This document shows positions 1-64,000 of a stretch of 64,000 bases of DNA, piece after piece; position 1 is the first letter of the stretch; each line of letters begins with the position of its first letter. This stretch comes from Asanoa sp. WMMD1127 (GTDB lineage: Bacteria > Actinomycetota > Actinomycetes > Mycobacteriales > Micromonosporaceae), in the NCBI RefSeq assembly GCF_029626225.1, contig NZ_JARUBP010000001.1, forward strand, positions 7,626,001 to 7,690,000. The letters run 5' to 3'. The notes beneath the pieces were generated by a model that saw only the letters and a program-made list of their open reading frames with translations, was not told the origin of the DNA and did not search any database. Made by a program: the position numbers and the translations under genes.

Positions 1-152
1 TCGAGATGGGTCGGGAAGTAGCGCCGCGGCGCCCCGTGCGACACCCCGGCGCGGCGAGCGATCTCCCGCAGGGTCAGCGCGGCCAGCCCGTCCTGCTCCA
101 GCACCTCGATGCCGGCTCGCACGAGCCGGTCACGCAACGGTTCGTTGGCCAT
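1..152 (-). CDS. TetR-family regulator, N-terminal part (runs off the window)
   Basis: Only the first 50 codons are present; the gene continues beyond base 1. The visible part is a TetR-type helix-turn-helix: a helix with ...VLEQDGLAALTLREIA, then RRAGVSHGAPRRYF, the usual recognition-helix pattern followed by an aromatic YF. The ATG at 152 directly abuts a perfect inverted repeat, which suggests autorepression. The ligand-binding domain lies outside the window, so no inducer can be guessed. The upstream methyltransferase runs in the same direction and ends 34 bp before this start. Confidence 0.85.
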   Translation of the reverse strand, partial: MANEPLRDRLVRAGIEVLEQDGLAALTLREIARRAGVSHGAPRRYFPTHL

Positions 153-187
153 AGACAGTGTCTACCAGACATGCGTAGACACTGTCT
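153..187. promoter_or_regulatory. Operator-like inverted repeat before the TetR gene
   Basis: AGACAGTGTCTA (153-164) and TAGACACTGTCT (176-187) form a perfect 12-bp inverted repeat with an 11-bp spacer. It abuts the TetR start codon and overlaps the stop codon of the upstream methyltransferase. Each arm is itself close to palindromic, so two TetR dimers might bind. This is an inference from position and symmetry. Confidence 0.75.
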
Positions 188-1034
188 ACCGCCGAAAGTG
201 CCAGATCACGGCGGCCGGGGTGTTCGCGTAGGCGGCGTCGACCGCGGCGGCCGCCCACTTCCGGGCGAACGGCCCGCCGCCGGCGTCGCTGCGCGGCCAG
301 AGCGGCTCGTGGCAGCCGCGCACCGCGAAGCCAGCCGCGAGCGCGGCGGCGACGTAGGCGCTGGGCCGGAACCGGCTCGCCGGCAGCCGCGCCTCGACAC
401 CGGCGTCGTCCACGGTGGACGCGATGCCGCCTAGATAGAGCGACTGCCAGTGGATGTCGGAGGTGACCAGGTGGCCGCCGGGCCGCAGGACGCGGGCGAA
501 CTCGGCGAACACCGGCTCGAGCGCGGGCACGTGGGTCAGCGCGAGGGCGCAGGTGACCAGGTCGACCGAGGCGTCCGGCAGCGGCAGCTCGTGCAGGTCA
601 CCGTCGACGAAGGCGGCGCGGGGCGCGGCGGCGCGGGCGCGCGCGAGCATGTCGGGCGAGCTGTCGACCCCGACCACGGTGTGCCCGGCGGCGGCCAGGA
701 AGGCGGCGTGCCGGCCGGTGCCACAGGCGGCGTCGAGGGCCCGGCCGGTCGGCAGCGCGCGCAGGATGCCGTGGACGATCGGCTGCTCGACGTCGATCAG
801 CGGGTTGCCGGGCTCGTCGTAGGTCCGGGCCCAGACCCGGTAGCCGCTGACCGTGTCGGTCTCGCCGACGTGGTCGCCGGCGCCAAGCTCGCCGCGCTCG
901 TCGGCGGCGAGGATGGCCCGCGTCTCGGCGAGCCGGGCGGCCACGAAGGACTCATCGAACTCGCCGGCGAACGCGCGGTGCAGGGCCAGGCCTTCCAGAC
1001 CGAGCAGGAAGGCGGCCGGGTGCCGGAACGCCAT
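186..1034 (-). CDS. Class I SAM-dependent methyltransferase
   Basis: 282 aa. The SAM-binding motif I LDAACGTGRH is near residue 100, followed by VVGVDSSPDML (acidic end of beta 2), DGDLHELPLPDASVDLV and LRPGGHLVTSDIH, the order of a Methyltransf_11/25 Rossmann core. About 80 residues precede the core. The substrate is not evident. A -10-like TAGCGT (1041-1046 on the minus strand) ends 6 nt before the ATG, so the mRNA is probably leaderless. The next gene in the same direction is the partial TetR regulator, which might control both if transcription reads through. Confidence 0.85.
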   Translation of the reverse strand: MAFRHPAAFLLGLEGLALHRAFAGEFDESFVAARLAETRAILAADERGELGAGDHVGETDTVSGYRVWARTYDEPGNPLIDVEQPIVHGILRALPTGRALDAACGTGRHAAFLAAAGHTVVGVDSSPDMLARARAAAPRAAFVDGDLHELPLPDASVDLVTCALALTHVPALEPVFAEFARVLRPGGHLVTSDIHWQSLYLGGIASTVDDAGVEARLPASRFRPSAYVAAALAAGFAVRGCHEPLWPRSDAGGGPFARKWAAAAVDAAYANTPAAVIWHFRR

Positions 1035-1089
1035 GGCGGCACGCTAACGAGCGGGCCGGCGGTCACGCGAACGGGTTTCAGGGCACACG

Positions 1090-1123
1090 AAAGAGCGCCC
1101 CGGCGGTGGCCGGGGCGCTCTTT
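1090..1123. terminator. Perfect 14-bp stem-loop terminator
   Basis: AAAGAGCGCCCCGG and its exact reverse complement flank a 6-nt loop, with A/T runs at the ends. It lies just past the stop of the small gene at 1132-1461 and before the methyltransferase promoter, so it separates the two minus-strand units. Confidence 0.85.
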
Positions 1124-1131
1124 CGGATGAC

Positions 1132-1461
1132 TCAGGCTTCGAAGACGCCCGCGTCGACGAGCCGCTTCTCGGTGACGTCCCAGCCGTGCGACGGGTAGGT
1201 CTCCGCGAGGCCGTTGAGCTCGGCCCGGATCTTCGCGGCGTGGCCGGCGCCGGCCAGCACCCGGATCTCCTCGACGAACGCGTCGGAGTCGGTGCGCAGG
1301 TGCGCGGTCTTGCCGTTGGTCAGGTTGCGCACGTAGGCGAACTTCCCGCCAGCCAGCGGGATGAGGTACTTGAACTCGCCGAGCACGCTGAGGGCGCCAC
1401 CCTGTCCGGCCTGGCCGGCCCGGACGGACGCGCGCGCGGTCTTGGAGGTGTTGCTCGCCAC
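1132..1461 (-). CDS. Conserved small hypothetical protein
   Basis: 109 aa, not assigned to a named family. The GTG at 1461 is chosen because AAGGAG sits 7 nt upstream; the reading frame stays open further 5' but without a ribosome site. The protein starts with a basic, Ser/Thr/Gly-rich tail (about residues 1-25). A compact part follows with YLIPLAGGKFAYVRNLTNGKTAHL and DAFVEEIRVL, and ends near SHGWDVTEKRLVDAGVF. No signal peptide or membrane segment. It is a single-gene unit closed by the terminator at 1090-1123 and divergent from the DUF3145 gene. Confidence 0.7.
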   Translation of the reverse strand: MASNTSKTARASVRAGQAGQGGALSVLGEFKYLIPLAGGKFAYVRNLTNGKTAHLRTDSDAFVEEIRVLAGAGHAAKIRAELNGLAETYPSHGWDVTEKRLVDAGVFEA

Positions 1462-1680
1462 GGGGGGACTCCTTGCCAGATTTACGCGTACAGGGAAAGG
1501 CCCGCAGGGGCCCAGTTGAGAGTACACCAGCTCGCCGATCGGCCGACCGGACCAATCGTCCCAACCAGTTTTCCGATTCCCTGGCGCAACATCGGCCTCA
1601 GGCGTCATCATGATTGCTGACTGCCCGGACGGGATCGAGGTCGTAGGGGAAGACGCACCTCGGGTCTTCGGGAGGTCACC

Positions 1681-2172
1681 GTGCCAACGCGTGGCGTCGT
1701 TTACGTCCACTCGACCCCGCTCGCCGTGTGCCCACACGTCGAGTGGGCGATCGCGCGCGTCCTCACCGCGCCGGTCACTCTGCACTGGACCGCGCAACCG
1801 GTCGACCCGGGCGCGCGGCGCACCGAGTGCAGCTGGACCGGTCGCGCGGGGACCGGCGCGGAGCTGGCTGCTGCCCTCAGGCAGTGGCCCATGATCCGTT
1901 TCGAGATCACCGAGGAGCCCAGCCCGGGCTGTGACGGTGAACGCTTCATGTTCGTACCCGGCCGCGGCCTGTTCCGGGCGACCGCCGGCGCCGCCGGTGA
2001 CATCCAGCTCGGCGAGGACCGGCTGCGGGCGATCATGGCCAGCTCCCGCGCTCCGGAAGCGCTCCAGCACGCCTTGGACAAGGCGCTCGGCACGTCGTGG
2101 GACGCGGAGCTCGAGCCCTACCGGTATGCCGGCGACGGCGCCCCGGTGACCCTGCTCACCCGCGTGGGCTGA
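1681..2172 (+). CDS. DUF3145 family protein
   Basis: 163 aa, starting at GTG 1681 with AGGT just upstream. The N-terminus (TRGVVYVHSTPLAVCPHVEW) and the block TLHWTAQP...ECSWTG...IRFEITEEPSPGCDGERF match the actinobacteria-specific DUF3145 family over its full length. No enzymatic motif, signal peptide or membrane segment is seen, and the family function is unknown to me. It is divergent from the small gene at 1132-1461, with about 220 bp of shared promoter region between them. Confidence 0.85.
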   Translation: MPTRGVVYVHSTPLAVCPHVEWAIARVLTAPVTLHWTAQPVDPGARRTECSWTGRAGTGAELAAALRQWPMIRFEITEEPSPGCDGERFMFVPGRGLFRATAGAAGDIQLGEDRLRAIMASSRAPEALQHALDKALGTSWDAELEPYRYAGDGAPVTLLTRVG

Positions 2173-2324
2173 TCGCGGGCCCCCACGGGGGCCGATCGGA
2201 CGACCTGGAAACCGCCCACCGGCCATCACCACCGACCAGGGGCCACCGACCCGTGCGAATTCCGAAGCGACCGTATTGCCTGCTTCACTTGCCCATTACG
2301 CAACGACCTGGCCATCATGGCTCG

Positions 2325-4043
2325 ATGGCCTCCCCCCGGAGCCGCCTCGCGTTGCTTTTCGCCGCGGTCGTGGCCGCGATCCTCGTGGCCATCACCGCAT
2401 GCGGCAAGCAGGCGCCCCGCGCGGCAGCACCGTCCTCGTCCCCCACCCCCGCGGCGACCGCGGCGCCGGCGACCCCGAGCCCCGGCGGTGACCCTGCGGC
2501 CCGGGCGGCGGCCCTGGTGGGCACGCTCTCCGACGAGCAGCTCGCCGGTCAGGTGCTGATGCCCTACGCCTACGGCAGCTCGGCGACGAAGGTCACTCCG
2601 GCCTCGGCGGCCGGCAACCAGAAGCTCGGCAAGGTCGACACCCCGGCGCAGATGATCCAGAAATACCACCTCGGCGGGCTGATCCTCGTCGGCTTCTCCG
2701 CCGACGACCCCACCTCGACCAACCAGGCGACCACCAACGTCGACAACCCGAAGCAGATCACCGAGCTGACCGGCGGGCTGCAGCAGGCGGCCGGCGGCAC
2801 GGCGCCCATCTTCATCGGCACCGACCAGGAGTTCGGCACCGTCACCCGCATAAAGGACGGCGTGACGCTGCTGCCCAGCGCGATGGCGCTCGGTGCCGGC
2901 GGTAACCCGGCCGGCACGCAGCAGGGCTGGAAGGTGGCCGGTGACGAGCTGCGGGCGATGGGCCTCAACGTCGACTTCGCCCCCGACGCCGACGTGCTCG
3001 GCACCGCCGACGGCGGCGTGATCGGCTCGCGCTCGTTCGGCTCCGACCCCAGGGCCGTCAGCGACCAGGTCGCCGCGTCGGTCCGCGGTCTCCAGTCGGC
3101 CGGCGTCGCGGCCACGCTCAAGCACTTCCCCGGGCACGGCAGCACGCCGTCGGACTCGCACACCGACCTGCCGGTGATCGGCAAGAGCAGGGCCGACCTC
3201 GACAAGGTCGACCTGGCGCCGTTCAGGTCCGGCATCGACGCCGGCGCGCAGATGGTGATGAGCGGCCACCTCGACGTGAAGTCGATCGAGCCGGGCGTGC
3301 CCGCCTCGTTCTCGCACAAGGCGCTCGTCGACGTGCTCCGCGGCCAGCTCGGGTTCAAGGGCGTCGTGGTCAGCGACGCGCTCAACATGGCGCCGGCCGA
3401 GAAGTGGCCGGCCGGCGAGGCCGCCGTGCGCGCCCTCAACGCGGGCAACGACCTGCTGCTGATGCCGCCGAACGTCGGCGCCGCCCACCAGGGCCTGGTC
3501 GACGGCCTGCACAACGGCTCGCTGAAGAAGGAGCGGCTGGTCGAGGCGGCCACCCGCGACCTGACGCTGCGCTTCACGCTGGCCGACGCGCGCACCGGCG
3601 GTCAGAACGTGCCCGCTTCCCAGGCGCACCTCGACGTGGCCGGCGGCCTCGCGGCGGCGGCGGTCACCCAGCTGCGCGGCCAGTGCGGCGCCCCGATGCA
3701 GGGGCCGGTGAGCGTGACCGCCTCGGGCGGCCGCGACACCGCCAAGGCGACGCTCGAGCGCGCGCTCAAGGCCGAGGGTGTGCGGGTCGTGCCGAGCGGC
3801 GGCCGGGTCGTGCACCTGGTCGGCTACGGCGACGGCGCCGGCGACCTCAACCAGGCCGCCGACACCACGGTCGGGATGGACACGCCGTACGTGCTGGGCG
3901 GTGCGAAGTCGCCGAACGTGCTGGCCACGTACTCGTCGACGCCGGGCTCGCTGAAGGCCCTCGCCAAGGTGCTGGCCGGAAAGCAGAAGCCGACCGGCAA
4001 GTCCCCCGTGGCCGTGTCTGGTTTGCCCCGTAGCGTGTGCTGA
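2325..4043 (+). CDS. Secreted glycoside hydrolase family 3 lipoprotein (NagZ-like beta-N-acetylhexosaminidase)
   Basis: 572 aa. The start at 2325 gives a clean lipoprotein signal: MASPRSR, a hydrophobic run, and lipobox AITAC with Cys26 as the lipidation site; a Ser/Pro/Ala-rich linker follows. The GH3 catalytic barrel carries LKHFPGHGSTPSDSHTDLP (Lys266 onward), a NagZ-type substrate signature, and the nucleophile Asp351 in VVSDALNM. A C-terminal alpha/beta extension of about 170 aa follows. The family removes beta-linked N-acetylglucosamine from peptidoglycan fragments or chitin. Outside-surface location implies wall turnover or chitobiose use. The GT2/membrane pair begins 60 bp downstream. 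Confidence 0.9.
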   Translation: MASPRSRLALLFAAVVAAILVAITACGKQAPRAAAPSSSPTPAATAAPATPSPGGDPAARAAALVGTLSDEQLAGQVLMPYAYGSSATKVTPASAAGNQKLGKVDTPAQMIQKYHLGGLILVGFSADDPTSTNQATTNVDNPKQITELTGGLQQAAGGTAPIFIGTDQEFGTVTRIKDGVTLLPSAMALGAGGNPAGTQQGWKVAGDELRAMGLNVDFAPDADVLGTADGGVIGSRSFGSDPRAVSDQVAASVRGLQSAGVAATLKHFPGHGSTPSDSHTDLPVIGKSRADLDKVDLAPFRSGIDAGAQMVMSGHLDVKSIEPGVPASFSHKALVDVLRGQLGFKGVVVSDALNMAPAEKWPAGEAAVRALNAGNDLLLMPPNVGAAHQGLVDGLHNGSLKKERLVEAATRDLTLRFTLADARTGGQNVPASQAHLDVAGGLAAAAVTQLRGQCGAPMQGPVSVTASGGRDTAKATLERALKAEGVRVVPSGGRVVHLVGYGDGAGDLNQAADTTVGMDTPYVLGGAKSPNVLATYSSTPGSLKALAKVLAGKQKPTGKSPVAVSGLPRSVC

Positions 4044-4103
4044 TTTACCCCGCCCCGCCTGATACGGTTCCCCCGTTCGGAGCGCGGAGGGAGCACGAGG
4101 CGG

Positions 4104-5120
4104 ATGGGTCAGCAGGATCCGGCACTCTCCGTGGTCGTGCCCATGTTCAACGAGGAGAGCGTGCTTCCGCTGCTGGCCGAGCGGCTCCGCGCGGTCCTCG
4201 ACGGCCTGGCCGAGCCCTACGAGGTGGTCGCGGTCGACGACGGCAGCAGCGACGCGACCCCGGCCGCCCTGCGCGGGCTGCGGGAGCGCTGGCCGCAGCT
4301 GCGGGTCATCCGGTTGCGCCGCAACAGCGGCCACCAGGCGGCGCTGATCGCCGGGCTGATGCGGGCGCGGGGCGACTACGTCGTCAGCATCGACGCCGAC
4401 CTGCAGGACCCACCGGAGACCATCGCCGACATGCTCGCCCTGGCCCGGGCGGAGAAGCTCGACATCGTCTACGGCGTACGCGGCGACCGCAGCTCCGACA
4501 CCGCGTTCAAGCGGCTCACCGCCGGGGCGTACTACCGGCTGATGCGCCGGCTCGTCGGCAAGCAGGTGCCCGCCCAGGCCGGCGACTTCCGGCTGCTGAG
4601 CCGGGTGGCCATCGAGGCCCTGCGCGACCTGCCCGAGCGCAGCCCGGTGCTCCGGCTCGTGGTGCCGTGGCTCGGCTTCCCCAGCGGTGAGGTGCGCTTC
4701 CTGCGGGCCGAACGCGCGGCGGGCCGGACGAAATACCCGTTCTCCCGCATGCTCGCGCTGGCCGCGGAGAGCGTGACCAGCTTCTCCGCCGCGCCGCTGC
4801 GGGTGGCGACCTGGCTCGGCCTGCTCGGCGTCGCGGTCTGCGCGCTGCTGGTGATCGCCGTGATCATCGCCTACGCGCTGGGCCACACGGTCATCGGCTG
4901 GCCGTCGATCCTCCTCGCGGTGCTCTTCCTGGGCGCCGTGCAACTGCTCTGCCTCGGCCTGCTGGGGGAATACGTGGCGCGGATCTACACGGCGGTGCAG
5001 GCCCGGCCGGCCTACTTCGTCGCCAGTGACAGCGATCCCGGCGACCCCGCCGACAGCGCGGCGCCGGAGCAGCGGCGCGCCGACGACGACCCGGCCGTGC
5101 TGGCCGACAGCCGCCGGTGA
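4104..5120 (+). CDS. Membrane-anchored GT2 glycosyltransferase (polyprenyl-phosphate sugar synthase type)
   Basis: 338 aa. The N-terminal GT-A domain has VVVPMFNEE, VDDGSSD and the metal-binding IDADLQDP (Asp97 and Asp99), typical of the DPM1/GtrB/ArnC branch that puts a sugar on undecaprenyl or decaprenyl phosphate. Two C-terminal transmembrane segments (about residues 235-260 and 270-300) follow, then a polar Asp/Ala-rich tail. The stop overlaps the GTG start of the next gene by 4 bp. That implies translational coupling, with the product lipid-sugar used by the polytopic neighbour. The sugar is not predictable. Confidence 0.88.
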   Translation: MGQQDPALSVVVPMFNEESVLPLLAERLRAVLDGLAEPYEVVAVDDGSSDATPAALRGLRERWPQLRVIRLRRNSGHQAALIAGLMRARGDYVVSIDADLQDPPETIADMLALARAEKLDIVYGVRGDRSSDTAFKRLTAGAYYRLMRRLVGKQVPAQAGDFRLLSRVAIEALRDLPERSPVLRLVVPWLGFPSGEVRFLRAERAAGRTKYPFSRMLALAAESVTSFSAAPLRVATWLGLLGVAVCALLVIAVIIAYALGHTVIGWPSILLAVLFLGAVQLLCLGLLGEYVARIYTAVQARPAYFVASDSDPGDPADSAAPEQRRADDDPAVLADSRR

Positions 5121-7435
5121 CGGCGCCCGCCGAGCGGCCCGCCGCGGCAGCGGACGCCATCCCGGATCCGCGCGGCGCCGAGGCGGCCCCGGCCGGGTCG
5201 GTCTCCGCCGGGGTTTCGGCGCCCCGTCGCGCGTACCCCCTGGTTCGGTGGTTGCCGTTCGTGGCGACGGTGCTCTACGTCGCGGCGGTGCTGATCGCCG
5301 CGGACACCGCCGTGCTCGACCTGATGCGGTACGCGCTCTATCTCGCGCTCGCGCTGACGCTGCCCGGCACGCTGGTCTATCGCGCGCTGCGCCGCACGCC
5401 GCACTCGCTGCTCGACGACCTCGCGATGGGCACGGCGGTCGGCCTGGTGCTGGAGCTGCCGGCCTGGACGCTGGCCTCGGTGCTCGACGTGCGTGGCGCG
5501 CTCTGGGTCTGGCCGCTGGTGGTGGTCGTGCTGTTCGGGGCGGTGCCGCGGCTGCGCCGGCACCTCGTGCCCCGGTACTCCGCGACGGCGCCGGTGGGCT
5601 TCTCGTGGGCGGTCGGCGGGGCGGTGGCGTTCTTCACGACCTACCTGTCGTCGACGTTCCTGCAGCGCAACCCGATCCTGCCGACGGGCGAGGACACCCG
5701 GCAATACCTCGACCTGGCCTACCAGCTGTCGCTGGCGGGCGAGGCCAAGCACCAGTTCCCGCTGCACGTGCCGCAGGTGGCCGGCGAGCCGCTGTTCTAC
5801 CACTGGTTCGGCTACGCGCACATGGCGTCGAGCAGCATGATCGGCGGCATCGACCTGCCCGTCGTGGCGCTGCGGCTGGCGATCCCGTTCCTGTGCGCGC
5901 TGGCGATCGTGCTGACCGCGGTGGTCGGCTGGCGGATCAGCGGCAAGCCGCTGGCCGGCGCGGTGGCCGCGGTGCTGTTCTTCGTCGTCGGCGAGACCAA
6001 CTTCACCGACCCGGTCACGATGCCGTTCGGCACCCAGAGCTCGTTCGTCATCTGGCACGGCATGTCGATGATCTACTCCTGGGTGCTGCTGCTGGCGCTG
6101 ATCGGGGTGGTCTGGGGCTGCATCTCGGGCGCGCTGGGCCGCGGTGGCTTCGTGCTGGCGTTCCTGTTCCTGGTCGCGTCGTCGGGGGCCAAGGCGAGCT
6201 CGCTGCCGGTGGTGGCGCTCGCGCTGCTGGCCACGTTCCTGGTCGTGCTGGTCGCGCGCCGCCGGATCCCGTGGACCCTCCTGACGCTGGGCGTGCTCAC
6301 GGGTGCCGCGCAGCTGTTCGCGATGGCGGTGCTGTTCCGCTTCCAGGCGTACGGCGTGACGCCCGAACCCATGTGGAGCTTCGAGCGCTTCTGGACGCCG
6401 CCGGACGGGCCGATGTGGCTGGCGGTGGTGCCGGTCTGGTTCGCGTTCCTGGTCAACATGCAGCTGCGTACGGCCGGCATCGTGCCCTTGATTTGGCTGC
6501 GCCGCGGCCGGCTGGACCCGACCCAGGTCTTCCTGCTGGCGGGCGGGATCGGCGGCCCGCTGATCTACCTGATGGTCAAGCAGCCGGGCGACGGCAACCA
6601 GTACTTCACGCGGGCCGGCTTCACGTTCGCGGTGCTGCTGTCGGCGTGGGGCTACGCGCTGGTCTTCGAACGGGCCCGGCTGTCGCTGGCCGCCCGGGTC
6701 TTCCTGGCCGCCGAGGCGCTGCTGCTGGCGGTCGTGCTGGTGTTCGCCCAGTTCCGGCTGGCCGGCGCGGCGACGCCGTCGGTGCCGCCGCGGGCCATCG
6801 ACCCGCTGATGCCGCTGCTCCGCTGGGCGCTGGTGCTGGCCACGATCGGTCTGGTGATCGCGGCCCTGTGGCCGGCGTTGAGCCGCTGGCTGCCCGCGCT
6901 GCGCGGCCGGGGCGGCGTGGTGGCGCTGACGGCGCTGCTGGTCGTCGGGGCGCCCGGCCTGATCATGGACATGCGCAAGTCGGAGCGGTTCCCGAACGGC
7001 GGCGCGTACGCGACGATCTCGCTGCCCAAGTCGCGGGTGGACGCGGCCCGCTGGCTGCGCGACAACAGCGCGCCCGGCGACGTGGTCGCGACGAACGCCC
7101 ACTGCATCAACGACGCGGCCGCCGCCGGCTACTGCGACCCGCGGTCGTTCTGGCTGTCGGCCTATGCGGAACGCCGCGTGCTGGTGGAGGGCTGGGCGTT
7201 CGCGCCGCGGGTGTCGGAGGCGGGCTCGTGGGCGTTCTGGGACCCGGACCTGCTGGCCCGCAACGACGCGGCCTTCACGTCCCCGACGGCGGCGTCGCTG
7301 GGGGCGCTGCGCGCGGAGGACGGGGTCCGGTGGCTGGTCGCCGACCGCCTGGCCGGCCCGGAGTCACCGGAGCTCCAGGTGCTGGCGCGGCTGCGCTACT
7401 CCAACGACCGGGTCCTCGTCTACGAGCTGAGCTGA
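5117..7435 (+). CDS. Large polytopic membrane protein, possibly a GT-C-type transferase
   Basis: 772 aa, GTG start in a GTGA overlap with the upstream GT2 gene. A soluble Pro/Ala-rich N-terminus of about 40 aa precedes roughly 13-16 hydrophobic segments. The first external loop contains NPILPTGEDTRQYLDL and a later one YHWFGYAHMASS; an acidic residue in the first loop and Tyr/His in the next are typical of GT-C enzymes, but no named family motif was recognised. A soluble C-terminal portion (about residues 620-772) has RWLRDNSAPGDVVATNAHC and resembles C-terminal domains of GT39/PMT-like proteins. Coupling to the GT2 supports transfer of a lipid-linked sugar; this is inference. Confidence 0.6.
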   Translation: MTAPAERPAAAADAIPDPRGAEAAPAGSVSAGVSAPRRAYPLVRWLPFVATVLYVAAVLIAADTAVLDLMRYALYLALALTLPGTLVYRALRRTPHSLLDDLAMGTAVGLVLELPAWTLASVLDVRGALWVWPLVVVVLFGAVPRLRRHLVPRYSATAPVGFSWAVGGAVAFFTTYLSSTFLQRNPILPTGEDTRQYLDLAYQLSLAGEAKHQFPLHVPQVAGEPLFYHWFGYAHMASSSMIGGIDLPVVALRLAIPFLCALAIVLTAVVGWRISGKPLAGAVAAVLFFVVGETNFTDPVTMPFGTQSSFVIWHGMSMIYSWVLLLALIGVVWGCISGALGRGGFVLAFLFLVASSGAKASSLPVVALALLATFLVVLVARRRIPWTLLTLGVLTGAAQLFAMAVLFRFQAYGVTPEPMWSFERFWTPPDGPMWLAVVPVWFAFLVNMQLRTAGIVPLIWLRRGRLDPTQVFLLAGGIGGPLIYLMVKQPGDGNQYFTRAGFTFAVLLSAWGYALVFERARLSLAARVFLAAEALLLAVVLVFAQFRLAGAATPSVPPRAIDPLMPLLRWALVLATIGLVIAALWPALSRWLPALRGRGGVVALTALLVVGAPGLIMDMRKSERFPNGGAYATISLPKSRVDAARWLRDNSAPGDVVATNAHCINDAAAAGYCDPRSFWLSAYAERRVLVEGWAFAPRVSEAGSWAFWDPDLLARNDAAFTSPTAASLGALRAEDGVRWLVADRLAGPESPELQVLARLRYSNDRVLVYELS

Positions 7436-8649
7436 CCGCGCCGCCGCCGCACGCCAGGGCAGCACGAGGCCGGCGCCAGCGCAGAGGAGGCCGGCGAGCA
7501 GGAGCGCGGGCCGCACGCCGGCGGTCGCGGCCATGGCGCCGCCCAGGGCCGTGCAGAGCGGCTGGCTGACCTTGGCGCTGGCCGACCAGGCGGTGGTGAC
7601 CCGGGTCAGCAGGTGGTCGGGCGTCGCCCGCATGCGGTAGGTGGCGAAGACCGGGTTGAAGACGCCCGCCGTGAACAGCAGCAGCGACTGGGAGGCCAGG
7701 ACGGTCAGCAGACCGGCCGGGCCGGCGGTGGCGAGGACGAGCAGCAGGATCCAGGGGCCGCGGGCGGCGCCGGACCAGAGCAGTGCGCGGTGCTCCCCCA
7801 GTTTGCGGGTCAGTCGGGCGGACAGCAGCGTGCAGAGGAGGCCGGCCGCGGCGGGGGGCCGAGCACGAGACCGTACTGCCAGGCGGTGAGGCGGAGGTCG
7901 CGCAACATGAAGACGGTGAGCAGGGGCGCGGTCATGGTGACCGCGCCGCCGACCAGCATCGCGTTGAGGTAGAGGCCGCGCAGGCCGGGATGCCCGAGGA
8001 TGTGCGCGATGCCGGCCCGGATGCGGGCGGCCAGCGGTTCCGGCGCTGGCGTCGGCTCCGCCGCTGGCGGCGGAGGTGGCTGCGGGGCGACGGGCATGCG
8101 GCGCAGGCAGAGGGCGCCGACGACGTAGCTGAGGGCGTCGACGAGGAGGGTGGCGACCGCGCCGAGGCCGGCGATGAGGAAGCCGCCGAGTGACGGGCCG
8201 AGGGTGGCGGTGGTCCAGTTCGTCGTCTCCATGCGGGCGTTGGCGACCAGCAGGCGATCGCCGGGCACGAGCTGCTTGATCAAGGCGCCGGCCGCCGACA
8301 GGTAGAGGATCGAGCCGGCGCTCTGCACGGCCGCCACCGCGCACAGGTGCGGGACGGTGAGGGCGTCGAGCGCGAACGCGACCACCACCGAGGCGACTGC
8401 CGCCAGCTACGCCCATTCGGTGGCCATCAGGACGCGGCGCTTCGGCAGCCGGTCGACGGCCGGCGCGAGCGGCAGGGCGATCACCGCGCTCGCGACGGCG
8501 GCGACCGCCGCCATGGCCGCCACCTCCGCCGGGCCGGCGCCGGCCTGGGTAACCGCGAGAAACGGCAGGGCGCCCAGCGCGATGGCGCTGCCCGACAACG
8601 TGACGCTGTAGGCGGCCCACAGCGCCCGAAAGCCATGGGCACCGTCCAT
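7364..8649 (-). pseudogene. MFS transporter, broken by one nonsense codon and one frameshift
   Basis: Three pieces in the same orientation make one 12-helix major facilitator. The N-terminus from ATG 8649 ends at an in-frame TAG (8407-8409) after RRVLMATEWA. Translation in the same frame resumes with LAAVASVVVAFALDALT and runs to about 7850. The rest (LLCTLLSARLTRKLGEHRALL...) is in another frame. The shift lies at a run of six C (minus strand, about 7853-7858); one extra C restores LGPPAAAGLLC. Two independent lesions favour a true pseudogene over sequencing error. The 3' end overlaps the convergent membrane-protein gene by 72 bp. Confidence 0.85.
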
Positions 8650-8750
8650 CCCGGACAGCTTCCCGCATCAGCCGCCGAAACGATGACCCAGCGCGAGCTC
8701 GGTGTACAGCGCGGGACAGCGGTCCTCCGCTCGATACAGTGCCCACGGGT

Positions 8751-9005
8751 TTACACCATTGGAGGGGCTTCCGGGTCGACGAGGTGGTGCAGGGGGTGTC
8801 CCGCGGGTCCGGGCCCCGTCCGCCGGCTGCGCACCGGGCCCGCCGAACCACAGGTCGGAGCGCGGCGGCGGCGGTCCCACCCGGGCGGCACAGGGACGCG
8901 CTGCTCGTAGTAGGACAGCGGCGGCCGCCGCTGTTGCGCGCCGATCTGCTCGCGGGTCGCCGCGTCCGGGAAGAGCGACTCGGCGTCCACCCCGTCAGCC
9001 TGCCG
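8751..9005 (-). pseudogene. C-terminal remnant of an alpha/beta-hydrolase
   Basis: About 75 codons retain the look of the C-terminus of actinobacterial alpha/beta-hydrolases: DAESLFPDAATREQIGAQQ, RRPPLSYYEQRVPVPPGWD, then after a frame change DLWFGGPGAQ, and back in the first frame GHPLHHLVDPEA with the catalytic-His region. No start codon or N-terminal half is present. The missing half of such a protein is found on the opposite strand near 12.45-12.7 kb. Confidence 0.65.
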
Positions 9006-9068
9006 GAGGCGGCATGTCACTCGAAAGGCGAATACCAGGCATGCCAACCCGCGACGTAGCGTCTTGGC

Positions 9069-9269
9069 GTGAATCTTCGGCGCGGGTCGGCCGCTCCACC
9101 GCAGCAGCACAGCGTGCTGGTGGCGGTGGCGCTGGTGATCGCCGCGCTGGCGATCGCGATCAGCCTCGCCGGGATCGTGTTGGCCGCGCTCGCGCTCGGC
9201 GACGACGGCGGCGGCGCCGCTCAGGACAGCGGCAGCCACTCCGTTCCGGTGGTGATCTCGGTCAGGTAG
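9069..9269 (+). CDS. Small single-pass membrane protein
   Basis: 66 aa, unrecognised. A short basic N-terminus (NLRRGSAAPPQQ) is followed by one hydrophobic helix of about 28 residues rich in Val/Ile/Ala and a short polar tail, so N-in anchoring is likely. Support for a real gene comes from TAGCGT (9057-9062) placed 6 nt before the GTG, the leaderless promoter pattern used by many genes in this window. Its 3' end overlaps the convergent racemase gene by 49 bp. It could still be a chance frame. Confidence 0.45.
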   Translation: MNLRRGSAAPPQQHSVLVAVALVIAALAIAISLAGIVLAALALGDDGGGAAQDSGSHSVPVVISVR

Positions 9270-10339
9270 TCCTCGTCCACCGTCACGCCCAGGCCCGGGC
9301 CGGTCGGCACCGCCACGTGGCCGCCGTCGAGGACGAAGGGCTCCGTGATGTCGCGGGCGAAGTAGCGGTCGGACGCCGACGTGTCGCCCGGCAGGGTGAA
9401 GTTCGGCAGTGCCGCCAGGGCCACGTTGGCCGCTCGCCCGAGCCCGGTCTCCAGCATGCCGCCGCACCAGACCGGCACGCCGTTGGCCGCGCAGACGTCG
9501 TGCACGCGGCGGGCCTCGAGGTAGCCGCCGACCCGGCCCGGCTTGACGTTGACCACCGACGTCGCGCCGAGGGCGATGGCGTCGGCGGCCGCCCGGGCCG
9601 AGGTGATCGACTCGTCGAGGCAGACCGGGGTGCGGATCAGCGCGGCCAGCGCCGCGTGGCCGCGCAGGTCGTCCTCCGGCAGCGGCTGCTCGATCAGCAG
9701 CAGGTCGAACGGGTCGAGCCGGGCCAGGTGCCGGGCGTCGGCCAGGGTGTACGCGGTGTTCGCGTCCACCTGCAGCAGCAGGTCGTCGCCGAACCGCTCG
9801 CGGACCGCGCGGACGGGCTCGACGTCCCAGCCAGGCTCGATCTTGAGCTTGATCCGCACGTACCCCTGCGTCCGGTAGCCGTCGACCGCGTCCAGCAGCG
9901 CCGGGATCGACGACATGATGCCCACCGAGACGCCCGCGGGCACCGAGGACCGGACCGCGCCGAGGTACGAGCCGAACGACGTGCCGGACACCCGCAGCGA
10001 CAGGTCGAGCAGCGCCGTCAGCACGCCGGCCTTGGCCATCGGGTGGCCCTTGATCCGGCCGAACGCCGCCTCGAGCCGCGGCACGGTGAGCTCGCCGGAC
10101 TTGGCCAGCGCGACCACCTCGGGCATGAGGAAGCGCCGGATCACCTCGGCGGCGCCGTCGACGTGTTCGCTGGAATAGAGCGGCTCCGCCATCGCCACGC
10201 ACTCGCCCCAGCCCTCGGCGGAGTCGCCGGCGGCGCGGACGAGCAGCACGTCACGTGCGGTCTCGGTGCCGAAGGAGGTGCGGAACGGGCTGACCAGGGG
10301 CAGGGCGATGCGGCGGAGTTCGAGACCACGCAGTTTCAA
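9221..10339 (-). CDS. o-Succinylbenzoate synthase / N-succinylamino acid racemase (enolase superfamily, MenC type 2)
   Basis: 372 aa, full length for the family. Catalytic residues are all visible: Lys164 and Lys166 in RIKLKIEPG, metal ligands Asp192 (QVDANTAY), Glu217 (LIEQPLPEDD) and Asp242 (CLDESI), and the second acid/base Lys266 (VVNVKPGRVGG). Members catalyse OSBS in menaquinone synthesis, racemisation of N-succinyl (or N-acyl) amino acids, or both. No other men genes are nearby, but a GNAT acyltransferase lies 11 bp upstream in the same operon. That context favours the racemase role in converting D- to L-amino acids. Confidence 0.88.
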   Translation of the reverse strand: MKLRGLELRRIALPLVSPFRTSFGTETARDVLLVRAAGDSAEGWGECVAMAEPLYSSEHVDGAAEVIRRFLMPEVVALAKSGELTVPRLEAAFGRIKGHPMAKAGVLTALLDLSLRVSGTSFGSYLGAVRSSVPAGVSVGIMSSIPALLDAVDGYRTQGYVRIKLKIEPGWDVEPVRAVRERFGDDLLLQVDANTAYTLADARHLARLDPFDLLLIEQPLPEDDLRGHAALAALIRTPVCLDESITSARAAADAIALGATSVVNVKPGRVGGYLEARRVHDVCAANGVPVWCGGMLETGLGRAANVALAALPNFTLPGDTSASDRYFARDITEPFVLDGGHVAVPTGPGLGVTVDEDYLTEITTGTEWLPLS

Positions 10340-10350
10340 GGAGCGTTCCT

Positions 10351-11202
10351 TTACTCGGCTTCCATGACGTACCAGCCGTCACGGGCCATGCCCGCGATGC
10401 GGTATCCGGAATCGAACGCCGCGCAGAGCGCGTCACCGACCTCTCTCCGCCAGGCGACGGCGAGCGGCGGGTCGGTGCCCCGCATGGCCTCGATGTCCAA
10501 GGGCACGGCGACCAGCAGCGGCCGGCCGTCGTGCACCGCCTTGCCGGGGCTGGGCCGGCCGAAGTCGTCGCGGGCGAGGGCCACCTCGGCGCCGGCCGCG
10601 TACACCGCCTGCATGTTGATCTCGCGGGTGTCGCCGGCCGCCGCGGCGATCGCCTCGGGCGAGGCCACGTCCCACTGGATGTAGAGGCGGTCGCTGGTGG
10701 CGTCGCCGGCGTTGATGCCGTCGGTCATCCGCCCGTAGAAGTCAGGCAGGTATTTCACCGCCCGCGCGCCGAGCTTGTGCAGGTTGAAGTAGGCGTTGCG
10801 GCGGACCAGCGGGTCGAACGTCCAGTGCACCGACTCGATGCGCCGGTCGAGCGCCCAGGCGCGCTGGTGCAGCTTGATGGCGTGCCCGGCGCCGCGACTC
10901 TGCGTGTCGGGGTCGACGCCCGTGATGTGCGAGTGCAGGTGGTCGATGCCGAAGAAGGCGACGGCGGCGCCGACCAGCACCCCCTCCCGGAAGGCGCCCA
11001 CCACATAGTTCCCGGCGTACGACAGCGCGCGCATCATCCGCGCGTCGAGCAGCTGGTTGGGCGAGTCCGTGCGCCAGATCCTGCCGAACAGCTGGGCCAC
11101 CTGCTCGTGCGCGGCGGGGTCACGGAGCTCCCGCACGGTGATTCCCAGCCGGGCCGCGGCGGCGGTCGCGACCTGTTGTGCCTCCGCGATCAGCTCGTCC
11201 AC
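10351..11202 (-). CDS. GNAT-family N-acyltransferase partnered with the racemase
   Basis: 283 aa, GTG start at 11202 preceded by GGGAGG. The GNAT core spans about residues 20-160: VREL at strand 1, AFFGIDHLHSHITGVDPDTQSRGAGHAIKLHQRAWA with the acyl-CoA loop QSRGAG, and VHWTFDPLVRRNAYFNLHKLGA with the Asn/Tyr motif typical of N-succinyltransferases. A C-terminal extension of about 110 aa contains PLLVAVPLDIEAM. Homologues adjacent to NSAR/OSBS genes succinylate D-amino acids so that the racemase can invert them. A desuccinylase would complete the route but is not in this window. Confidence 0.8.
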   Translation of the reverse strand: MDELIAEAQQVATAAAARLGITVRELRDPAAHEQVAQLFGRIWRTDSPNQLLDARMMRALSYAGNYVVGAFREGVLVGAAVAFFGIDHLHSHITGVDPDTQSRGAGHAIKLHQRAWALDRRIESVHWTFDPLVRRNAYFNLHKLGARAVKYLPDFYGRMTDGINAGDATSDRLYIQWDVASPEAIAAAAGDTREINMQAVYAAGAEVALARDDFGRPSPGKAVHDGRPLLVAVPLDIEAMRGTDPPLAVAWRREVGDALCAAFDSGYRIAGMARDGWYVMEAE

Positions 11203-11460
11203 CCAGCCTCCCGTTGTGCAGACCGAATCCTAACTTCAACAGGTGAACCGGCTTCGTGTCGAGGCAACCGTCGGTAATTGATGGTTTTCTTTGCGTTGCG
11301 GTGCCGGCGGCAAGCCGCTCATTACGCGTACTTTCGCCGAAAGAGTGCAAAACGGATCTTCGATCTGGCGGCCTGAACGCAGCTTAAGGCATGATTGTTA
11401 CTGCCCGGTATGTGCGTGGGTAAGAACATCGGTGGGGAATCCTCGGCCTTGGAGGTGACC

Positions 11461-12390
11461 ATGCCGGAGCGGATCTCGGTGACGCTGCCCGACGGCGTGC
11501 GACTGCACGTCGAGATCACCGGGCCTGACGACGCGCCGGTCACCGTCATCCTGCTGCACGGTTGGACGCTGGACACCCGCACGTGGCACCGCCAGCTGAC
11601 CGGCCTGCCCGACGCGCTCGACCTGCCGGTGCGGATCGTGGCGTACGACGCCCGCGGCCACGGCCGCTCCGACGGCACCACCCGCTCGGGCGCCAACCTC
11701 GCGCAACTCGGCGACGACCTGGCCGAGGTGATCTCCACGGTCGCCCCGACGGGCCCGATCGTGCTGGCCGGCCACTCACTCGGCGGCATGACGATCATGG
11801 AGTTCGCGCACGGGCACCCGCTGTTCTTCGCGACCCGCGTGGCCGGCCTGGTCTTCATCTCGACCACGGCCGAGGGCCACACCCACACGGTGTACGGCCT
11901 GAGCCCCCGCATCACCGGCCTCATCCGCACCGTGGAAACCACCGGCGCCGGCATCCTCGCCCGCGGCGGCTCGTGGCGGGTCCACCGCTACCTGCTGCGG
12001 GCGCTGGCCCCGTCGCTGCGCTGGCTGCTCTTCGGCGACCGGTGCACCCCGGAGGACCTGATCCTCACGACGGCCGCCGTGGCGCGGGTGCAGCTGCTGG
12101 CCATCGGCGCGTTCCGCTCCTCGGTCGGCGAGCAGCAACGGCTGGCCACCCTGCGCGCCCTCGGCGACGTGCCCGCGGCGGCCCTGGTCGGCGACCGCGA
12201 CCGGCTCACCCCGCCGGCCTGCGCCGAGTCGATCGCCGCCGCCCTGCCGACCGCCGACCTCACCATCTGCCCGGGCGCCGGCCACATGCTGATGCTCGAA
12301 CGCCCCGCCATCGTCACGGCGGCGCTGGCCGAGGTCATCCGCACCGCCATGGGCGAGCCCAGCGACACCGCCGACCTCCAGGCGGCCTAG
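11461..12390 (+). CDS. Alpha/beta-hydrolase
   Basis: 309 aa. The ATG at 11461 has GGAGGTGACC directly before it; the frame is open upstream but without a ribosome site. Fold motifs are LLHGWTLDTRTW (oxyanion-hole HG), YDARGHGRSDG, the nucleophile elbow AGHSLGG near residue 105, Asp in VGDRDRLTPP, and His in PGAGHMLMLERP. A helical cap lies between about 150 and 215. No signal peptide. It could be an esterase, haloperoxidase-like or lactonase enzyme; the substrate cannot be told. It is divergent from the GNAT/racemase operon across about 250 bp. Confidence 0.88.
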   Translation: MPERISVTLPDGVRLHVEITGPDDAPVTVILLHGWTLDTRTWHRQLTGLPDALDLPVRIVAYDARGHGRSDGTTRSGANLAQLGDDLAEVISTVAPTGPIVLAGHSLGGMTIMEFAHGHPLFFATRVAGLVFISTTAEGHTHTVYGLSPRITGLIRTVETTGAGILARGGSWRVHRYLLRALAPSLRWLLFGDRCTPEDLILTTAAVARVQLLAIGAFRSSVGEQQRLATLRALGDVPAAALVGDRDRLTPPACAESIAAALPTADLTICPGAGHMLMLERPAIVTAALAEVIRTAMGEPSDTADLQAA

Positions 12391-12448
12391 GGTCTGTCGC
12401 GGCTAGGAGTGGCGTGACCCGTGCGGAAAGCTGTCCGCCGAAGCGGCA

Positions 12449-12700
12449 TTCGTGCTCATGCACAGCACCCCGCTCGGGCCGGCGTCGTGGGACCCGGTCG
12501 CGCACCGCCTCCGCGCCGCCGGCTTCGTCGTGCCGTCACTGCGCTCGGTGGGCGCCGTTCATTCGGACGGTGGTGTCGCTGGCGCGTGTGGCCATGCCGC
12601 TTGGGCGCCACGTGGCGCTCGTGCGCACGGCAACGCGGGCCTGTTCGTCTCGGCCGTCGTTTCCGATGCCGTCTCGCACAGTTGGTCGACCCGGATGCCG
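12449..12700 (+). pseudogene. N-terminal remnant of an alpha/beta-hydrolase
   Basis: Starts FVLMHSTPLGPASWDPVAHRL, AAGFVVPSLRS, as in a family of small actinobacterial hydrolases. It then continues in a second frame (PFIRTVVSLARVAMPLGRHVALV) and returns to the first with AHGNAGLFVSAVVSDAV. The last piece is the nucleophile-elbow region, with Gly where Ser is expected. The C-terminal half is absent. Two frame changes and the lost nucleophile show decay. Confidence 0.6.
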
Positions 12701-12841
12701 CCGCCAACCGCCCCTCAGCCTTACGCCGGGCCGCGGGCGGCTGAGGTGACCGAAGCCGGCGAGTCGCCGCTCCCATGCAGAGCGCTGGCTCGAGACCGAG
12801 CGCCCAGAGACCTTTCCGGGTCCGGATCTAGGTAAATAAAT

Positions 12842-12855
12842 GTCGCCATAGGAGC
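12842..12855 (+). repeat. Left target-site duplication of the first IS481 element
   Basis: GTCGCCATAGGAGC, identical to 14163-14176 and directly abutting the element end. A 14-bp duplication is within the range known for the IS481 family. Confidence 0.85.
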
Positions 12856-14162
12856 TGTCATGTCCCGGGAGATGTGTCAAGGGTGTGTCCCGGTTGATGT
12901 GTCACGGTTTTGATGTTGGTTGGGTTGGTTATAGGGGGACGTAGGTTTTGCCGGGGGTCAGGGTGGCGGTGCCGATGGGGTGGCCGTCGGGGTCGTAGAT
13001 GGTGGCGTGGCCGTTGTGGCGGATGACGGTCAGGGTTTGGCCGAGACGGGCTATGCCGACGCCGATGCGGTGGGAGCCGGCGTTGATTTTTCCGTAGTCG
13101 GTGACGCGGCAGCGGTGGACGGTGGCGTCGGTCTGGATGGGCAGGGCGGCGGGTCCGCCGTGGCGGGTCGCGGAGGTCCAGGCGTGGTGTGGGGTGGTGC
13201 GGCGGGCGAGGGCGCAGTGGGCCCGTCGGGTGTTGTAGTAGTCGCGGTAGTCGTCGAGTAGGCGTTGGAGCTGCGCGATGGTGGTCGGGATGCGGTGGTG
13301 GGTGAGCCATTTCTTGAGGGTTTGGTGGTGGCGCTCGACCTTCCCGCAGGTTTGTGGGTGGTAGGGGCTTGAGTGGATCAATCGGGTGCCCCAGCCGTTG
13401 AGCGTGGACGCGAACTGTGACGCTGCGGTGGTGGCGGAGGACCAGGTGTTGGTGAACGCGGCGCCGTTGTCGCAGAGCACGATCGCGGGTGGTCCGTGCT
13501 GGTTGGCGGCGGCGGTGATCGCGGTGATCGCGGCGGCGGCGGTCTCGCCGGTGGCGGCGGTGCAGGCGACCAGCATCCGGGTGCAGTCGTCGAGGACGTC
13601 GAAGACGACCGCGTTGCGGCCACCGGTCAGGGCGACGACGGTCGCGTCGATCTGGTAGCGGTCGCGGGGTTGGGCGAACGCGAATCGCCGCCACGAGCTG
13701 CGAGGCCGTTTGGCGGGGTTCGCGTCGAGCAGGCCGTGGCGGGACAGGACCCGGTTGATCGTGGACCGCGACGGCACCGACCATGGTGCTCTGATATCGG
13801 CCGCGATCCGGGTCAGGGCGTCGCGGATGTAGTCCGCGCCGTTGTCCGGGGCGAGGTCGGCACGTAACTTGCGGATCCACGCGTCGAGGTCCGGGCCGGC
13901 CATGCCCGGGCTGTGGTGTGGGCGGCGGGACCGTTCTCGCCACGCCCCTTCGGCGGCCACGCGGGCCTTGTGTCGGTAGAACGTCCGCGTCGTGACGCCA
14001 TTCTCACGGCACCACCGCGCCACATTGTCGATCTTCACGCCAGCGGCCAGGACCGCGTCCATCGCGTTCAGCATTTGACGCCGTATCGCCATCCCTGGCA
14101 GTCAACCCGGTGTGACACATCTACCGGGACATCAAGTGCGACAGATGTCATGGGACTGAAGA
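12856..14162 (-). mobile_element. IS481-family insertion sequence, 1307 bp, apparently intact
   Basis: One transposase gene fills the element. Each end carries two tandem copies of a roughly 20-bp repeat. On the left these are TGTCCCGGGAGATGTGTCAA (12861-12880) and TGTCCCGGTTGATGTGTCAC (12886-12905). On the right the inverted inner copy is at 14112-14131 (19 of 20 identical to the left inner copy), and a more diverged outer copy reaches about 14162. A 14-bp direct repeat flanks the element exactly. Confidence 0.88.
12929..14092 (-). CDS. IS481-family transposase (DDE)
   Basis: 387 aa, uninterrupted. An N-terminal helix-turn-helix (VARWCRENGVTTRTFYRHKARV) is followed by the RNase H-like catalytic core. 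The core has Asp in RYQIDATVVAL, Asp in IVLCDNGAAF, and Glu in YHPQTCGKVERHHQTLKKWL, together giving DDE spacing typical of IS481/IS3-like enzymes. A C-terminal extension of about 90 aa has the Mu-type beta-barrel look (RCRVTDYGKINAGSHRIGVG...). With intact ends and target duplication, the element may still be mobile. Confidence 0.92.
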   Translation of the reverse strand: MAIRRQMLNAMDAVLAAGVKIDNVARWCRENGVTTRTFYRHKARVAAEGAWRERSRRPHHSPGMAGPDLDAWIRKLRADLAPDNGADYIRDALTRIAADIRAPWSVPSRSTINRVLSRHGLLDANPAKRPRSSWRRFAFAQPRDRYQIDATVVALTGGRNAVVFDVLDDCTRMLVACTAATGETAAAAITAITAAANQHGPPAIVLCDNGAAFTNTWSSATTAASQFASTLNGWGTRLIHSSPYHPQTCGKVERHHQTLKKWLTHHRIPTTIAQLQRLLDDYRDYYNTRRAHCALARRTTPHHAWTSATRHGGPAALPIQTDATVHRCRVTDYGKINAGSHRIGVGIARLGQTLTVIRHNGHATIYDPDGHPIGTATLTPGKTYVPL

Positions 14163-14176
14163 GTCGCCATAGGAGC
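14163..14176 (+). repeat. Right target-site duplication of the first IS481 element
   Basis: GTCGCCATAGGAGC, the same 14 bases as at 12842-12855. Removing the element and one copy restores a site flanked by the imperfect arms 12825-12842 and 14176-14193. Confidence 0.85.
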
Positions 14177-14388
14177 ATTCCTTTACCAAGATCTCGAGCG
14201 TTTGCCCGCGCGGCGGCGTGTCGTGTACGACGCGCCGCTGTTTTGGGTGCCGCCCAGAATGACGAGCAACGTTTCGAACAGACCCGGACGCCAGAAGACC
14301 TCCTCGATGGCGGCATGGCCACGATCCGGGACTATCACGCCGCGCCCTTGTAGGTGCCGCATCATGCGGCTTCGAGAGGAGCGCAGCC

Positions 14389-14609
14389 ATGTCCCGGACT
14401 GACAAGGACCGACCCCACCGCGCGCGCCGCGACGACCCTCGGCGCCGCTGGTGCGACTCTCCGCCGCGCTGGTTCGTCAACGCCAGCTGGACCGCGCCGG
14501 ACCGGCTCGGTGTGCGCCTGGCGGCCGCGAGGCGATCGCCGCGCATCGCGCCGGCCGTGAGCCCGATGCGGAGCCGTCGACCGACCAGCACCGCCACGGT
14601 GCGCCCTAG
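14389..14609 (+). pseudogene. Small Arg-rich protein gene with a one-base frameshift
   Basis: GAGGAG lies 7 nt before the ATG. The first frame reads MSRTDKDRPHRARRDDPRRR and on to WTAPDRLGVRLA (about 45 aa). A shift then leads into REAIAAHRAGREPDAEPSTD and QHRHGAP, ending at TAG 14607-14609. One extra G near 14520 would join them into a protein of about 73 aa. The start resembles small actinobacterial proteins beginning M(S/A)RTDKDRP, whose function is unknown to me. The stop codon lies in the 6-bp target duplication of the second IS481 element. In the 212 bp between the first IS and this ATG no gene was recognised. Confidence 0.5.
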
Positions 14610-15576
14610 TTGTAATCACCAGGAGCGTTGTTGACGCGGGTGATGGGTGGTTTGCCGGCAAGGGCGGTGTGTCCGCGGTGGTGGTTGTAGGTGTGTAGCC
14701 ATGAGGGTAGGGCGTCGGCGCGGTCTTGGTTGGTGGTGAAGGGTCGGGCGTAGATCCATTCGTCGCACATGGTGCGGTTGAAGCGTTCGGCTTTTCCGTT
14801 GGTTTGGGGTCGGTAGCGGCGGGTGAACCGGGCTTGGGCGCCGAGGTCGGTCAGGGCTTGGTGCCAGGCGCGGCCGCGGCGGTAGGCCAGGGCGTTGTCG
14901 GTCATGACCCGTTGGATGTGGGTGATGCCCAGGGCGGCGAAGTGGGCGGCGGCGCGGTGGAGGAACGCGGCGCAGGTCCCGGTCTTCTCGTCGGGGTGGA
15001 TCTCGGCGTAGGCCAGGCGGGTGTGGTCGTCGATGGCGGCGTGGACGTACTCGTAGCCAACGCGTCCGTGGCACGGGCGCGGCGGTGTTCGAGGCTGTCT
15101 CGGCCCAGGGTGCGCCAGCCGCCGCCGTCGCGGAGCCGGCCGATCTTCTTGACGTCGACGTGGATGAGCTCGCCGGGGTGGTCGCGTTCGTAGCGGCGGA
15201 TGAGTTCGCCGGTGGGCCGGTCGAGCCAGGACAGCCGGTGCAGGTTGTGTCGTCGTAGGACGGCGTGGATGGTCGAGGCCGGCATCTCCAGCAGTGGTGC
15301 CAGGCGGGCCGGGCCCAGCTTGTGTTCGGTGCGGAGCTGGCAGATCCGGGCTTCGATATCGGGTGGGGTCTTGCCGGTCAGTCGATGCGCGGTGCTAGGC
15401 CGATCGTGCAGGCCCGCGTCGCCCTCGGCCCGCCAGCGGGCCAACCATTTGTAGCCAGTGGTGCGGGAACAGCCGAGTTCTTTGACAACATGCGCGACGG
15501 GGCGGCCCTCGACCACGACACGCGTGATCAGCAGCCGTCGACCGTGCAGGGTCAGACGGGCATTACGGTGGGCCAT
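14606..15576 (-). pseudogene. IS481-family transposase, frameshifted
   Basis: From ATG 15576 the reading frame encodes an HTH half (VVKELGCSRTTGYKWLARWR) and the start of the catalytic core (ELIHVDVKKIGRLRDGGGW). About 1 base is missing near 15060: the frame should continue GYEYVHAAIDDHTRLAYAEI but shifts. The rest (MTDNALAYRRGRAW, RRYRPQTNGKAERFNRTMCDEW) is intact in the other frame and ends with TAG formed by the flanking target sequence. No slippery heptamer is visible at the join, so programmed frameshifting is unlikely. Confidence 0.85.
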
Positions 15577-15684
15577 GAAGACCTCCGGTTCCGGGATGTG
15601 GGCGTCAGCACCTCACACCTCGCCGGAGGTCTTCGTTCCGATCAAGCCACCACGCCGTTGTCAACAACGCTCATGGTCACTACA
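14611..15684 (-). mobile_element. IS481-family insertion sequence, 1074 bp, with disrupted transposase
   Basis: The left end TGTAATCACCAGGAGCGTTG and the inverted right end TGTAGTGACCATGAGCGTTG match at 16 of 20 positions and continue TTGAC. CCTAGT is duplicated on both sides (14605-14610 and 15685-15690). The CTAG-centred target and roughly 1.1-kb size fit IS481 proper. The inserted copy split a small gene from a TetR gene without damaging either stop codon. Confidence 0.9.
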
Positions 15685-15685
15685 C

Positions 15686-16384
15686 CTAGTGCGACGTCCA
15701 GCCCTGCTGGCGTAGGCGTTCGATGCCGTCCAGGAGCAGGTCGAGGGCGAACTCGAACTCGAACTGGTCGTCGCAGCCCGACCCCACCACCGAGGTGTCG
15801 TCGTGGGCCGCGGCGCCGGCGATGGCGGCCAGGTGCGGGAACCGGGCCGCGGCCTCGGCCGGGAAACCCGTTGGCGGTGAAGGATCCGTGGTGCCGGAGC
15901 GGCCGGCGCGGCGGTTGGTGTCGAAGAGCTCCTGGCTGAAGCCCAGCATCCGCGAGCCCATCGCGTGCATGACGTGGTGGGCCAGGTCCGTGGAGAAGCC
16001 GCCGTCGCGCAGGGCGCCGACCATCGAGTCGAGGTAGTCCAGGATCGCCGGCGTCGCGTCGAGTCGCGCCTCGATGGCCAGCGGCGCCCAGGGGTGGCGC
16101 AGCAGCACGGTGCGGGCCGACAGGATGCGCCGGCGGACCACCGACTTCCAGTCGGGACCGGGCCGCAGGGGCTCGATCTCGCCGACGACCACGTCGATCA
16201 TGCCGTCGAGCAGCTCGTCCTTGTTGGCCACGTGCTTGTAGAGCGCCATCGGGACCACGCCCAGCTCGTGCGCGAGCTTGCGCATGCTGAGCGACTCGAT
16301 CCCCGCCTGGTCGGCCAGCGCGACCGCGGCCCGCAGAACGCGGTCCGTGCTCAGCGGGGTCCGGTTCACCGTCTCAGCCTTCAC
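15686..16384 (-). CDS. TetR-family transcriptional repressor of the adjacent oxidoreductase
   Basis: 232 aa. HTH at about residues 14-55: VALADQAGIESLSMRKLAHELGVV followed by PMALYKHVANKDELLDGM, then a TetR_C-type ligand domain. The GTG at 16384 is preceded at 6 nt by TAAGGT, so translation is probably leaderless. The gene is divergent from the MDR oxidoreductase, and two copies of a 17-bp palindrome fill the shared promoter, which makes repression of both genes likely. The stop codon lies in the CCTAGT duplication left by the neighbouring IS481 element; the protein seems undamaged. Confidence 0.9.
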   Translation of the reverse strand: MKAETVNRTPLSTDRVLRAAVALADQAGIESLSMRKLAHELGVVPMALYKHVANKDELLDGMIDVVVGEIEPLRPGPDWKSVVRRRILSARTVLLRHPWAPLAIEARLDATPAILDYLDSMVGALRDGGFSTDLAHHVMHAMGSRMLGFSQELFDTNRRAGRSGTTDPSPPTGFPAEAAARFPHLAAIAGAAAHDDTSVVGSGCDDQFEFEFALDLLLDGIERLRQQGWTSH

Positions 16385-16401
16385 AGGGGAACCTTAACCG
16401 C

Positions 16402-16449
16402 TTGACAGGTGTACGGCGTACACCTAGCCTCGGGTGTACGCCGTACACC
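16402..16449 (+). promoter_or_regulatory. Promoter with two TetR-type operators
   Basis: TTGACA (16402-16407), a 17-bp spacer and TAGCCT (16425-16430) form a promoter for the oxidoreductase. The spacer is itself the perfect palindrome GGTGTACGGCGTACACC (16408-16424, central G aside). A second copy, GGTGTACGCCGTACACC, covers 16433-16449, over the start point. Binding would block polymerase twice. Confidence 0.85.
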
Positions 16450-16465
16450 ACCCCCGGGAGGGACC

Positions 16466-17440
16466 ATGAAGGCGATCGTCCAGGACCGTTACGGCTCGCC
16501 CGACACGCTGGCCTTCGAGGAGGTCGACACGCCCGTGCCGGCCGCCGGCGAGGTGCTCGTGCGGGTCGAGGCGGCCGCGCTCAACGCGTACGACTGGCAC
16601 ATCATGCGGGGTGACCCCAGGCTCGCCCGGCTCTCCATGGGCCGGTCCGGCCCGCGCGCCCGGATCCGGGGCCGCGACTTCGCCGGCCGCGTCGAGGTCG
16701 TCGGCGCCGGCGTCCGCGACCTGCGCCCCGGCGACGCCGTCTTCGGCGACCTGGGCGACGCCAACGGCGCGTTCGCCGAATACGTCAGCGTGCCGGAGAC
16801 CCTGGTCGCGCGCCGGCCCGCCAACCTGACCGCGGAGCAGGCGGCCGCCCTGCCGCTGGCCGGCGTCACCGCCCTCATGGGGCTGGCCGACGTCGCGCCC
16901 GACCAGCAAGTGCTGATCAACGGCGCCTCCGGCGGTGTCGGGACGCTCGCCGTGCAACTGGCCAAGACGCGCGGCGCCACGGTGACCGCCGTGTGCAGCA
17001 CGCGCAACACCGACCTGGCCCGGTCGCTCGGCGCCGACCACGTCGTCGACTACACCCGCGCCGACTTCACCCACGACGCCGGCCGCCACGACCTGGTCCT
17101 CGACCTCGTCGGCAACCGGTCCCTGACCGCGCTGCGCCGCGCGCTGACCCCCACCGGCACGCTGGTGCTCTCCGGCGGCGGCGTCTACCGCGGCGGCAGC
17201 CTGGTCGGCCCGGTCTGGCTCATCGCCCGCGGTCGCTTGCTGGCGCCGTTCGTGCGGCAGCGCATCGTGGTCCTGTCCACCGTGCCCGGCCGGTCACACC
17301 TCGAGACGCTGCGGGCCCACGCCGAGGCCGGCCGGCTCACCCCGGTCATCGACCGCACGTTCCCGCTGCCCGAGGTGCCGGCGGCCATCCGCTACCTGGA
17401 GACCGAGCACGCGCGGGCCAAGGTCGTCGTCACGATTTAG
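16466..17440 (+). CDS. Zinc-independent MDR oxidoreductase (quinone oxidoreductase-like)
   Basis: 324 aa, from ATG 16466 with GGGAGGGACC upstream. GroES-like N-terminal domain (ALNAYDWHIMRGDP, GRDFAGRVEVVGAGV) and Rossmann domain with INGASGGVGTLAVQLAK and a VTAVCSTRNTDLARSLGADHVVDY segment, suggesting NADPH use. The cysteine ligands of zinc alcohol dehydrogenases are absent. Members reduce quinones, enones or reactive aldehydes. Control by the divergent TetR repressor suggests induction by a small electrophilic or aromatic compound. Its stop overlaps the convergent gene by 11 bp. Confidence 0.88.
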   Translation: MKAIVQDRYGSPDTLAFEEVDTPVPAAGEVLVRVEAAALNAYDWHIMRGDPRLARLSMGRSGPRARIRGRDFAGRVEVVGAGVRDLRPGDAVFGDLGDANGAFAEYVSVPETLVARRPANLTAEQAAALPLAGVTALMGLADVAPDQQVLINGASGGVGTLAVQLAKTRGATVTAVCSTRNTDLARSLGADHVVDYTRADFTHDAGRHDLVLDLVGNRSLTALRRALTPTGTLVLSGGGVYRGGSLVGPVWLIARGRLLAPFVRQRIVVLSTVPGRSHLETLRAHAEAGRLTPVIDRTFPLPEVPAAIRYLETEHARAKVVVTI

Positions 17441-18491
17441 CAGGCGCGTGCACCGTCACCCGGTCGAGGCGGGTGAGGAAGTCGGGCCCGAAGGCGGTGC
17501 CAGGGGTGTGCGCGCCGGCCACGACCGCGCCGCCGCCCCGGCCACCGGTGCCGGCCAGCAGGTGCTCGGCGGCCCGGTGCACGGCGTCGGCGGTCAGGTC
17601 GTAGGCGTTGGGCCCGGTCAGCGTGGCCGTGCGCACGTCACCGGCCGCGTTGCGGACCTCGCCCCACACCTCGATCTTCGTCGCGGCCCGCGTCTCCGCG
17701 CTCGGGCCGGGCGGCTGGCGCTTGATCGCCCGGGCCGCCAGCGCGCGGACCGGCGCGAAGCGGATCAGCTTGGCGAGCAGCGTCGGCGCCGGCACCCGGC
17801 TGTAGACGGTGATGTCGCCGATCCCGGTCGAGTGATGGGCGGTGACCAGGTCGCCCCAAGGCACGGCGCCGACCTTGCGGACCTTGGACGGGAACGCCAC
17901 CTCGCGGGCCGGGGTGCCGATCGGCGTGGGCACCAGCGTGCCGGCGATCCGCCGCCAGCCGCCCCGGGCGTTCATGGCCAGCCCGGTGGTGGCCGTGCCG
18001 CGGCTCATCCCGCCCGGCGCGACGAACGCGAGCTCCAGGGCGGTCGCGTCGGGCAGCGCGGCGTGCAGCAGGTTGGCCAGGCAGTCGGTGGGCACCACGT
18101 CGAAGCCCGCCCCCGTGATCAGCACGACGCCGGCCGCCCGGGCGTCGGCGGCCCGCGCCAGCACGGCCTCGAAGACCGGGTGCTCGCCGGTCACGTCGAG
18201 GTAGTGGGTGCCGGTGTCGAGGCAGGCGTCGAGCATTGGGCCGGCGGTGGCCACGAACGGGCCCGCGCAGTGCGCCACGACGTCGACCTCGCCGAGGGCG
18301 GCCCGGGTGGCCGCGCCGTCGCGCAGGTCGAAGACCACGTGCTCCAGGCCGAGCTCATCGGCGAGGGCCTTGACGGCGGCGGCGTTGCGGCCGGCGAGCA
18401 GGGGTCGGGCGCCACGCGAGACGGCCAGCCGGGCGACAAGATCACCGGTGTAGCCGTTGGCGCCATAGATCATCCAACGTTGATGCGGCAC
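17430..18491 (-). CDS. Saccharopine dehydrogenase-like NAD(P)-binding protein (trans-acting enoyl reductase type)
   Basis: 353 aa. An N-terminal Rossmann fold with WMIYGANGYTGDLVARLA and LLAGRNAAAVKALADEL, then VDVVAHCAGPFVATAGPMLDACLDTGTHYLDVTGE and GFDVVPTDCLA, as in the saccharopine dehydrogenase-like reductases related to mycobacterial Rv2449c/trans-ER proteins. I prefer GTG 18491, because TACGGT ends 6 nt before it; a longer TTG start at 18518 is possible but has no ribosome site. Substrate unknown, probably a lipid or polyketide intermediate. Confidence 0.82.
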   Translation of the reverse strand: MPHQRWMIYGANGYTGDLVARLAVSRGARPLLAGRNAAAVKALADELGLEHVVFDLRDGAATRAALGEVDVVAHCAGPFVATAGPMLDACLDTGTHYLDVTGEHPVFEAVLARAADARAAGVVLITGAGFDVVPTDCLANLLHAALPDATALELAFVAPGGMSRGTATTGLAMNARGGWRRIAGTLVPTPIGTPAREVAFPSKVRKVGAVPWGDLVTAHHSTGIGDITVYSRVPAPTLLAKLIRFAPVRALAARAIKRQPPGPSAETRAATKIEVWGEVRNAAGDVRTATLTGPNAYDLTADAVHRAAEHLLAGTGGRGGGAVVAGAHTPGTAFGPDFLTRLDRVTVHAPAKS

Positions 18492-18644
18492 CGCATCACC
18501 GTAGTCGTTCGAGGGCAATTCTATCGAGGTGCGAGTACGGGCACATCGACCCGGCTACCGATCCGTTCCCGGCGGGCTGCCCGTACTCTCGTTCGGGTTG
18601 GTCGCGCGACCCGCGGCCGACCCATCGCACGAGGAGCCATCCGC

Positions 18645-20753
18645 TTGACCGACGTCACCACGCTCCAGCAGGAGATCGCCACCGAGCAGAAGCACGTCGA
18701 CCGGGTCTACGCCCGGGTCGAGGAGCTGCGTCGGGAGGCCGCGCGCGCCGAGCGCGAGGGCTACCGGCAGGCGGCGGTGGGCAACTTCGGCGCGCTGGTC
18801 GAGCGGGACGCGTTCGTCTTCCACGCCGCCCGGCGGCGCTACCTGCTCGACGCCGAGCACGAAGGGCTGGTCTTCGGCCGACTCGACCTGCGCGGCGGCG
18901 CCAGCTTCCACGTCGGCCGGCTGGGCGTGCGCGGCGAGGACGCCCAGCCGCTGGTCGTCGACTGGCGCGCCCCGGCGGCCGCGGCGTTCTACCAGGCCAC
19001 GGCGGCCGAGCCGCGGGGCGTGATCCGGCGCCGCATGATCCAGTCGTCCGGCGAACGGGTGACGGGCATCGAGGACGACCTGCTGGACCCCGAGGCCGCG
19101 CCGGAGCAGATGCGGGTGGTCGGCGACGGCGCCCTGCTGGCGTCGCTGTCGAAGGCGACCGGGCACGGCATGCGTGACATCGTGGCCACCATCCAGCGCG
19201 AGCAGGACCAGGCGATCCGCTCCCCCGGCAGCGGCGTGACCATCGTGTCCGGCGGCCCCGGCACCGGCAAGACGGCCGTGGCGCTGCACCGGGCGGCGTA
19301 CCTCCTCTATTCGGATCGCAACCGGTTCGCCGGCGGCGGCATCCTCGTGGTCGGACCGTCCACGGTGTTCGTCGACTACATCGCCTCGGTGCTGCCCTCG
19401 CTCGGCGAGGAGTCGGCGACCCTGCGCTCGCTCGGCACGCTGGTGCCCGGCTGGTCCGCGACCCGCACCGACCCGGGCCCGGTGGCGGCCGTCAAGGGCT
19501 CGCTGCGGATGCGCCGGGTGCTTGAGCGGGCCTCGCACGACGCGGTGCCCGACGGGCCGACCTCGCTGCGGCTCCTCTACCGGGGCACGCTGCTGCGCCT
19601 CGACCGCGGCCAGCTCGACCGCGTCCGGACCCGGGCCCTGCCCCGCGGCGCCCGCCGCAACGAGGTGCGCCGGGCCGGCTTCGAGGGCCTGTTCGACGCG
19701 CTCTGGGCGCAGGCCGAGCAGGCGAAGGTGCCCGGCCTGCCCAAGAAGCGCGAGTTCGAGGACCAGCTGGCCGAGCGCGAGGACTTCCGCTCGTTCGTCA
19801 AGGAGTGGTGGCCCCGGCTGCGACCGCGGCACGTGCTGGCCTGGCTGGCCGACCCGGCCCGGCTGCGCCGCTACGCCGCCGGCCTGCTGTCACCGGCCGA
19901 GGTGGACCTGCTGACGGGCAGCTTCGACAGCGAGGACCCGACCATCGCCGACGTCGCCCTCCTCGACGAGCTCGACGCCCTGCTCGGGCAGCCGGTGCGG
20001 GCGGCCCGCCAGCAGCGCAACGAGTTCCAGGTGGCGCAGGGCGTCTACGAGCTGAGCACGGCGACCGAGCGGGCCCGGGCCGCCCGGGCGGCGGCGACCG
20101 CCCGACCCGACGACTACCGGGAGTACGCGCACGTCGTGGTCGACGAGGCCCAGGACGTCTCGCCGATGCAGTGGCGCATGCTGGGCCGGCGCGGACGGCT
20201 GGCCTCGTGGACCGTGGTCGGCGACCCGGCGCAGACCGCCTGGACGGGCGACCCGGCCGAGCTCGACCGGGCCCGGGACCGGGCGCTGGGTTCGCGGGCG
20301 CGCAACGCGTACACGCTGACCACCAACTACCGGAACTCCGCCGAGATCTTCGAGGTCGCCGCGGCCGAGATCCGGACGATCGCGCCGGACCTGCCGCTGC
20401 CGACGGCCGTGCGGTCGACCGGCGTGCCACCGGTGGCGTCGACGGTGCCGGGCCCGGCGCTGCCGGACGCCGTGCGGTCCGCTGTGGACGATCTGCTCGA
20501 CCAGGTCGAGGGCACGATCGGCGTGATCACGCCGGTCCCCCGCGTCGGCGAGGTGGCCGGCTGGCTCGGCGGCGTCGGCGACCCGCGGGTGCAGGTGGTG
20601 ACGAGCCTGCAGGCCAAGGGCATGGAGTACGACGGTGTCGTGCTGGTCGCGCCGGACGAGATCCGCGCGGGTGGCGCGGCGGGCGTACGCACGCTGTACG
20701 TCGCCCTGTCCCGCGCCACCCAGCGGTTGGTGACCCTGGACGTCAGCGCCTGA
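18645..20753 (+). CDS. helD: HelD-like SF1 helicase, RNA polymerase recycling factor
   Basis: 702 aa from TTG 18645 with GAGGAG 8 nt upstream. An N-terminal anti-parallel coiled coil (about residues 5-45, rich in EQKHVDRVYARVEELRRE) is the part that enters the RNA polymerase secondary channel. The Walker A motif GGPGTGKT is near 203, an inserted helical domain follows, Walker B is VVVDEAQDVSPMQ near 499, and motifs LTTNYRN and SLQAKGMEYDGVVLV come later. This is the class II HelD layout of actinobacteria. HelD removes stalled polymerase from DNA, and some relatives (HelR) confer rifamycin tolerance. No rifamycin-associated element was recognised upstream. Confidence 0.88.
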   Translation: MTDVTTLQQEIATEQKHVDRVYARVEELRREAARAEREGYRQAAVGNFGALVERDAFVFHAARRRYLLDAEHEGLVFGRLDLRGGASFHVGRLGVRGEDAQPLVVDWRAPAAAAFYQATAAEPRGVIRRRMIQSSGERVTGIEDDLLDPEAAPEQMRVVGDGALLASLSKATGHGMRDIVATIQREQDQAIRSPGSGVTIVSGGPGTGKTAVALHRAAYLLYSDRNRFAGGGILVVGPSTVFVDYIASVLPSLGEESATLRSLGTLVPGWSATRTDPGPVAAVKGSLRMRRVLERASHDAVPDGPTSLRLLYRGTLLRLDRGQLDRVRTRALPRGARRNEVRRAGFEGLFDALWAQAEQAKVPGLPKKREFEDQLAEREDFRSFVKEWWPRLRPRHVLAWLADPARLRRYAAGLLSPAEVDLLTGSFDSEDPTIADVALLDELDALLGQPVRAARQQRNEFQVAQGVYELSTATERARAARAAATARPDDYREYAHVVVDEAQDVSPMQWRMLGRRGRLASWTVVGDPAQTAWTGDPAELDRARDRALGSRARNAYTLTTNYRNSAEIFEVAAAEIRTIAPDLPLPTAVRSTGVPPVASTVPGPALPDAVRSAVDDLLDQVEGTIGVITPVPRVGEVAGWLGGVGDPRVQVVTSLQAKGMEYDGVVLVAPDEIRAGGAAGVRTLYVALSRATQRLVTLDVSA

Positions 20754-21684
20754 CGGCGACCGCGGTGTAGGTCGTGTCCGGCGTCGGCGGTGTCGTGAAC
20801 CGGGCGTTGGGCAGATAGAGCCGCTGGCCGTACGCGGCGATGGTGGTCGGCACGTCGAACGCCGGGCTGGTGATCGTCTTGACCACGGTGCCCCGCGTGC
20901 CGGACCGGTTGAGGTCGACGACGGCGATCTGGTTGAGGCGGTTCTGCACCACGTAGAGGCGGCGCCCCTCGAGCCAGAGGCCGTCACCGTTGGTCATCGG
21001 CACGCCGCCGAGGTCGACCTGCGTGGCCGCGCCGTTGTCGGCGTCCACGGTGAACAGCAGGCCGGTGTTGGACTGGACGACCAGCAGGTCGCGGCCGTCG
21101 GGCGTACGCGCGATGCCGTTGGCGTTGGTCGCGCCCGGCGTGAAGACGAAGTCCCCGGACAGCGGGACGGTCTCGAACCGGTCGCCGAGCGTGCCGAAGC
21201 GGCCGAACGGCACCTTGTAGAGCACGGGTTGCTGCGAGTCGGTGAACCAGGCGGCGTCGGGCGTGAGGATCACGTCGTTGACGAAGCTGGTCCCGTCGGT
21301 GAAGTTCCAGATCTTGAGGGTCCTACCGGTCACGGCGTCGACCACCCGCCCGTCGCCGCTGGTCTGGCCGGCGACGAAGAGCCGGCCGCGGCCGTCCAGC
21401 TTGAGCCCGAGCGACCCCGAGCCGAAGCCCGGGTTGATGATCTCGCCGCGCCCGGTGACCAGGCTGGCCCGGTAGATGGCCCCGTCGACCCGGGACCCGA
21501 AGAAGGCGTACGGCAGTGTGCCGATCGCGATGCCCTCGGGCTGGAAGCCGTTGGGCAGCTGGATCGTGGTGGGGAACAGGTCGTGGTTCGCGTCGTGTGC
21601 GGTCGCAGTGCCGGCCGGACCGAGCAGGGTGGCGGCGAGTGCCGCGGTCAGACCCAGCGCGATGGTGGCCACCCGGTGGCGCAC
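20743..21684 (-). CDS. Secreted beta-propeller protein (SMP-30/NHL-like)
   Basis: 313 aa. GTG start with AAAGGAG upstream. A Sec signal of about 30 aa ends near ATAHA. The rest is a repeating pattern of Gly/Asp turns and short strands: GSLGLKLDGRGRLFVAG, GTSFVNDVILTPDAAWFTD, NANGIARTPDGRDLLVVQS, NGDGLWLEGRRLYVVQN. This reads as a six-bladed propeller of the SMP-30/gluconolaconase-like type. No catalytic assignment is safe. The 3' end overlaps that of helD by 11 bp in convergent orientation. Confidence 0.8.
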   Translation of the reverse strand: MRHRVATIALGLTAALAATLLGPAGTATAHDANHDLFPTTIQLPNGFQPEGIAIGTLPYAFFGSRVDGAIYRASLVTGRGEIINPGFGSGSLGLKLDGRGRLFVAGQTSGDGRVVDAVTGRTLKIWNFTDGTSFVNDVILTPDAAWFTDSQQPVLYKVPFGRFGTLGDRFETVPLSGDFVFTPGATNANGIARTPDGRDLLVVQSNTGLLFTVDADNGAATQVDLGGVPMTNGDGLWLEGRRLYVVQNRLNQIAVVDLNRSGTRGTVVKTITSPAFDVPTTIAAYGQRLYLPNARFTTPPTPDTTYTAVAVRR

Positions 21685-21751
21685 GATGGCTTCTCCTTTC
21701 GACGTCCTCCGTTCAGGTATCCACGCACGTACCCACTATTCGGTTCAACGT

Positions 21752-22327
21752 TCAACCGACTTGCGGCGGCGGGACGGGGTCGCCGCCGGCGAGGAGGTCG
21801 GTGAGGGCGACCAGCCGTTTGCGGCGGGCCGCCGGGCTGGGCGCGCTGGTGAGCTTGAGGATGACGGCGTACCGGCTGGTCTTGTCGAGGCTCGCGAATC
21901 GCGCGGCCGCGGCGGGATTGGCGGCGAGGGCCGCCGCCAGGTCGTCGGGGGTCTTCGCGTCGCGCTGCGCCGGGTACGCGGCGGCCCAGCGGCCGTCGGC
22001 CTTCGCGGCCTCGATCTGGGCGTGGCCGGCGGCCCGCATCCGGCCGGCGGCCACGAGGGCCTCGGCACGGTCCACATTGACCTGTGACCAGCGCGCGCCC
22101 TTGCGGCGGGGCGAGTAGCGCTGCAGGAAGTGCTCGGCGTCGAGGCCGCGGCGTTGGCTGTCGATCCAGCCGAAGCAGATCGCCACGTCGCCGGCCTCGG
22201 CCGCGGTGATGGTCGGGCGGGCGGCGCCCTTCTTGGCGATCACCAGCCAGGCCTCGGCCGCGGTCTCGTGGTGGTCGGCCAGCCACGCCTCCCAGGCGGG
22301 CAGGTCGTGGAAGGTCAGCGGTTCCAT
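21752..22327 (-). CDS. YdeI/OmpD-associated family protein
   Basis: 191 aa. Contains ETAAEAWLVIAKKGAARPTITAAEAGDVAICFGWIDSQ, then FLQRYSPRRKGARWSQVNVDRAE, hallmark blocks of the YdeI family, and a C-terminal helical YdhG/DUF1801-like part with FASLDKTSRYAVILKL. In Enterobacteria YdeI was linked to resistance to cationic peptides, but the biochemical role is unclear. TAGCGT ends 6 nt before the ATG. It is divergent from the copper ATPase with only 65 bp between starts, so its promoter region adjoins the CsoR-like site. Confidence 0.85.
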   Translation of the reverse strand: MEPLTFHDLPAWEAWLADHHETAAEAWLVIAKKGAARPTITAAEAGDVAICFGWIDSQRRGLDAEHFLQRYSPRRKGARWSQVNVDRAEALVAAGRMRAAGHAQIEAAKADGRWAAAYPAQRDAKTPDDLAAALAANPAAAARFASLDKTSRYAVILKLTSAPSPAARRKRLVALTDLLAGGDPVPPPQVG

Positions 22328-22357
22328 GGGGCGACGCTACCGGTCGTCGCGCCGCGC

Positions 22358-22385
22358 TTGCCTACATACCCCCTGGGGGTATAGT
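22358..22385 (+). promoter_or_regulatory. Copper-responsive promoter with CsoR-like palindrome
   Basis: TTGCCT (22358-22363), 16-bp spacer, TATAGT (22380-22385). The perfect palindrome ATACCCCCTGGGGGTAT (22366-22382) fills the spacer and runs into the -10. This sequence agrees with known CsoR operators. The -10 ends 7 nt before the ATG, so the transcript should be leaderless. No csoR gene is in the window. Confidence 0.85.
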
Positions 22386-22392
22386 AGGCGGC

Positions 22393-24465
22393 ATGCGACA
22401 CGACAGCGGAACGATGCACGAGCACCACCAGTCGCATGCGCCGGCGGCCGGTCACGGTGCCCACGCTGCCCACGGCGGGCACGACAAGCACGCCGGGCAC
22501 GACCCCGAGCAGTTCCGGCGGAAGTTCTGGCTCTCCCTGGCGCTGACCGTGCCGATCGTCGTGACCAGCGAGATGGTCATGGACTGGTTCGGCTACTCGC
22601 TCGACTTCCCGGGCATCGACTGGATCGGCCCCGTGCTGGGCTCGATCGTCTTCGTCTACGGCGGCTGGCCGTTCCTGGTCGGCGCGGTCCGCGAGGTCCG
22701 CGACCGGGCGCCCGGCATGATGCTGCTGATCGCGATGGCGATCACGGTGGCCTACGGCGCCTCGCTGGCCACCGCCGTCGGCGCGTTCGACCTCGACTTC
22801 TGGTGGGAGCTCGCCGCCCTGGTGACCATCATGCTGCTCGGTCACTGGCAGGAGATGAAGGCGATCGGCCAGGCCCAGGGCGCCCTGGCCGCGCTGGCGG
22901 CGCTGCTGCCCGACGACGCCGAGCGGGTGGTGGGCGACCGGGTCGAGACCGTGCCGGTCGCGGCGCTGGCATTGGGCGACGTGGTGCTGGTCCGCCCCGG
23001 CGGGCGGGTGCCGGCCGACGGGCGGATCGTCGACGGCGCGGCCGAGGTCGACGAGTCGATGATCACCGGGGAGTCGCGCCCGGTGCCGCGCCAGGCCGGC
23101 GACCGGGTGGTGGCCGGCACGGTGGTCACGGACTCGGCGGTCCGGCTGCGGATCGACGCCGTCGGCGCCGACACGGCCCTGGCCGGCATCCAGCGCCTGG
23201 TGGCCCAGGCCCAGGCCTCCGGCGGCCGCGCCCAGGTGCTGGCCGACCGGTTCGCGGCGGCGCTGTTCTACGTGGCCGCCTCGGTCGCCGTGGTCACCTT
23301 CCTGGCGTGGTGGGCCGTGGGCAACCTGGACGACTCGGTCGTCCGTACCATCACGGTTCTCGTGATCGCCTGCCCCCACGCCCTGGGCCTGGCCATCCCG
23401 CTGGTCATCGCGCTGTCGACCGCCGTGTCGGCGCGCGCCGGCATCCTGGTCAAGGACCGGCTCGCGCTGGAGCGCATGCGCACCGTCGACGCGGTGCTGT
23501 TCGACAAGACCGGCACGCTGACCAAGGGCGCGCACAAGGTCACCGGCGTGGCGGCGGTCGACGGGGTCACCGAGGCCGAGGTGCTGCGCCTGGGCGGCGG
23601 CGTCGAGGCCGACAGCGAGCACCCCCTCGCCAAGGCGATCGTGGCGGCGGCCGGCACGCCGGCGCGGGCCACGGACTTCCGGTCGCTGACCGGTCGCGGG
23701 GTGCGGGCGACGATCGACGGCACGGCGTACGCGGTCGGCGGGCCGGCCCTGCTGCGCGAGCTCGACGTGGCGGTTCCGGAGCGCCTCGCGGCGGCGACGT
23801 CGGGTTGGTCCGCGCGCGGCGCCGCGGTGCTGCACCTCGTGCGGCTCTCCGACTCGGCCGTGCTCGGCGCGTTCGCGTTGGAGGACGAGGTGCGCCCCGA
23901 GGCGCGGCAGGCGATCGCAGCGCTGCGCGACCAGGGCGTACGCACGATCGCGATGATCACCGGCGACGCCCGCGCGGTGGCCAAGGCGGTCGCCGCCGAC
24001 CTCGGCTTCCGGCCGGGCGTCGACGAGGTCTTCGCCGAGGTGCTCCCCGCCGACAAGGACCGCGCGGTAGCCGACCTCCAGGCCCGCGGCCTGCGGGTGG
24101 CGATGGTCGGCGACGGCGTCAACGACGCGCCGGCGCTGGCCCGGGCCGACGTCGGCATCGCGATCGGCGCGGGCACGGACGTCGCCATCGAGTCCGCCGG
24201 CGTCGTCCTCGCCTCGTCGGACCCCCGCGGCGTCAGCGGCGTGATCCGCCTGTCCCGGGCCGCCTACCGCAAGATGATCCAGAACCTGGCCTGGGCGGCC
24301 GGCTACAACGTGATCGCGATCCCGCTGGCGGCGGGCGTCCTGGCCTGGGCGGGCCTGACACTGAGCCCGGCGATCGGCGCGGTGCTGATGTCGGTGTCGA
24401 CGATCGTGGTCGCCCTCAACGCCCAACTCCTCCGCCGCGTCCGCCTGACACCCCAGGAGTCGTAG
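22393..24465 (+). CDS. copB: CopB-type copper-translocating P1B ATPase
   Basis: 690 aa. The N-terminus (about residues 1-40) is packed with His, Gly and Ala, a metal-binding tail in place of CXXC domains. Eight membrane helices are expected; the ion path carries CPH (Cys327) rather than CPC, which marks the CopB (P1B-3) subclass. Other motifs: ITGES, phosphorylated Asp371 in DKTGTLT, the SEHPLAKAI nucleotide-binding motif, GDGVNDAPAL near 574. It pumps copper out of the cytoplasm. The palindromic CsoR-like promoter fits copper induction. A second in-frame ATG at 22414 is a possible alternative start. Confidence 0.93.
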   Translation: MRHDSGTMHEHHQSHAPAAGHGAHAAHGGHDKHAGHDPEQFRRKFWLSLALTVPIVVTSEMVMDWFGYSLDFPGIDWIGPVLGSIVFVYGGWPFLVGAVREVRDRAPGMMLLIAMAITVAYGASLATAVGAFDLDFWWELAALVTIMLLGHWQEMKAIGQAQGALAALAALLPDDAERVVGDRVETVPVAALALGDVVLVRPGGRVPADGRIVDGAAEVDESMITGESRPVPRQAGDRVVAGTVVTDSAVRLRIDAVGADTALAGIQRLVAQAQASGGRAQVLADRFAAALFYVAASVAVVTFLAWWAVGNLDDSVVRTITVLVIACPHALGLAIPLVIALSTAVSARAGILVKDRLALERMRTVDAVLFDKTGTLTKGAHKVTGVAAVDGVTEAEVLRLGGGVEADSEHPLAKAIVAAAGTPARATDFRSLTGRGVRATIDGTAYAVGGPALLRELDVAVPERLAAATSGWSARGAAVLHLVRLSDSAVLGAFALEDEVRPEARQAIAALRDQGVRTIAMITGDARAVAKAVAADLGFRPGVDEVFAEVLPADKDRAVADLQARGLRVAMVGDGVNDAPALARADVGIAIGAGTDVAIESAGVVLASSDPRGVSGVIRLSRAAYRKMIQNLAWAAGYNVIAIPLAAGVLAWAGLTLSPAIGAVLMSVSTIVVALNAQLLRRVRLTPQES

Positions 24466-24529
24466 CTCGCGCCGGTCCGCCGCCCCGGCTTCCCCCCGCA
24501 CCCCGGCGCCCGGCGGAGACCGCGCCGCG

Positions 24530-24649
24530 GGAAGACCGCGCGGAGATCGGTCCGGAAGACCGCGCGGAGAGCGGCCCGGAAGACCGCGCGGAGAGCGGCC
24601 CGGAAGACCGCGCGGAGAGCGGCCCGGAAGACCGCGCGGAGAGCGGCCT
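24530..24649 (+). repeat. Five tandem copies of a 24-bp unit
   Basis: Unit GGAAGACCGCGCGGAGAGCG plus GCCC; copies start at 24530, 24554, 24578, 24602 and 24626. The first copy has three changes and the last one. It lies just 3' of copB, outside any supported gene. In one frame it would read as EDRAESGP repeats, but there is no start codon and no ribosome site. Confidence 0.9.
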
Positions 24650-24992
24650 GGGCCGCGGGGCGTGCGCGGCGCCGCACGACGCGGGCCAGGAGGGCGGGAC
24701 GCCTGATCGCCCATCGCCCGTCCTGGCCTGGTCGCGGGTCACCCTCGCCGGCATTGGAGCTGAGCAGCAGCCCGGATGTGCGGCGCCAAGACCGGCGGCA
24801 GCCTGCAGGGTGCGATCCGTGAACGTGGCCAACCATGGGTGGACAAGCGCGTCATCACCCGCTGGGGCGGTGGTCTAGAACTAAGCCCGGCCCCGGTCAT
24901 GATCGAGTGCGTCGCATCTGGGGCCTCTGGGTGTTTCCGGAAGATCAGGTGCATCAGATCGAGAGGTCCGGCGGCGTGTCGTCCAGGTCTTG

Positions 24993-25147
24993 CACACATG
25001 ATCATGGCCGGGTGGCCCCGTCGACAGGACCAGTCGCACATGATCATGGGTGGCTACCGCCAGCGTCCAGGCGCATTCGCCGGTAGCCGCCTCGGCTCTC
25101 CTTGGGCGCTGGCCGATAACCCAGGGTCGGCGCACACGATCATGGCC
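24993..25147. repeat. Three copies of a CACAYGATCATGG motif
   Basis: CACACATGATCATGGCC near 24993, CGCACATGATCATGGG near 25036 and CGCACACGATCATGGCCC at 25131. Each holds a GATC-centred palindrome; intervals are about 42 and 95 bp. A related GTCATGATCG lies near 24897. Function unknown. Confidence 0.55.
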
Positions 25148-25250
25148 CGACAAGCCCCTGCAGGCCGACGAGCCGCCGCGGGTCGCGATCGCCGGGCGTT
25201 CCAAGGCCGGCAAGTCGACGCCGGCCAGGTCAAGCGCGCACGTCCGGACG

Positions 25251-25320
25251 GCTCGGCCCGGCCCGGCCCGGCTCGGCTCGGCCCGGCTCGGCCCGGCTCG
25301 GCCCGGCCCGGCCCGGCCCG
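25251..25320 (+). repeat. CGGCC/CGGCT pentamer microsatellite
   Basis: About 14 pentamers of CGGCC or CGGCT in a row, almost pure G+C. Such tracts are prone to length change and to assembly error. Confidence 0.85.
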
Positions 25321-25429
25321 CGCAGAGTCAACCGCGCACGATGCCCTTCCGCATCGAAGGCCCTCCGCATCGAGGCCACTCGATTGCTCAGGTCCGCCTG
25401 ACGCTGATCCGCCCGCAGGGCGTTAGCAC

Positions 25430-25467
25430 GGGTCCCTTCTTATGCGGAAAGCGATAAGAAGGGACCC
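25430..25467. terminator. Perfect 14-bp stem-loop 3' of the permease gene
   Basis: GGGTCCCTTCTTAT, a 10-nt loop, then ATAAGAAGGGACCC. It starts 12 bp past the permease stop codon, so it is placed as its terminator. Palindromes of this AAGGGNCCCTT kind recur between genes in actinomycetes, so it may also be a dispersed repeat. Confidence 0.75.
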
Positions 25468-25478
25468 TTCCTTCGCTG

Positions 25479-28016
25479 TCAGTCGTCGGCCAGGGCGGCG
25501 ACGACCGGGAGGCGGGCGGCGCGGCGGGCCGGTAGGACCGCGGCCAGCAGGGCCGCGCCGGCCGCCGCCAGCACCACGAGGGCGAGCTGCCCGACCGGGA
25601 CCACCGGCACGCCGTGGCCGTAGGTGTCGATCAGCGCGGCCGCCGCCACCCACCCCACGCCACCGCCGAGGGCGACGCCGCCCACGGCGCCGACCACCGC
25701 GATCAGGCCCGACTCCAGCAGGAGCATGCCGCGGAGCTGGCGGCGGGACAGGCCCAGGGCGCGCATGGTGGCCGACTCGCGGCGGCGTTCGACGACCGAC
25801 AGCGCCAGCGTGTTGCCGATGCCGAACAGGGAGATCAGCACCGACATGCCGAGCAGGGCCGCGAAGATGCCGAGCAGCTCGTCCAGCGACGCGCCGAGCT
25901 CGTCGGCCTCGGCGGCGCGGCTGGTCACCTGGACCACCGGGTACGCGCGCAGCTCCGCGTCGAGCAGCCGCTGGCCGTCCGTTGTGGACACTCCGGGCGC
26001 CAGGTCGACCAGGATCTCCACCGCCGGTCGGTCGCCGAACGCCGCCGTGAACGCCGCGTAGGAGACCAGGGCCGAGCCGTCCAGCGGTGAGTCGTCGAAC
26101 AGCGCCACCACCCGTGGCGAGCCCAGCGCGCCGAGCGGCGCCGTCGAGCCGACGGTCAGGCCGTGGTCGGTCGCGTAGGCGCGGCTCAGCGCGACCGTGC
26201 CGGGACCGTCGAGGTCGAGCGCGCCCGCCGTCACCTCCGGGCGGATCGCTCCCCGCAGCTGCTCGGGCGGCACCGCCGCGACCCGGGTGCGCTCCCCCGC
26301 CACCGGCTGCTCGGAGCGCACCTCGGCCACCGTCGCGAAGGCCGCGTGCCGGCGGAGGGCCGACGCCAGGCCGGCCGGCATCCCGGCGCGCATCGACTCG
26401 AACGTGCCGTCGGTGCGGGCCCGGGTCAGCGTGAACTCGACCGGGAAGTTCTCGGTCAGCTCCCGGCCGCTCTGGTCGCGGGCGGTGGCCAGCAGCACCG
26501 CGAACAGCGACATCAGCGCCACCCCGATGACCAGCGCGAGCGTGGTGGCGGCGGCCCGGCGCGGGTTGCGGCGGGCGTTGGCCACGGCCAGCGCCGGCAC
26601 CGTGCCGAACAGCCGGGCTGGTAGCCAGCCGACCAGCGCGACCGCCCGCGGCACCAGCAGCGGGCCGGCGACCACGGCGGCGACGAACAGCAGCATGCCG
26701 CCGCCCAGCACGAGCGGGAGGCCGGGGAAGCCGAGCGGCACGCCGCCGACGACGGCCAGCAGGCCGGCCACGGCCAGCACCCCGGCGCCGATCACCCGGG
26801 CGGTGCGCCGGCCGCCGGCGACCGCCCGCGGCTCCGCCAGGGCCGCGGCGCGCAGCGCGGCCAGCGGCGCGACCCGGCCGGCCCCGATCGCGGGCACCAG
26901 CGCGGAGACCACCGCCACGAACGTGCCGAAGCCGACCGCGACCAGGAACGTCGGCCAGCGCACCACCGGCGTGTGCAGCGGGATGTCGGTGGCGACGAGC
27001 TCGCGGCCCCAGATCAGGCCGTACCCGATGACCACGCTCATCACCAGGCCGCCGACCGAGGCGACGATGCCCAGCAGCAGCGCTTCCAGCAGCACGGTGC
27101 CGGTGACCTGGCGGCGGGAGGCGCCCACGGCGCGCAGCAGGGCCAGCTCGCGGGTGCGCTGCGCGGCCAGGATCGCGAACGTGTTGTAGATGACGAACGC
27201 CGACACGGTCACCGCGACCAGGCCGAAGCCGAGCAGCACGGCGACGAAGCCGGTGACGTACTTGCCGGCCTCGACGGCCAGCCGCTCGCGCAGTTCGAAA
27301 CCGGTCAGCACCGGGTACGCGGGCCCGAGCGCCGCCGCCACCCGGTCGCGCAGCACCGCCTCGGACACGCCCGGGCGGGCGCTGACCACGACCTCGGCGA
27401 ACCGCTGCGTGCCGGTCAGCGCCGTCAGGGAGTCGTCGGTGAGGGCGGCGACGGTGGACCCGCCGTAGAGCCGGTTGACGCCGAGGTCCAGCACCCCGAC
27501 GAGGGTCAGCGTGCGGGGCGACCCGGCGGCGTCGAGCACGGTCACCGGCCCGCCGATCGTGAACCCGGCCCGCGCGACGGTGTTCTTCTCGACCGCCAGC
27601 TCACCCGGGCCGGTGGGCAGGCGGCCGGCCAGCAGGTCGTACGCGGCCAGGGCCGGCACGTCCGGGACGGAGAGCCCGTACCCGACGTGGCCGTGGTCCA
27701 TCATGATCTTGCCCTCGCGGTCCAGCATGCTGAGCCAGGCCGCCATCCGGCCGTCCACGGCCGCGACCCCGTCGAGGGCGGCGATGGTCTCCACCGTGTC
27801 GCGCTCGGCGAGCAGCCCGGCCGGCTCGACGGCCACGTCGACGTTGCGGGCCGAGCGGGCCAGGTCGTCGTAGAAGGCGGCCCGGGCGGTGTCGCCGTAG
27901 ACCAGGGTGCCCGCGAGGAAGCCGACTCCCACCATCACCGCGAAACCGGTCAGCACCAGCCGCACGGCGTGGGCCCGGAAACCGGTGACGGCGAGGCGAA
28001 GGAGAGGCCGTTTCAC
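25479..28016 (-). CDS. FtsX/MacB-type ABC transporter permease
   Basis: 845 aa from GTG 28016 (CAGACT ends 7 nt before it; a TTG 24 bp further out is the alternative). Two FtsX domains give the usual layout: one N-terminal helix (about 10-30), a large external domain, three helices near 245-390, two more helices near 420-470, a second external domain, and three C-terminal helices. Such proteins work with a separate ATPase in export or mechanotransmission. No ATPase gene adjoins it: the CDF exporter gene lies divergently upstream and repeats lie downstream. The ATPase must therefore be encoded elsewhere. Confidence 0.88.
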   Translation of the reverse strand: MKRPLLRLAVTGFRAHAVRLVLTGFAVMVGVGFLAGTLVYGDTARAAFYDDLARSARNVDVAVEPAGLLAERDTVETIAALDGVAAVDGRMAAWLSMLDREGKIMMDHGHVGYGLSVPDVPALAAYDLLAGRLPTGPGELAVEKNTVARAGFTIGGPVTVLDAAGSPRTLTLVGVLDLGVNRLYGGSTVAALTDDSLTALTGTQRFAEVVVSARPGVSEAVLRDRVAAALGPAYPVLTGFELRERLAVEAGKYVTGFVAVLLGFGLVAVTVSAFVIYNTFAILAAQRTRELALLRAVGASRRQVTGTVLLEALLLGIVASVGGLVMSVVIGYGLIWGRELVATDIPLHTPVVRWPTFLVAVGFGTFVAVVSALVPAIGAGRVAPLAALRAAALAEPRAVAGGRRTARVIGAGVLAVAGLLAVVGGVPLGFPGLPLVLGGGMLLFVAAVVAGPLLVPRAVALVGWLPARLFGTVPALAVANARRNPRRAAATTLALVIGVALMSLFAVLLATARDQSGRELTENFPVEFTLTRARTDGTFESMRAGMPAGLASALRRHAAFATVAEVRSEQPVAGERTRVAAVPPEQLRGAIRPEVTAGALDLDGPGTVALSRAYATDHGLTVGSTAPLGALGSPRVVALFDDSPLDGSALVSYAAFTAAFGDRPAVEILVDLAPGVSTTDGQRLLDAELRAYPVVQVTSRAAEADELGASLDELLGIFAALLGMSVLISLFGIGNTLALSVVERRRESATMRALGLSRRQLRGMLLLESGLIAVVGAVGGVALGGGVGWVAAAALIDTYGHGVPVVPVGQLALVVLAAAGAALLAAVLPARRAARLPVVAALADD

Positions 28017-28120
28017 GACGCCCAGTCTGACCAAGGGCAACAGGGGTCACGCCACACCCCTGCGGTAAACATCCCGACACCACCGGCCGACGGACAATGG
28101 GAATGGTTACCGGTGTCACC

Positions 28121-28148
28121 TTTGCATACATAGCGATGTTTGCATAAG
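28121..28148. promoter_or_regulatory. Dyad upstream of the CDF exporter, metal-sensor operator candidate
   Basis: GCATACATAGCGATGTTTGC (28124-28143) pairs at 7 of 8 arm positions around AGCG. It sits inside the direct repeat TTTGCATA (28121-28128 and 28140-28147). An A/T-rich dyad in this GC-rich genome, in front of a metal exporter, fits an ArsR/SmtB-type sensor; no sensor gene is adjacent. Confidence 0.55.
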
Positions 28149-28186
28149 ACTGGAGCCAGCAGCGAGCGAGCCAGGCAGGAGGACCG

Positions 28187-29098
28187 GTGGGAGCAGGACA
28201 CGACCACGGCGCGCGCGACGCCGGCGCGCGGCACCGGGGGCGCCTCTGGGCCGCCTTCGCGCTGCTCGCCGTCTTCATGGTGGTCGAGGCCGTCACCGCG
28301 TTCGCCACCGGCTCCCTGGCCCTGCTCTCCGACGCCGGCCACATGTTCACCGACGTGCTCGGCATCGGCATGGCGCTCGCCGCGATCACCGCGGCCCGGC
28401 GGGCGGCCGCCCGCGACCCGCAGCGGACCTTCGGCCTCTATCGCCTGGAGGTCCTGGCCGCGCTGGCCAACGCGGTGCTGCTGTTCGGCGTCGCGATCTA
28501 CGTGCTGGTCGAGGCCGTGCGCCGGTTCGGCGACGCGCCCGCGGTCGACACGACGCCGATGCTGATCGTGGCCGGGCTGGGCCTGGTGGCCAACATCGTG
28601 GCGTTCGGGCTGCTGCGCGAGGGCGCACGCGAGAGCATCAACGTCCGCGGCGCCTATCTGGAGGTGCTCGGCGACCTCGTCGGCTCCGTCGGCGTGCTGG
28701 TCGGCGCCGGCATCATCGCCGCCACCGGCTGGTTCCTGGTCGACCCGCTGATCGCGGTCGCGGTCGGCCTGTTCATCCTCCCCCGCACCTGGAAGCTCGG
28801 TCGCGAGGCGCTGCGGATCCTGGTGCAGGCCGCGCCGGAGCACCTCGACGTCGCGGCCATGCGCACCTCGCTGGGCGCGGTGCCGGGCGTCTGCGACGTG
28901 CACGACCTGCACGTCTGGACGCTGACCTCGGGCATGGACGTGGCCTCGGCGCACCTCGGCATCGAGGGCGACGCGGAGGTGGCCACGGTGCTGGCGGCGG
29001 CCCGGGAGGCGCTGCACGACGGCTTCGGCATCGACCACGCCACCCTTCAGGTGGAGCCGGTGGCGGCCACCGGCGACTGCCGTACCGCGAGTTGGTGA
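28187..29098 (+). CDS. Cation diffusion facilitator (CDF) family exporter, probably Zn or Co
   Basis: 303 aa. GTG start with AGGAGG close upstream. A short His-containing N-terminus precedes six membrane helices. The metal site is visible as LSDAGHMFTDVLG (helix 2, HxxxD) and EVLGDLVGS (helix 5, where Glu replaces the usual His). The C-terminal cytoplasmic domain begins near 215 with VPGVCDVHDLHVWTLTSG, the typical dimer domain. It exchanges a divalent metal for protons. The Glu change makes substrate prediction uncertain. A stem-loop follows the stop. Confidence 0.9.
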   Translation: MGAGHDHGARDAGARHRGRLWAAFALLAVFMVVEAVTAFATGSLALLSDAGHMFTDVLGIGMALAAITAARRAAARDPQRTFGLYRLEVLAALANAVLLFGVAIYVLVEAVRRFGDAPAVDTTPMLIVAGLGLVANIVAFGLLREGARESINVRGAYLEVLGDLVGSVGVLVGAGIIAATGWFLVDPLIAVAVGLFILPRTWKLGREALRILVQAAPEHLDVAAMRTSLGAVPGVCDVHDLHVWTLTSGMDVASAHLGIEGDAEVATVLAAAREALHDGFGIDHATLQVEPVAATGDCRTASW

Positions 29099-29146
29099 CC
29101 GTGGGTGCTTAGATCGGCCTTAACTTTCGTGACCTTCAGCCGAGAT

Positions 29147-29168
29147 TTGCCCGGATAAATCCGGGCAA
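29147..29168 (+). terminator. Stem-loop after the CDF gene
   Basis: TTGCCCGGAT, AA, ATCCGGGCAA: a perfect 10-bp stem with a 2-nt centre, 48 bp past the stop. No long T run follows. Confidence 0.6.
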
Positions 29169-29261
29169 GCCCGGCTAATGCGCTTTTAACGGCGCTCCCG
29201 CAGAGTAGGCATTCCTCGGTAGTCTCCAGATCGATCTTCGCTGGCCGGCACCCCACCGGTG

Positions 29262-29396
29262 CCTGCGGAGATCGTCGCCTAATCGCCACGGCGAGCCGGG
29301 GAACCAGGCACCTGGGGTGAATCCGCGCCAGCGGTAGGGATCAACTTCCGTCCCGAACCCGTCAGCTAACCCGGTCGGCGGCTGACGGAAGGACAT
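29262..29396 (+). promoter_or_regulatory. ydaO/yuaA c-di-AMP riboswitch
   Basis: The conserved actinobacterial ydaO blocks occur in order: AATCGCCACGGCGAGCCGGG, GGAACC, GGGGTGAATCCGCGCC, GTAGGG, ACTTCCGTCCCGAACCCGTC, AGCTAACCCGGTCGGC, CTGACGGAAGG. The last block pairs with the earlier CTTCCGTC, as in the family. It ends 8 nt before the ATG of a secreted coiled-coil protein. Family knowledge: c-di-AMP binding turns expression of wall-remodelling genes off. The 5' boundary is approximate. Confidence 0.93.
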
Positions 29397-29404
29397 GCCC
29401 CCAG

Positions 29405-30475
29405 ATGATCGATCCCCCCAGTCATCCGCACCTCCGACGACGATGGATCCGGGTCGCGACCGTCGTGCTGTTCGGCCTCGTCGTCGGGCTCGTCGGCCCG
29501 ATGGCGCCGGCCAACGCCGACCCCGACGACGAGGGCGGCACCGCCGAGCTGCGGGACCAGCTCGACAAGGCCAGCCGGGGCTTCCTCGACGCGCAGGCGG
29601 CGTTGAAGCGGTCCCAGGCCAAGCAGAAGGAGCAGGAGGCCACCCTCCGGACCGTCGAGCAGGACCTGGCCTCGCACGTCGACGCGGTCGCGGAGATCGG
29701 CCGCACGGCCTACCGCACCGGCCGGCTCGGCCCGATGTCGGCGCTGATCAACGCGGACTCCCCCGACCGCTTCCTGGAACGGGCCAACGCGCTCGGCATG
29801 GTCGCCGCCAACGAGCAGCGTGAGATCAGCAACCTGGAGCAGACCAAGGCGAAGGCTGCCGAGGCGACGGCGGCGATCAAGACGGAGGTACGCGAGCAGG
29901 AGCGCCAGGTCGCCCTCATGAAGGCCCGCAAGGACCAGGCCGAGCGGGCACTCGACGTGGCCGCCCGCCAGCAGAAGGCGGCCGCGGCGAAGGCGGCGCA
30001 GTCGGGCGGCTCCGGGAGCAACACCGGCGGCTCCGGCGGCGCCACGGCCACACCGGCGAAGCGCAACAGCGACGGCAGCTGGCCCACCGAGTCGTGCAGC
30101 GTCAACGACCCGACACCGGCCAACGGCTGCATCACCCCGCGCAACCTGCACGCCCTGCAGCAGGCGAAGGCGGCGGGCTTCACGCGTTATGTCTCGTGTT
30201 ACCGCAGCGGCGGTTCCGGCGAGCATCCCAAGGGCCGGGCGTGCGACTACGCGGCGGCCAAGGGCGGCTTCGAGGGCGACGCGACCGGTGGAGACAAGAC
30301 CTACGGCACCAACCTGGCCAACTACTTCATCCGCAACTCGGACCGGTTGGCCGTGCTCTACGTGATCTGGTACCGGCAGATCTGGCTGCCGAGCAGCGGC
30401 TGGAAGGCCTACAGCGGGGCGGGCGGAGACCCGTCCAGCGACCACACCAACCACGTCCACCTGAGCGTCTACTGA
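29405..30475 (+). CDS. Secreted coiled-coil protein with ARB_07466-like C-terminal domain, c-di-AMP controlled
   Basis: 356 aa. A Sec signal (HLRRRWIRVATVVLFGLVVGL...) is cleaved near ANADP. A coiled coil spans about residues 45-195 with many Glu/Lys/Gln heptads, as in wall-hydrolase scaffolds. A Gly/Ser linker follows. The C-terminal domain of about 140 aa has CSVNDPTP, RYVSCYRSGGSGEHPKGRACDY and SDHTNHVHLSVY; His/Asp residues in a D-Ala-D-Ala-peptidase-like (M15-related) fold suggest metal binding. The riboswitch places it in the set of c-di-AMP-regulated wall-remodelling proteins. Catalysis itself is unproven. Confidence 0.85.
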   Translation: MIDPPSHPHLRRRWIRVATVVLFGLVVGLVGPMAPANADPDDEGGTAELRDQLDKASRGFLDAQAALKRSQAKQKEQEATLRTVEQDLASHVDAVAEIGRTAYRTGRLGPMSALINADSPDRFLERANALGMVAANEQREISNLEQTKAKAAEATAAIKTEVREQERQVALMKARKDQAERALDVAARQQKAAAAKAAQSGGSGSNTGGSGGATATPAKRNSDGSWPTESCSVNDPTPANGCITPRNLHALQQAKAAGFTRYVSCYRSGGSGEHPKGRACDYAAAKGGFEGDATGGDKTYGTNLANYFIRNSDRLAVLYVIWYRQIWLPSSGWKAYSGAGGDPSSDHTNHVHLSVY

Positions 30476-30488
30476 GGTCCCGAAAACC

Positions 30489-30522
30489 ATCCGGGGGTAC
30501 GCCGCGCGGCGTACCCCCGGAT
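30489..30522. terminator. 34-bp perfect palindrome between convergent genes
   Basis: ATCCGGGGGTACGCCGC followed by its exact reverse complement. It lies between the secreted protein gene and the convergent SRPBCC gene and can end both transcripts. Confidence 0.9.
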
Positions 30523-30529
30523 GCGTTCG

Positions 30530-31000
30530 TCAGGCCTGCTTCTCCAGCACCCGCGGGAGGCGCTCGGCCAGTGCGTGGTGGGCCGCCTGGGCCTGCTTGA
30601 AGGCGTACGCGTAGAGCGGTGTCGGCGCGGTGAGCGTGATCGTGACGTCGGCGCGGATGCCGCCGCCGGACATCGGGTGGATGCGGGTGTTGTTGCGCAG
30701 CGTCGTGCCGGGGCGCTGGCGGGCCAGGGTGATGATCTCCGCCGGGCCGGCGCTCGGGCCGGGACGGTTGATCGCCAGCACGTCCGCCGTGTAGGTCGTC
30801 GTGAAGTGGAACGGGCCCAGCGGGAAGCGGTCGTTGATGACGAAGCTGCGCACCGCGCCGTCGACCGGCGGTCGCTCGGTGACCTTGACGATGAACGGGT
30901 GCAGCTCCGTGTGCCGGCTGAAGTCCGACAGCAGCGCGACCGCCACCTCCGGCTCGCAGCGCGCCTCGAAGGAGTAGGTGAACGTGCCGCTCTTCGCCAT
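30530..31000 (-). CDS. SRPBCC (START-like) family protein
   Basis: 156 aa. ATG with AGGAG 7 nt upstream. The pattern GTFTYSFEARCEPEVAVALLSDFSRHTELHPFIVKV, followed by strands to VTITLTAPTPLYAYAFKQAQAAHHALAERLPRVLE with its long C-terminal helix, is the helix-grip fold of polyketide cyclase/START-like proteins, which bind a hydrophobic ligand. It starts 9 bp after the kinase gene ends, so the two probably form an operon. Confidence 0.82.
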   Translation of the reverse strand: MAKSGTFTYSFEARCEPEVAVALLSDFSRHTELHPFIVKVTERPPVDGAVRSFVINDRFPLGPFHFTTTYTADVLAINRPGPSAGPAEIITLARQRPGTTLRNNTRIHPMSGGGIRADVTITLTAPTPLYAYAFKQAQAAHHALAERLPRVLEKQA

Positions 31001-31009
31001 CTCGAACTC

Positions 31010-31762
31010 CTAGTTGAGGCGGTGCAGAGCCGGCGCCGGTAGGGCACGCGGGGTCGGAGCGCTGGCCGGCATGATCGCCGACCATAGACCGATGGCGACG
31101 TCCGCGCTGATCGGACGATCGGTCGGAGTGCGGCTCATCGTGGCCCGGCACAGCTCGGCGACGGCCCGCGGCAGGCCCGGCACGGCCAGCACCGGCGCCG
31201 GCGCGGCGCCCGGGCGCGAATTGGCGGCCTGGCCCGTGAGCATCTGGTGGAGCAGCACGCCGAGCCCGAACACGTCGTCGGCCGGCAGCCCGGGGGCGCC
31301 GGCGGGGCCGGCCAGGCCGAAGTCGATCATCTTGGCGCCGGCCCGGGTGAGCATGACGTTGCGGGCGGAGACGTCGCGGTGCACGACGCCGCGGCGGTGG
31401 GCGACGGCCAGCACGTCGGCGACGGTGGCCGCGATCCGCACCGCCTCGGGCCACGGCAGCGGGCCCCCGACCAGCCGGCCGGCCAGGGCGACGCCGTCGA
31501 GCAGCTCGAGCACGACGTACGGCGCCACCGAGCCGTCGGGCAGCGGGGCGGCGCCGTGGTCGTACACCTTGGGGACGCTGGGGTGGCGCAGCCGTTCCGT
31601 GATCGCGGCCTCGCGGCCGGCGGTGTCGGCGTGCGCGGGAGTGATGACCTTCACGGCCAGCGGGCGGGCGGAGTGGCTGTCGAAACCGTGGTAGACCGTC
31701 GACACGCCGCCGCGCGCGATCGGGCCCAGCAGCACGTATCGCCGGAGGATGGTCGTGCCCAT
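31010..31762 (-). CDS. Small soluble Ser/Thr protein kinase with a shortened activation segment
   Basis: 250 aa, kinase domain only, no membrane helix or PASTA repeats. The glycine loop is LGPIARGGVSTVYHG, the ATP-binding lysine Lys38 (AVKV), helix C Glu56, catalytic HRDVSARN (Asp130, Asn135), DFG Asp147. Only about 13 residues separate DFG from the helix-F motif DDVFGLGVLL, where PknB-type kinases have about 45. The usual T-loop threonines and the APE motif are therefore missing, so classic activation-loop control is unlikely. GTG 31777 is an alternative start. The SRPBCC gene is next in the operon. Confidence 0.85.
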   Translation of the reverse strand: MGTTILRRYVLLGPIARGGVSTVYHGFDSHSARPLAVKVITPAHADTAGREAAITERLRHPSVPKVYDHGAAPLPDGSVAPYVVLELLDGVALAGRLVGGPLPWPEAVRIAATVADVLAVAHRRGVVHRDVSARNVMLTRAGAKMIDFGLAGPAGAPGLPADDVFGLGVLLHQMLTGQAANSRPGAAPAPVLAVPGLPRAVAELCRATMSRTPTDRPISADVAIGLWSAIMPASAPTPRALPAPALHRLN

Positions 31763-31848
31763 CCGCAACCACGCCACGACCCGGGACTCTTCCGGATCTC
31801 CGGTGCCCGGACAAGAGGTGACGGGCAGGCTTTAACCGCCCATAAACG

Positions 31849-32202
31849 TCAGGCGCCGGCGGGCGTGTTGAGGTCGCCGAGATAGGGCTCCGGCGCCCCG
31901 AACAGACCGAGCAGCCCGGTGACCCAGAGCTGGCGGTGGACGAACCGGCTCGGCTCGGTGACGACGAGCTTGACGCCGCTCACCTCGGCCGTCTGGAAGC
32001 CGGCGACCATCGCGCTGATGCCGACCGAGTCGATGAAGCTCACCAGTCGCAGGTTGAGCTCGATCCGGGTGGGGCGATCGTCGGTCAACGCCGCGGCGAT
32101 GGCCTCTTTGACCTCGTGGGCGGAGTCGACGTCGATCTCACCGCGGGGGGCGATCTCGAGGACTCCGTTGGCACGCCGAGTTGTCACCATCGACAGACTC
32201 AC
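31849..32202 (-). CDS. STAS-domain anti-sigma-factor antagonist
   Basis: 117 aa from GTG 32202 with GGAGG 7 nt upstream. One STAS domain: LEIAPRGEIDVDSAHEVKEAI, RIELNLRLVSFIDSVGISAMVAGFQTAE. The Ser in DSVG is the site phosphorylated by anti-sigma kinases in SpoIIAA/RsbV proteins. A C-terminal LWVTGLLGLFG segment is common in actinobacterial members. No anti-sigma kinase is adjacent. The Ser/Thr kinase downstream starts 86 bp away and is not an RsbW-type enzyme. Confidence 0.88.
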   Translation of the reverse strand: MSLSMVTTRRANGVLEIAPRGEIDVDSAHEVKEAIAAALTDDRPTRIELNLRLVSFIDSVGISAMVAGFQTAEVSGVKLVVTEPSRFVHRQLWVTGLLGLFGAPEPYLGDLNTPAGA

Positions 32203-32583
32203 GCAACTACCTCCGAGCTCGATCCTCGGTCCGCATCCAGGGGACCTCTCGACAGTACGCGGACCGCGACCGAGGGTATTCGCATCCATCACATGGTCGC
32301 CAGCCTTGCGGCCGCGTACTTCCCCTTTCTTGTATTCCGAAACCGGCATAGCCGGGCAAAACTATGAGTATGTGACCTTCGACTCGCCCGAACGGAGCAC
32401 AGGCGGCGAATTCGGCCGCGGCCAGCCTACCGCACGTGTCGGTCGTCACTCCCCGGTGCGCCAGCGTCCACAATCGGCACTGGACGGACCTGGTTTGCGC
32501 GAGGTGGCACGGGGGCACTGAGCAGGAGTCGGACGCTGGTGCGTCCGAAGTGGCAGGTTCGGCGACAGAGGAGGACGGCAGCA
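32203..32583. other. Divergent promoter region, no gene seen
   Basis: 381 bp between the STAS gene and a membrane protein gene. It is less GC-rich than its surroundings and has an AT-rich patch near 32325-32375. No open frame has a convincing start. It should hold both promoters. Confidence 0.5.
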
Positions 32584-33009
32584 ATGTTCGGAAGCAACCT
32601 CATCGACCGCCGGAGCAGGACGGAGCGGATCACCGACGACGCGTGGGACCATCTGCGGTCGTTCGTCGACTCGGCGCGGTCGCGCACCGCCGGCTTCGCC
32701 GGTGACGCGGGCAGTGCCGTGTCGGGCGCCGTGGGCGCCGTCGGTGGTGCGGCGAGCGTGGTCGGCGACGCGGCCGACGAGGCCCGGCGGCGAGCCAACC
32801 TCGCCTACGACGCCCTCGCCGGACGCCGGCTGCCCATCCCGTGGACCCTGGTGATCGCCGCCGCGGCCGTCGGCGCAGCGATCGGCTGGGCCGCCGGTTC
32901 GGCCTCGCGGGCCGCGATCGCGCGGATGGGCGACGACGCCGAGACCGGTCGGGTCGACGAGATCGAGTTCGTCGAGGCCGACCGCGCGAAGTCCTCGCTC
33001 GAGAGCTGA
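32584..33009 (+). CDS. Small membrane protein with Ala/Gly-rich helix
   Basis: 141 aa, not assigned to a named family. ATG 32584 with GGAGGA upstream. A polar N-terminus (LIDRRSRTERITDDAWDHLRSFV) precedes an Ala/Gly/Val stretch (about 38-65) that could be amphipathic. One hydrophobic helix (PWTLVIAAAAVGAAIGWAAG) follows, then an acidic tail (GRVDEIEFVEAD). The shape resembles stress-related YtxH/ElaB-like proteins, but motif evidence is weak. A stem-loop follows the stop. Confidence 0.65.
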   Translation: MFGSNLIDRRSRTERITDDAWDHLRSFVDSARSRTAGFAGDAGSAVSGAVGAVGGAASVVGDAADEARRRANLAYDALAGRRLPIPWTLVIAAAAVGAAIGWAAGSASRAAIARMGDDAETGRVDEIEFVEADRAKSSLES

Positions 33010-33018
33010 AAACCGCGC

Positions 33019-33053
33019 GCGGGGTTGCCGAACGGCCGCACCGGCAACCCCGC
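33019..33053 (+). terminator. Stem-loop terminator
   Basis: GCGGGGTTGCCG (33019-33030) pairs perfectly with CGGCAACCCCGC (33042-33053) across an 11-nt loop, directly after the membrane-protein stop. Confidence 0.8.
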
Positions 33054-33064
33054 TCTGCGCTCGA

Positions 33065-33093
33065 TTGACGTGTGACTCTGCGCGGGCAATGCT
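33065..33093 (+). promoter_or_regulatory. Promoter of the AraC-family gene
   Basis: TTGACG (33065-33070), 17-bp spacer, AATGCT (33088-33093), then 7 nt to ATG 33101. This geometry selects the third of three nearby in-frame ATGs and implies a leaderless mRNA. Confidence 0.65.
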
Positions 33094-33100
33094 CATGGTC

Positions 33101-34102
33101 ATGCGTCACCGGCCCGACACCGAGCGTGTCGACACATTGCCGCCCGAGACGCACTCGTTCCGCATCGCCGACCTGGACCAGGCCCGGGCGTGCATCGCGG
33201 AGTTCTACTACGACGTCGTGCTCGACCCCCTCGACCGGACCCGGCCCCTGGCCCTCGCCGCCGACATGGTGCGCCTCGGGCCGGTCACCGTGGGCGACAT
33301 CCGCTTCGGCGTCGACGTCGCGATCGGTGCGGACGTCCTCGACGCCTATCACGTCAACCTGCCCCTCACCGGCGCCATCGGCAGCGAGCATCGGGGCGCG
33401 GTCACCGTCGCCAGCCCGCGCCGCGCCGCCGTCTACCGGGCCGGCGCCGGGGCCCACACCGGCCTGTGGTCGGCCGACTGCCGCACGCTCGGCATCCGCC
33501 TCGACCGGGCGGCGCTGGAGGCCGAGCTGGCGGGCCTGCTGGGCCGGCCGGTGCGCGGCCCGATCCGGTTCGGCGCGAGCTTCGACACCACCAGAGGCGC
33601 GGGGCTGACCTGGGCCCGCATGGTCAACCTGCTCCGCTCCGAGATCGTCAACCCGCAGAGCGCGCTGCTCCAGCCGCTGGTCGCCGAACGCTACGCGCAC
33701 AGCCTGCTCGACGGGCTGCTGCTCGCCGTCGAGCACCAGCACACCGAGGCGTTGACCGCCCACGCCCCCCCGGTCCGGCCGCGCACGGTCCGGCGGGCGA
33801 TCCAGGTGATGGAGGCCGACCCGACGCACCCGTTCACGACCGCGGAGCTGGCCCGGATCGCCGGCGTCTCGGCGCGCTCGCTGCAGGAGGGCTTCCGCCG
33901 CCACGTCGGGGTCTCCCCCATGACCTATCTGCAGAACGTCCGGATGGCGTACGCGCGGGAGGAGCTGCGGGACCCGCCGCCCGGCCGCGACACGGTGGCC
34001 GCCATCGCGCACGCCTGGGGCTTCGGCCACCTGGGCCGGTTCGCGGCGACCTACCGGGAACGCTTCGGCGAGTCCCCGTCGGCCACGCTGCGCGGGCGCT
34101 GA
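33101..34102 (+). CDS. AraC-family transcriptional regulator
   Basis: 333 aa. The N-terminal part (about 15-200) matches the AraC_binding_2 sensor: ADMVRLGPVTVGDIRFGVDV, DAYHVNLPLTGAI, CRTLGIRLDRAALEAELAGLLG. The C-terminal double HTH runs from about 225: AIQVMEADPTHPFTTAELARIAGVSARSLQEGFRRHVGVSPMTYLQNVRM, then VAAIAHAWGFGHLGRFAATYRERFGESPS, the classic second-helix signature. It stands alone; target and inducer are unknown. In-frame ATGs at 33089 and 33095 are less likely starts given the promoter. Confidence 0.88.
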   Translation: MRHRPDTERVDTLPPETHSFRIADLDQARACIAEFYYDVVLDPLDRTRPLALAADMVRLGPVTVGDIRFGVDVAIGADVLDAYHVNLPLTGAIGSEHRGAVTVASPRRAAVYRAGAGAHTGLWSADCRTLGIRLDRAALEAELAGLLGRPVRGPIRFGASFDTTRGAGLTWARMVNLLRSEIVNPQSALLQPLVAERYAHSLLDGLLLAVEHQHTEALTAHAPPVRPRTVRRAIQVMEADPTHPFTTAELARIAGVSARSLQEGFRRHVGVSPMTYLQNVRMAYAREELRDPPPGRDTVAAIAHAWGFGHLGRFAATYRERFGESPSATLRGR

Positions 34103-34130
34103 GGGTCGGATCGCCGGGGTCCCCGTTGGG

Positions 34131-34221
34131 CGACGCCGCGTCGGCGCTGAGCCGTCATTCGCCGGGGTCGCCGTCGGCGACGCCGCGTCGGCGCTGAGCC
34201 GTCATTCGCCGGGGTCGCCGT
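34131..34221 (+). repeat. 44-bp direct duplication, period 47 bp
   Basis: The 44 bases from CGACGCCGCGTCGGCGCTGA onward at 34131-34174 recur identically at 34178-34221. A partial third copy (GATCGCCGGGGTCCCCGT) precedes them. The second copy includes the last codons and stop of the minus-strand gene at 34202-34474, so the spare copies look like recent slippage. Confidence 0.88.
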
Positions 34222-34474
34222 GGCGGTCCGGCGGGGTGCGCTGGGCCGGGATGAACGGCGCGGCGCGGCGCGGCCGGCCGTCGGGCGAGCGGAGGCCGTC
34301 GAGGACGCGGTGCGCCGCGGCCAGCCCGTCCTCGGTCGCGCTGGTCAGGGGCGAGGGGCCGCCGCCGGACTCGGCCCGGAGCGACGCGTGCAGCCGGTCA
34401 TAGCGGTGCAGGAACTCGACCGCGCCGCGCAGCGCCGCGACCGCCCGCACCATGTCACCTTCGAGATCCTGCAT
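34202..34474 (-). CDS. Small hypothetical protein
   Basis: 90 aa, unrecognised. GGGAGGGG lies 7 nt before the ATG, which supports translation. The first 60 residues are helical (DLEGDMVRAVAALRGAVEFLHRYDRLHASLR), the rest Pro/Arg-rich. No signal peptide or membrane helix. Its 3' end lies in the duplicated 44-bp sequence. Confidence 0.6.
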   Translation of the reverse strand: MQDLEGDMVRAVAALRGAVEFLHRYDRLHASLRAESGGGPSPLTSATEDGLAAAHRVLDGLRSPDGRPRRAAPFIPAQRTPPDRHGDPGE

Positions 34475-34573
34475 GGACGCGCCCCTCCCCGAGATCGGAC
34501 GGACTTTAGGACGCGTCCACCGGTGCGTCGATCCACTTCACGCCGGGTCTATCCGGATCGCGCGAATGCCGGA

Positions 34574-35068
34574 TCAGGCCGGCGGGAGCCGCGGGATGTC
34601 GGCGCGGAAGACGCTCAGCAGCACGCCGTACGCCGAGGCGTCCGCCGCTTCCTCCTCCTGCGCCGGCTCGTGCCCCCACGCCTCGATCCGCTCCACCAGC
34701 GCCCGCGCCCGGGCGGGCGTCAGCCAGACGTGGCGGAGCATGGTGTGCTCGACCTCGTCGCCGCTCGGCGGGACCATCTCGGCCAGCGCGGCCCGCAGCA
34801 GGAACTCGGCGCCGTGCTGGTCGTGCACCAGGGCGCCAGGCGTCGCCTCGAAGTATCGCTCGGTGCCGCCACGCACGGTGCGGCTCTCGCTCTGGCGCAC
34901 CAGGCCAGCGTCGACGAGCACCTTGACGTGGTAGCCCACGGTCCCCTTCGGCGAACCGAGCGCGGCGGCCAACTGGGCGATGGTGGCGGGCCGCCGGCGC
35001 AGCGCGGTGAGCATGCGGTGCCGCTGGGGATGGCCCAGCGCCTTGTACTGCCGCGGCGTGACGTCCAC
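34574..35068 (-). CDS. ArsR-type winged-helix regulator
   Basis: 164 aa from GTG 35068. The winged helix spans about 5-80: YKALGHPQRHRMLTALRRRPATIAQLAAALGSPKGTVGYHVKVLVDAGLV, then a wing with GGTERYFEATPGAL. A C-terminal helical half (about 85-164) is acidic. There is no cysteine metal site, so a metal sensor is unlikely. The promoter puts a -10 (GACACT) 7 nt before this GTG and a -35 (TTGAAA) 17 bp further up; the longer reading frame from a TTG at 35104 would begin inside the -35. It is divergent from an O-methyltransferase. Confidence 0.85.
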   Translation of the reverse strand: MDVTPRQYKALGHPQRHRMLTALRRRPATIAQLAAALGSPKGTVGYHVKVLVDAGLVRQSESRTVRGGTERYFEATPGALVHDQHGAEFLLRAALAEMVPPSGDEVEHTMLRHVWLTPARARALVERIEAWGHEPAQEEEAADASAYGVLLSVFRADIPRLPPA

Positions 35069-35075
35069 CCGACGA

Positions 35076-35142
35076 AGTGTCGACAATTCTCGCCACTTTT
35101 TCAACCGTGGGTCTTGCCAAAGCGACGGGATTCTTCGACGCT
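35076..35142. promoter_or_regulatory. Back-to-back leaderless promoters of the ArsR and O-methyltransferase genes
   Basis: Minus strand: TTGAAA (35104-35099), 17 bp, GACACT (35081-35076). Plus strand: TTGCCA (35114-35119), 17 bp, GACGCT (35137-35142), then 6 nt to ATG 35149. TGTCGACA (35078-35085) is a palindrome over the minus -10 and is a candidate ArsR-type operator. Confidence 0.7.
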
Positions 35143-35148
35143 TAGCGC

Positions 35149-35799
35149 ATGGACACCCTCATCGCGCCCTCTCTCGTCGACTACGTGACGGCCCACTCGA
35201 CGCCCCCCGACGAGGTCCTTCGCGACCTGGCGGACGCGACCCGGCTGGCGGCCGGCGACGCCGCCCGCATGCAGGTCTCGGCCGACCAGGGGGCGCTGCT
35301 CACCCTCTTGACCCGGCTCACCGGAGCACGCCGCGCGGTCGAGGTCGGCGTGTTCACCGGCTATTCGACGCTGTGCATCGCGCGTGGCCTGGCGCCCGGC
35401 GGGCGGCTGCTGGCCTGCGACGTGAGCGCGGAGTGGACGGCGGTCGGGCAGCCGTTCTGGGCCCGGGCGGGCGTGGCCGAGCGCATCGACCTGCGGCTGG
35501 CGCCGGCGCTCGCGACGCTACGGGCGCTGCCGCACGACGCCGACCTCGACTTCGCGTTCGTCGACGCGCACAAGCCCGAATACCCGGACTACTACGCGGA
35601 GATCGTGCCGCGATTGCGCCCCGGCGGCCTGATCGTGCTCGACAACATGTTCCTCGGCGGGCGGGTGCTCGAAGCGGACCGGACCGATGCCCAGACGACG
35701 GCGGTGCGCACGCTCAACGCCACCATCGCCGCCGACGACCGGGTCGACGCGGTGCTGTTGCCGGTCCGCGACGGCGTGACCGTGGCGCGGCGCCGCTAG
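35149..35799 (+). CDS. O-methyltransferase (CCoAOMT/family 3)
   Basis: 216 aa. Motifs: AVEVGVFTGYSTLCIARGL (SAM motif I), LLACDVSAEWTAVGQPFWARAGV, FAFVDAHKPEYPDYYAEIVPRLRPGGLIVLDNMF, with the Asp and Asn that bind the divalent metal in catechol-type O-methyltransferases. Full family length. It probably methylates a catechol-like or hydroxylated small molecule. The divergent ArsR-type regulator may control it. The TAG stop shares the tetranucleotide CTAG with the stop of the convergent NmrA-type gene. Confidence 0.88.
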   Translation: MDTLIAPSLVDYVTAHSTPPDEVLRDLADATRLAAGDAARMQVSADQGALLTLLTRLTGARRAVEVGVFTGYSTLCIARGLAPGGRLLACDVSAEWTAVGQPFWARAGVAERIDLRLAPALATLRALPHDADLDFAFVDAHKPEYPDYYAEIVPRLRPGGLIVLDNMFLGGRVLEADRTDAQTTAVRTLNATIAADDRVDAVLLPVRDGVTVARRR

Positions 35800-36590
35800 A
35801 TCGCCTGGGCCACGACGTCCCGGAGCGGAGTCGGTGGGCGGCCGAGGAGGGTGCGCAGGTCGTCGGTCTGCCGTTCCAGCGCGCCGGCCCGGGCGAGGCT
35901 CATCAGGAAGCCCATCGGGCCGGTGACGGCGGCGTCGCGGTGCTCGACCGGGCGGCCGGTGAGCGCCGTCAGCGCCTCGGCCAGTTGGGGATAGGTCCAC
36001 ACCGGACCCGTCAGGTCGTACGCCCGGCCCAGGTGAGCGTCGTCGGTCAGCACCGTGGCGGCCGCGGCGGCGAGGTCGGCGCGCAGGGCGGTGTTGAGGC
36101 CGCGGCCGCCGGTGGCGGAGACCAGCACGCCGGAGTCGACCGCCGCGCGGAGGCCGGGGTTGACGAACGCGTCCGTGTAGAACGGGTGGCGCAGGATCGT
36201 GTGGGCGAGCCCGCTGGCCGCGATCGCCTGCTCGGTCTCGTGGTGCGCGGCGTTCATCCCCGGCTCGTCCCGGTCGGCGCCGAGGAAGCTGGTGTAGGCG
36301 ATGGCGCGTACGCCGGTGGCGACCGCCGCGTCGATCACGGCCCGGTGCTGCGTGACCCGGCGCTCGTGGTCGAGTTCGGGCGACGAGATGAGCAGCACCC
36401 GGTCGGCGCCCCGCAACGCGGACCGCAGGCCGGCCGGATCGTCGTAGTCGCCGCGCCGGACCTCGACGCCCGGGAGATCCACCAGCCGGTCGGGATTCCG
36501 GACGGCGGCGACGACGGGCTGGTCACGGCCGACCAGCTCGCGGAGCACGAGCCGGCCCAGCGCGCCGGACGCGGCGCAGATGACGATCAT
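35796..36590 (-). CDS. NmrA-like NAD(P)-binding oxidoreductase
   Basis: 264 aa from ATG 36590. N-terminal Rossmann motif IVICAASGALGRLVLREL, VVAAVRNPDRLVDLPGVEVRRGDYDDPAGLRSAL, LLISSPELDHERRVTQHRAVIDAA and IAYTSFLGAD. This layout matches the QorB/NmrA atypical SDRs, which act as NADPH:quinone reductases or redox sensors. The catalytic Tyr-Lys pair of classical SDRs is absent. The frame stays open 5' for some 790 bp as a by-product of GC skew. Confidence 0.85.
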   Translation of the reverse strand: MIVICAASGALGRLVLRELVGRDQPVVAAVRNPDRLVDLPGVEVRRGDYDDPAGLRSALRGADRVLLISSPELDHERRVTQHRAVIDAAVATGVRAIAYTSFLGADRDEPGMNAAHHETEQAIAASGLAHTILRHPFYTDAFVNPGLRAAVDSGVLVSATGGRGLNTALRADLAAAAATVLTDDAHLGRAYDLTGPVWTYPQLAEALTALTGRPVEHRDAAVTGPMGFLMSLARAGALERQTDDLRTLLGRPPTPLRDVVAQAI

Positions 36591-36672
36591 GATGTCAGCC
36601 AACATCGTCGTGAGCCGCCGGCGCCACCGGGTTTCCGCCAGGCCATCGGCGCGCGCCGATATGCTCGGCGGC

Positions 36673-37395
36673 ATGTCGTTCGGTCCGATGCTGTCGCGGC
36701 TGGTGGTGGCGCGCGGGACCGACGTGGGCCGGCTCGCCCGGACCGCGGGCGTCCCGGAGGCCGAGGTCACGGCGGCGTGCGGCCGGGCGGCGCCGTCCGG
36801 GCCGCTGCTGCGGGCGATCGCGCCGTCCCTCGGCTGGCACGCCTCCGACCTGATGCTCGCGGCCGGGATCCGGCCACCGGACGACCTGGCCCCGGCCGAC
36901 CGCGGCGCCAGCATCGAATGGCTGGTGTACACGGTCGTCAACCACCCGGAGGTACGCCGGCGGCTGCCCGCGCTGCTCGCCGCCGCCGGGCCACCGGGGC
37001 CCGCGGCCACCAACCCGGAGTACGACCGCTGGTTCGGTCCCGGCTTCGGCGCCCTGCTGCTCCGGCTGTTCGCCAACCGCAACCTGACCGCGGTCGCCGG
37101 CGTGAAGGTGATGTACGGACTCGTCCGGTTCGGCCCGTGGTCGGCGTCGACGCTGATGATGGTCGGGAACGCCCGCAAGGCGGTGTCACCGCAGCTCGTG
37201 GCGGCCGCCGCGGTGGTCCTCGGGCTGCCCGTCACCGACCTGGCGGCGCTGGCCGGGATGCCGCCCCCAGATGCGGTGCCCGCCGTCCACCCGGCCACGC
37301 CCGACGCCGTCGACCTGATCTGGCGGGCTCGCCGCCTGCCGCCCGCGGCGATCGACCGGCTCGACGAGGAGGCGTCCGCCATCCGCCGGGGCTAA
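36673..37395 (+). CDS. XRE-like helix-turn-helix protein
   Basis: 240 aa. The N-terminus reads FGPMLSRLVVARGTDVGRLARTAGVPEAEVTAACGRAAPSGPLLRAIAPSLGWHASDLMLAAG, which looks like an XRE-type HTH plus dimer helix. The remaining 170 aa are mostly helical with VNHPEVRRRLPALLAAAG, VMYGLVRFGPWSASTLMMVGN and a second HTH-like part near VAAAAVVLGLPVTDLAALAGM. I do not recognise a characterised homologue. ATG 36661 is an alternative start. The stop TAA forms part of the -10 box (TAACCT) of the next gene. Confidence 0.65.
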   Translation: MSFGPMLSRLVVARGTDVGRLARTAGVPEAEVTAACGRAAPSGPLLRAIAPSLGWHASDLMLAAGIRPPDDLAPADRGASIEWLVYTVVNHPEVRRRLPALLAAAGPPGPAATNPEYDRWFGPGFGALLLRLFANRNLTAVAGVKVMYGLVRFGPWSASTLMMVGNARKAVSPQLVAAAAVVLGLPVTDLAALAGMPPPDAVPAVHPATPDAVDLIWRARRLPPAAIDRLDEEASAIRRG

Positions 37396-37404
37396 CCTGC
37401 GCGC

Positions 37405-37788
37405 ATGCGGTCACGCACGAAGGGCATGTGGTGGGGCACGGCCGTCGAGGCGCCGGACCCGGCCGCGCTGGCGCGGTTCTACTCCGCGCTGCTGGGCTGG
37501 CCGATCGGCCACGAGGAGCCCGGCACGACGATCCTCGCCGCGCCGGAGGGTCCGATCTACGTGGTGTTCCAGCAGGCGACCGACTACCGGCCGCCGGTCT
37601 GGCCGCCGGCCGACGGGCAGCAGCGGCCGATGATGCACTTCGACTTCCAGGTCGGCGACCTGGGCGCGGCGGTGGCGGAAGCGGTCGCGCTGGGCGCCAC
37701 GGTCGCCGACCACCAGCCGCAGGAGCACGTGCGCGTGCTGCTGGACCCGGCCGGCCACCCGTTCTGCCTCTGCCGCGACGACGGTTGA
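37405..37788 (+). CDS. VOC (glyoxalase/bleomycin-resistance) family protein
   Basis: 127 aa. Two beta-alpha-beta-beta-beta modules: GTAVEAPDPAALARFYSALLGWPI and MMHFDFQVGDLGAAVAEAVALGATV...VRVLLDPAGHPFCLC. The His in MMHFDF and the later polar positions are where metal ligands occur in the fold, but function ranges from isomerases to binding proteins. TAACCT (37393-37398) ends 6 nt before the ATG, so the gene has its own leaderless promoter although it is only 9 bp from the upstream gene. Confidence 0.85.
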   Translation: MRSRTKGMWWGTAVEAPDPAALARFYSALLGWPIGHEEPGTTILAAPEGPIYVVFQQATDYRPPVWPPADGQQRPMMHFDFQVGDLGAAVAEAVALGATVADHQPQEHVRVLLDPAGHPFCLCRDDG

Positions 37789-37815
37789 CCCTCGACCTGG
37801 TCGAGCCCCGACGAT
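37785..37815 (+). promoter_or_regulatory. MerR-type promoter with 19-bp spacer
   Basis: TTGACC (37785-37790), 19-bp spacer, GACGAT (37810-37815), then 7 nt to ATG 37823. The spacer holds the palindrome CTCGACC-T-GGTCGAG. A 19-bp spacer with a central dyad is the MerR-family architecture. No merR gene is nearby. Confidence 0.6.
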
Positions 37816-37822
37816 CGCCGCC

Positions 37823-38284
37823 ATGACCGACACCATGATGGCCAGCATCGGCGCGGCCGTGGAGCAGGGCCGCGCCGGGCAGCGGGCCCAGGCGCGCGAA
37901 ACACTCACGACGCTCTGGTCCGCTACCGACGACCCGCTGCACCGCTGCTCGATCGCGCACTACCTCGCCGACCTGCAGGACGACCCGGCCGCCGAGCTGC
38001 TTTGGGACGAGCGGGCGCTGGCCGCCGTCACGGACCTGACCGACGAGCGGGCGCAGCGCTTCCACGCCGATCTGCGGGTCCGTGGCTTCCTGCCGTCGTT
38101 GCGCCTCAACCTGGCCGACGTGCACCGCCGGCTGGGCCACCCCGACGAGGCCCGGCGACAGGTCGCCGCGGCCGAGGAGCTGCTCGGCGACCTGCCGGAG
38201 GGCGACTACGGCGCGGGCATCCGGGCCGCTCTGGCGGGGGTCACGGCGCTGCTCGCCGAGGGCTCGACGGAGCGGCTCACCTGA
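37823..38284 (+). CDS. TPR-like hypothetical protein
   Basis: 153 aa, all-helical. Paired helices such as GAAVEQGRAGQRAQARETLTTLW, HRCSIAHYLADLQDDPAAELLWDERALAAV and PSLRLNLADVHRRLGHPDEARRQVAAAEELL resemble tetratricopeptide repeats. Homologues are common in actinomycetes, without known function. The promoter just upstream has MerR-type geometry. Confidence 0.7.
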   Translation: MTDTMMASIGAAVEQGRAGQRAQARETLTTLWSATDDPLHRCSIAHYLADLQDDPAAELLWDERALAAVTDLTDERAQRFHADLRVRGFLPSLRLNLADVHRRLGHPDEARRQVAAAEELLGDLPEGDYGAGIRAALAGVTALLAEGSTERLT

Positions 38285-38312
38285 GCGGCGGCGCCGGCAT
38301 TAACCTGTGCGG

Positions 38313-38927
38313 ATGCGTTGGCTGCTCGCGCTGACCGGTGCGGCGCTGATCGCGGTCACCGGCGCCCTGGTCAGGTCCGCGCCGGTCACCGCGGTCGGCA
38401 GCTTCGCGGTGCTCGCCCTGCTCGCGGTCCATCCGGCGGTACGCGACGCCGGCCCCGTCCGCCGGTTGCTCCGCGCCGGCCTCGTCCTGCTGGCCGCGGC
38501 GGTCGCCCTCGAGCACTGGCGCTGGCCCACCGGCGACCCGCCGACCGATCCGGCCGCCCTGCTCGCGCTGGTGACCGACCCGGGGCGCCAGCGGCTCGAG
38601 TTCCTGTGGCAGGTAGGCCTGGCGGGGTGCCTGATCCTCGCCTGCTTCGTCTTCATCGTCGCGATCGGACAGACGCCACGCGACCGTGGCCCGTTCGCGG
38701 CCATGTCCCTCGTTGGCGGCCTGATCCTGCTGTCGGCGACCTGGTTCGCGGCCGACCAGGCCTGGCGGAGCCGACCGGAGCCGCCGCGCGGTGACGTGTT
38801 CGTGTCGTTCGGCGTGGCGGTGGGCTTCCCGACCGGCCCGGACGTCGAGGCCGCGGTCGGCGCGGCGGTGCTCCTGGCGGGCGCCGCGCTGACCGTCCTG
38901 GGCTGCGCCCGCCGGCGCGCCAGCTAG
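38313..38927 (+). CDS. Hypothetical integral membrane protein
   Basis: 204 aa from ATG 38313, 6 nt after TAACCT (38301-38306), a leaderless arrangement; the GTG at 38307 would lie between -10 and start point. Five or six hydrophobic segments: 5-22, 27-42, 50-66, 90-112, 125-142 and 170-198, with short loops. No family recognised. Its TAG stop shares CTAG with the convergent methyltransferase gene. Confidence 0.7.
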   Translation: MRWLLALTGAALIAVTGALVRSAPVTAVGSFAVLALLAVHPAVRDAGPVRRLLRAGLVLLAAAVALEHWRWPTGDPPTDPAALLALVTDPGRQRLEFLWQVGLAGCLILACFVFIVAIGQTPRDRGPFAAMSLVGGLILLSATWFAADQAWRSRPEPPRGDVFVSFGVAVGFPTGPDVEAAVGAAVLLAGAALTVLGCARRRAS

Positions 38928-39700
38928 TCGGCCTTGCGCGCGACTCCCGCGTACTCGGATGCTGGTGTCGTGTCGTTGCCGTCCGGTCGCCAGCGCGAGC
39001 AGGTCACCAGGCCGGGCTCGACCAGTTGCCAGCCGGTGAAGAACCGCGCGATCGCGGCCGGGTCGCGGACCACCATGGGCGCGGCGCCGCCCTCGTTCCA
39101 CATGGCGACGGCGCGGTCGACGGCCTCGGGGTTGACCTCGCGCGTCGGATGCGAGATCACCAGGTGGCTGCCGGGCGCCACCGCGGCCGTCAGCGTCGCG
39201 ACGATCTCGTGGGCCTGCTCGTCGTCGGGGACGAAGTTGAGGATCCCGAGCAGCAGCACGGCGACGGGCTCGTCGAAGTCGAGCGTACGGGCGGCCGCCT
39301 CGAGGATCGTCGCCGGATCGCGCACGTCGGCGGCGAGGTAGGCGGTGGCGCCGGAGACCGTGCTCGTCAGCAGTGACCGGGCGTGCACGAGCACCATCGG
39401 GTCGTTGTCGACGTAGACGACCCGCGACTCCGGCGCGATCGCCTGCGCCACCTGGTGCGTGTTGTCGGCGGTGGGCAGCCCCGTGCCGATGTCGAGGAAC
39501 TGCCGCACACCGGCCTCGCCGGCGAGGTGCCGCACCGCGCGACCGAGGAACTGCCGGTTGAACCGCGCCGACTGCACGAGCTCCGGGAGGAAGGCGAGCA
39601 CCTGCTCGGCCGCCGCCCGATCCGCCGGGAAGTTGTCGGTGCCACCGAGCAGGTAGTTCCACAGCCGCGCCGAGTGCGCGACGCTGGTGTCCAGCTCCAC
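38924..39700 (-). CDS. DUF574/Methyltransf_19 SAM-dependent methyltransferase
   Basis: 258 aa from GTG 39700, which has GGAGG 5 nt upstream and gives the typical family start (ELDTSVAHSARLWNYLLGGTDNFPADR). Further hallmarks: VRQFLDIGTGLPTADNTHQVAQ, VVYVDNDPMVLVHARSLL, YLAADVRDPATIL, VLLLGILNFVPD. This family is abundant in Streptomyces and relatives; substrates are unknown. The GTG at 39712 is an alternative. It is divergent from a DUF1349 gene across about 50 bp. Confidence 0.88.
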   Translation of the reverse strand: MELDTSVAHSARLWNYLLGGTDNFPADRAAAEQVLAFLPELVQSARFNRQFLGRAVRHLAGEAGVRQFLDIGTGLPTADNTHQVAQAIAPESRVVYVDNDPMVLVHARSLLTSTVSGATAYLAADVRDPATILEAAARTLDFDEPVAVLLLGILNFVPDDEQAHEIVATLTAAVAPGSHLVISHPTREVNPEAVDRAVAMWNEGGAAPMVVRDPAAIARFFTGWQLVEPGLVTCSRWRPDGNDTTPASEYAGVARKAD

Positions 39701-39752
39701 GTCCGCCTCCACTGTCGAGTCCGGACAGCATAGAAGAGATACGATCTCCGCT

Positions 39753-40322
39753 GTGCTGGACGAGATGACGTGGTTCAACGAACCCGCCGACTGGTCGGTC
39801 GACGGCGGCGTGCTGCGCGCGGTGACAGGCCCGGAGACGGACTTCTGGCGGGCCACCTTCTACGGCTGGACCACCGACAACGGGCACTTCTTCCACCGGT
39901 CGGCGACGGGCGACTTCACCGCCGAGGCGCTGGTCTCCGCCGGCCACGCCACGCGGTTCGACCAGGCCGGCCTGATGGTGCGGGCCGACGAGCGCAACTG
40001 GTGCAAGACCGGGCTCGAGGTCACCTCGGGCGCGGTGCAGATCAGCACCGTCCTCACCCGCGAGTTCTCCGACCTCTCGGTGGCGCCGCTGCCGGGCCCG
40101 CCGGGCGAGGTGGCGATGCGGGTCAGCCGCTTCGGAGACGCGCTCGCCGTGCACTGCCGCGTCGGCGACGCCCCGTGGCAACTGCTGCGGCTCGGCCAGC
40201 TCGACCTGCCCGCGACCGTCGAGGTCGGCGTGATGTGCTGCTCACCGGAACGCGCCGGCCTCGAGGCGACCTTCCGCGACTTCCGGATCGGCCCCCCGAT
40301 CCCCCGCGACGGCCTCGAATAA
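39753..40322 (+). CDS. DUF1349 family protein (concanavalin-like beta sandwich)
   Basis: 189 aa. WFNEPADWSVDGGVLRAVTGPETDFWRATFYGWTTDNGHFFHR, then FDQAGLMVRADERNWCKTGLEV and FRDFRIGPP, match the DUF1349 jelly-roll fold that resembles glycan-binding lectins. No signal peptide, so it is cytoplasmic. Leaderless start: TACGAT (39740-39745) ends 7 nt before the GTG. An in-frame ATG lies 12 bp downstream. Function unknown. Confidence 0.85.
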   Translation: MLDEMTWFNEPADWSVDGGVLRAVTGPETDFWRATFYGWTTDNGHFFHRSATGDFTAEALVSAGHATRFDQAGLMVRADERNWCKTGLEVTSGAVQISTVLTREFSDLSVAPLPGPPGEVAMRVSRFGDALAVHCRVGDAPWQLLRLGQLDLPATVEVGVMCCSPERAGLEATFRDFRIGPPIPRDGLE

Positions 40323-40344
40323 CCACCGTGAAGTCGCGGCGCCG

Positions 40345-40719
40345 TCAGAGTTCGACGATCTCGCGACCGAGGGGCCAGAACGCGGCGGGTACGAGCTTGA
40401 AGTTGGCGACGCCGAACGGGATGCCGATGATCGTGACGCACTGCGCGATGCCGGCGAGGATGTGGGCGAGGGCCAGCCACCAGCCGGCCAGCACCACCCA
40501 CAGGATGTTGGCCACGCCGGAGGGCAGGCCGGCCTCGGGGCGGCTGACGATCGTGCGGCCGAAGGGCCACAGCGAATACCTCGCCAGCCGCAGCGCCGCG
40601 ACACCGAACGGGATCGTGACGACGAGGGCGAAGCAGATCAGCGCGGCGAGGCCGTACCCGATCGCCAGCAGGAAGCCGCTGCCGAAGATGAACCAGAGGA
40701 CATTGAGGATCAGCCGCAT
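40345..40719 (-). CDS. yccF: YccF-domain membrane protein
   Basis: 124 aa. Two copies of the YccF unit: LILNVLWFIFGSGFLLAIGYGLAALICFALVVTIPFGVAALRLARYSLWPFGRTIV and VANILWVVLAGWWLALAHILAGIAQCVTIIGIPFGVANFKLVPAAFWPLGREIV, with the conserved IPFGVAxxxL...WPFG. Four helices. Role unknown. CATGCT ends 6 nt before ATG 40719, supporting this start. Confidence 0.88.
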   Translation of the reverse strand: MRLILNVLWFIFGSGFLLAIGYGLAALICFALVVTIPFGVAALRLARYSLWPFGRTIVSRPEAGLPSGVANILWVVLAGWWLALAHILAGIAQCVTIIGIPFGVANFKLVPAAFWPLGREIVEL

Positions 40720-40750
40720 GATCCCAGCATGACCGCCGCGCGCCACCCCC

Positions 40751-41725
40751 TCAGGCCGGCAGCAGGCCGATGGCGGCCTTCGCCCGGTCGACCGTCGCGC
40801 CGGCCGCCGCGCGGGCCCGGGCCGCTCCCGCGCGCAGCACGTCGCGCACGTGGTCGGGCTGTGCGGCGAGCTTGCGGTAGCGGTCCTGGATCGGCGTCAG
40901 CGTGTCGACCACCGCGTCGGCGACCGCCTTCTTCAGCTCGCCGTACCGGTCGAACCCGGCGGCCAGGTCGTCGGGCCGCGCGCCGGTGCAGCCGGCCAGG
41001 ATGTCCAGCAGGTTGGCGACGCCGGGTGAGCCAGCGGGGTCGTACGTCACGGTGGTGCCGGTGTCGGTGACCGCCCGCATCACCTTGCGGCGCACGGCGT
41101 CGGGCTCGTCGAGCAGCCGCAGCGCGCCGGCCGCCGACGAGGTCGACTTGCTCATCTTCTCGGTGGGCGACGACAGGTCCATCACCCGCGCGGCGACCGG
41201 CGGGTTGACCGCCCGCGGCACGGTGAACGTGTCGCCGTAGCGGCCGTTGAACCGGATCGCGATGTCGCGGGCCAGCTCGACGTGCTGGCTCTGGTCGTCG
41301 CCGACCGGCACCTCGTCGGTGTCGTAGAGCAGGATGTCGGCGGCCATCAGGATCGGATAGGTCAGCAGCGACATCCGCACCTGCTGCTGCCGCCGCGACT
41401 TCTCCTTGAACTGGATCATCCGCTGCGCCTCGCCGTAGCCGGTGGCGCACTCGAGCAGGTAGTGCAGCTCCGTGTGCTCGGGCACGTGCGACTGCACCAT
41501 GAACAGGCAGGCGTCGGGGTCCAGCCCGGCCGCCAGCAGCAGGGTAGCGAACTCGAGCGTGCGGTCCCGTACGTCCGCCGGGTCGTGGTCGAGCGTCAGC
41601 GCGTGCAGGTCGGAGATGAACACCACCGTGTCGCCGGTGCCCTCGATGATCGGGCGCAGCGCGCCGAGGTAGTTGCCGAGGTGCAGGTTCCCGGAGGGGG
41701 TGAACCCGGTGAGTCGTCGTGCCAT
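40751..41725 (-). CDS. trpS: Tryptophanyl-tRNA synthetase
   Basis: 324 aa, class I synthetase charging tRNA-Trp. The HIGH-like motif is GNLHLGN (residues 13-19) and the KMSKS motif is KMSKSTSS near 193. Other motifs: FISDLHALT, LLYDTDEVPVGDDQSQHVELARDIA, as in bacterial TrpRS. ATG 41725 with GGGAG upstream. A 12-codon leader peptide with two adjacent Trp codons and several GC-rich hairpins precede it, which points to ribosome-mediated attenuation by Trp-tRNA supply. In Streptomyces such attenuation is known for an auxiliary, indolmycin-resistant TrpRS, so this copy could be auxiliary rather than the only one. Confidence 0.93.
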   Translation of the reverse strand: MARRLTGFTPSGNLHLGNYLGALRPIIEGTGDTVVFISDLHALTLDHDPADVRDRTLEFATLLLAAGLDPDACLFMVQSHVPEHTELHYLLECATGYGEAQRMIQFKEKSRRQQQVRMSLLTYPILMAADILLYDTDEVPVGDDQSQHVELARDIAIRFNGRYGDTFTVPRAVNPPVAARVMDLSSPTEKMSKSTSSAAGALRLLDEPDAVRRKVMRAVTDTGTTVTYDPAGSPGVANLLDILAGCTGARPDDLAAGFDRYGELKKAVADAVVDTLTPIQDRYRKLAAQPDHVRDVLRAGAARARAAAGATVDRAKAAIGLLPA

Positions 41726-41756
41726 CGGTTGGCTCCCGTGGGCTGGGGGCCGCCGT

Positions 41757-41849
41757 GCCCGAGCAGGGCCGCACACACGAACGGCCGCCCGAGCAGGGCG
41801 GCCGCGTGGTGGAATGCGCGCGGATGGGTGTGCCGCCCCGTCAGGGGCG
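41757..41849 (-). promoter_or_regulatory. trpS attenuator region with competing hairpins
   Basis: Minus strand order: CGCCCC/GGGGCG hairpin over the leader stop (41834-41849); a 9-bp stem CGGCCGCCC-TGCTC-GGGCGGCCG (41782-41804) as the likely terminator; then a repeated GCCCTGCTCGGGC at 41757-41769. GCCCTGCTCGGGC also occurs inside the terminator stem (41787-41799), so alternative pairing between copies is possible. Confidence 0.6.
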
Positions 41850-41879
41850 CCACCAGCCGAGCCGAGCGCTGATCCGCAT
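41841..41879 (-). CDS. trpS leader peptide MRISARLGWWRP
   Basis: 12 codons. Trp codons 9 and 10 are adjacent (41855-41850), and the stop TGA lies in the loop of a hairpin. TATCCT (41891-41886) ends 6 nt before the ATG, so the RNA would begin at the leader start codon. A ribosome paused at Trp-Trp would alter folding of the downstream hairpins and let transcription reach trpS, 115 bp on. Confidence 0.82.
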   Translation of the reverse strand: MRISARLGWWRP

Positions 41880-41899
41880 GAGCCGAGGATACGCCACCG

Positions 41900-43021
41900 T
41901 CAGCCCTGCCGGGCGGCGGCCAGCGCGAGGGTGGGATGGCGGAGGTTGTGCCAACCGGTGGCCCGGAGGACGCCCTTCTTGATCATCGCGACCGGGCGGC
42001 CGGTGAGCAGCCGCTCGCGCGGGCGGCCGTCGAGGTCGGTGAACTGCAGGACGCCGTCGGACCGGCCGAGACTGACGCACAGGGCGTCGCCCTTGACGCG
42101 CAAAGGCACCGGCGTACGCCCGGCCCGGCGGGCCGTGATCGCGTGGACGGCGCAGGCGGCGGCGAGGCCACCGGGGCCGCAGCCCATCCGCAGCACCTGC
42201 CCGTCCTGGGTGTGGCCGGCCGCGGCGTCGCCGATGCCGTAGACCTCCGGATGCGACCGCGAGCGCAGGGTGCCGTCGACGAGCATGCGGCCGCGGCGGT
42301 CCACGGCCAGGCCGGCGCGGCGCGCCAGGTCCGGCACCGCGAAGCCGGCGGTCCAGGCGACCGCGTCGGCGGCCACGTGGTCGCCGCCGTCCAGCCGCAC
42401 GCCGCCGGCGTCGACCGCGGTGACCGTGGCGTGCTCCCACACCTGGATGCCCAGTCGGTCGAGCGCGCGGCGAACGTGGTCCCGGCCCCGCTCGGACAGC
42501 CAGTCACCCAACGCGCCGCCGGTGAGGAGCCGCACCGTGCGGTCCGGGTGGGTCTCCGCGAGCTCGGTGGCCGTCTCGAGGCCGGTCGGCCCGGCCCCGA
42601 CCACGGCGACCGTGCCGGCGGTGCGCATCCGTTCGCGCAGCCGCTCCGCCTGCTCGGCCGTGGCCACGGCGTGGGCGTGCGCGGCCGCGCCGGGCACGCC
42701 GGACAGGTCCGCGTGACTGCCGAGCGCGTACACCAGCAGGTCGTAGTGGATCGGCTCGGCGCCGCGGGCCAGCTCCACCTGGCGCGCGGCGAGGTCGAGG
42801 CCGGTGACCTCGTCGACGACCAGCCGGACGCCGGTGCGCCGGAACAGGTCGCGCAACGGCAGGTGACGGGGTCGCCGCCCCGAGGCGAGCTGGTGGTTTC
42901 GCATCCGTTCCACGAACCGGTCGCGGTTGTTGACCACCGTGACGGTCGCGCCGGTGCGCCGGGCGAGCTGCTGGGCCGTCGAGACACCGGTGTAGCCGGC
43001 GCCCAGGACCAGGATGTGCAT
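41900..43021 (-). CDS. NDH-2-like NAD(P)/FAD-dependent oxidoreductase
   Basis: 373 aa. FAD-binding GAGYTGVSTAQQLARR at the N-terminus, second dinucleotide motif VAVVGAGPTGLETATELAE near 145, and VYGIGDAAAG near 270 for FAD. No redox-active Cys pair and no membrane-anchor helix. The layout is that of pyridine-nucleotide oxidoreductases related to type II NADH dehydrogenase. ATG with GGGGAG upstream. The gene follows the ECF41 sigma-factor gene, and an ECF41-like promoter lies in the 69-bp gap, so the sigma factor may drive it. Confidence 0.88.
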   Translation of the reverse strand: MHILVLGAGYTGVSTAQQLARRTGATVTVVNNRDRFVERMRNHQLASGRRPRHLPLRDLFRRTGVRLVVDEVTGLDLAARQVELARGAEPIHYDLLVYALGSHADLSGVPGAAAHAHAVATAEQAERLRERMRTAGTVAVVGAGPTGLETATELAETHPDRTVRLLTGGALGDWLSERGRDHVRRALDRLGIQVWEHATVTAVDAGGVRLDGGDHVAADAVAWTAGFAVPDLARRAGLAVDRRGRMLVDGTLRSRSHPEVYGIGDAAAGHTQDGQVLRMGCGPGGLAAACAVHAITARRAGRTPVPLRVKGDALCVSLGRSDGVLQFTDLDGRPRERLLTGRPVAMIKKGVLRATGWHNLRHPTLALAAARQG

Positions 43022-43052
43022 GACGTTCTCCCCTCGTCGTTCGCACCGGATG

Positions 43053-43079
43053 AACGGGAGAGGACGGCGATCCGTGACA
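43053..43079 (-). promoter_or_regulatory. Candidate ECF41-type promoter
   Basis: On the minus strand TGTCAC (43079-43074), 17 bp, CGTT (43056-43053). ECF41 promoters are described as TGTCACA about 16 bp from CGTC. It lies between the sigma-factor gene and the oxidoreductase gene. Confidence 0.6.
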
Positions 43080-43090
43080 ATGCCCGCGGG

Positions 43091-43972
43091 TTACGTCTCC
43101 TGCTTCGCCAGGAAGGCCAGCTTGTCCGGGTTGGCGATGGTGCGGATGGTGGTGACGCGGTCGCCGTCGAACTCCAGCGCGGTGACGCCGGCGAGCTGAC
43201 CGTCGAGGTGGATGACGAGGGCGGGTTCGCCGTTGACCAGCTCCGGCGTCAGGCGCATCCGGTCGGCGTAGCGGACGAGCAGGAGCAGGTAGCGGACGAC
43301 CTCGTCGCGGCCGACCAGCGGGCGGCGGACCGCCGGGGCCCGGCCGCCGCCGTCGGCCCAGGCGACCACGTCGGCGGCCAGCATCCGCTCCAACGCCGGC
43401 ACGTCGCCGCGCAGCGTGGCGTCGAGGAACTGGTCGAGGAGCTTGCGATGCTGCTCGGCCGGCGGGCTGAACCGCTTGCGGTCGGCGGAGACGTGCTGCT
43501 GGGCCCGGCGGTAGAGCTGCCGGACGTGCGGCTCCGTCGCGTCGAGGATCTCGGCGATCTCGCGGTGGCTGTGCCCGAACGCCTCCCGCAGCACGAACAC
43601 GGCGCGCTCGGGCGGGGTGAGCCGTTCGAGCAGCACCAGCATGCCGAGCGACAGCGACTCGCGCTGCACCACGGTCTCCAGCGGGTCGAGCGCGCCGCCG
43701 CCGGTGCGGACCGGCTCGGGCAGCCACGGCCCGACGTAGCGTTCCCGCTGCGCCCGGGCCGACGTGAGCCGGTCGAGACAGAGGTTGGTGACCACTTTGG
43801 TCAGCCACGCCTCGGGCGAGACGGCGAAGTCGCCGCGTTCCCACCGCAGCCAGGCGTCCTGCACGACGTCCTCGGCCTCGGACGCCTCGCCCAGCATCCG
43901 GTAGGCCACCCCGAACAACCGCCGCCGGTTGGCCTCGAACCGCTCCACCCGTTCCCGCGTCACCCCCACCAT
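43091..43972 (-). CDS. sigJ: ECF41-group sigma factor with SnoaL-like C-terminal domain (SigJ type)
   Basis: 293 aa. Sigma region 2 (FEANRRRLFGVAYRMLGEASEAEDVVQDAWLRW, about 12-75), sigma region 4 (LERLTPPERAVFVLREAFGHSHREIAEILDATEPHVRQLYRRAQQHV, about 115-165), then an NTF2/SnoaL domain (about 175-285) that replaces an anti-sigma factor and tunes activity. Known ECF41 loci pair the factor with a carboxymuconolactone decarboxylase, oxidoreductase or epimerase. Here the partner is the FAD oxidoreductase downstream. It starts 9 bp after an upstream secreted-protein gene. GTG 43963 is an alternative start. Confidence 0.92.
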   Translation of the reverse strand: MVGVTRERVERFEANRRRLFGVAYRMLGEASEAEDVVQDAWLRWERGDFAVSPEAWLTKVVTNLCLDRLTSARAQRERYVGPWLPEPVRTGGGALDPLETVVQRESLSLGMLVLLERLTPPERAVFVLREAFGHSHREIAEILDATEPHVRQLYRRAQQHVSADRKRFSPPAEQHRKLLDQFLDATLRGDVPALERMLAADVVAWADGGGRAPAVRRPLVGRDEVVRYLLLLVRYADRMRLTPELVNGEPALVIHLDGQLAGVTALEFDGDRVTTIRTIANPDKLAFLAKQET

Positions 43973-43981
43973 TAAAGGGGG

Positions 43982-44932
43982 TCAGCAGTAGCCCTCGTGG
44001 AGGAAGGCCCGTTGGCCGGGCTCGCCGAGGTCGAGCGGGAGGTCGACGTGGCTCGGCAGGTCGTCGAGGGCGGTGTTGGGCAGGACGAACTCGCGGCCCG
44101 TGTAGCGCTGGCGGACGGTCTGCTCGGCGGCCGGGGCGCAGACGAACGGGTCGGCGTAGGTGTTGTAGCCGCGGCCGACGCCCGTGTTGAGGAAGCCGGC
44201 GTCCTGGCACTGGTAGAGGACCGCGCGCAGGGCGGCGGCGTTGCGCGGGCCCGCGTAGCCGGTGGCGACGTTGGCGAAGCACTGGTCGGAGTCGGCGCCC
44301 TCGTACGGCGACGGTCCGGCGGCGGCCAGCGCGGCGAGGAAGTCCGCGTCGCAGCCGATCTCCGCCGCGGGCCAGGCGCCGGCCAGCAGCGCGTCGCGCC
44401 GGCAACCGGTGACGTCCTCGAACGCGTCGACCACGTCCGCCGACCGGTCGATGCTCCGGTAGGCCCGCTCGAGCTCGCGCAGCGCCGACCGCGGGAAGTC
44501 CAGCGGGGCCAGGCGGAACCACTCCGCGAACGTCGGCACCCGGGCGTGGACGCCGTGCGGAAGCGTGTAGACCGCGAGGTCCGTGGGATAGGGCCAGGTC
44601 TCCAGGCCGGGATAGCCGACGTACGAGAGGATCCCGATGCCGACCAACGCCGGCTCGTCGCCGTAGTCGCGGCGCAGTCGCAGGTAGGCCTCGAGGTTGG
44701 CGCTCGAACCGGCCCAGGCGTACGCGAAGCCCTCGGGGTAGAGATGGGTGTCACCGCGGCCGTGCGTGGTGCCGAACAGCGTCGGCGCGACGCAGCGCAC
44801 CTCGCGCGCCTCCCACGCGGCCTGGTATTGCGCCGGTGTGCTGATGCACCGCTGGCCGGCGGTGGCGGGCGAGGCCACGAACAGGCTGCCGGCCGCGACC
44901 ACGAGGGCGAGGAGCATCCGCGGGTGCTTCAT
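43982..44932 (-). CDS. Secreted hypothetical protein
   Basis: 316 aa from ATG 44932 with GGGAG upstream. A Sec signal (KHPRMLLALVVAAGSLFVASPATAG) is cleaved about residue 25. The mature part has at least seven cysteines, suggesting disulfides outside the cell, and blocks such as LYPEGFAYAWAGSSANLEAYLRLRRDYG and QCFANVATGYAGPRNAAALRAVLYQCQDAGF. No known domain recognised. It lies between the endonuclease (10 bp upstream) and the sigma factor (9 bp downstream). Confidence 0.7.
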   Translation of the reverse strand: MKHPRMLLALVVAAGSLFVASPATAGQRCISTPAQYQAAWEAREVRCVAPTLFGTTHGRGDTHLYPEGFAYAWAGSSANLEAYLRLRRDYGDEPALVGIGILSYVGYPGLETWPYPTDLAVYTLPHGVHARVPTFAEWFRLAPLDFPRSALRELERAYRSIDRSADVVDAFEDVTGCRRDALLAGAWPAAEIGCDADFLAALAAAGPSPYEGADSDQCFANVATGYAGPRNAAALRAVLYQCQDAGFLNTGVGRGYNTYADPFVCAPAAEQTVRQRYTGREFVLPNTALDDLPSHVDLPLDLGEPGQRAFLHEGYC

Positions 44933-44942
44933 CGACGACTCC

Positions 44943-45785
44943 CTAGAGCTTGACGTCGTGCAGATCGAAGATCTCATATCTTTCGGCGCCTCGCTGGACC
45001 GGCGCGGTCGGGTCGTAGTCGGGCAGCGGGCCGAAACCCAGGCCGGTGCGGGCCGCCACGTGCCGGACCGAGGTCTGGAAGGTCCGGTAGGGGCCGAGCG
45101 GCGGGCTGCGGTCCAGATCGCTCAGCAGGTCGGTCTGCTCGATCAGGTACGCGGTCGCGTGGACGGCCGCGCCGTCGGTGGCCACGGCGACGACCTTCCA
45201 GTACGCGCGGGGCAGCCGTACGCCGCGGTAGATCGGGTCGTCCGGGTCGAGAATCGGTCCGGTGTAGACGTTGGCCCGCAGGCGCTGGTCGGCCACGGTG
45301 GTGAGGATGTAGTCCTCGAGGCCCTGCCACGTCGCGTTGTTCTGGTTGAAGTCGCGGTGCTGCGGCGCGCAGTTGCTGAAGTGGTAGGTGTCGGCGACCG
45401 CGGCCGCCGCCTCGTCGCGCGTGTCGCCCCAGAGCTGGTCGGCGCGCCGGGTCAGGTGGCCGCGGTCGAGGTCGTTGCCGGCGTAGAGGTCCTCGCCCGT
45501 CTGCGCCGCCGGCAGCCGCGGATCGACGATCCAGCGGTCGCCCGACGTGACGTGGGTGAACCGGCGCCGGCCGTCGAGGTTGGCCGCCGACAAGATCGCC
45601 AGCCGGCGACGGGCGTGCATGACGACGCTGAAGTGGTGGTAGCGCAGCACGCCGTCGGGCGCCGCCGGCCCGGTCGCGGCGTCCGCGACGTCGAGGGTGG
45701 GCAGCGCGAGCCGGCGGCCGAGGAAGTCGGGGTCGAACCCGCTCCGCCCCGCGTAGTGGGGATCGACGCGCAGGTGGTCGTCCAC
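44943..45785 (-). CDS. DNA/RNA non-specific endonuclease (NucA/NUC family)
   Basis: 280 aa from GTG 45785; TAGAGT ends 7 nt before it. The core has HHFSVVMHARRRLAILSAANLDG, the catalytic GNDLDRGHLTRRADQLWGD (His of DRGH) and YHFSNCAPQHRDFNQNNATWQGLEDYI, where Asn binds Mg. This beta-beta-alpha-metal nuclease cuts DNA and RNA without sequence preference. No signal peptide is visible even from the longer start at 45821, so it may act inside the cell or be exported by another route. It heads a tight run with the secreted protein and sigma-factor genes. Confidence 0.88.
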   Translation of the reverse strand: MDDHLRVDPHYAGRSGFDPDFLGRRLALPTLDVADAATGPAAPDGVLRYHHFSVVMHARRRLAILSAANLDGRRRFTHVTSGDRWIVDPRLPAAQTGEDLYAGNDLDRGHLTRRADQLWGDTRDEAAAAVADTYHFSNCAPQHRDFNQNNATWQGLEDYILTTVADQRLRANVYTGPILDPDDPIYRGVRLPRAYWKVVAVATDGAAVHATAYLIEQTDLLSDLDRSPPLGPYRTFQTSVRHVAARTGLGFGPLPDYDPTAPVQRGAERYEIFDLHDVKL

Positions 45786-45881
45786 GCGAGGGACTCTACG
45801 ACCGCGGGCCGCGCCTGCCATCCGTTGTGGCGCGCACCGGACTCGACGGCCGCCCGGCGAAGCGTCCCGGCAAGGTGACGC

Positions 45882-46310
45882 TCAGACCCGCGCGACCATC
45901 TTGACCTCGACCAGCTGGCCCGGGATGGCCAGCCGGGTCACGCCGACCAGGGTGCTGGCCACCTGCGGGTCCTCGCGCCCGTAGGCGGCCTTGCGGACCG
46001 GGCCGGCGGCGGCGAAGGCCGCGTCGATGTCGAGCGCGTAGACGGTCTCCTCCACGACGTCGTCCATCGACGCGCCGAAGCGGCGCAGCAGGACGTCGGC
46101 GTTGTGGTACGCCTGTTGCATCTGCTGACCCATGTTCCCGGCGTCCGTCACCTGGCCGTCCTGGTCGAGCGGGGCCAGGCCCAGGATCTCCGATCCGTCG
46201 TTGGCGACCTGTCCGGCCAGATAGATGGTGTCGCCGCGTTTGACGGCCTGGACATAGCCGTACGACTCCTCCCACGGCACACCGAAGTTCTCGACCCGCG
46301 ATGCGGACAT
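45882..46310 (-). CDS. RidA (YjgF/YER057c) family protein
   Basis: 142 aa. VPWEESYGYVQAVKRGDTIYLAGQVANDG, then QMQQAYHNADVLLRRFGASMDDVVEETVYALD, and PQVASTLVGVTRLAIPGQLVEVKMVARV. RidA proteins are homotrimers that hydrolyse reactive enamines/imines from PLP enzymes; the critical Arg of true RidA (usually in the ...R.A motif) aligns with TRLAIPGQLVEV. ATG 46310 with GGGAGG upstream. Single-gene unit. Confidence 0.88.
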   Translation of the reverse strand: MSASRVENFGVPWEESYGYVQAVKRGDTIYLAGQVANDGSEILGLAPLDQDGQVTDAGNMGQQMQQAYHNADVLLRRFGASMDDVVEETVYALDIDAAFAAAGPVRKAAYGREDPQVASTLVGVTRLAIPGQLVEVKMVARV

Positions 46311-46376
46311 GGCGGTTCCCTCCCTGAGTTGATCTCGCTCGTATTGACGCCACGTCGCGATCCAAACCCCTCGCGG

Positions 46377-46850
46377 TCAGGTGTTGTCGGTCGGCGCCAG
46401 TTCGATGCGGACCCGTCCGTCGACGCCGGCGAGCCCGGAGTCGACGGCGCCCAGGCGGATCAGGCCGGGGTCCGGCACCTGCTGGCCCAGGTCGGCGTAG
46501 TAGATGGCGATCACGTCGGTACGCGGCCAGAAGTAGATCTCGCCGGGCACCGGATCGTGGACCGGCCGGCTGCCCTCGACGGTGATCGTGGCCGGGAGCC
46601 GGCCGGACTTCGCCTGCCCCCAGACGTCCCGCAGCTCCACCGTCACCGGCAGCAGCGCGGCGAACTGGCGTGCCTCGGACGTGTCGACCAACGTCGCGGT
46701 GGCCGTGCCGCCGGCGTGCGACAACACGAGCGCGACCGCGCCGACGGGGCGCGACCGGACCGGGGCGGCCACGCCGGTGGTCGTGCACCCGGCGGCCACG
46801 GCGGCGACGCAGGCGGCGGCCAGCAGGCGCACGGTGCGTGCGGCGTTCAT
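46377..46850 (-). CDS. Cyclophilin-like-fold lipoprotein
   Basis: 157 aa. Lipoprotein signal with lipobox VAAGC (Cys22). The mature part, with ATATLVDTSEARQFAALLPVTVELRDVWGQAKSGRLP and PVPGEIYFWPRTDVIAIYYADLGQ...GLIRLGAVDSGL, matches the small cyclophilin-like_2 (DUF) fold found in many bacteria, without known proline isomerase activity. Divergent from an XRE-MmyB regulator with about 100 bp between starts, so co-regulation is plausible. Confidence 0.82.
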   Translation of the reverse strand: MNAARTVRLLAAACVAAVAAGCTTTGVAAPVRSRPVGAVALVLSHAGGTATATLVDTSEARQFAALLPVTVELRDVWGQAKSGRLPATITVEGSRPVHDPVPGEIYFWPRTDVIAIYYADLGQQVPDPGLIRLGAVDSGLAGVDGRVRIELAPTDNT

Positions 46851-46951
46851 GCCGTCCAGCAGACCGCCGCGGCGGCGGCCGCGGAAGTCACCGCCGAAGG
46901 GTGTACCAGCAGTACGTGTCTGTCGCGCGCGGGCCGTCGTACCGTCGTCGC

Positions 46952-47821
46952 ATGGACAACCGAGTCGAGGTGCGCGAGTTCCTCACCTCACGGCGCGCGA
47001 AGGTCAGCCCGGAGCGGGCCGGCCTGCCGACCGCGGGGCGACGCCGGGTGCCGGGCCTGCGGCGCAGCGAGGTCGCGGCGCTGGCGGGCATGAGCGTGGA
47101 GTACTACGCGAAGCTGGAGCGCGGCTCGCTCGCCGGCGTCTCGCCCGGTGTCCTGGACGCGATCGCCCGCGCCCTGCGGCTCGACGACGCCGAACGCGTG
47201 CACCTGCTGCGCCTGGCCCACGAGGCCGACGGCAGCAACGCGGTGCTGCGCCCGCGCCGGCGGCCCGGACAGCAGGTCCGGCCCAGTCTGCAGTGGACAC
47301 TCGACGCCATCACCACGGCGCCGGCAATCCTGAGCAACGGCCGGATGAACATCGTCGCGGCCAACCAGCTCGGTCGGGCCATGTACGTCGACCACTACGC
47401 GGACGGCGGCAACCCGCCGAACTTCGCCCGGTTCATCTTCCTCGACGGCCGTGCGGACCGCTTCTACCCGGACTGGGGGCTCGCGGCGGACACGTGCGTG
47501 GCCAACCTGCGCACGTCGGCGGCGAAGGACCCGCACGACAAGGGCATCCACGACCTCGTCGGCGAGCTGTCCACCCGCAGCGACGAGTTCCGGCGCCGCT
47601 GGGGCGCGCACGACGTCCGCACCCACGGCGCGGGGCGGAAGCACTTCCACCATCACATCGTGGGCGACCTCGACCTGGCGTACGACAGCATGGACCTGCG
47701 CGCCGACCACGACCTGGCGCTGACCGTCTACACGGCGGAGCCTGGCTCGCCGACGCACGACGCCCTGCGGCTGCTCGCCACGTGGGCCGCCTCCGCCTCC
47801 GCCGGCGTTCCCGCCGGGTGA
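46952..47821 (+). CDS. XRE-family regulator with MmyB-like ligand domain
   Basis: 289 aa. The N-terminal HTH reads RRRVPGLRRSEVAALAGMSVEYYAKLERGSLAGVSPGVLDAIARALRLDDAER, the signature of this actinobacterial group. The C-terminal PAS-like MmyB domain (about 110-275) has APAILSNGRMNIVAANQLGRAMYVDHY and FHHHIVGDLDLAYDSMDL. Relatives repress neighbouring reductase or hydrolase genes and may sense fatty acids. TACCGT (46940-46945) ends 6 nt before the ATG (leaderless). Confidence 0.9.
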   Translation: MDNRVEVREFLTSRRAKVSPERAGLPTAGRRRVPGLRRSEVAALAGMSVEYYAKLERGSLAGVSPGVLDAIARALRLDDAERVHLLRLAHEADGSNAVLRPRRRPGQQVRPSLQWTLDAITTAPAILSNGRMNIVAANQLGRAMYVDHYADGGNPPNFARFIFLDGRADRFYPDWGLAADTCVANLRTSAAKDPHDKGIHDLVGELSTRSDEFRRRWGAHDVRTHGAGRKHFHHHIVGDLDLAYDSMDLRADHDLALTVYTAEPGSPTHDALRLLATWAASASAGVPAG

Positions 47822-47827
47822 CGACCG

Positions 47828-48469
47828 TCAGGCATGTGCCACGCCGGCGATCTGCGTGTTGAACGGGATGAACGGCGTGTGCAGTCGGAACGGCTCGATG
47901 TCGACGCGGGCGAAACCGGCGGCGCGCAGCAGGCCGGCCAGGTCCCGTTCGCACGAGCAGCCCTCAAAGGTCCACGCCCAGGGCCGGCGCAGCGCCCGTT
48001 GGAGAGCGCGGGTGGGCGTGCCGGGCCGGGCGGCGACGTGTTCCACGAAGCGGAAGGTGCCGCCGGGGCGCAGGATGCGGCGGATCTCGGCCAGCACCTC
48101 CGCGGGGTCGGCCACCGTGCACAGCACCAGCGAGGAGATCACGCTGTCGACGCTGTCGTCGGGGAGGTCGGTCCGCTCCGCGAGCCGTTCGCGGAGGTCG
48201 AGGCGCACACCGTGGCGCGCGGCCGCCGCCCGCAGCCGGCGGTGCATCGGGACGTTGGGCTCGACGGCCACGAGCGTCGAACCGGGGCGCAGGTAACGGA
48301 GGTTGGCGCCCACGCCGGAGCCCAGCTCGACGACGGTGTGCGGCAGCTCGGAGTACACCCGGCGTTTGTGCCGGCGCAGGTTCCACTCGATGAACGGGCC
48401 CAGCGGGCTGAAGAACGCGGCGTTGAAGGGCCCTCGCGCCCGGTGCACCTCGAAGACGTCGTCGGTCAC
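47828..48469 (-). CDS. Class I SAM-dependent methyltransferase (Methyltransf_11)
   Basis: 213 aa. HTVVELGSGVGANLRYLRPGSTLVAVEPNVPMHRRLR gives SAM motifs I and II; then LPDDSVDSVISSLVLCTVADPAEVLAEIRRILRPGGTFRFVEHV. C-terminal WTFEGCSCERDLAGLLRAAGF and PFIPFNTQIAGVA resemble METTL7/phospholipid-type methyltransferases. GTG start. It is convergent with the XRE regulator, 6 bp apart. Confidence 0.85.
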   Translation of the reverse strand: MTDDVFEVHRARGPFNAAFFSPLGPFIEWNLRRHKRRVYSELPHTVVELGSGVGANLRYLRPGSTLVAVEPNVPMHRRLRAAAARHGVRLDLRERLAERTDLPDDSVDSVISSLVLCTVADPAEVLAEIRRILRPGGTFRFVEHVAARPGTPTRALQRALRRPWAWTFEGCSCERDLAGLLRAAGFARVDIEPFRLHTPFIPFNTQIAGVAHA

Positions 48470-48524
48470 AGCCGCAACTCTGCGCCGGTCGGGCGGCCCG
48501 GTCAGGCGGGGAAATACCCCACTT

Positions 48525-49541
48525 TCAGAGCTGGTCGCGCCGCGCGCTGTACCAGGCGGCGATCTGCGCCCGGGACCGGAATCCGAGGCGCAGGCGGATC
48601 CGTTCGACGTGCCCCTCGGCCGAGCGCTCGTCGATGCCCATGCGGGCCGCGATCTCGCGGTTGGTGCACCCTTGGCTCACCAGTTCCGCCACCTCGCGCT
48701 GGCGGGCCGTCAACGTGTCGGTGCGGCGCCGCGCCACGGGCAGGCCGAGGAACCGGCGGACCACGCGGACGAGCTCGTCGCGGTCACCCGCGTACGGGAT
48801 GTGCGACCGGCCCGGCAGCAGCGCCAACTCGGCCCCGCTGATGCCGTCGGCCAGGGCCCGCGCCTGCGCGACCGGTGCGGCGCGGTCGCCGGTGCGGTGC
48901 ACCACCAGCGTCGGCGCCCGCACGGCACCGAGCTGGTCGGAGACGTCGAGCGCGTAGCTGAGCGCCAGCAGCTCGCGGGCGGTCGCCGCGCTCGCGCAGG
49001 CGCGCTGGTAGCGGGCGAGCTCGGCCCGGGTCGCGCGGTCGGCGTCGGGGGCGAAGATGTCGGTCAGCACGTCCGACCCGAGCCCCCAGTGCGACTCGAC
49101 CAGCCCCAGGACATGATCGCGTACGCCCGGCGGGGACAGCTCCGCGCCACGGACCCAGCCGCCGTAGAGGACCAGGCGCCGCACCGCGTCGGGACGGCTG
49201 GCGGCGAACGCCGCGGCGACCGGTGCGCCCATCGACGTACCCATGAGGTCGAGAGGTCCGTCCAGCGTCGCGGCCACGGCGGCGAGCTGCTCGAGCTCGA
49301 AGGCCAACGAGGCCGGCCGGCGGGCGGCGGCCGACAACCCGGTCCCGGCGCGGTCGTAGCGGACGAGCCGGCACCCCCGCCCGAGCGCTTCGTAGAGCGC
49401 CCGCTCGGCCGGCAGCTCCCAGCCCAGCCGGAGATGCGTCAGCCACCCCATCACATAGACCAACGGCCGACCGGCGCCGACCGAGGCGTACGCCACCGCG
49501 GTGCCGTCCGCCAGCACCACCTGACCGAGCCGCTGCTCCAC
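48525..49541 (-). CDS. Alpha/beta-hydrolase fused to a LuxR-type DNA-binding domain
   Basis: 338 aa from GTG 49541 (GACAAT ends 6 nt before it). Residues 1-265 form an alpha/beta-hydrolase: [24 protein letters not shown], nucleophile elbow MGTSMGAPV with Ser, [12 protein letters not shown], and [10 protein letters not shown]. Residues 275-335 are a Lux[60 protein letters not shown]. Such fusions occur in actinobacteria; the hydrolase part may sense or cleave an ester or lactone signal. Divergent from a DHFR-like gene across 132 bp. Confidence 0.88.
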
Positions 49542-49673
49542 CCTGCGATTGTCGCTCTTCGCGGGTTCATCCGAAGAAATCCGGGACGCGGTGTCGGATC
49601 GGGGCCGCGGCGTTCGTAGCAGGGGTGAGAATGCGCGGGCGAGTCGCCCGCAGCCGCACCGAAGGAGAGCAGC

Positions 49674-50261
49674 ATGAGCGCCACGTACACCTTTGACGTC
49701 TTCTCCAGCCTCGACGGGTTCGGCGCCGCCGGTGGTGACTGGACCGGTTACTGGGGCAAGCAGGGGCCGGAGCTCCTGGAACACCGCCTTTCGCTGTACG
49801 ACGCGGACCAGCGGATGGTGTTCGGGGCCAGGACCTACCGGCTGTTCGCCGAGATGCTGGCCGCGAGCACGGCCGAGTCGGAGGTACGCGACCCCTGGGT
49901 CACCCGCATGCGCAACCTGCCGGCGACGGTGGTGTCGTCCACACTGGAGGGACCGCTCGACTGGCCGGACGCGACCGTGGCGAGCGGGGACGCCGTCGAC
50001 GTCGTCGCCCGGCTCAAGGCGGAATCCGACGTGCCGTTGCGCTCGCACGGCAGTCTCGCGATGAACCGGTCGCTGATGGCCGCCGGGCTGGTCGACCGCG
50101 TCCAGGTCACGCTCTTCCCGGTGATCACCGGCCAGACCGGCGTCGACCCCGTCTTCCACAATGCCGCGGACTTCGACCTGGAGCTGATCGAGTCCCGGAC
50201 GCTGGACGGCCACATCCAGGAGCTCGTCTACCGCCCGACCCTCCACGGCGCCGCACGCTAG
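49674..50261 (+). CDS. RibD C-terminal/dihydrofolate reductase-like protein
   Basis: 195 aa. The sequence [59 protein letters not shown] and [32 protein letters not shown] is the RibD_C fold found in many small actinobacterial reductases, NADPH-dependent with unknown substrate. ATG with AAGGAG upstream. It faces away from the hydrolase-LuxR gene, a common pairing of reductase and regulator. Confidence 0.88.
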
Positions 50262-50270
50262 CCGAGCGCG

Positions 50271-51116
50271 CTAGCCGACGGTCGCGGTCAGTCCTTCGCC
50301 GCCGCGGCCGTCCGCGATCAGGGCGTCGAGCCTGGCCGCCACCTCCGGCAGCCCGCCGTCGCCGAGTGGCCGGCCGGTCCGCAGCTCGACCAGGTGGCGG
50401 ATGACCATGAGGTGCTCGGTCAGGTCGGCGGGGCCCGGCGGGTAGCTGCCCTGCCGCACCTCGGCGAGCGTGCCGTCGACCGCGGCGACCACGTGGCCGA
50501 GCTGGGTCGCCGCGCCCTTCGCGAACTCGGCCACGTCGATGCCGGCCGCCCGCACCGTGTCCAGGGCCCGCAGCAGGCCGAGCTGCGCGTCGTACCAGAC
50601 ACCGAAGAGCGCGAGATCCCAGACGGCCGCCGCGTCCGGGGCCGCTCCGACGAACCGGGTCGCGCTCACCTGCTCGAGCGTCGGGAGGTGCCGTTCGTAC
50701 GCGCTTCGTGAGCCGCTGTAGAGGACCGTCGCGAGGCCGGCGCCGACCGCCTCGGGCGAGGCCTGGTTACCGGCGTCCAGATAGTCCGCGCCCAGCCGCG
50801 CGACCTGTTCGGCCGCCTGGCGCGCCTCGGCCGGCGTACCGGTGCACATCGCGACGATCGTCCGACCCGACGGTTGCGGGCCCACCTGGCTCAGGCAGTC
50901 GCGCACCGCGCCGTAGTCCTTGACAGCGAGCAGGGTCAACGGGCTCGACGACACGGCGTCGCCGACGGTCGGCGCCGGCCGTGCCCCCGCGTCCACCAGG
51001 CCGGTCAACCGGCCCGCGGTGCGGTTCCACACCACGACCTCGTGCCCGCCGGCGAGCAACCGCCGCGTCAGCGCGCTGCCGATGGCTCCGGCGCCGACCA
51101 CCGTGACCCGCTCCAT
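50271..51116 (-). CDS. NAD(P)-dependent imine reductase-like / 3-hydroxyisobutyrate dehydrogenase-like enzyme
   Basis: 281 aa from ATG 51116, chosen because the promoter's -10 ends 7 nt before it; the ATG 9 bp upstream would overlap the -10. N-terminal VTVVGAGAIGSALTRRLLAGGHEVVVWNRTAGRL specifies NADPH. LDAGNQASPEAVGAGLATVLYSGS and a C-terminal helical dimer domain (WDLALFGVWYDAQLGLLRALDTVRAAGID) follow the beta-HAD/imine reductase plan. The usual catalytic Lys of HIBADH is not evident, as in imine reductases. The MerR/SoxR-like promoter suggests redox or xenobiotic induction. Confidence 0.82.
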   Translation of the reverse strand: MERVTVVGAGAIGSALTRRLLAGGHEVVVWNRTAGRLTGLVDAGARPAPTVGDAVSSSPLTLLAVKDYGAVRDCLSQVGPQPSGRTIVAMCTGTPAEARQAAEQVARLGADYLDAGNQASPEAVGAGLATVLYSGSRSAYERHLPTLEQVSATRFVGAAPDAAAVWDLALFGVWYDAQLGLLRALDTVRAAGIDVAEFAKGAATQLGHVVAAVDGTLAEVRQGSYPPGPADLTEHLMVIRHLVELRTGRPLGDGGLPEVAARLDALIADGRGGEGLTATVG

Positions 51117-51123
51117 GACCGCC

Positions 51124-51154
51124 ATCCTCGAACCTCAACCGCCGTTGAGGTCAA
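51124..51154 (-). promoter_or_regulatory. MerR/SoxR-type promoter of the imine reductase-like gene
   Basis: Minus strand: TTGACC (51154-51149), exactly 19-bp spacer, GAGGAT (51129-51124). The dyad CCTCAA-N6-TTGAGG, extended to ACCTCAAC-N4-GTTGAGGT (51132-51151), is centred in the spacer. It agrees with known SoxR boxes and with the long-spacer promoters that MerR-family activators need. No soxR gene is in the window. Confidence 0.75.
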
Positions 51155-51163
51155 GTCGGCGCT

Positions 51164-51964
51164 TCAGCGGCCGCAGTCGAACCGGGCGACGCCGGCGGCC
51201 ATCCTGATGCCGCCCAGGAGGTGCGACAGGAAGAGCGGTTCGGAGTAGTACTCGGCCTTGTGTCCCATCGCCGTGTAGAAGGCGCGGCCGCCGTCGTAGG
51301 GCTGGCACCAGGAGATCGGGTGATGGCGGCCCATGCCGGGCGAACCACCGGGAACGCTGTAGCCGCGTGGGTCGTAGGTGCGCTCGTCGACCTCGGCGAG
51401 CACGCGCACGGTGTGCCGCGGGTTGGTGCGGAAGTTGTACCACTCCTCCTCGCGCACCCAGCGGCGCGGCAGGTCCCGGGTGGCCGCGGTGCCACGGCCG
51501 AGGACCTTCACGGTCGCCGTCTGGAACTGCGGGTTGACCGCCCCCGGGTGGTCACGGAAGTAAGCGGCGACCAGCCCGCCGTACCACGGCCAGTCGTACT
51601 CGGTGTCGGAGGCGGCGTGGATCCCCGCGTATCCGCCGCCGGCGCGGATGTAGCGCTCGAAGGCCGCCTGCTGCGCGTCGTCGAGCACGTCACCGGTGGT
51701 CGACAGCCAGATGACGACGTCGTACCGGGCCAGGTTGGCGTCGGTGAACGCCGCGGCGTCCTCCGTGGCGTCGACGGTGAAGCCGTGTGCGGCGCCGAGC
51801 TGCCGGATCGCCGTCACGCCGGCCGGGATCGAGTCGTGCCGGAACGCCGCCGTCTTGGAGAAGACGAGCGCGCTGAACCGCGGATGCGCGGTCGCGGGCC
51901 CCGCCGCGCCGGCCAGTCCCAGGATCAGGGCCACCGCCACCAGCAGTCTCATCAGGATCTTCAT
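51164..51964 (-). CDS. Secreted ThuA-domain protein
   Basis: 266 aa from ATG 51964 with GAGGAGG upstream. A Sec signal ends near ATAHP. The ThuA (trehalose-utilisation-like, glutamine-amidotransferase-fold) domain shows ALVFSKTAAFRHDSIPAGVTAIRQL, DVVIWLSTTGDVLDDAQQAAFERYIRAGGGYAGIHAASDTEYDWPWYGGLVAAYF and GGRAFYTAMGHKAEYYSEPLFLSHLLGGI. The domain is common in actinobacterial exported sugar-processing proteins; its chemistry is not settled. Confidence 0.9.
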   Translation of the reverse strand: MKILMRLLVAVALILGLAGAAGPATAHPRFSALVFSKTAAFRHDSIPAGVTAIRQLGAAHGFTVDATEDAAAFTDANLARYDVVIWLSTTGDVLDDAQQAAFERYIRAGGGYAGIHAASDTEYDWPWYGGLVAAYFRDHPGAVNPQFQTATVKVLGRGTAATRDLPRRWVREEEWYNFRTNPRHTVRVLAEVDERTYDPRGYSVPGGSPGMGRHHPISWCQPYDGGRAFYTAMGHKAEYYSEPLFLSHLLGGIRMAAGVARFDCGR

Positions 51965-52130
51965 TGACCCTCCTCGAGCGCTTCGCGAGCCGTCCATCGA
52001 ACGGTATGCCTTTCCTCGCCGCTCGGGAAGAAGCGCTGCTCAAGTCTTACTCAAGATCCGCTGCTGGTAGCCGATGGAACGATAGATGCACATACGCTGA
52101 CCTCCCGATCGCAGAGAGTAGGGAGGAAGC

Positions 52131-54581
52131 ATGCGACGCAGACGACTGCGGCTCGCACTTCTCGCGGTGCCCGCCCTGGTGGCGAGCAGCGTGCTCGTGG
52201 CGACCCCGTCCGCGGGCGCGGACCCCGCGCCGTCCACCACCGCCGGACGGTCCACTGACGAGCCGCGGCTGGTTCGTATCGAGCTGACCGGCGCCGACAT
52301 GCTCAGCAAGGTCAACGACGCCGGCTTCGACATCGAGCACGGGCTCAAGCGGGTGCCCGACGGCATCGAGGGCGAGGCCCTGGTCACCGTCGACGAGATC
52401 GCTGACTTGAAGGCGCTGGGTGTCAAGGTCGACGTCGAGGGCTTCGCGTGGCCCGAGGAGGCCGACGGCGGCCTTGCCGCCACCTTCCGGGCGCCGGTGC
52501 GGACGCTCGACCACGAGGAGACCGTGCGGGTCGTCCGCGCCGACTGGTTCACCACCAAGGGCCAGGGCTTCCTCTACGTCGAGGCCCGCACGACCGAAGG
52601 CCAGCGGGAGACCCCGGTCGTCGGCATGCAGCTGGAGAACGACACGGGCCGCGGCACCCCGTTCGGCTTCGCCCGCACCATGAGCCGGTTCGTCGACTCC
52701 GGCCAGTACATGTTCCACCGGAACCTGTTCAAGCTGGACACCCGGCCGAGCAAGATCAGGGTCACCAGCTCGACCGGCGGCGTCACCACCGGCGCCGTCT
52801 CCGACTGGCTCGAGGACGCTCCCCCGCCGCTGACCGACCGGCCGGGCTACCGGTCCAACTTCGTCGACGGCTACCGGCACCCGCAGCAGCTGTACGCCCG
52901 TGCCGAGGAGATCGCCCGCCAGTACCCGGACATCGCCGAGATCATCTACCTGCCGAACAGGACGAACGGCTACCAGCGGAAGGCACAGGCGACGATCGGC
53001 GGCACCGGGCAGTCGGCGGTCGTCGTGAGCTCCGCGGCGTGGGGCCACGAGGGTGGCAACGACATCACCGTCGAGTTCGTCGACCGGCCGGGCGCGGACC
53101 TGCCGCTCGGCGTCGAGGTGACCGGCAAGGCCGTCCGCGTGCTGCTCGCCAAGGACGGCGCCGGCGCGCTCGCCAGCACCGCCGCGCAGGTGTCGGCCGC
53201 GCTGGAGGCGCAGTCGCAGGGGCTGATCGACCGGGCCCACCCGTACCGCGCCAACACCGGCACCGGGGTCGTGGCCGCGACGACCGGCCCGGTGGCGCTG
53301 ACCGATTTCCTCGACCAGAAGCGCGTCGGCGCGCCGGCGGGCGAGGTGCCCCGCGGCCCGAAGACCATTCCCGTGCTGCGGATCGGCAAGCACCGCGACG
53401 GTCGGAACCCCGGCGTGCTGATCCAGGCGCAGGACCACGCCCGTGAGTGGGTGCCCGCGACGACCTCGCTGGAGGCGGCCGAGCGCCTGGTCCACAACTA
53501 CCGGACCGACCGCGAGACCAAGAAGATCGTCAACGACACCGACGTCTTCTTCATCCTGTCCAACAACCCGGACGGGGCGAACTACAGCTTCTACAACTTC
53601 GCCTCGCAGCGGAAGAACATGACCAACCACTGCCCCGACACCGACGCCGACCCGGGTCGCCGCGACTCCTGGGGCGTCGACCTCAACCGCAACTACCGGG
53701 TCGGCTCGGGTCACGACGGCTACGACGGCGGGTCGTTCAGCTGCACGAGCGGCACCTACCAGGGTCCCGAGGAGCTGTCCGAGCCGGAGTCCAAGAACAT
53801 CATCTGGCTGGTCGAGAAGTACTCGAACATCAAGTTCATGATGTCGGTGCACTCCAACGGCGGCCAGCTGTTCTGGCAGCCCGGCGCCTACATCGCGGAC
53901 GGCCGGATCACCACGCCGCGGCCGCCGCTGGGCGACGAGGCGTTCTACTGGCAGTCCGCCGGCCGGATCCTGTCGCAGGTCAAGGCGTACCGCGAAACGG
54001 TTGTCACCCCGGAGAACGTCGGCGGCTCGTCGGACGTGCTCTACTCGTCGGCCGGCAACGTGCGTGAGGACCTCTACAACACCTACGGGATCTTCGCGTT
54101 CGGCTGGGAGGTCGGCGGCTCGGTCTACAACCCGGCCACCGGCAATTGGCAGGGCGGCTCGTTCCAGCCGGTCTGGGACGGCGACCCGCTGCTGGTCAGC
54201 GGCCATTCCGAGACGATGGAGTACGCCAACGGGATCATGGAGATGTTCCGGGTCGCCGCGGACTGGGGCAACGACCGGAAGAAGCCGACGTCCGACCTCG
54301 TGCCCGGCGGCGGCCGTTACCACGGCCCGGTCGACGTGCGCTTCGAGACGAGCGAGCCGGCCACCATCTACTACACGACGGACGGCAGCCGGCCCACGTT
54401 GCAGTCGCCGCGCTACGAGGCGACCGAGTTCCGCGAGCCCGGCGAGGTGTTCCACGTGACCGAGACGACGACGTTCCACTGGTTCTCGGTCGACGCCGCC
54501 GGCAACATCGAGAAGGGCTACGACCCCGACAAGAACCACGGCAACAACTACCGCAGGGCGACCATCACGATCCGGGACTGA
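52131..54581 (+). CDS. Secreted M14 zinc carboxypeptidase with C-terminal chitobiase-type domain
   Basis: 816 aa. Signal peptide to about residue 33 (cleavage near AGADP). Peptidase M14 core between about 240 and 700: zinc ligands in QDHAREWVP (His and Glu near 435-438) and a later His in SVHSNGG, substrate-binding DLNRNYRVGSG, and the general base Glu in FAFGWEVGG. The C-terminal 75 aa (VPGGGRYHGPVDVRFETSEPATIYYTTDGSRPT) is a CHB_HEX_C_1 beta-sandwich as in chitobiases. It removes C-terminal residues from external peptides. AGGGAGG precedes the ATG; a strong terminator follows. Confidence 0.92.
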   Translation: MRRRRLRLALLAVPALVASSVLVATPSAGADPAPSTTAGRSTDEPRLVRIELTGADMLSKVNDAGFDIEHGLKRVPDGIEGEALVTVDEIADLKALGVKVDVEGFAWPEEADGGLAATFRAPVRTLDHEETVRVVRADWFTTKGQGFLYVEARTTEGQRETPVVGMQLENDTGRGTPFGFARTMSRFVDSGQYMFHRNLFKLDTRPSKIRVTSSTGGVTTGAVSDWLEDAPPPLTDRPGYRSNFVDGYRHPQQLYARAEEIARQYPDIAEIIYLPNRTNGYQRKAQATIGGTGQSAVVVSSAAWGHEGGNDITVEFVDRPGADLPLGVEVTGKAVRVLLAKDGAGALASTAAQVSAALEAQSQGLIDRAHPYRANTGTGVVAATTGPVALTDFLDQKRVGAPAGEVPRGPKTIPVLRIGKHRDGRNPGVLIQAQDHAREWVPATTSLEAAERLVHNYRTDRETKKIVNDTDVFFILSNNPDGANYSFYNFASQRKNMTNHCPDTDADPGRRDSWGVDLNRNYRVGSGHDGYDGGSFSCTSGTYQGPEELSEPESKNIIWLVEKYSNIKFMMSVHSNGGQLFWQPGAYIADGRITTPRPPLGDEAFYWQSAGRILSQVKAYRETVVTPENVGGSSDVLYSSAGNVREDLYNTYGIFAFGWEVGGSVYNPATGNWQGGSFQPVWDGDPLLVSGHSETMEYANGIMEMFRVAADWGNDRKKPTSDLVPGGGRYHGPVDVRFETSEPATIYYTTDGSRPTLQSPRYEATEFREPGEVFHVTETTTFHWFSVDAAGNIEKGYDPDKNHGNNYRRATITIRD

Positions 54582-54598
54582 CGATCTCGCGTACGGAC

Positions 54599-54627
54599 GC
54601 CGCCAGGACCCCCGCGGTCCTGGCGGC
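54599..54627 (+). terminator. Terminator of the carboxypeptidase gene
   Basis: GCCGCCAGGACC, 5-nt loop, GGTCCTGGCGGC: a perfect 12-bp stem shortly after the stop. Confidence 0.88.
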
Positions 54628-54710
54628 TCTCCGGCGGCATCTTCGTCATGGCAACCGGTACGGTGCGGTGAGCGTCCAATCAGGATCCGTCGCTATCGGG
54701 GCTGGGTGGG

Positions 54711-55205
54711 ATGAGCAGGCGCGCTTTCTGGGTCTGGGGTGCCGCGGCCGTTGCCGTGGTGCTCGTCGTCGCGGTGGTCTGGTGGGTGCGGGCCCGGTCG
54801 GGCTCCGGCGAGCGGTTGACCGCGGCCGGCCGCGAGATCAGCAAGGCCGGTGTGACCGTGGTGGTGCCCGAGGCCTGGACGAAGAACCGGCTGGAGTGCG
54901 GCACGCCGGTGGCCGACACCTATGTGCTCGATCCCGGAGACGTGGCGACGTGCGCGCTGAGCCCAGAGCCGACGGTCAGCTATGTGGCGCTGCGCGAGTC
55001 GGACCTGTCCGCGGACCCGGCGAGCAGCGCCGCCACCACGGCGGGCGAGATCGGCGGTGTTCCGGTGCGCACCGGCGAAGGGACGCTGCCGGACGGGCGT
55101 ACGCGCTGGATGGCGGTCGTGCCGGATCGCGACGTCGTGGTGGAGGTCGTGTCGGCCGACCCCGGGCTGGTCGAGGCGATCTCCGGCTCGGTGCGGATCG
55201 ACTGA
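54711..55205 (+). CDS. Membrane-anchored hypothetical protein
   Basis: 164 aa. One N-terminal helix (FWVWGAAAVAVVLVVAVVWWV, about 6-26) with no cleavage motif, then an exposed domain beginning REISKAGVTVVVPEAWTKNRLECGTPVADTYVLDPG. Two cysteines could pair outside. The pattern resembles small actinobacterial surface proteins with a PsbP/LpqN-like fold, but no family is certain. GTGGG lies upstream of the ATG. Confidence 0.65.
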   Translation: MSRRAFWVWGAAAVAVVLVVAVVWWVRARSGSGERLTAAGREISKAGVTVVVPEAWTKNRLECGTPVADTYVLDPGDVATCALSPEPTVSYVALRESDLSADPASSAATTAGEIGGVPVRTGEGTLPDGRTRWMAVVPDRDVVVEVVSADPGLVEAISGSVRID

Positions 55206-55257
55206 GCTGGCGCGGTTCCGGCGGAGCTTGGCGCCCCGCCGGAACCCCGTCGTCACG

Positions 55258-56526
55258 TCAGCCGACGGTGACGGTGAAGCCGGTGTGGCCGACGATCTGC
55301 GTCATGTCGGCGAAGTAGAGCCGCCAGAAGCAGGTGGTCGCGATGCCGGTGCAGGTGGCCGGTTTGCTCGGGTCCGCGGCCGACTGCACGCCAAGCGCGA
55401 TGACCCGGTTGGGGTCGCTGGACAGCCGGAAGACGGGGCCGCCGCTGTCGCCCTTGCCGACCGCGTTTGCCTTGTCGTCGCGCTGGGCTTCGACGCCGTT
55501 GGTGACGATGGTGCCGGCGTCGAGGGCGTACGTGACCCACTTCAGCGTGATCCGCAGGCTGCAGCGGACGCCGGAGTAGCTGCCGGACTGGCAGACGTAC
55601 TGACCCACCTCGGGCGGCGACCAGCCGGCGACCGCCTTGGAGAACTCGCCGATGCCCTGGCCGGTGGGGTCGACCCCGCCGTCGTAGATCCGGCCGCGGT
55701 GGTCGGACACGGGGATGAACAACGCCTCGAGGTCGGCCTTCTTGTAGTTGGCGGTGCCGACCGCGATGCGCGGGAAGTAGGTGCCGCTCGGCGTGGTGAA
55801 GGCGTTGCCGACCGAGCCGCAGTGCCCGGCGGTGAGCAGCACGTTCTGGTTGTTGCGCCGGCCCGCGAACGCGGTCGTGCAGCGCGCGACGGTGTTGGCG
55901 TTGACGGGTCGCTCGATGGTCGACCCGCCCCAGAACGGCACGGTGTCGGCCCACCGGCCGGTCGACGTCGGCGCGTCGCCGACCTCCACCGACGTGGGGA
56001 TCGCGGTCAGCGCCTGCGCCGCCCGGGTGGTGGCGCTCCCGTCCACCCGGAGCCGGAGCCCGCTGCCGTCGACCAGCGGCGCGGCCAGCACGACGCCGGA
56101 CGCGGTGCCCTCCTTGACGAGCCGGGTCGCTTCGGCCTTGAGCTCACGCAACGCGTACGCCGCGGGCACGACCTTGATCGGGACGCTCTGCCCCAGCTGC
56201 TTGACGACCCTGGCCACCGCGACGGGCGGCGTGCCCTTCCAGTAGAGACGGAGCTCGGTCGAGCCGACGAGCTCGATCCCGGCGAAGTCGGACCGGTCCT
56301 CGTCGACCACGGCGCGGATGCGCGTGGCGGCGTCGACCAGCGGCCGCTGACGTTCCTGGAGCTCGTCGACGGCGCCACCGCCGGGCCCCGGCTTGGGCGC
56401 GGCCGAAGCCGGCACCGCGACGCCCGCGAGCGTCACGATCGCGACGGTCGTGGTGACCAGAACGGCGCGGGCGGTGCGCCGCACACGAGAGACGGACGTG
56501 GAACTCACTGCCAAGACGGCCCCCAA
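55258..56526 (-). CDS. Secreted chymotrypsin-like serine protease (streptogrisin-type)
   Basis: 422 aa from TTG 56526; GTG 56508 is an equally plausible start, and neither has a clear ribosome site. Signal peptide (RRTARAVLVTTTVAIVTLAGVAVPASA), a pro-region of about 150 aa with KGTPPVAVARVV and GVVLAAPLVDGSGLRLRVDG, then the S1 protease domain: catalytic His in LLTAGHCGS, Asp in ADLEALFIPV, Ser in GKGDSGGPVF. The pro-region resembles alpha-lytic/streptogrisin pro-domains that guide folding. It degrades external protein. Confidence 0.88.
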   Translation of the reverse strand: MGAVLAVSSTSVSRVRRTARAVLVTTTVAIVTLAGVAVPASAAPKPGPGGGAVDELQERQRPLVDAATRIRAVVDEDRSDFAGIELVGSTELRLYWKGTPPVAVARVVKQLGQSVPIKVVPAAYALRELKAEATRLVKEGTASGVVLAAPLVDGSGLRLRVDGSATTRAAQALTAIPTSVEVGDAPTSTGRWADTVPFWGGSTIERPVNANTVARCTTAFAGRRNNQNVLLTAGHCGSVGNAFTTPSGTYFPRIAVGTANYKKADLEALFIPVSDHRGRIYDGGVDPTGQGIGEFSKAVAGWSPPEVGQYVCQSGSYSGVRCSLRITLKWVTYALDAGTIVTNGVEAQRDDKANAVGKGDSGGPVFRLSSDPNRVIALGVQSAADPSKPATCTGIATTCFWRLYFADMTQIVGHTGFTVTVG

Positions 56527-56650
56527 CCACTCATTGAGCGTGAATTCATGAGTGGAAGAGTATCGATCTCTTGAGCCGCGCTACGTACCCGAGAGCGCAA
56601 TAGTGCATATTGACCGATCTTCGGGACTCGACGGCGACGCAGCCCGCCGG

Positions 56651-57283
56651 TCAGGCCGGGGTTGCCGCTTTGAGCTCGGCGCCCGCGATGACCACGTCGA
56701 GGCAGTCGCGGAACAGGTCGTCGACGGTACGGCCCGGCCGGAAGTACTCGGCGATGGCGGCCACCGCGGTCGGGTGCTGCTCGGAGAACGCGGCCAGGTC
56801 GAAGTCTTCGAGCGCCGCGGCGTCCGGGCGGGCAGCCTGTTCTTCGAGCACGTGGCCGACCGTGAAGCGCTCGACGGTCAGGACGATCACGCGCGCCTGG
56901 CGCAGGGCGACGCCGCGGGCCACCAGGGTGCTCATCGCGAGCTCGGAGATCGCCGTCATCCTCAGGGAGAGCTGGGCGGCGGAGACGACCCGGGCGCCGT
57001 CCGGATGGGCGAGCAGCGCGCGGCGCAGCCGTTCGGCGACCGCGCTCAACCAGTCCTGCCAGCGCTGGTCGGGCTCGGGCGGTGACATGTCGCCGAACTC
57101 CTGGTCGAGGATCGCGTCGGCGATCGCGGTGACCAGCGCGGCCTTGTTGGGCAGGTGCCAGTAGAGCGTCGGCGACCGCACACCGAGCCGCGCGGCGAGC
57201 TTGCGCGTCGTCACGCCGTCGAGACCCTCGGCGTCCAACAGCGCGACGGCCTCGGCGACGATCCGCTGGCGGTCCAACGTCAC
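56651..57283 (-). CDS. TetR (tetracycline-repressor class) regulator
   Basis: 210 aa from GTG 57283 with GGAGG 8 nt upstream. The DNA-binding domain (IVAEAVALLDAEGLDGVTTRKLAARLGVRSPTLYWHLPNKAALVTAIADAIL) is close to that of Tn10-type TetR, including the TTRKLA.KLGV..PTLYWH.K.K core. A TetR_C domain follows (VVSAAQLSLRMTAISELAMSTLVARGVALRQARVIVLTVERFTVGHVLEEQA). Two tet-operator-like sites lie directly upstream. The ligand may be a tetracycline-like or other polycyclic compound. No tetA pump adjoins it; the divergent gene is a 72-codon frame. Confidence 0.9.
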   Translation of the reverse strand: MTLDRQRIVAEAVALLDAEGLDGVTTRKLAARLGVRSPTLYWHLPNKAALVTAIADAILDQEFGDMSPPEPDQRWQDWLSAVAERLRRALLAHPDGARVVSAAQLSLRMTAISELAMSTLVARGVALRQARVIVLTVERFTVGHVLEEQAARPDAAALEDFDLAAFSEQHPTAVAAIAEYFRPGRTVDDLFRDCLDVVIAGAELKAATPA

Positions 57284-57302
57284 AGTCCGTACCTCCGCTC
57301 GT

Positions 57303-57342
57303 ACTCTATCAGTGCTAGAGTCCTCCCTATCACTGATAGAGC
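57303..57342. promoter_or_regulatory. Two tet-operator-like sites
   Basis: ACTCTATCAGTGCTAGAGT (57303-57321) and TCCCTATCACTGATAGAGC (57324-57342). From memory of the Tn10 operators (tetO1 ACTCTATCATTGATAGAGT, tetO2 TCCCTATCAGTGATAGAGA) each matches at 17 of 19 positions and in the same order. They sit between the TetR gene and the divergent small gene. Confidence 0.88.
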
Positions 57343-57352
57343 GGAGGCGACG

Positions 57353-57571
57353 ATGGAGAGTACGAACGAGGTCCGCGGCCTGCTGCACCGGGCGACGCAC
57401 CGCATCCCCGGAATCCGGGCCCACGTCGAGTGGCCGGTCGGGCATCAGGGCAACCCGGCGCACGGACACGTGCCGCGCCGCGGCCGGAACCACTCGGCCG
57501 CCCGCCCGGCCCGCTTCATGCCGGCCTGGCAGCGCCGCGTCGAGGCGTTCTTCCGGGGCCTGTCGCGCTGA
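57353..57571 (+). CDS. Small Arg/His-rich protein behind the tet-like operators
   Basis: 72 aa, no recognised family. GCGGAGG precedes the ATG by 5 nt, right after the second operator. The composition is basic with many His/Arg/Pro (HRIPGIRAHVEWPVGHQGNP) and ends QRRVEAFFRGLSR. No hydrophobic helix, so it is not a pump fragment. It may be a short effector, a leader, or a chance frame; the operator arrangement argues for expression from here. Confidence 0.5.
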   Translation: MESTNEVRGLLHRATHRIPGIRAHVEWPVGHQGNPAHGHVPRRGRNHSAARPARFMPAWQRRVEAFFRGLSR

Positions 57572-57590
57572 GCCTCTGGACGCCACTGTG

Positions 57591-57612
57591 CGGCACACAG
57601 TACTGTGTGCCG
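57591..57612. promoter_or_regulatory. PadR-type operator palindrome
   Basis: CGGCACACAGTACTGTGTGCCG is a perfect 22-bp palindrome ending 1 nt before the PadR ATG. It contains TACTGT (57601-57606), which ends 7 nt before the ATG and serves as a -10. Autorepression by the PadR product is likely. Confidence 0.82.
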
Positions 57613-57613
57613 C

Positions 57614-57937
57614 ATGGTTGGCGAGAAGCTGGAGCTCGAGCTCCGCCGTGGCGTCGTCGCGCTGGCGGTGCTCTCCCAGCTGGGCGAGTTCCGTTACGGC
57701 TACGAGCTGCGGCAGTCGCTGACCGACAAAGGTCTTCCGATCGAGGAGGGCACTCTCTACCCGCTGTTGCGGCGGCTGGAGAGCCAGGGCGTGCTGAGCA
57801 GCGAATGGCGCACCGACGGCCAGCCGCGGCGCTACTACCGGCTCAGCCCCGCCGGCCAAGAGCTCTACAAGCGGTTGCGCGACTCGTGGAGTGACCTCAA
57901 CGAGGCCGTACGACGACTGACGGAAGGCGACGACTAG
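57614..57937 (+). CDS. PadR-family transcriptional regulator
   Basis: 107 aa. A winged-helix with ELELRRGVVALAVLSQLGEFRYGYELRQSL, IEEGTLYPLLRRLESQGVLSSEW and RRYYRLSPAGQELYKRLRDSW, the full PadR pattern of the short subfamily 2, which has only the terminal dimer helix. A perfect palindrome overlaps its promoter. The stop codon abuts the ATG of the HAAS membrane protein, a common two-gene signalling module. Confidence 0.92.
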   Translation: MVGEKLELELRRGVVALAVLSQLGEFRYGYELRQSLTDKGLPIEEGTLYPLLRRLESQGVLSSEWRTDGQPRRYYRLSPAGQELYKRLRDSWSDLNEAVRRLTEGDD

Positions 57938-58813
57938 ATGCTCACCACCGAGGAACTGATCGACGCGTACGTCGCCGACGTGGCGCGGCTGCTCCCCCGC
58001 GACCAGCGCGAAGACGTCGCCGCCGAGCTGCGGGTGTTGCTTCGCGAGGAGCTGGCCGACAGCGACGACCCGTTGGCGCGGCTGCGGGCCTTCGGCCGCC
58101 CGGGCGACGTGGCGGCCCGCTACGGGCGGCCGTCGACCGTCGTGGACCCGTCTGACGCGCGCCGGTTCGTGCGGTTGAGCGTCATCGGCGTCGTGGTCAT
58201 CTGGCTGCTCGGCGCCGTCGCCGCCGACGACCCGCTCCACTGGTACCAGGACTACGGGATCGCGGCGCTGTGGTGGCCGGGCTTCCTCGTCGTGGCGTTC
58301 GGGGCGGCCGGCTGGGCCCGGCGCCGCTGGCCCACCCGCTTCGTGTGGCGGCCCCGCAGGTCGACGGCCGGCTTCGTCAACCGACCGGGCAGAATCGCCG
58401 CGTTCGCCTTCTGGACGGCCGGCGCCGCGGTGCTGGTCAGCGCGGCCTGGCTGCTGGAGCGCCTCGGCGCCGCGCCGCAGGCGGTCCACGCTCTGACGTT
58501 CGACCCCGACTTCGTACGCTTCCTGGGCCCGCTCGTCCTCGCCCTGCTCGTCGCCGAGCTCGCCCAGCACCTGACGGTGACGATCCACGGGCGGTGGCGG
58601 CCCGTCACCCGCACCATCGACGTGGCCCTCGGACTTCTCACCTGCGCCGCCCTGATCGGGGTGCTGTTCGCCGGCCCGGTCTATCTCAGCGCCGAGGCGG
58701 ACAGCACCGTCAAGTTCGCGATCGCCGTCGTCGTCGCCGTGAGCCTGATCGACCTGCTCCTCAAGGCCCGGCGCCTGACCCGCCGACCCCGCCTGGTGCC
58801 CGGGCGGCCGTGA
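57938..58813 (+). CDS. HAAS-domain membrane protein
   Basis: 291 aa. A cytoplasmic helical HAAS/DUF1700-like domain (about 1-70: ELIDAYVADVARLLPRDQREDVAAELRVLLREEL and LRAFGRPGDVAARY) is followed by six to seven hydrophobic segments. HAAS proteins are almost always coupled to a PadR regulator and are thought to pass on envelope or sporulation signals. The ATG follows the padR stop with no gap. Confidence 0.85.
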   Translation: MLTTEELIDAYVADVARLLPRDQREDVAAELRVLLREELADSDDPLARLRAFGRPGDVAARYGRPSTVVDPSDARRFVRLSVIGVVVIWLLGAVAADDPLHWYQDYGIAALWWPGFLVVAFGAAGWARRRWPTRFVWRPRRSTAGFVNRPGRIAAFAFWTAGAAVLVSAAWLLERLGAAPQAVHALTFDPDFVRFLGPLVLALLVAELAQHLTVTIHGRWRPVTRTIDVALGLLTCAALIGVLFAGPVYLSAEADSTVKFAIAVVVAVSLIDLLLKARRLTRRPRLVPGRP

Positions 58814-58826
58814 GCGGACGTCACGC

Positions 58827-60047
58827 ATGCGCTGGTTGATGCTGGCCGTGGGGACGCTGGCGATGGTCGCCGGCAGCACGTTCCAATACGGGCTCGCCTA
58901 TCTGATCCCCGCCTTCCGCGACGAAGGTCTCTCGCTGGAGCAGACCGGCTTCCTGGTCGCCTGCCCCACCGTCGGCGTGACGCTCACCCTCATCGCCTGG
59001 GGCGCCGCGGCCGACCGGTGGGGCGAGCGGGTCGTGCTCTCCACGGGGCTCGGCTCGGCCGGCGTGGTCCTCGTCGCCGCCCACTGGGTGCACGGCCCGG
59101 CCGGTCTGGCGTTCTGCCTCGTGTTGGCCGGCGCCGCGACCGCCTCGGTGCTGGCGAGCGGGCGGCTGATCCTCGGCTGGTTCGCGCGCCACGAGCGGGG
59201 ACTGGCGATGGGCATCCGGCAGAGCGCGGGGCCGATGGGTCTCGCGCTGGCCGCGGCCACGCTGCCCGCCCTCGCCGCCGGCGGCACCGCCGCACCGCTG
59301 TGGTTCCTCGCGGCGCTGTTCCTCGCGGCGGCGACCGTGGCCCTCGTGTGCGTACGCGATCCGGCCGAGCGGCCGACCACCGGCGAGCTGGCACCGGACG
59401 GGGGTTCGCCGTACCGCGACGCCAGCCTGTGGCGCATCCACGTCGCCAGCGCGCTCCTCGTGATTCCCCAGTTCACGATCACCACGTTCGCGCTGGTGTT
59501 CCTCACCGACGCCCGGGGCTGGAGCCCGCTGGCCGCCGGGCACCTGCTGGCCGGCGCGCAGCTCTGCGGCGCCGTCAGCCGCCTGGCGGCCGGCTGGTGG
59601 TCCGATCGCATCGACAGCCGGCTGAAGCCGATGCGGATCATCGCGATCACGACCGGTGTGGGCATGCTGGCGCTGGCCGCCGCCGCGGCGGCCGGATCGG
59701 GTCTGGCCGTGCCCCTCCTGCTGTTCCTGGGTGTGGTGGCGGTGAGCAGCAACGGGTTGTCCTTCACCGCCGTCGCCGAACACGCCGGATCGGCCTGGGC
59801 CGGCCGCGCCCTCGGCATCCAGACCACCGGCCAGAACGTCCTGACGGCCGCCACGCCGCCGGTTCTCGCCGCAGCCATCGGGGCGGTCAGCTTCGGACCG
59901 AGTTTCGCCCTGGTGGCGGCGTTCCCGCTCGTCGCGGCGCTGCTCGTCCCGGTAGCCGCCGAGCGGGCCCCGTCCGACGTGGCCGAGCCGGCGCCCGAGA
60001 CCGTGGTCACAGCGAGTTCTCAGGGACCCGGGGACCAAAACCACTGA
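58827..60047 (+). CDS. MFS transporter
   Basis: 406 aa, twelve hydrophobic helices in two bundles. The helix 2-3 loop shows [13 protein letters not shown], the classic GxxxDRxGRR motif; [15 protein letters not shown] on helix 5 is typical of the antiporter or CynX/NarK-like branch. The central loop lies near residues 185-205. The start is 13 bp after the HAAS gene, so it may extend the padR operon. Substrate unknown. Confidence 0.9.
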
Positions 60048-60102
60048 CCGCGGTGTTGTTGCAGATGACGCCGCAGCCAGCGGCGGCAGAGGAGGAGTGA
60101 TC

Positions 60103-60582
60103 GTGTCACACGACTACCGCAAGACTCCGGAGGCGCTCAGCCGTCTCACCGGCAGCCAGTTCCACGTCACTCAGGAGGACGGGACCGAGCCCGCGTTCCG
60201 CAACGAGTACTGGGACAACCACGAGCCCGGGATCTACGTGGACGTGGTCTCCGGCCAGCCGCTCTTCTCGTCGAAGGACAAGTACGACAGCGGCACCGGA
60301 TGGCCCAGCTTCACCAGGCCGATCGACGCCGACGTCGTCCGCACGAAGACCGACAGGTCGCTGTGGATGACTCGGACCGAGGTGCGGTCCGCCGGCGCCG
60401 ACAGCCACCTCGGCCATCTTTTCGACGACGGCCCGCTCGACCAGGGCGGCATGCGGTACTGCATGAACTCGGCGGCGCTGCGCTTCATCCCGGTCTCCGA
60501 GCTCGAGGAGCAGGGTTACGGGGAGTACCGCTCGCTGTTCGAGCCGGACGTCACGAACGGCACAAAGGAGCACGCATCATGA
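60103..60582 (+). CDS. msrB: Methionine-(R)-sulfoxide reductase, single-cysteine type
   Basis: 159 aa from GTG 60103 with GGAGG 7 nt upstream. MsrB core: [53 protein letters not shown], and catalytic Cys120 in [13 protein letters not shown]. The whole protein has only this cysteine. It therefore lacks both the CxxC zinc sites and the internal resolving Cys (Thr in DSGTGW), so reduction must use another thiol system. It reduces the R epimer of methionine sulfoxide. Overlaps msrA by ATGA. Confidence 0.93.
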
Positions 60583-61133
60583 CCAGCGGAGTCAACGACA
60601 CCGGACGGATCACCCGCGAGCCGGGCACCGAGACGGCCGTACTGGCCGGCGGGTGTTTCTGGGGCATGGAGGATCTGATCCGCCGCCAGCCCGGAGTGTT
60701 GGACACGCGCGTCGGCTACACCGGCGGCGTCAACGATCACGCCACCTACCGCAACCACCCTGGCCACGCGGAAGCGGTCGAGATCGTCTTCGACCCGACG
60801 CAGACGACGTACCGCGACATCCTGGCGTTCTTCTTCCAGATCCACGACCCGTCGACCCGCGACAGGCAGGGCAACGACATCGGTACGAGCTACCGCTCGG
60901 CGATCTTCCCGCTCACCGACGAGCAGGAGCGGGTAGCCCGCGACACGATCGCTGATGTCGACGCGTCAGGGTTGTGGCCGGGTAAGGCGGTCACCACGAT
61001 CGAGCCGGCCGGCCCGTTCTGGGAGGCCGAGCCCGAGCACCAGGACTACCTGATCAACTATCCGAACGGCTACACCTGCCACTTCCCGCGGCCGGACTGG
61101 GTGCTGCCCAGGCGCTCCGCGACCTCGGCCTGA
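60579..61133 (+). CDS. msrA: Methionine-(S)-sulfoxide reductase
   Basis: 184 aa. The catalytic motif [10 protein letters not shown] (Cys26) lies after a short N-terminal tail; then [29 protein letters not shown] and DQGNDIG-like [15 protein letters not shown], all hallmarks of MsrA. A second Cys in YTCHFPRP near the C-terminus may resolve the sulfenic acid. Reduces the S epimer, complementing MsrB. Translationally coupled to msrB; a terminator follows. Confidence 0.95.
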
Positions 61134-61146
61134 CGCGAGGCTGACC

Positions 61147-61180
61147 GGGCGCGTCCACCGCGACAGCGATGGACGCGCCC
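61147..61180. terminator. Stem-loop between msrA and the convergent DinB gene
   Basis: GGGCGCGTCCA, 12-nt loop, TGGACGCGCCC: an 11-bp perfect stem placed between two convergent stop codons. Confidence 0.88.
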
Positions 61181-61184
61181 GTGT

Positions 61185-61949
61185 TCATTCGGTGCGGGCG
61201 CCGGCCTCGAGGACGGCGAGGTCGCGTACCGCGTACCGGTGATGCTCGGCCTCCTCCTTGAGCACGACCCTGAGGCAGCGGCGCACGACGTAGTCCTGGT
61301 CCGGATATGCGTCTCCCGGCTTGCGACCGCACACCCGGTCGAGCTCGGTCTCGGTGAGCTCGTCGACGACCCGCCGCATCGTGGCCATGCGGGCGCGCCG
61401 CGGCGCGAGCACCTCGTCGAGCGTCGGGGTGGCCGCGAGGGTGAGGCCGAGCTTCGCCGCCTCGTCGGGCGGCGTCCCGCCGGCCGGGAGGCCCAACGGG
61501 TGATGGGGCGCGTCCTCCTCGAGCACGGCGTTGCCGAGCCAGGCGTCGGCGGCCCTCAGCAGGTGCCGTTGGGTCTCGACGAACGACCACTCGCCGTCGA
61601 CCCGCTCGTGCAGCTTGGCCTCCGGCAGGCGCCGGGCGCGGTTGAGCGTCGCCGCCCATTGCGTCTCGATGGCATCCCAGGCGGCCCGGTAGTCGGCGGC
61701 GGACGCGGCGTCACGCGCCAGCACCCGCGTGGGGTGCAGCCGGTCGAGCTCGGCCTCGACGTAGGCGGTCACGTCGACGTCGTTGACCACGACGCGCTCG
61801 AAGCCGCCACCGACGTAGACGTCACCCCCGTAGCAGTCCACGATCTTCAGGCCGCTGACCTCGCAGTCGCGGATCTCGAGGCCGGCGAGGTCGCACAGGT
61901 GGATGCGGGCGCCACGGAACTGGTCGGTCTCGGCGTACTCGGCAGGCAT
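61185..61949 (-). CDS. DinB-family protein with N-terminal pentapeptide-like segment
   Basis: 254 aa from ATG 61949; ATG 61967 is an alternative. The first 60 residues have a right-handed-helix pattern (FRGARIHLCDLAGLEIRDCEVSGLKIVDCYGGDVYVGG) reminiscent of pentapeptide repeats. The DinB/MST four-helix bundle follows with WSFVETQRHLLRAADAWLGN (a His of the metal site) and LKEEAEHHRYAVRDLAVLE (second His pair). These are usually thiol transferases using bacillithiol or mycothiol, which fits an actinomycete. Confidence 0.85.
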   Translation of the reverse strand: MPAEYAETDQFRGARIHLCDLAGLEIRDCEVSGLKIVDCYGGDVYVGGGFERVVVNDVDVTAYVEAELDRLHPTRVLARDAASAADYRAAWDAIETQWAATLNRARRLPEAKLHERVDGEWSFVETQRHLLRAADAWLGNAVLEEDAPHHPLGLPAGGTPPDEAAKLGLTLAATPTLDEVLAPRRARMATMRRVVDELTETELDRVCGRKPGDAYPDQDYVVRRCLRVVLKEEAEHHRYAVRDLAVLEAGARTE

Positions 61950-62031
61950 CGGGACAACTTCCCCCATCCGTCCCGCGGGCGTCAACGGAAGTGCACACTT
62001 CCGGCACGACGATTCGAAGGACGGGAACTCC

Positions 62032-62766
62032 ATGCGCGTCGAGATCAGTGTCGAGTCGATCGCCGGCGTCCGGGTCGCGGCCAGCGCCGGCGCCGCCCGC
62101 GTCGAGCTGTGCGCCGGCCTGTCCGACGGCGGCCTCACCCCGAGCGCCGCGCTCATCGAGGCCGCCGCCGGGTTGGCCGAGGTGCACGTCCTCGTGCGGC
62201 CGCGACCCGGCGACTTCCACTACTCGCGCGACGAGGTGGACCTCGTCGTCCGCGACATCGCCGCCGCGCGACGGCTCGGCGCGGCGGGCGTCGTCGTCGG
62301 CGCGCTGGCCGGCGACGGCACGGTCGCGGACGACTGCGCCAGGTTCGTCGACGCCGCCGAAGGGCTCCAGACGACCTTCCACCGCGCCATCGACGTCAGC
62401 GCGGACTCCCGTGAGGCACTGGACCGGTTGGCGGACCTGGGTTTCACGCGCGTGCTGACCTCGGGCCGGCGCCGGTCCGCACTCGACGGCGCGCCGCTCA
62501 TCAGGGAACTGGCCACCCGGACGCAGGTCACCGTCATGGCGTGCGGTGGCGTGCGGGCGGCCAACGCCGCGCCGGTGGTCGCCGCGACCGGCGTCGAGGA
62601 CCTGCACGCGGCACCCCGGCGACCCGCGGGCACGTTTCGAGGCGGCGACGTGTCCTACGCGGGCGTCGGCGTCCCGCCCGGCCACGACCACTTCGAGACC
62701 GACCCGGACGAGGTGGCCGCGCTCTGCGCCCTGCGGGTCACCAGCACGCCGGCGAGGTCCGCATAA
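62032..62766 (+). CDS. cutC: CutC family protein
   Basis: 244 aa, full TIM barrel. RVEISVESIAGVRVAASAGAARVELCAGLSDGGLTPS at the start, then VHVLVRPRPGDFHYS, LGAAGVVVGALAGDG and TFHRAIDVS...LDRLADLGFTRVLTSGRR are conserved CutC blocks. Originally linked to copper homeostasis in E. coli, but that role is disputed, so it is best treated as a putative copper-binding or metabolic enzyme. ATG 62032 with AAGGACGGGA upstream. Confidence 0.92.
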   Translation: MRVEISVESIAGVRVAASAGAARVELCAGLSDGGLTPSAALIEAAAGLAEVHVLVRPRPGDFHYSRDEVDLVVRDIAAARRLGAAGVVVGALAGDGTVADDCARFVDAAEGLQTTFHRAIDVSADSREALDRLADLGFTRVLTSGRRRSALDGAPLIRELATRTQVTVMACGGVRAANAAPVVAATGVEDLHAAPRRPAGTFRGGDVSYAGVGVPPGHDHFETDPDEVAALCALRVTSTPARSA

Positions 62767-62773
62767 TGATCTC

Positions 62774-63328
62774 GTGCTGCTGACCACCGACCTGGCCACG
62801 ACCGGCGCGCAGGTCGTGCCCGTCCTGGCCATCGGCGCCGTGGTCGCGTTCCGCGCCCGGGTCCGGGCGCACGAACAGATGGCCCAACCGCTGCGCACCA
62901 GCATCAGCGCATTCTCGCGCAAGGTCGTCGAACTGCACCAGAACGGCGTACGCGGCCAGGCGCTCCTCGACGCGATCGCCGTTGCCGACGCCGGCGGCGG
63001 CCGCTCGCTCTCCGTCGGCACGGTCTATGTCCTGCGGGTGCTGGGCGTGGTCGCCGTGCTGACGACCATCCTCGCCAACCTCGCCGCCGAGGTCATCTGC
63101 CTGCTCGTGCTGGGCGGCAGCGTGGCGCCGAGCGCCGGACATGCGGTGTTCGTCATGGTCGCGATCACCGCCGGCCTCGCGCTGCTCGTCGTCGTGCCGC
63201 TGCTCAGCAACATGCCCACGTGGGGTCTGTCGCGGGCCGTGCTGCGGACCGCCGACTACGAGCGGGCCCGGAAGATCATCGAACAGGCCGCCGCCGAGGT
63301 GGCCGAAGGTCCCCGCTCCACCGGCTGA
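62774..63328 (+). CDS. Hypothetical membrane protein
   Basis: 184 aa, leaderless: CATAAT (62762-62767) ends 6 nt before the GTG, overlapping the end of cutC. Three membrane segments: about 12-30, 75-100 and 112-140, with a cytoplasmic helical loop (RVRAHEQMAQPLRTSISAFSRKVVELHQNGVRGQALLDAI) and a C-terminal amphipathic helix. No family recognised. Confidence 0.65.
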   Translation: MLLTTDLATTGAQVVPVLAIGAVVAFRARVRAHEQMAQPLRTSISAFSRKVVELHQNGVRGQALLDAIAVADAGGGRSLSVGTVYVLRVLGVVAVLTTILANLAAEVICLLVLGGSVAPSAGHAVFVMVAITAGLALLVVVPLLSNMPTWGLSRAVLRTADYERARKIIEQAAAEVAEGPRSTG

Positions 63329-63338
63329 CCCCAACCCC

Positions 63339-64000
63339 TCACCTGTCCGCGGGATACGCGCGGGTCTCGGTGGCCTTGACCGCGGCCCAGACGCGTCGGC
63401 CCGGCGTCAGCTCGAGCTGCGCGGCAGCGGCCGGGGTGATGTCGGCCGCCGCGGCGATGGGCCCGTCGAGCTGCAGGCGCAGGTTGTCGCCGTGTCGCTG
63501 GATGGCGGTGATCGTCGCGGGCCAGGTGTTGCGCGGGCTGCCGCTCGGCTGGTCGAGATGGACGGCGACAGCGACGGGCCGGAAGGCCACGAACGCGTCC
63601 CCGTCGACGGAGTCGGTGGTCATCAGGGTCAGGCCACCCGCGACGTCGACGCTGCCGCCCGCCGCCCGGCCCCGATAGAGGTTGAGGCCGACCAGACGGG
63701 CGACATAGTCCGTACGCGGCTGGGCGGTGATCTCGGCGGCGTCTCCCTCCTGGACGACGCGGCCGCCTTCGAGGATGACGAGCCGGTCCGCGAGCACCAG
63801 CGCGTCCAACGGGTCGTGGGTGACCAGCAGCGTCGCGCCGGGGTGGGCCGCGAGGTGCCGGTGCAGCTCGGCCCGCGTGTCCAGGCGGGTGCGGGCGTCC
63901 AGCGCCGCGAGCGGTTCGTCGAGCAGCAGCAGCTCCGGCTCGACGGCGAGGGCGCGGGCGAGCGCGACGCGTTGCGCCTGGCCGCCGGAGAGCTGACGCG
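63339..64000 (-). CDS. modC: Molybdate ABC transporter ATPase ModC (3' part; runs off the window)
   Basis: C-terminal 219 codons. Visible ATPase motifs are the signature RQLSGGQAQRVALARAL, Walker B LLLLDEPLAALD and the H-loop VTHDPLDAL. A C-terminal TOBE/MOP domain (DGDAFVAFRPVAVAVHLDQPSGSPRNTWPATITAIQRHGDNLRLQLDGP and ITPAAAAQLELTPGRRVWAAVKATET) binds oxyanion in ModC proteins. This combination identifies molybdate (or tungstate) import. The N-terminus with Walker A and any modAB genes lie beyond base 64000. Confidence 0.88.
   Translation of the reverse strand, partial: RQLSGGQAQRVALARALAVEPELLLLDEPLAALDARTRLDTRAELHRHLAAHPGATLLVTHDPLDALVLADRLVILEGGRVVQEGDAAEITAQPRTDYVARLVGLNLYRGRAAGGSVDVAGGLTLMTTDSVDGDAFVAFRPVAVAVHLDQPSGSPRNTWPATITAIQRHGDNLRLQLDGPIAAAADITPAAAAQLELTPGRRVWAAVKATETRAYPADR

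Follow-up and report, generated by a model that had tools for sequence, protein, structure and literature searches.

Which signal controls the tryptophanyl-tRNA synthetase (TrpRS) gene trpS of Asanoa sp. WMMD1127 considered here, and why does a short frame with two adjacent tryptophan codons lie upstream of it? The gene is found in a stretch of 64,000 nucleotides (the window, whose first base is position 1 for all features inside it) that spans 7626001-7690000 on the main contig, in a genome of 7.97 Mb, and an earlier note on this DNA had taken the frame for the leader peptide of a ribosome-mediated attenuator. Based on the anatomy of the segment, its conservation in other genomes and the behavior of its predicted helices, we hold it very likely that the segment attenuates transcription in response to charged tRNA-Trp.

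The leader and its start signal

The leader ORF MRISARLGWWRP with its TGA stop occupies 41841..41879 on the minus strand, running from the ATG at 41879-41877 through 12 codons to the TGA at 41843-41841, and 115 nt (41840-41726) separate the stop from the trpS ATG at 41725; the coordinates previously given for such a frame match to the base. The two Trp codons (TGG TGG, 41850..41855, minus strand) take codon positions -4 and -3 relative to the stop, and the stop codon sits in the loop of a hairpin, as had been described. A likely Shine-Dalgarno sequence of trpS, GGGAG, is located at 41733..41737 (minus strand).

A -10 box, TATCCT (41886..41891, minus strand), ends six bases 5′ of the leader ATG. 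The promoters of S. lividans have the form TAnnnT with a mean of 6.3 nt to the start, according to the available text of PMC8079986. On this basis the transcript is predicted to begin at or beside the A of the leader ATG, and it is because the spacing of the box fits this A as the first RNA base that we, like the earlier note, refer to the frame as leaderless. Among pooled leaders from related loci (described below), a TAnnnT box ending 5-8 nt before the start codon was found in 93 of 107 compared to 14 of 5350 random positions, a count somewhat favored by our script, which preferred starts with a TAnnnT box where several in-frame starts were possible. Of the 14 leaders lacking the box, 13 carry AAT at roughly this position. 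A strict scan of 41700-41980 called no sigma-70 promoter. The gene upstream on the same strand, encoding an NAD/FAD oxidoreductase (41900-43021), ends nine bases before the -10 box, and therefore read-through transcripts may also enter the leader.

Conservation of the leader

All nine auxiliary trpS genes in the six genomes of the genus have a Trp leader. In a sample of 150 genomes of the family an auxiliary TrpRS (E ≤ 1e-95) was identified in 73, and these, with three genus copies scoring weaker than 1e-95, comprise a set of 76 loci. Leaders with a Trp-Trp pair and a stop were found at 58 of the 76 and single-Trp leaders at 16 (74/76 in total), while of the remaining two, one has its stop out of frame (L043) and one is cut by the contig end (L056). 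The check in relatives that the earlier note had called for thus upheld the leader, but not the Trp pair as an obligatory feature. A separate collection of 38 named loci contained 32 Trp-Trp and four single-Trp leaders (36/38 with a like frame); of the exceptions, one (L174) is frame-shifted just as L043 is, and the other (L187) has one Trp and a longer tail. From this collection, 32 loci served as a held-out set, after removal of L150, L151, L155 and L173 (family overlap) and of the deviant L174 and L187.

For codon counts L043 was set aside from the 107 pooled leaders, giving 106. Trp occupies codon -4 in 105/106 leaders, a figure conditional on the choice of frames, for which a Trp was demanded among the final six codons in the family set and the final four in the named set. 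Codon -3 is Trp in 87/106, Arg in 18 and Gln in one, and there is no Trp further upstream; 20/106 leaders contain a single Trp. Besides the Trp residues, the peptides share an initial MR or VR (63/73), a final Pro (81/106) and little else. The six housekeeping trpS genes of the genus have no Trp-Trp frame in the 300-320 nt upstream, and two of the six have a Trp-ending frame upstream without a -10 box.

Two additional observations concern particular families. In both L128 and L135, which come from class-level genomes (family code f20), a 16S rRNA gene is found ~0.7 kb away from the attenuated trpS leader, and in L127, L131, L140 and L142 (family code f28) short leaders, e.g., VLTTRSTQWWPA, precede divergent auxiliary TrpRS genes.

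Competing hairpins and the position of the ribosome

An alignment (A1) of 74 leaders, from which L090 and L056 were left out, shows a hairpin of regions 1 and 2 round the stop codon, an antiterminator of regions 2 and 3, and a terminator stem of regions 3 and 4. In the window copy (all minus strand), region 1, the 5′ arm of the stop-codon hairpin, was assigned from minimum free energy (MFE) folds and pair counts to 41844..41853, and region 2, which is both the 3′ arm of that hairpin and the 5′ strand of the antiterminator, from folds and the alignment to 41830..41839. Region 3 (41794..41802) is the partner of 41840-41832 in the fold with a ribosome at the first Trp codon. Regions 3 and 4 form a terminator-type hairpin at 41781..41805, whose stem of 10 bp (nine Watson-Crick and one G-U) pairs 41805-41796 with 41790-41781, and the tail TCGTGTGT that follows is a weak U-tract (41780-41773). 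No terminator was called in 41700-41980 by a strict scan, and TTTT stands at the stem end in just 12/74 leaders. A stem of 8-12 pairs directly after the spacer was recorded in all 74, by a script that always reports the best stem per leader. The trpS ribosome site of the window copy is 44-48 nt beyond the stem.

The segment GCCCTGCTCGGGC is duplicated in the window, at 41799-41787 and again at 41769-41757 (second copy 41757..41769, minus strand), yet the string is present in 1/74 leader regions, that of the window alone, and for this reason we judge the duplication to be incidental; its lack of conservation rules out a tandem terminator. Of the terminator stem and duplicated segment described in the earlier note, the stem is real, though 10 bp long, and the duplication is also real but is not part of the conserved device.

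The helices of the terminating structure (1:2, 3:4 and a further helix, P0, described below) have standard pairs in 84.9% of pair cells relative to a shuffled mean of 81.8%, and versions slid along the alignment are at most 46.3% paired. Twelve of its 29 pairs have changed on both sides, and none of 500 shuffles matched either the percentage paired or the covariation score. The 2:3 antiterminator is standard in 97.0% of pair cells over 72 distinct leaders and is without covariation because it is nearly invariant, although constraint on the terminator may account for part of its conservation.

The effect of the ribosome was estimated by folding, at equilibrium, RNA that ended before region 4 and from which everything up to the assumed ribosome edge had been removed. 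With a ribosome at either the first or second Trp position the antiterminator forms (over half) in 106/106 leaders. With the ribosome at the stop it forms in 0/106, partly because the assumed footprint of 12-13 nt masks region 2, and without a ribosome in 8/106. For the window copy, the antiterminator fraction of 0.7 computed with the ribosome at either Trp codon falls to 0 when the ribosome is at the stop or absent. Speaking against an attenuator, the leader that belongs to the genome's third trpS is one of those eight and antiterminates without a ribosome (0.79). A ribosome at codons -10 to -8 (footprint 13) allows the antiterminator in just 7-14 of 106. In a codon scan with three footprint sizes, the Trp codons lie inside the antiterminating range, whose 3′ border shifts with the assumed footprint, such that with the largest footprint codon -3 antiterminates in 58/106 and codon -4 still in 106/106. 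The geometry of the codons thus predicts a switch in which the position of the ribosome chooses among mutually exclusive 1:2, 2:3 and 3:4 helices, the outcome of a folding check that the earlier note had proposed.

The leader of L187, from Kutzneria viridogrisea, has one Trp followed by seven codons, so that its stop lies beyond the region 2 sequence GGCGGC, unlike in the others; this leader may work differently.

A helix at the 5′ end of the leader

A further helix of up to 11 bp, P0, joins the 12 nt at the 5′ end of the leader to the spacer that separates regions 2 and 3. For the 74 leaders the mean helix score is 17.6, compared to 15.5 when a leader is combined with the spacer of another (maximum of 200 such shuffles, 16.3) and 11.7 with shuffled spacers, and for the 32 held-out leaders it is 19.0 compared to 15.4 (maximum of 500, 17.2) and 11.4, respectively. 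Over 100 distinct pairs the z-score is 10.3 at nt 1-12, drops to 4.1 at nt 7-18 and reaches -0.7 at nt 13-24, a fall-off that argues against relatedness alone as the cause. At least six contiguous P0 pairs are present in 84/100, 78 of which touch the start codon, and the helix has changed on both sides, for instance as GCGGATG/CATCCGC, GCGAGGA/TCCTCGC and GCGCGTGTC/GACACGCGC. This pairing may explain why most of the peptides start with MR or VR.

In the window copy P0 has seven pairs, between TGCGGAT (41872..41878), which overlaps the start codon, and ATCCGCG (41819..41825) in the spacer (both minus strand). It is absent from the MFE fold of this copy and equilibrium folds manage without it, by which we reject a requirement for P0 in termination. 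In six named Streptomyces leaders pairing at nt 1-12 is weak (scores of 9-16), and a helix of 9-11 pairs is found instead at nt 7-21, where it does not involve the start codon.

The auxiliary synthetase and its relatives

The protein predicted from the window trpS (40751..41725, minus strand; 324 aa) matches TIGR00233 with 293.6 bits (cut-off 176.75) and PF00579, and its nearest named records are from Asanoa siamensis (85% identity) and A. iriomotensis (83%). A count of trpS genes, suggested by the earlier note, gave three in this genome, one of them a housekeeping gene without a Trp-Trp leader and two auxiliary genes with a leader, the window copy among them. As in TrpRS1-type systems, an extra trpS thus stands beside a housekeeping one. 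A housekeeping role for the window copy is ruled out by this count and by the presence of a housekeeping-type TrpRS gene in 149 of 150 family genomes, the exception being a genome that is 77% complete.

In a quick maximum-likelihood tree of 92 rows with SH-aLRT supports, without bootstrap, the 79 actinobacterial auxiliary rows form one group (99), from which five housekeeping rows, all of this genus, stand apart (99). The Streptomyces TrpRS1-like enzymes are one branch of the auxiliary group (nine rows, 99), and thus in this tree the window TrpRS and those enzymes share common descent. The window copy is placed on a different branch, in clade A (31 rows, SH-aLRT 99), whose members come from Pseudonocardiaceae, Streptosporangiaceae, Thermomonosporaceae, Nocardiaceae, Actinospicaceae and Micromonosporaceae. 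Within clade A three copies of the genus cluster with two Pseudonocardiales sequences (five rows, 100), a grouping that suggests gene transfer.

The earlier note had raised the possibility that the copy tolerates a drug, and had proposed a comparison of active-site residues with TrpRS1-type enzymes. Residues H43, D132 and Q147 of BsTrpRS are named as determinants for indolmycin in the available text of PMC4899734. Among 120 auxiliary rows the equivalents of D132 and Q147 are kept in all and that of H43 in 119; the window copy keeps all three and is without resistance of the H43N type. These three positions cannot tell resistance from sensitivity because they are also kept in the Streptomyces TrpRS1-like enzymes, and the comparison is consequently non-discriminating for drug tolerance. 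A further position corresponds to Q9, which we take to be an active-site residue. The window copy and 29/30 named rows have Thr there, 10/10 Streptomyces copies and 53/67 family rows have Lys, and 7/7 housekeeping rows (one gene counted twice) have Gln. Gln is also found there in 4/67 family and 3/6 other genus auxiliary rows. From residues of this kind indolmycin resistance would not be readable.

Shortened and decayed copies

The third trpS of the genome (contig positions 7906187-7907258, L089) lies outside the window and has its own Trp-Trp leader, MRTLSFLGWWTP. Its TrpRS has an in-frame internal deletion of ~21-25 residues round a RMIQFKEKS stretch, and a deletion of this kind is present in the other auxiliary TrpRS of all three genus genomes that carry a window-type copy, whereas in the three genus genomes without such a copy the other auxiliary TrpRS is full length; the pattern comprises six genomes and possibly one event. 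Some of the shortened copies have wear at sites that we take to be the HIGH- and KMSKS-type motifs. The leader before the shortened TrpRS is intact.

Twenty of 104 matches to a model of the leader were fetched, picked mostly for lying at no known auxiliary trpS, and most of these were Trp-Trp leaders before genes that by eye resemble anthranilate synthase. In the genome of the window, a leader VHARLSMWWPADPAAHFRA (L103, contig positions 6881470-6881566) precedes an anthranilate-synthase-like gene whose NCBIfam matches are below the curated cut-offs; VHARLSMWWPADPAAHFRA or close variants occur in all six genus genomes, L103 being the locus scanned. Attenuators in family genomes were also seen before a frame-split TrpRS (L205) and a largely deleted TrpRS (L206), and at L208 with no TrpRS in the stretch read. 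The weak model matches L106-L109 and L113 have no Trp leader.

Mechanism and alternative explanations

The leader, the -10 box, the position of the Trp codons, the position of the stop and the competing helices are all conserved, which strongly supports the proposal of ribosome-mediated attenuation. RNA polymerase would start at the A of the leader ATG or at a neighboring base, and a ribosome would initiate on the resulting leaderless message. As long as Trp-tRNA suffices, the ribosome would pass both Trp codons and reach the stop, covering region 2, whereupon region 3 would pair with region 4 and transcription would end before trpS. When Trp-tRNA is short, either through Trp starvation or because the housekeeping TrpRS is inhibited, the ribosome would wait at codon -4 or -3, leaving region 2 free to pair with region 3 and block the terminator, and the auxiliary TrpRS would be made. 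Without a ribosome, region 1 would take region 2 and the terminator would form, making off the default state, to which P0 at the 5′ end may add.

The weak U-tract of the window copy invites a different account of the same stall, namely Rho-dependent or translational control, with the waiting ribosome exposing or covering RNA for Rho or for the trpS ribosome site in place of a hairpin terminator. The trpL2 leader of S. lividans is likewise without a uridine-rich stretch after it in the available text of PMC8079986, and Rho was proposed by Seliverstov et al. for actinobacterial cys leaders without terminators (PMC1262725, in the part available). The covarying stem that follows the spacer throughout the 74 leaders and the distance from that stem to the trpS ribosome site speak against control of either type, and we regard both as improbable. 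As for the suspicion that a Trp-Trp frame and hairpins have merely come together by chance in GC-rich intergenic DNA, the window stretch does fold just modestly better than its shuffles (z -1.69, with 11/200 shuffles equally good). However, Markov-randomized upstream sequences had a Trp-Trp frame (≤30 codons, within 350 nt) in 10 of 1500 cases, and the device is conserved over several Actinomycetota families with fixed codon geometry; chance is already refuted by these comparative data and we give it next to no weight.

It might also be supposed that the signal is a ribosome-stalling antibiotic, the Trp codons being a mere stall site, since extra TrpRS genes of actinobacteria have been linked with self-resistance to TrpRS inhibitors (PMC6804068, PMC12087186, available text). 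Inhibitors of TrpRS would, though, act through uncharged tRNA in any case, and a sequence-specific sensor of the nascent chain is unlikely because so little of the peptide is conserved, making this reading a very improbable one. An Rfam search of 41600-42000 at E up to 1 returned no family, and a search of five leader loci at E up to 0.1 returned nothing but 16S rRNA, results by which a T-box (with its T-box sequence and specifier loop) or a riboswitch is ruled out. The seven other ORFs scanned in 38927-45821 encode an oxidoreductase, a sigma factor, YccF, a DUF1349 protein, a methyltransferase, an endonuclease and a protein that matched no family, and a biosynthetic cluster adjoining trpS is ruled out for the ORFs in this interval.

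Comparison with known systems

Attenuation of auxiliary trpS is already known in Streptomyces, and the window system is another case of it and not a new kind. The gene studied by Vecchione and Sello is reportedly S. coelicolor trpRS1. To judge by its title, their report (Vecchione and Sello, 2010; J Bacteriol 192:3565, as referenced in PMC4787780) concerns an auxiliary, antibiotic-resistant trpS and its control by ribosome-mediated transcriptional attenuation. That system resembles ours in the attenuation of an auxiliary trpS, and the Streptomyces copies, with Trp-Trp or single-Trp leaders, belong to the same auxiliary group; the window copy differs in its placement in clade A, where the leaders are mostly MRxxxxLGWWRP. 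According to the available text of PMC8079986, trpL2 of S. lividans TK24 (SLIV_21112, MMTRTCTQLWRAA) precedes trpS and is leaderless by RNA-seq. Like the window leader it has Trp four codons before the stop and two hairpins, but it has a single Trp codon. A classical attenuator was predicted before the extra trpS of S. avermitilis, trpS2, by Seliverstov et al. (2005), and the part of that report available shows no leader conservation for trpS (PMC1262725), unlike the present data. An extra Streptomyces TrpRS is described as indolmycin-resistant in the available text of reviews (PMC9437257, PMC6804068).

The window system has the short leader ORF with sensed codons near its stop that is typical of classical attenuators. 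The E. coli trpL leader is the classical attenuator of the trp operon, and it and actinobacterial trpE leaders, e.g., MFAHSTRNWWWTAHPAAH, share with the window copy the logic of regions 1-4 and Trp codons before the stop. By contrast, the window attenuator would control a synthetase rather than biosynthesis, has its stop four codons after the first Trp and is predicted to be leaderless.

As far as we have seen, the covarying P0, the wide actinobacterial spread and the shortened third trpS that keeps its attenuator are new. The open literature searched, to the extent available, contained no description of P0 or of trpS leaders from actinobacteria other than Streptomyces; the papers of Vecchione and Sello (2009, 2010) and a 2016 paper on an indolmycin structure lie outside it and may describe P0. 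A more speculative idea, which we consider possible but rather unlikely, is that P0 gates leaderless initiation as a second layer of control, and that attenuator and synthetase together are a portable, spreading unit that replaces decaying copies. If this were true, the attenuator would read not only Trp-tRNA but also ribosomes able to start on leaderless mRNA, and the unit would replace older auxiliary copies that keep the same attenuator.

The switch is extended by these data from Streptomyces to about half of the sampled genomes of the family (probably Micromonosporaceae) and to several other actinobacterial families, with P0 as a testable new detail of the attenuator. A leaderless frame with Trp four codons before its stop, ahead of an auxiliary trpS, is its diagnostic. 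Since a potentially resistant extra trpRS served to find the cluster for the TrpRS inhibitor chuangxinmycin in Actinoplanes tsinanensis (PMC12087186, available text), the leader may help to find copies that are inducible.
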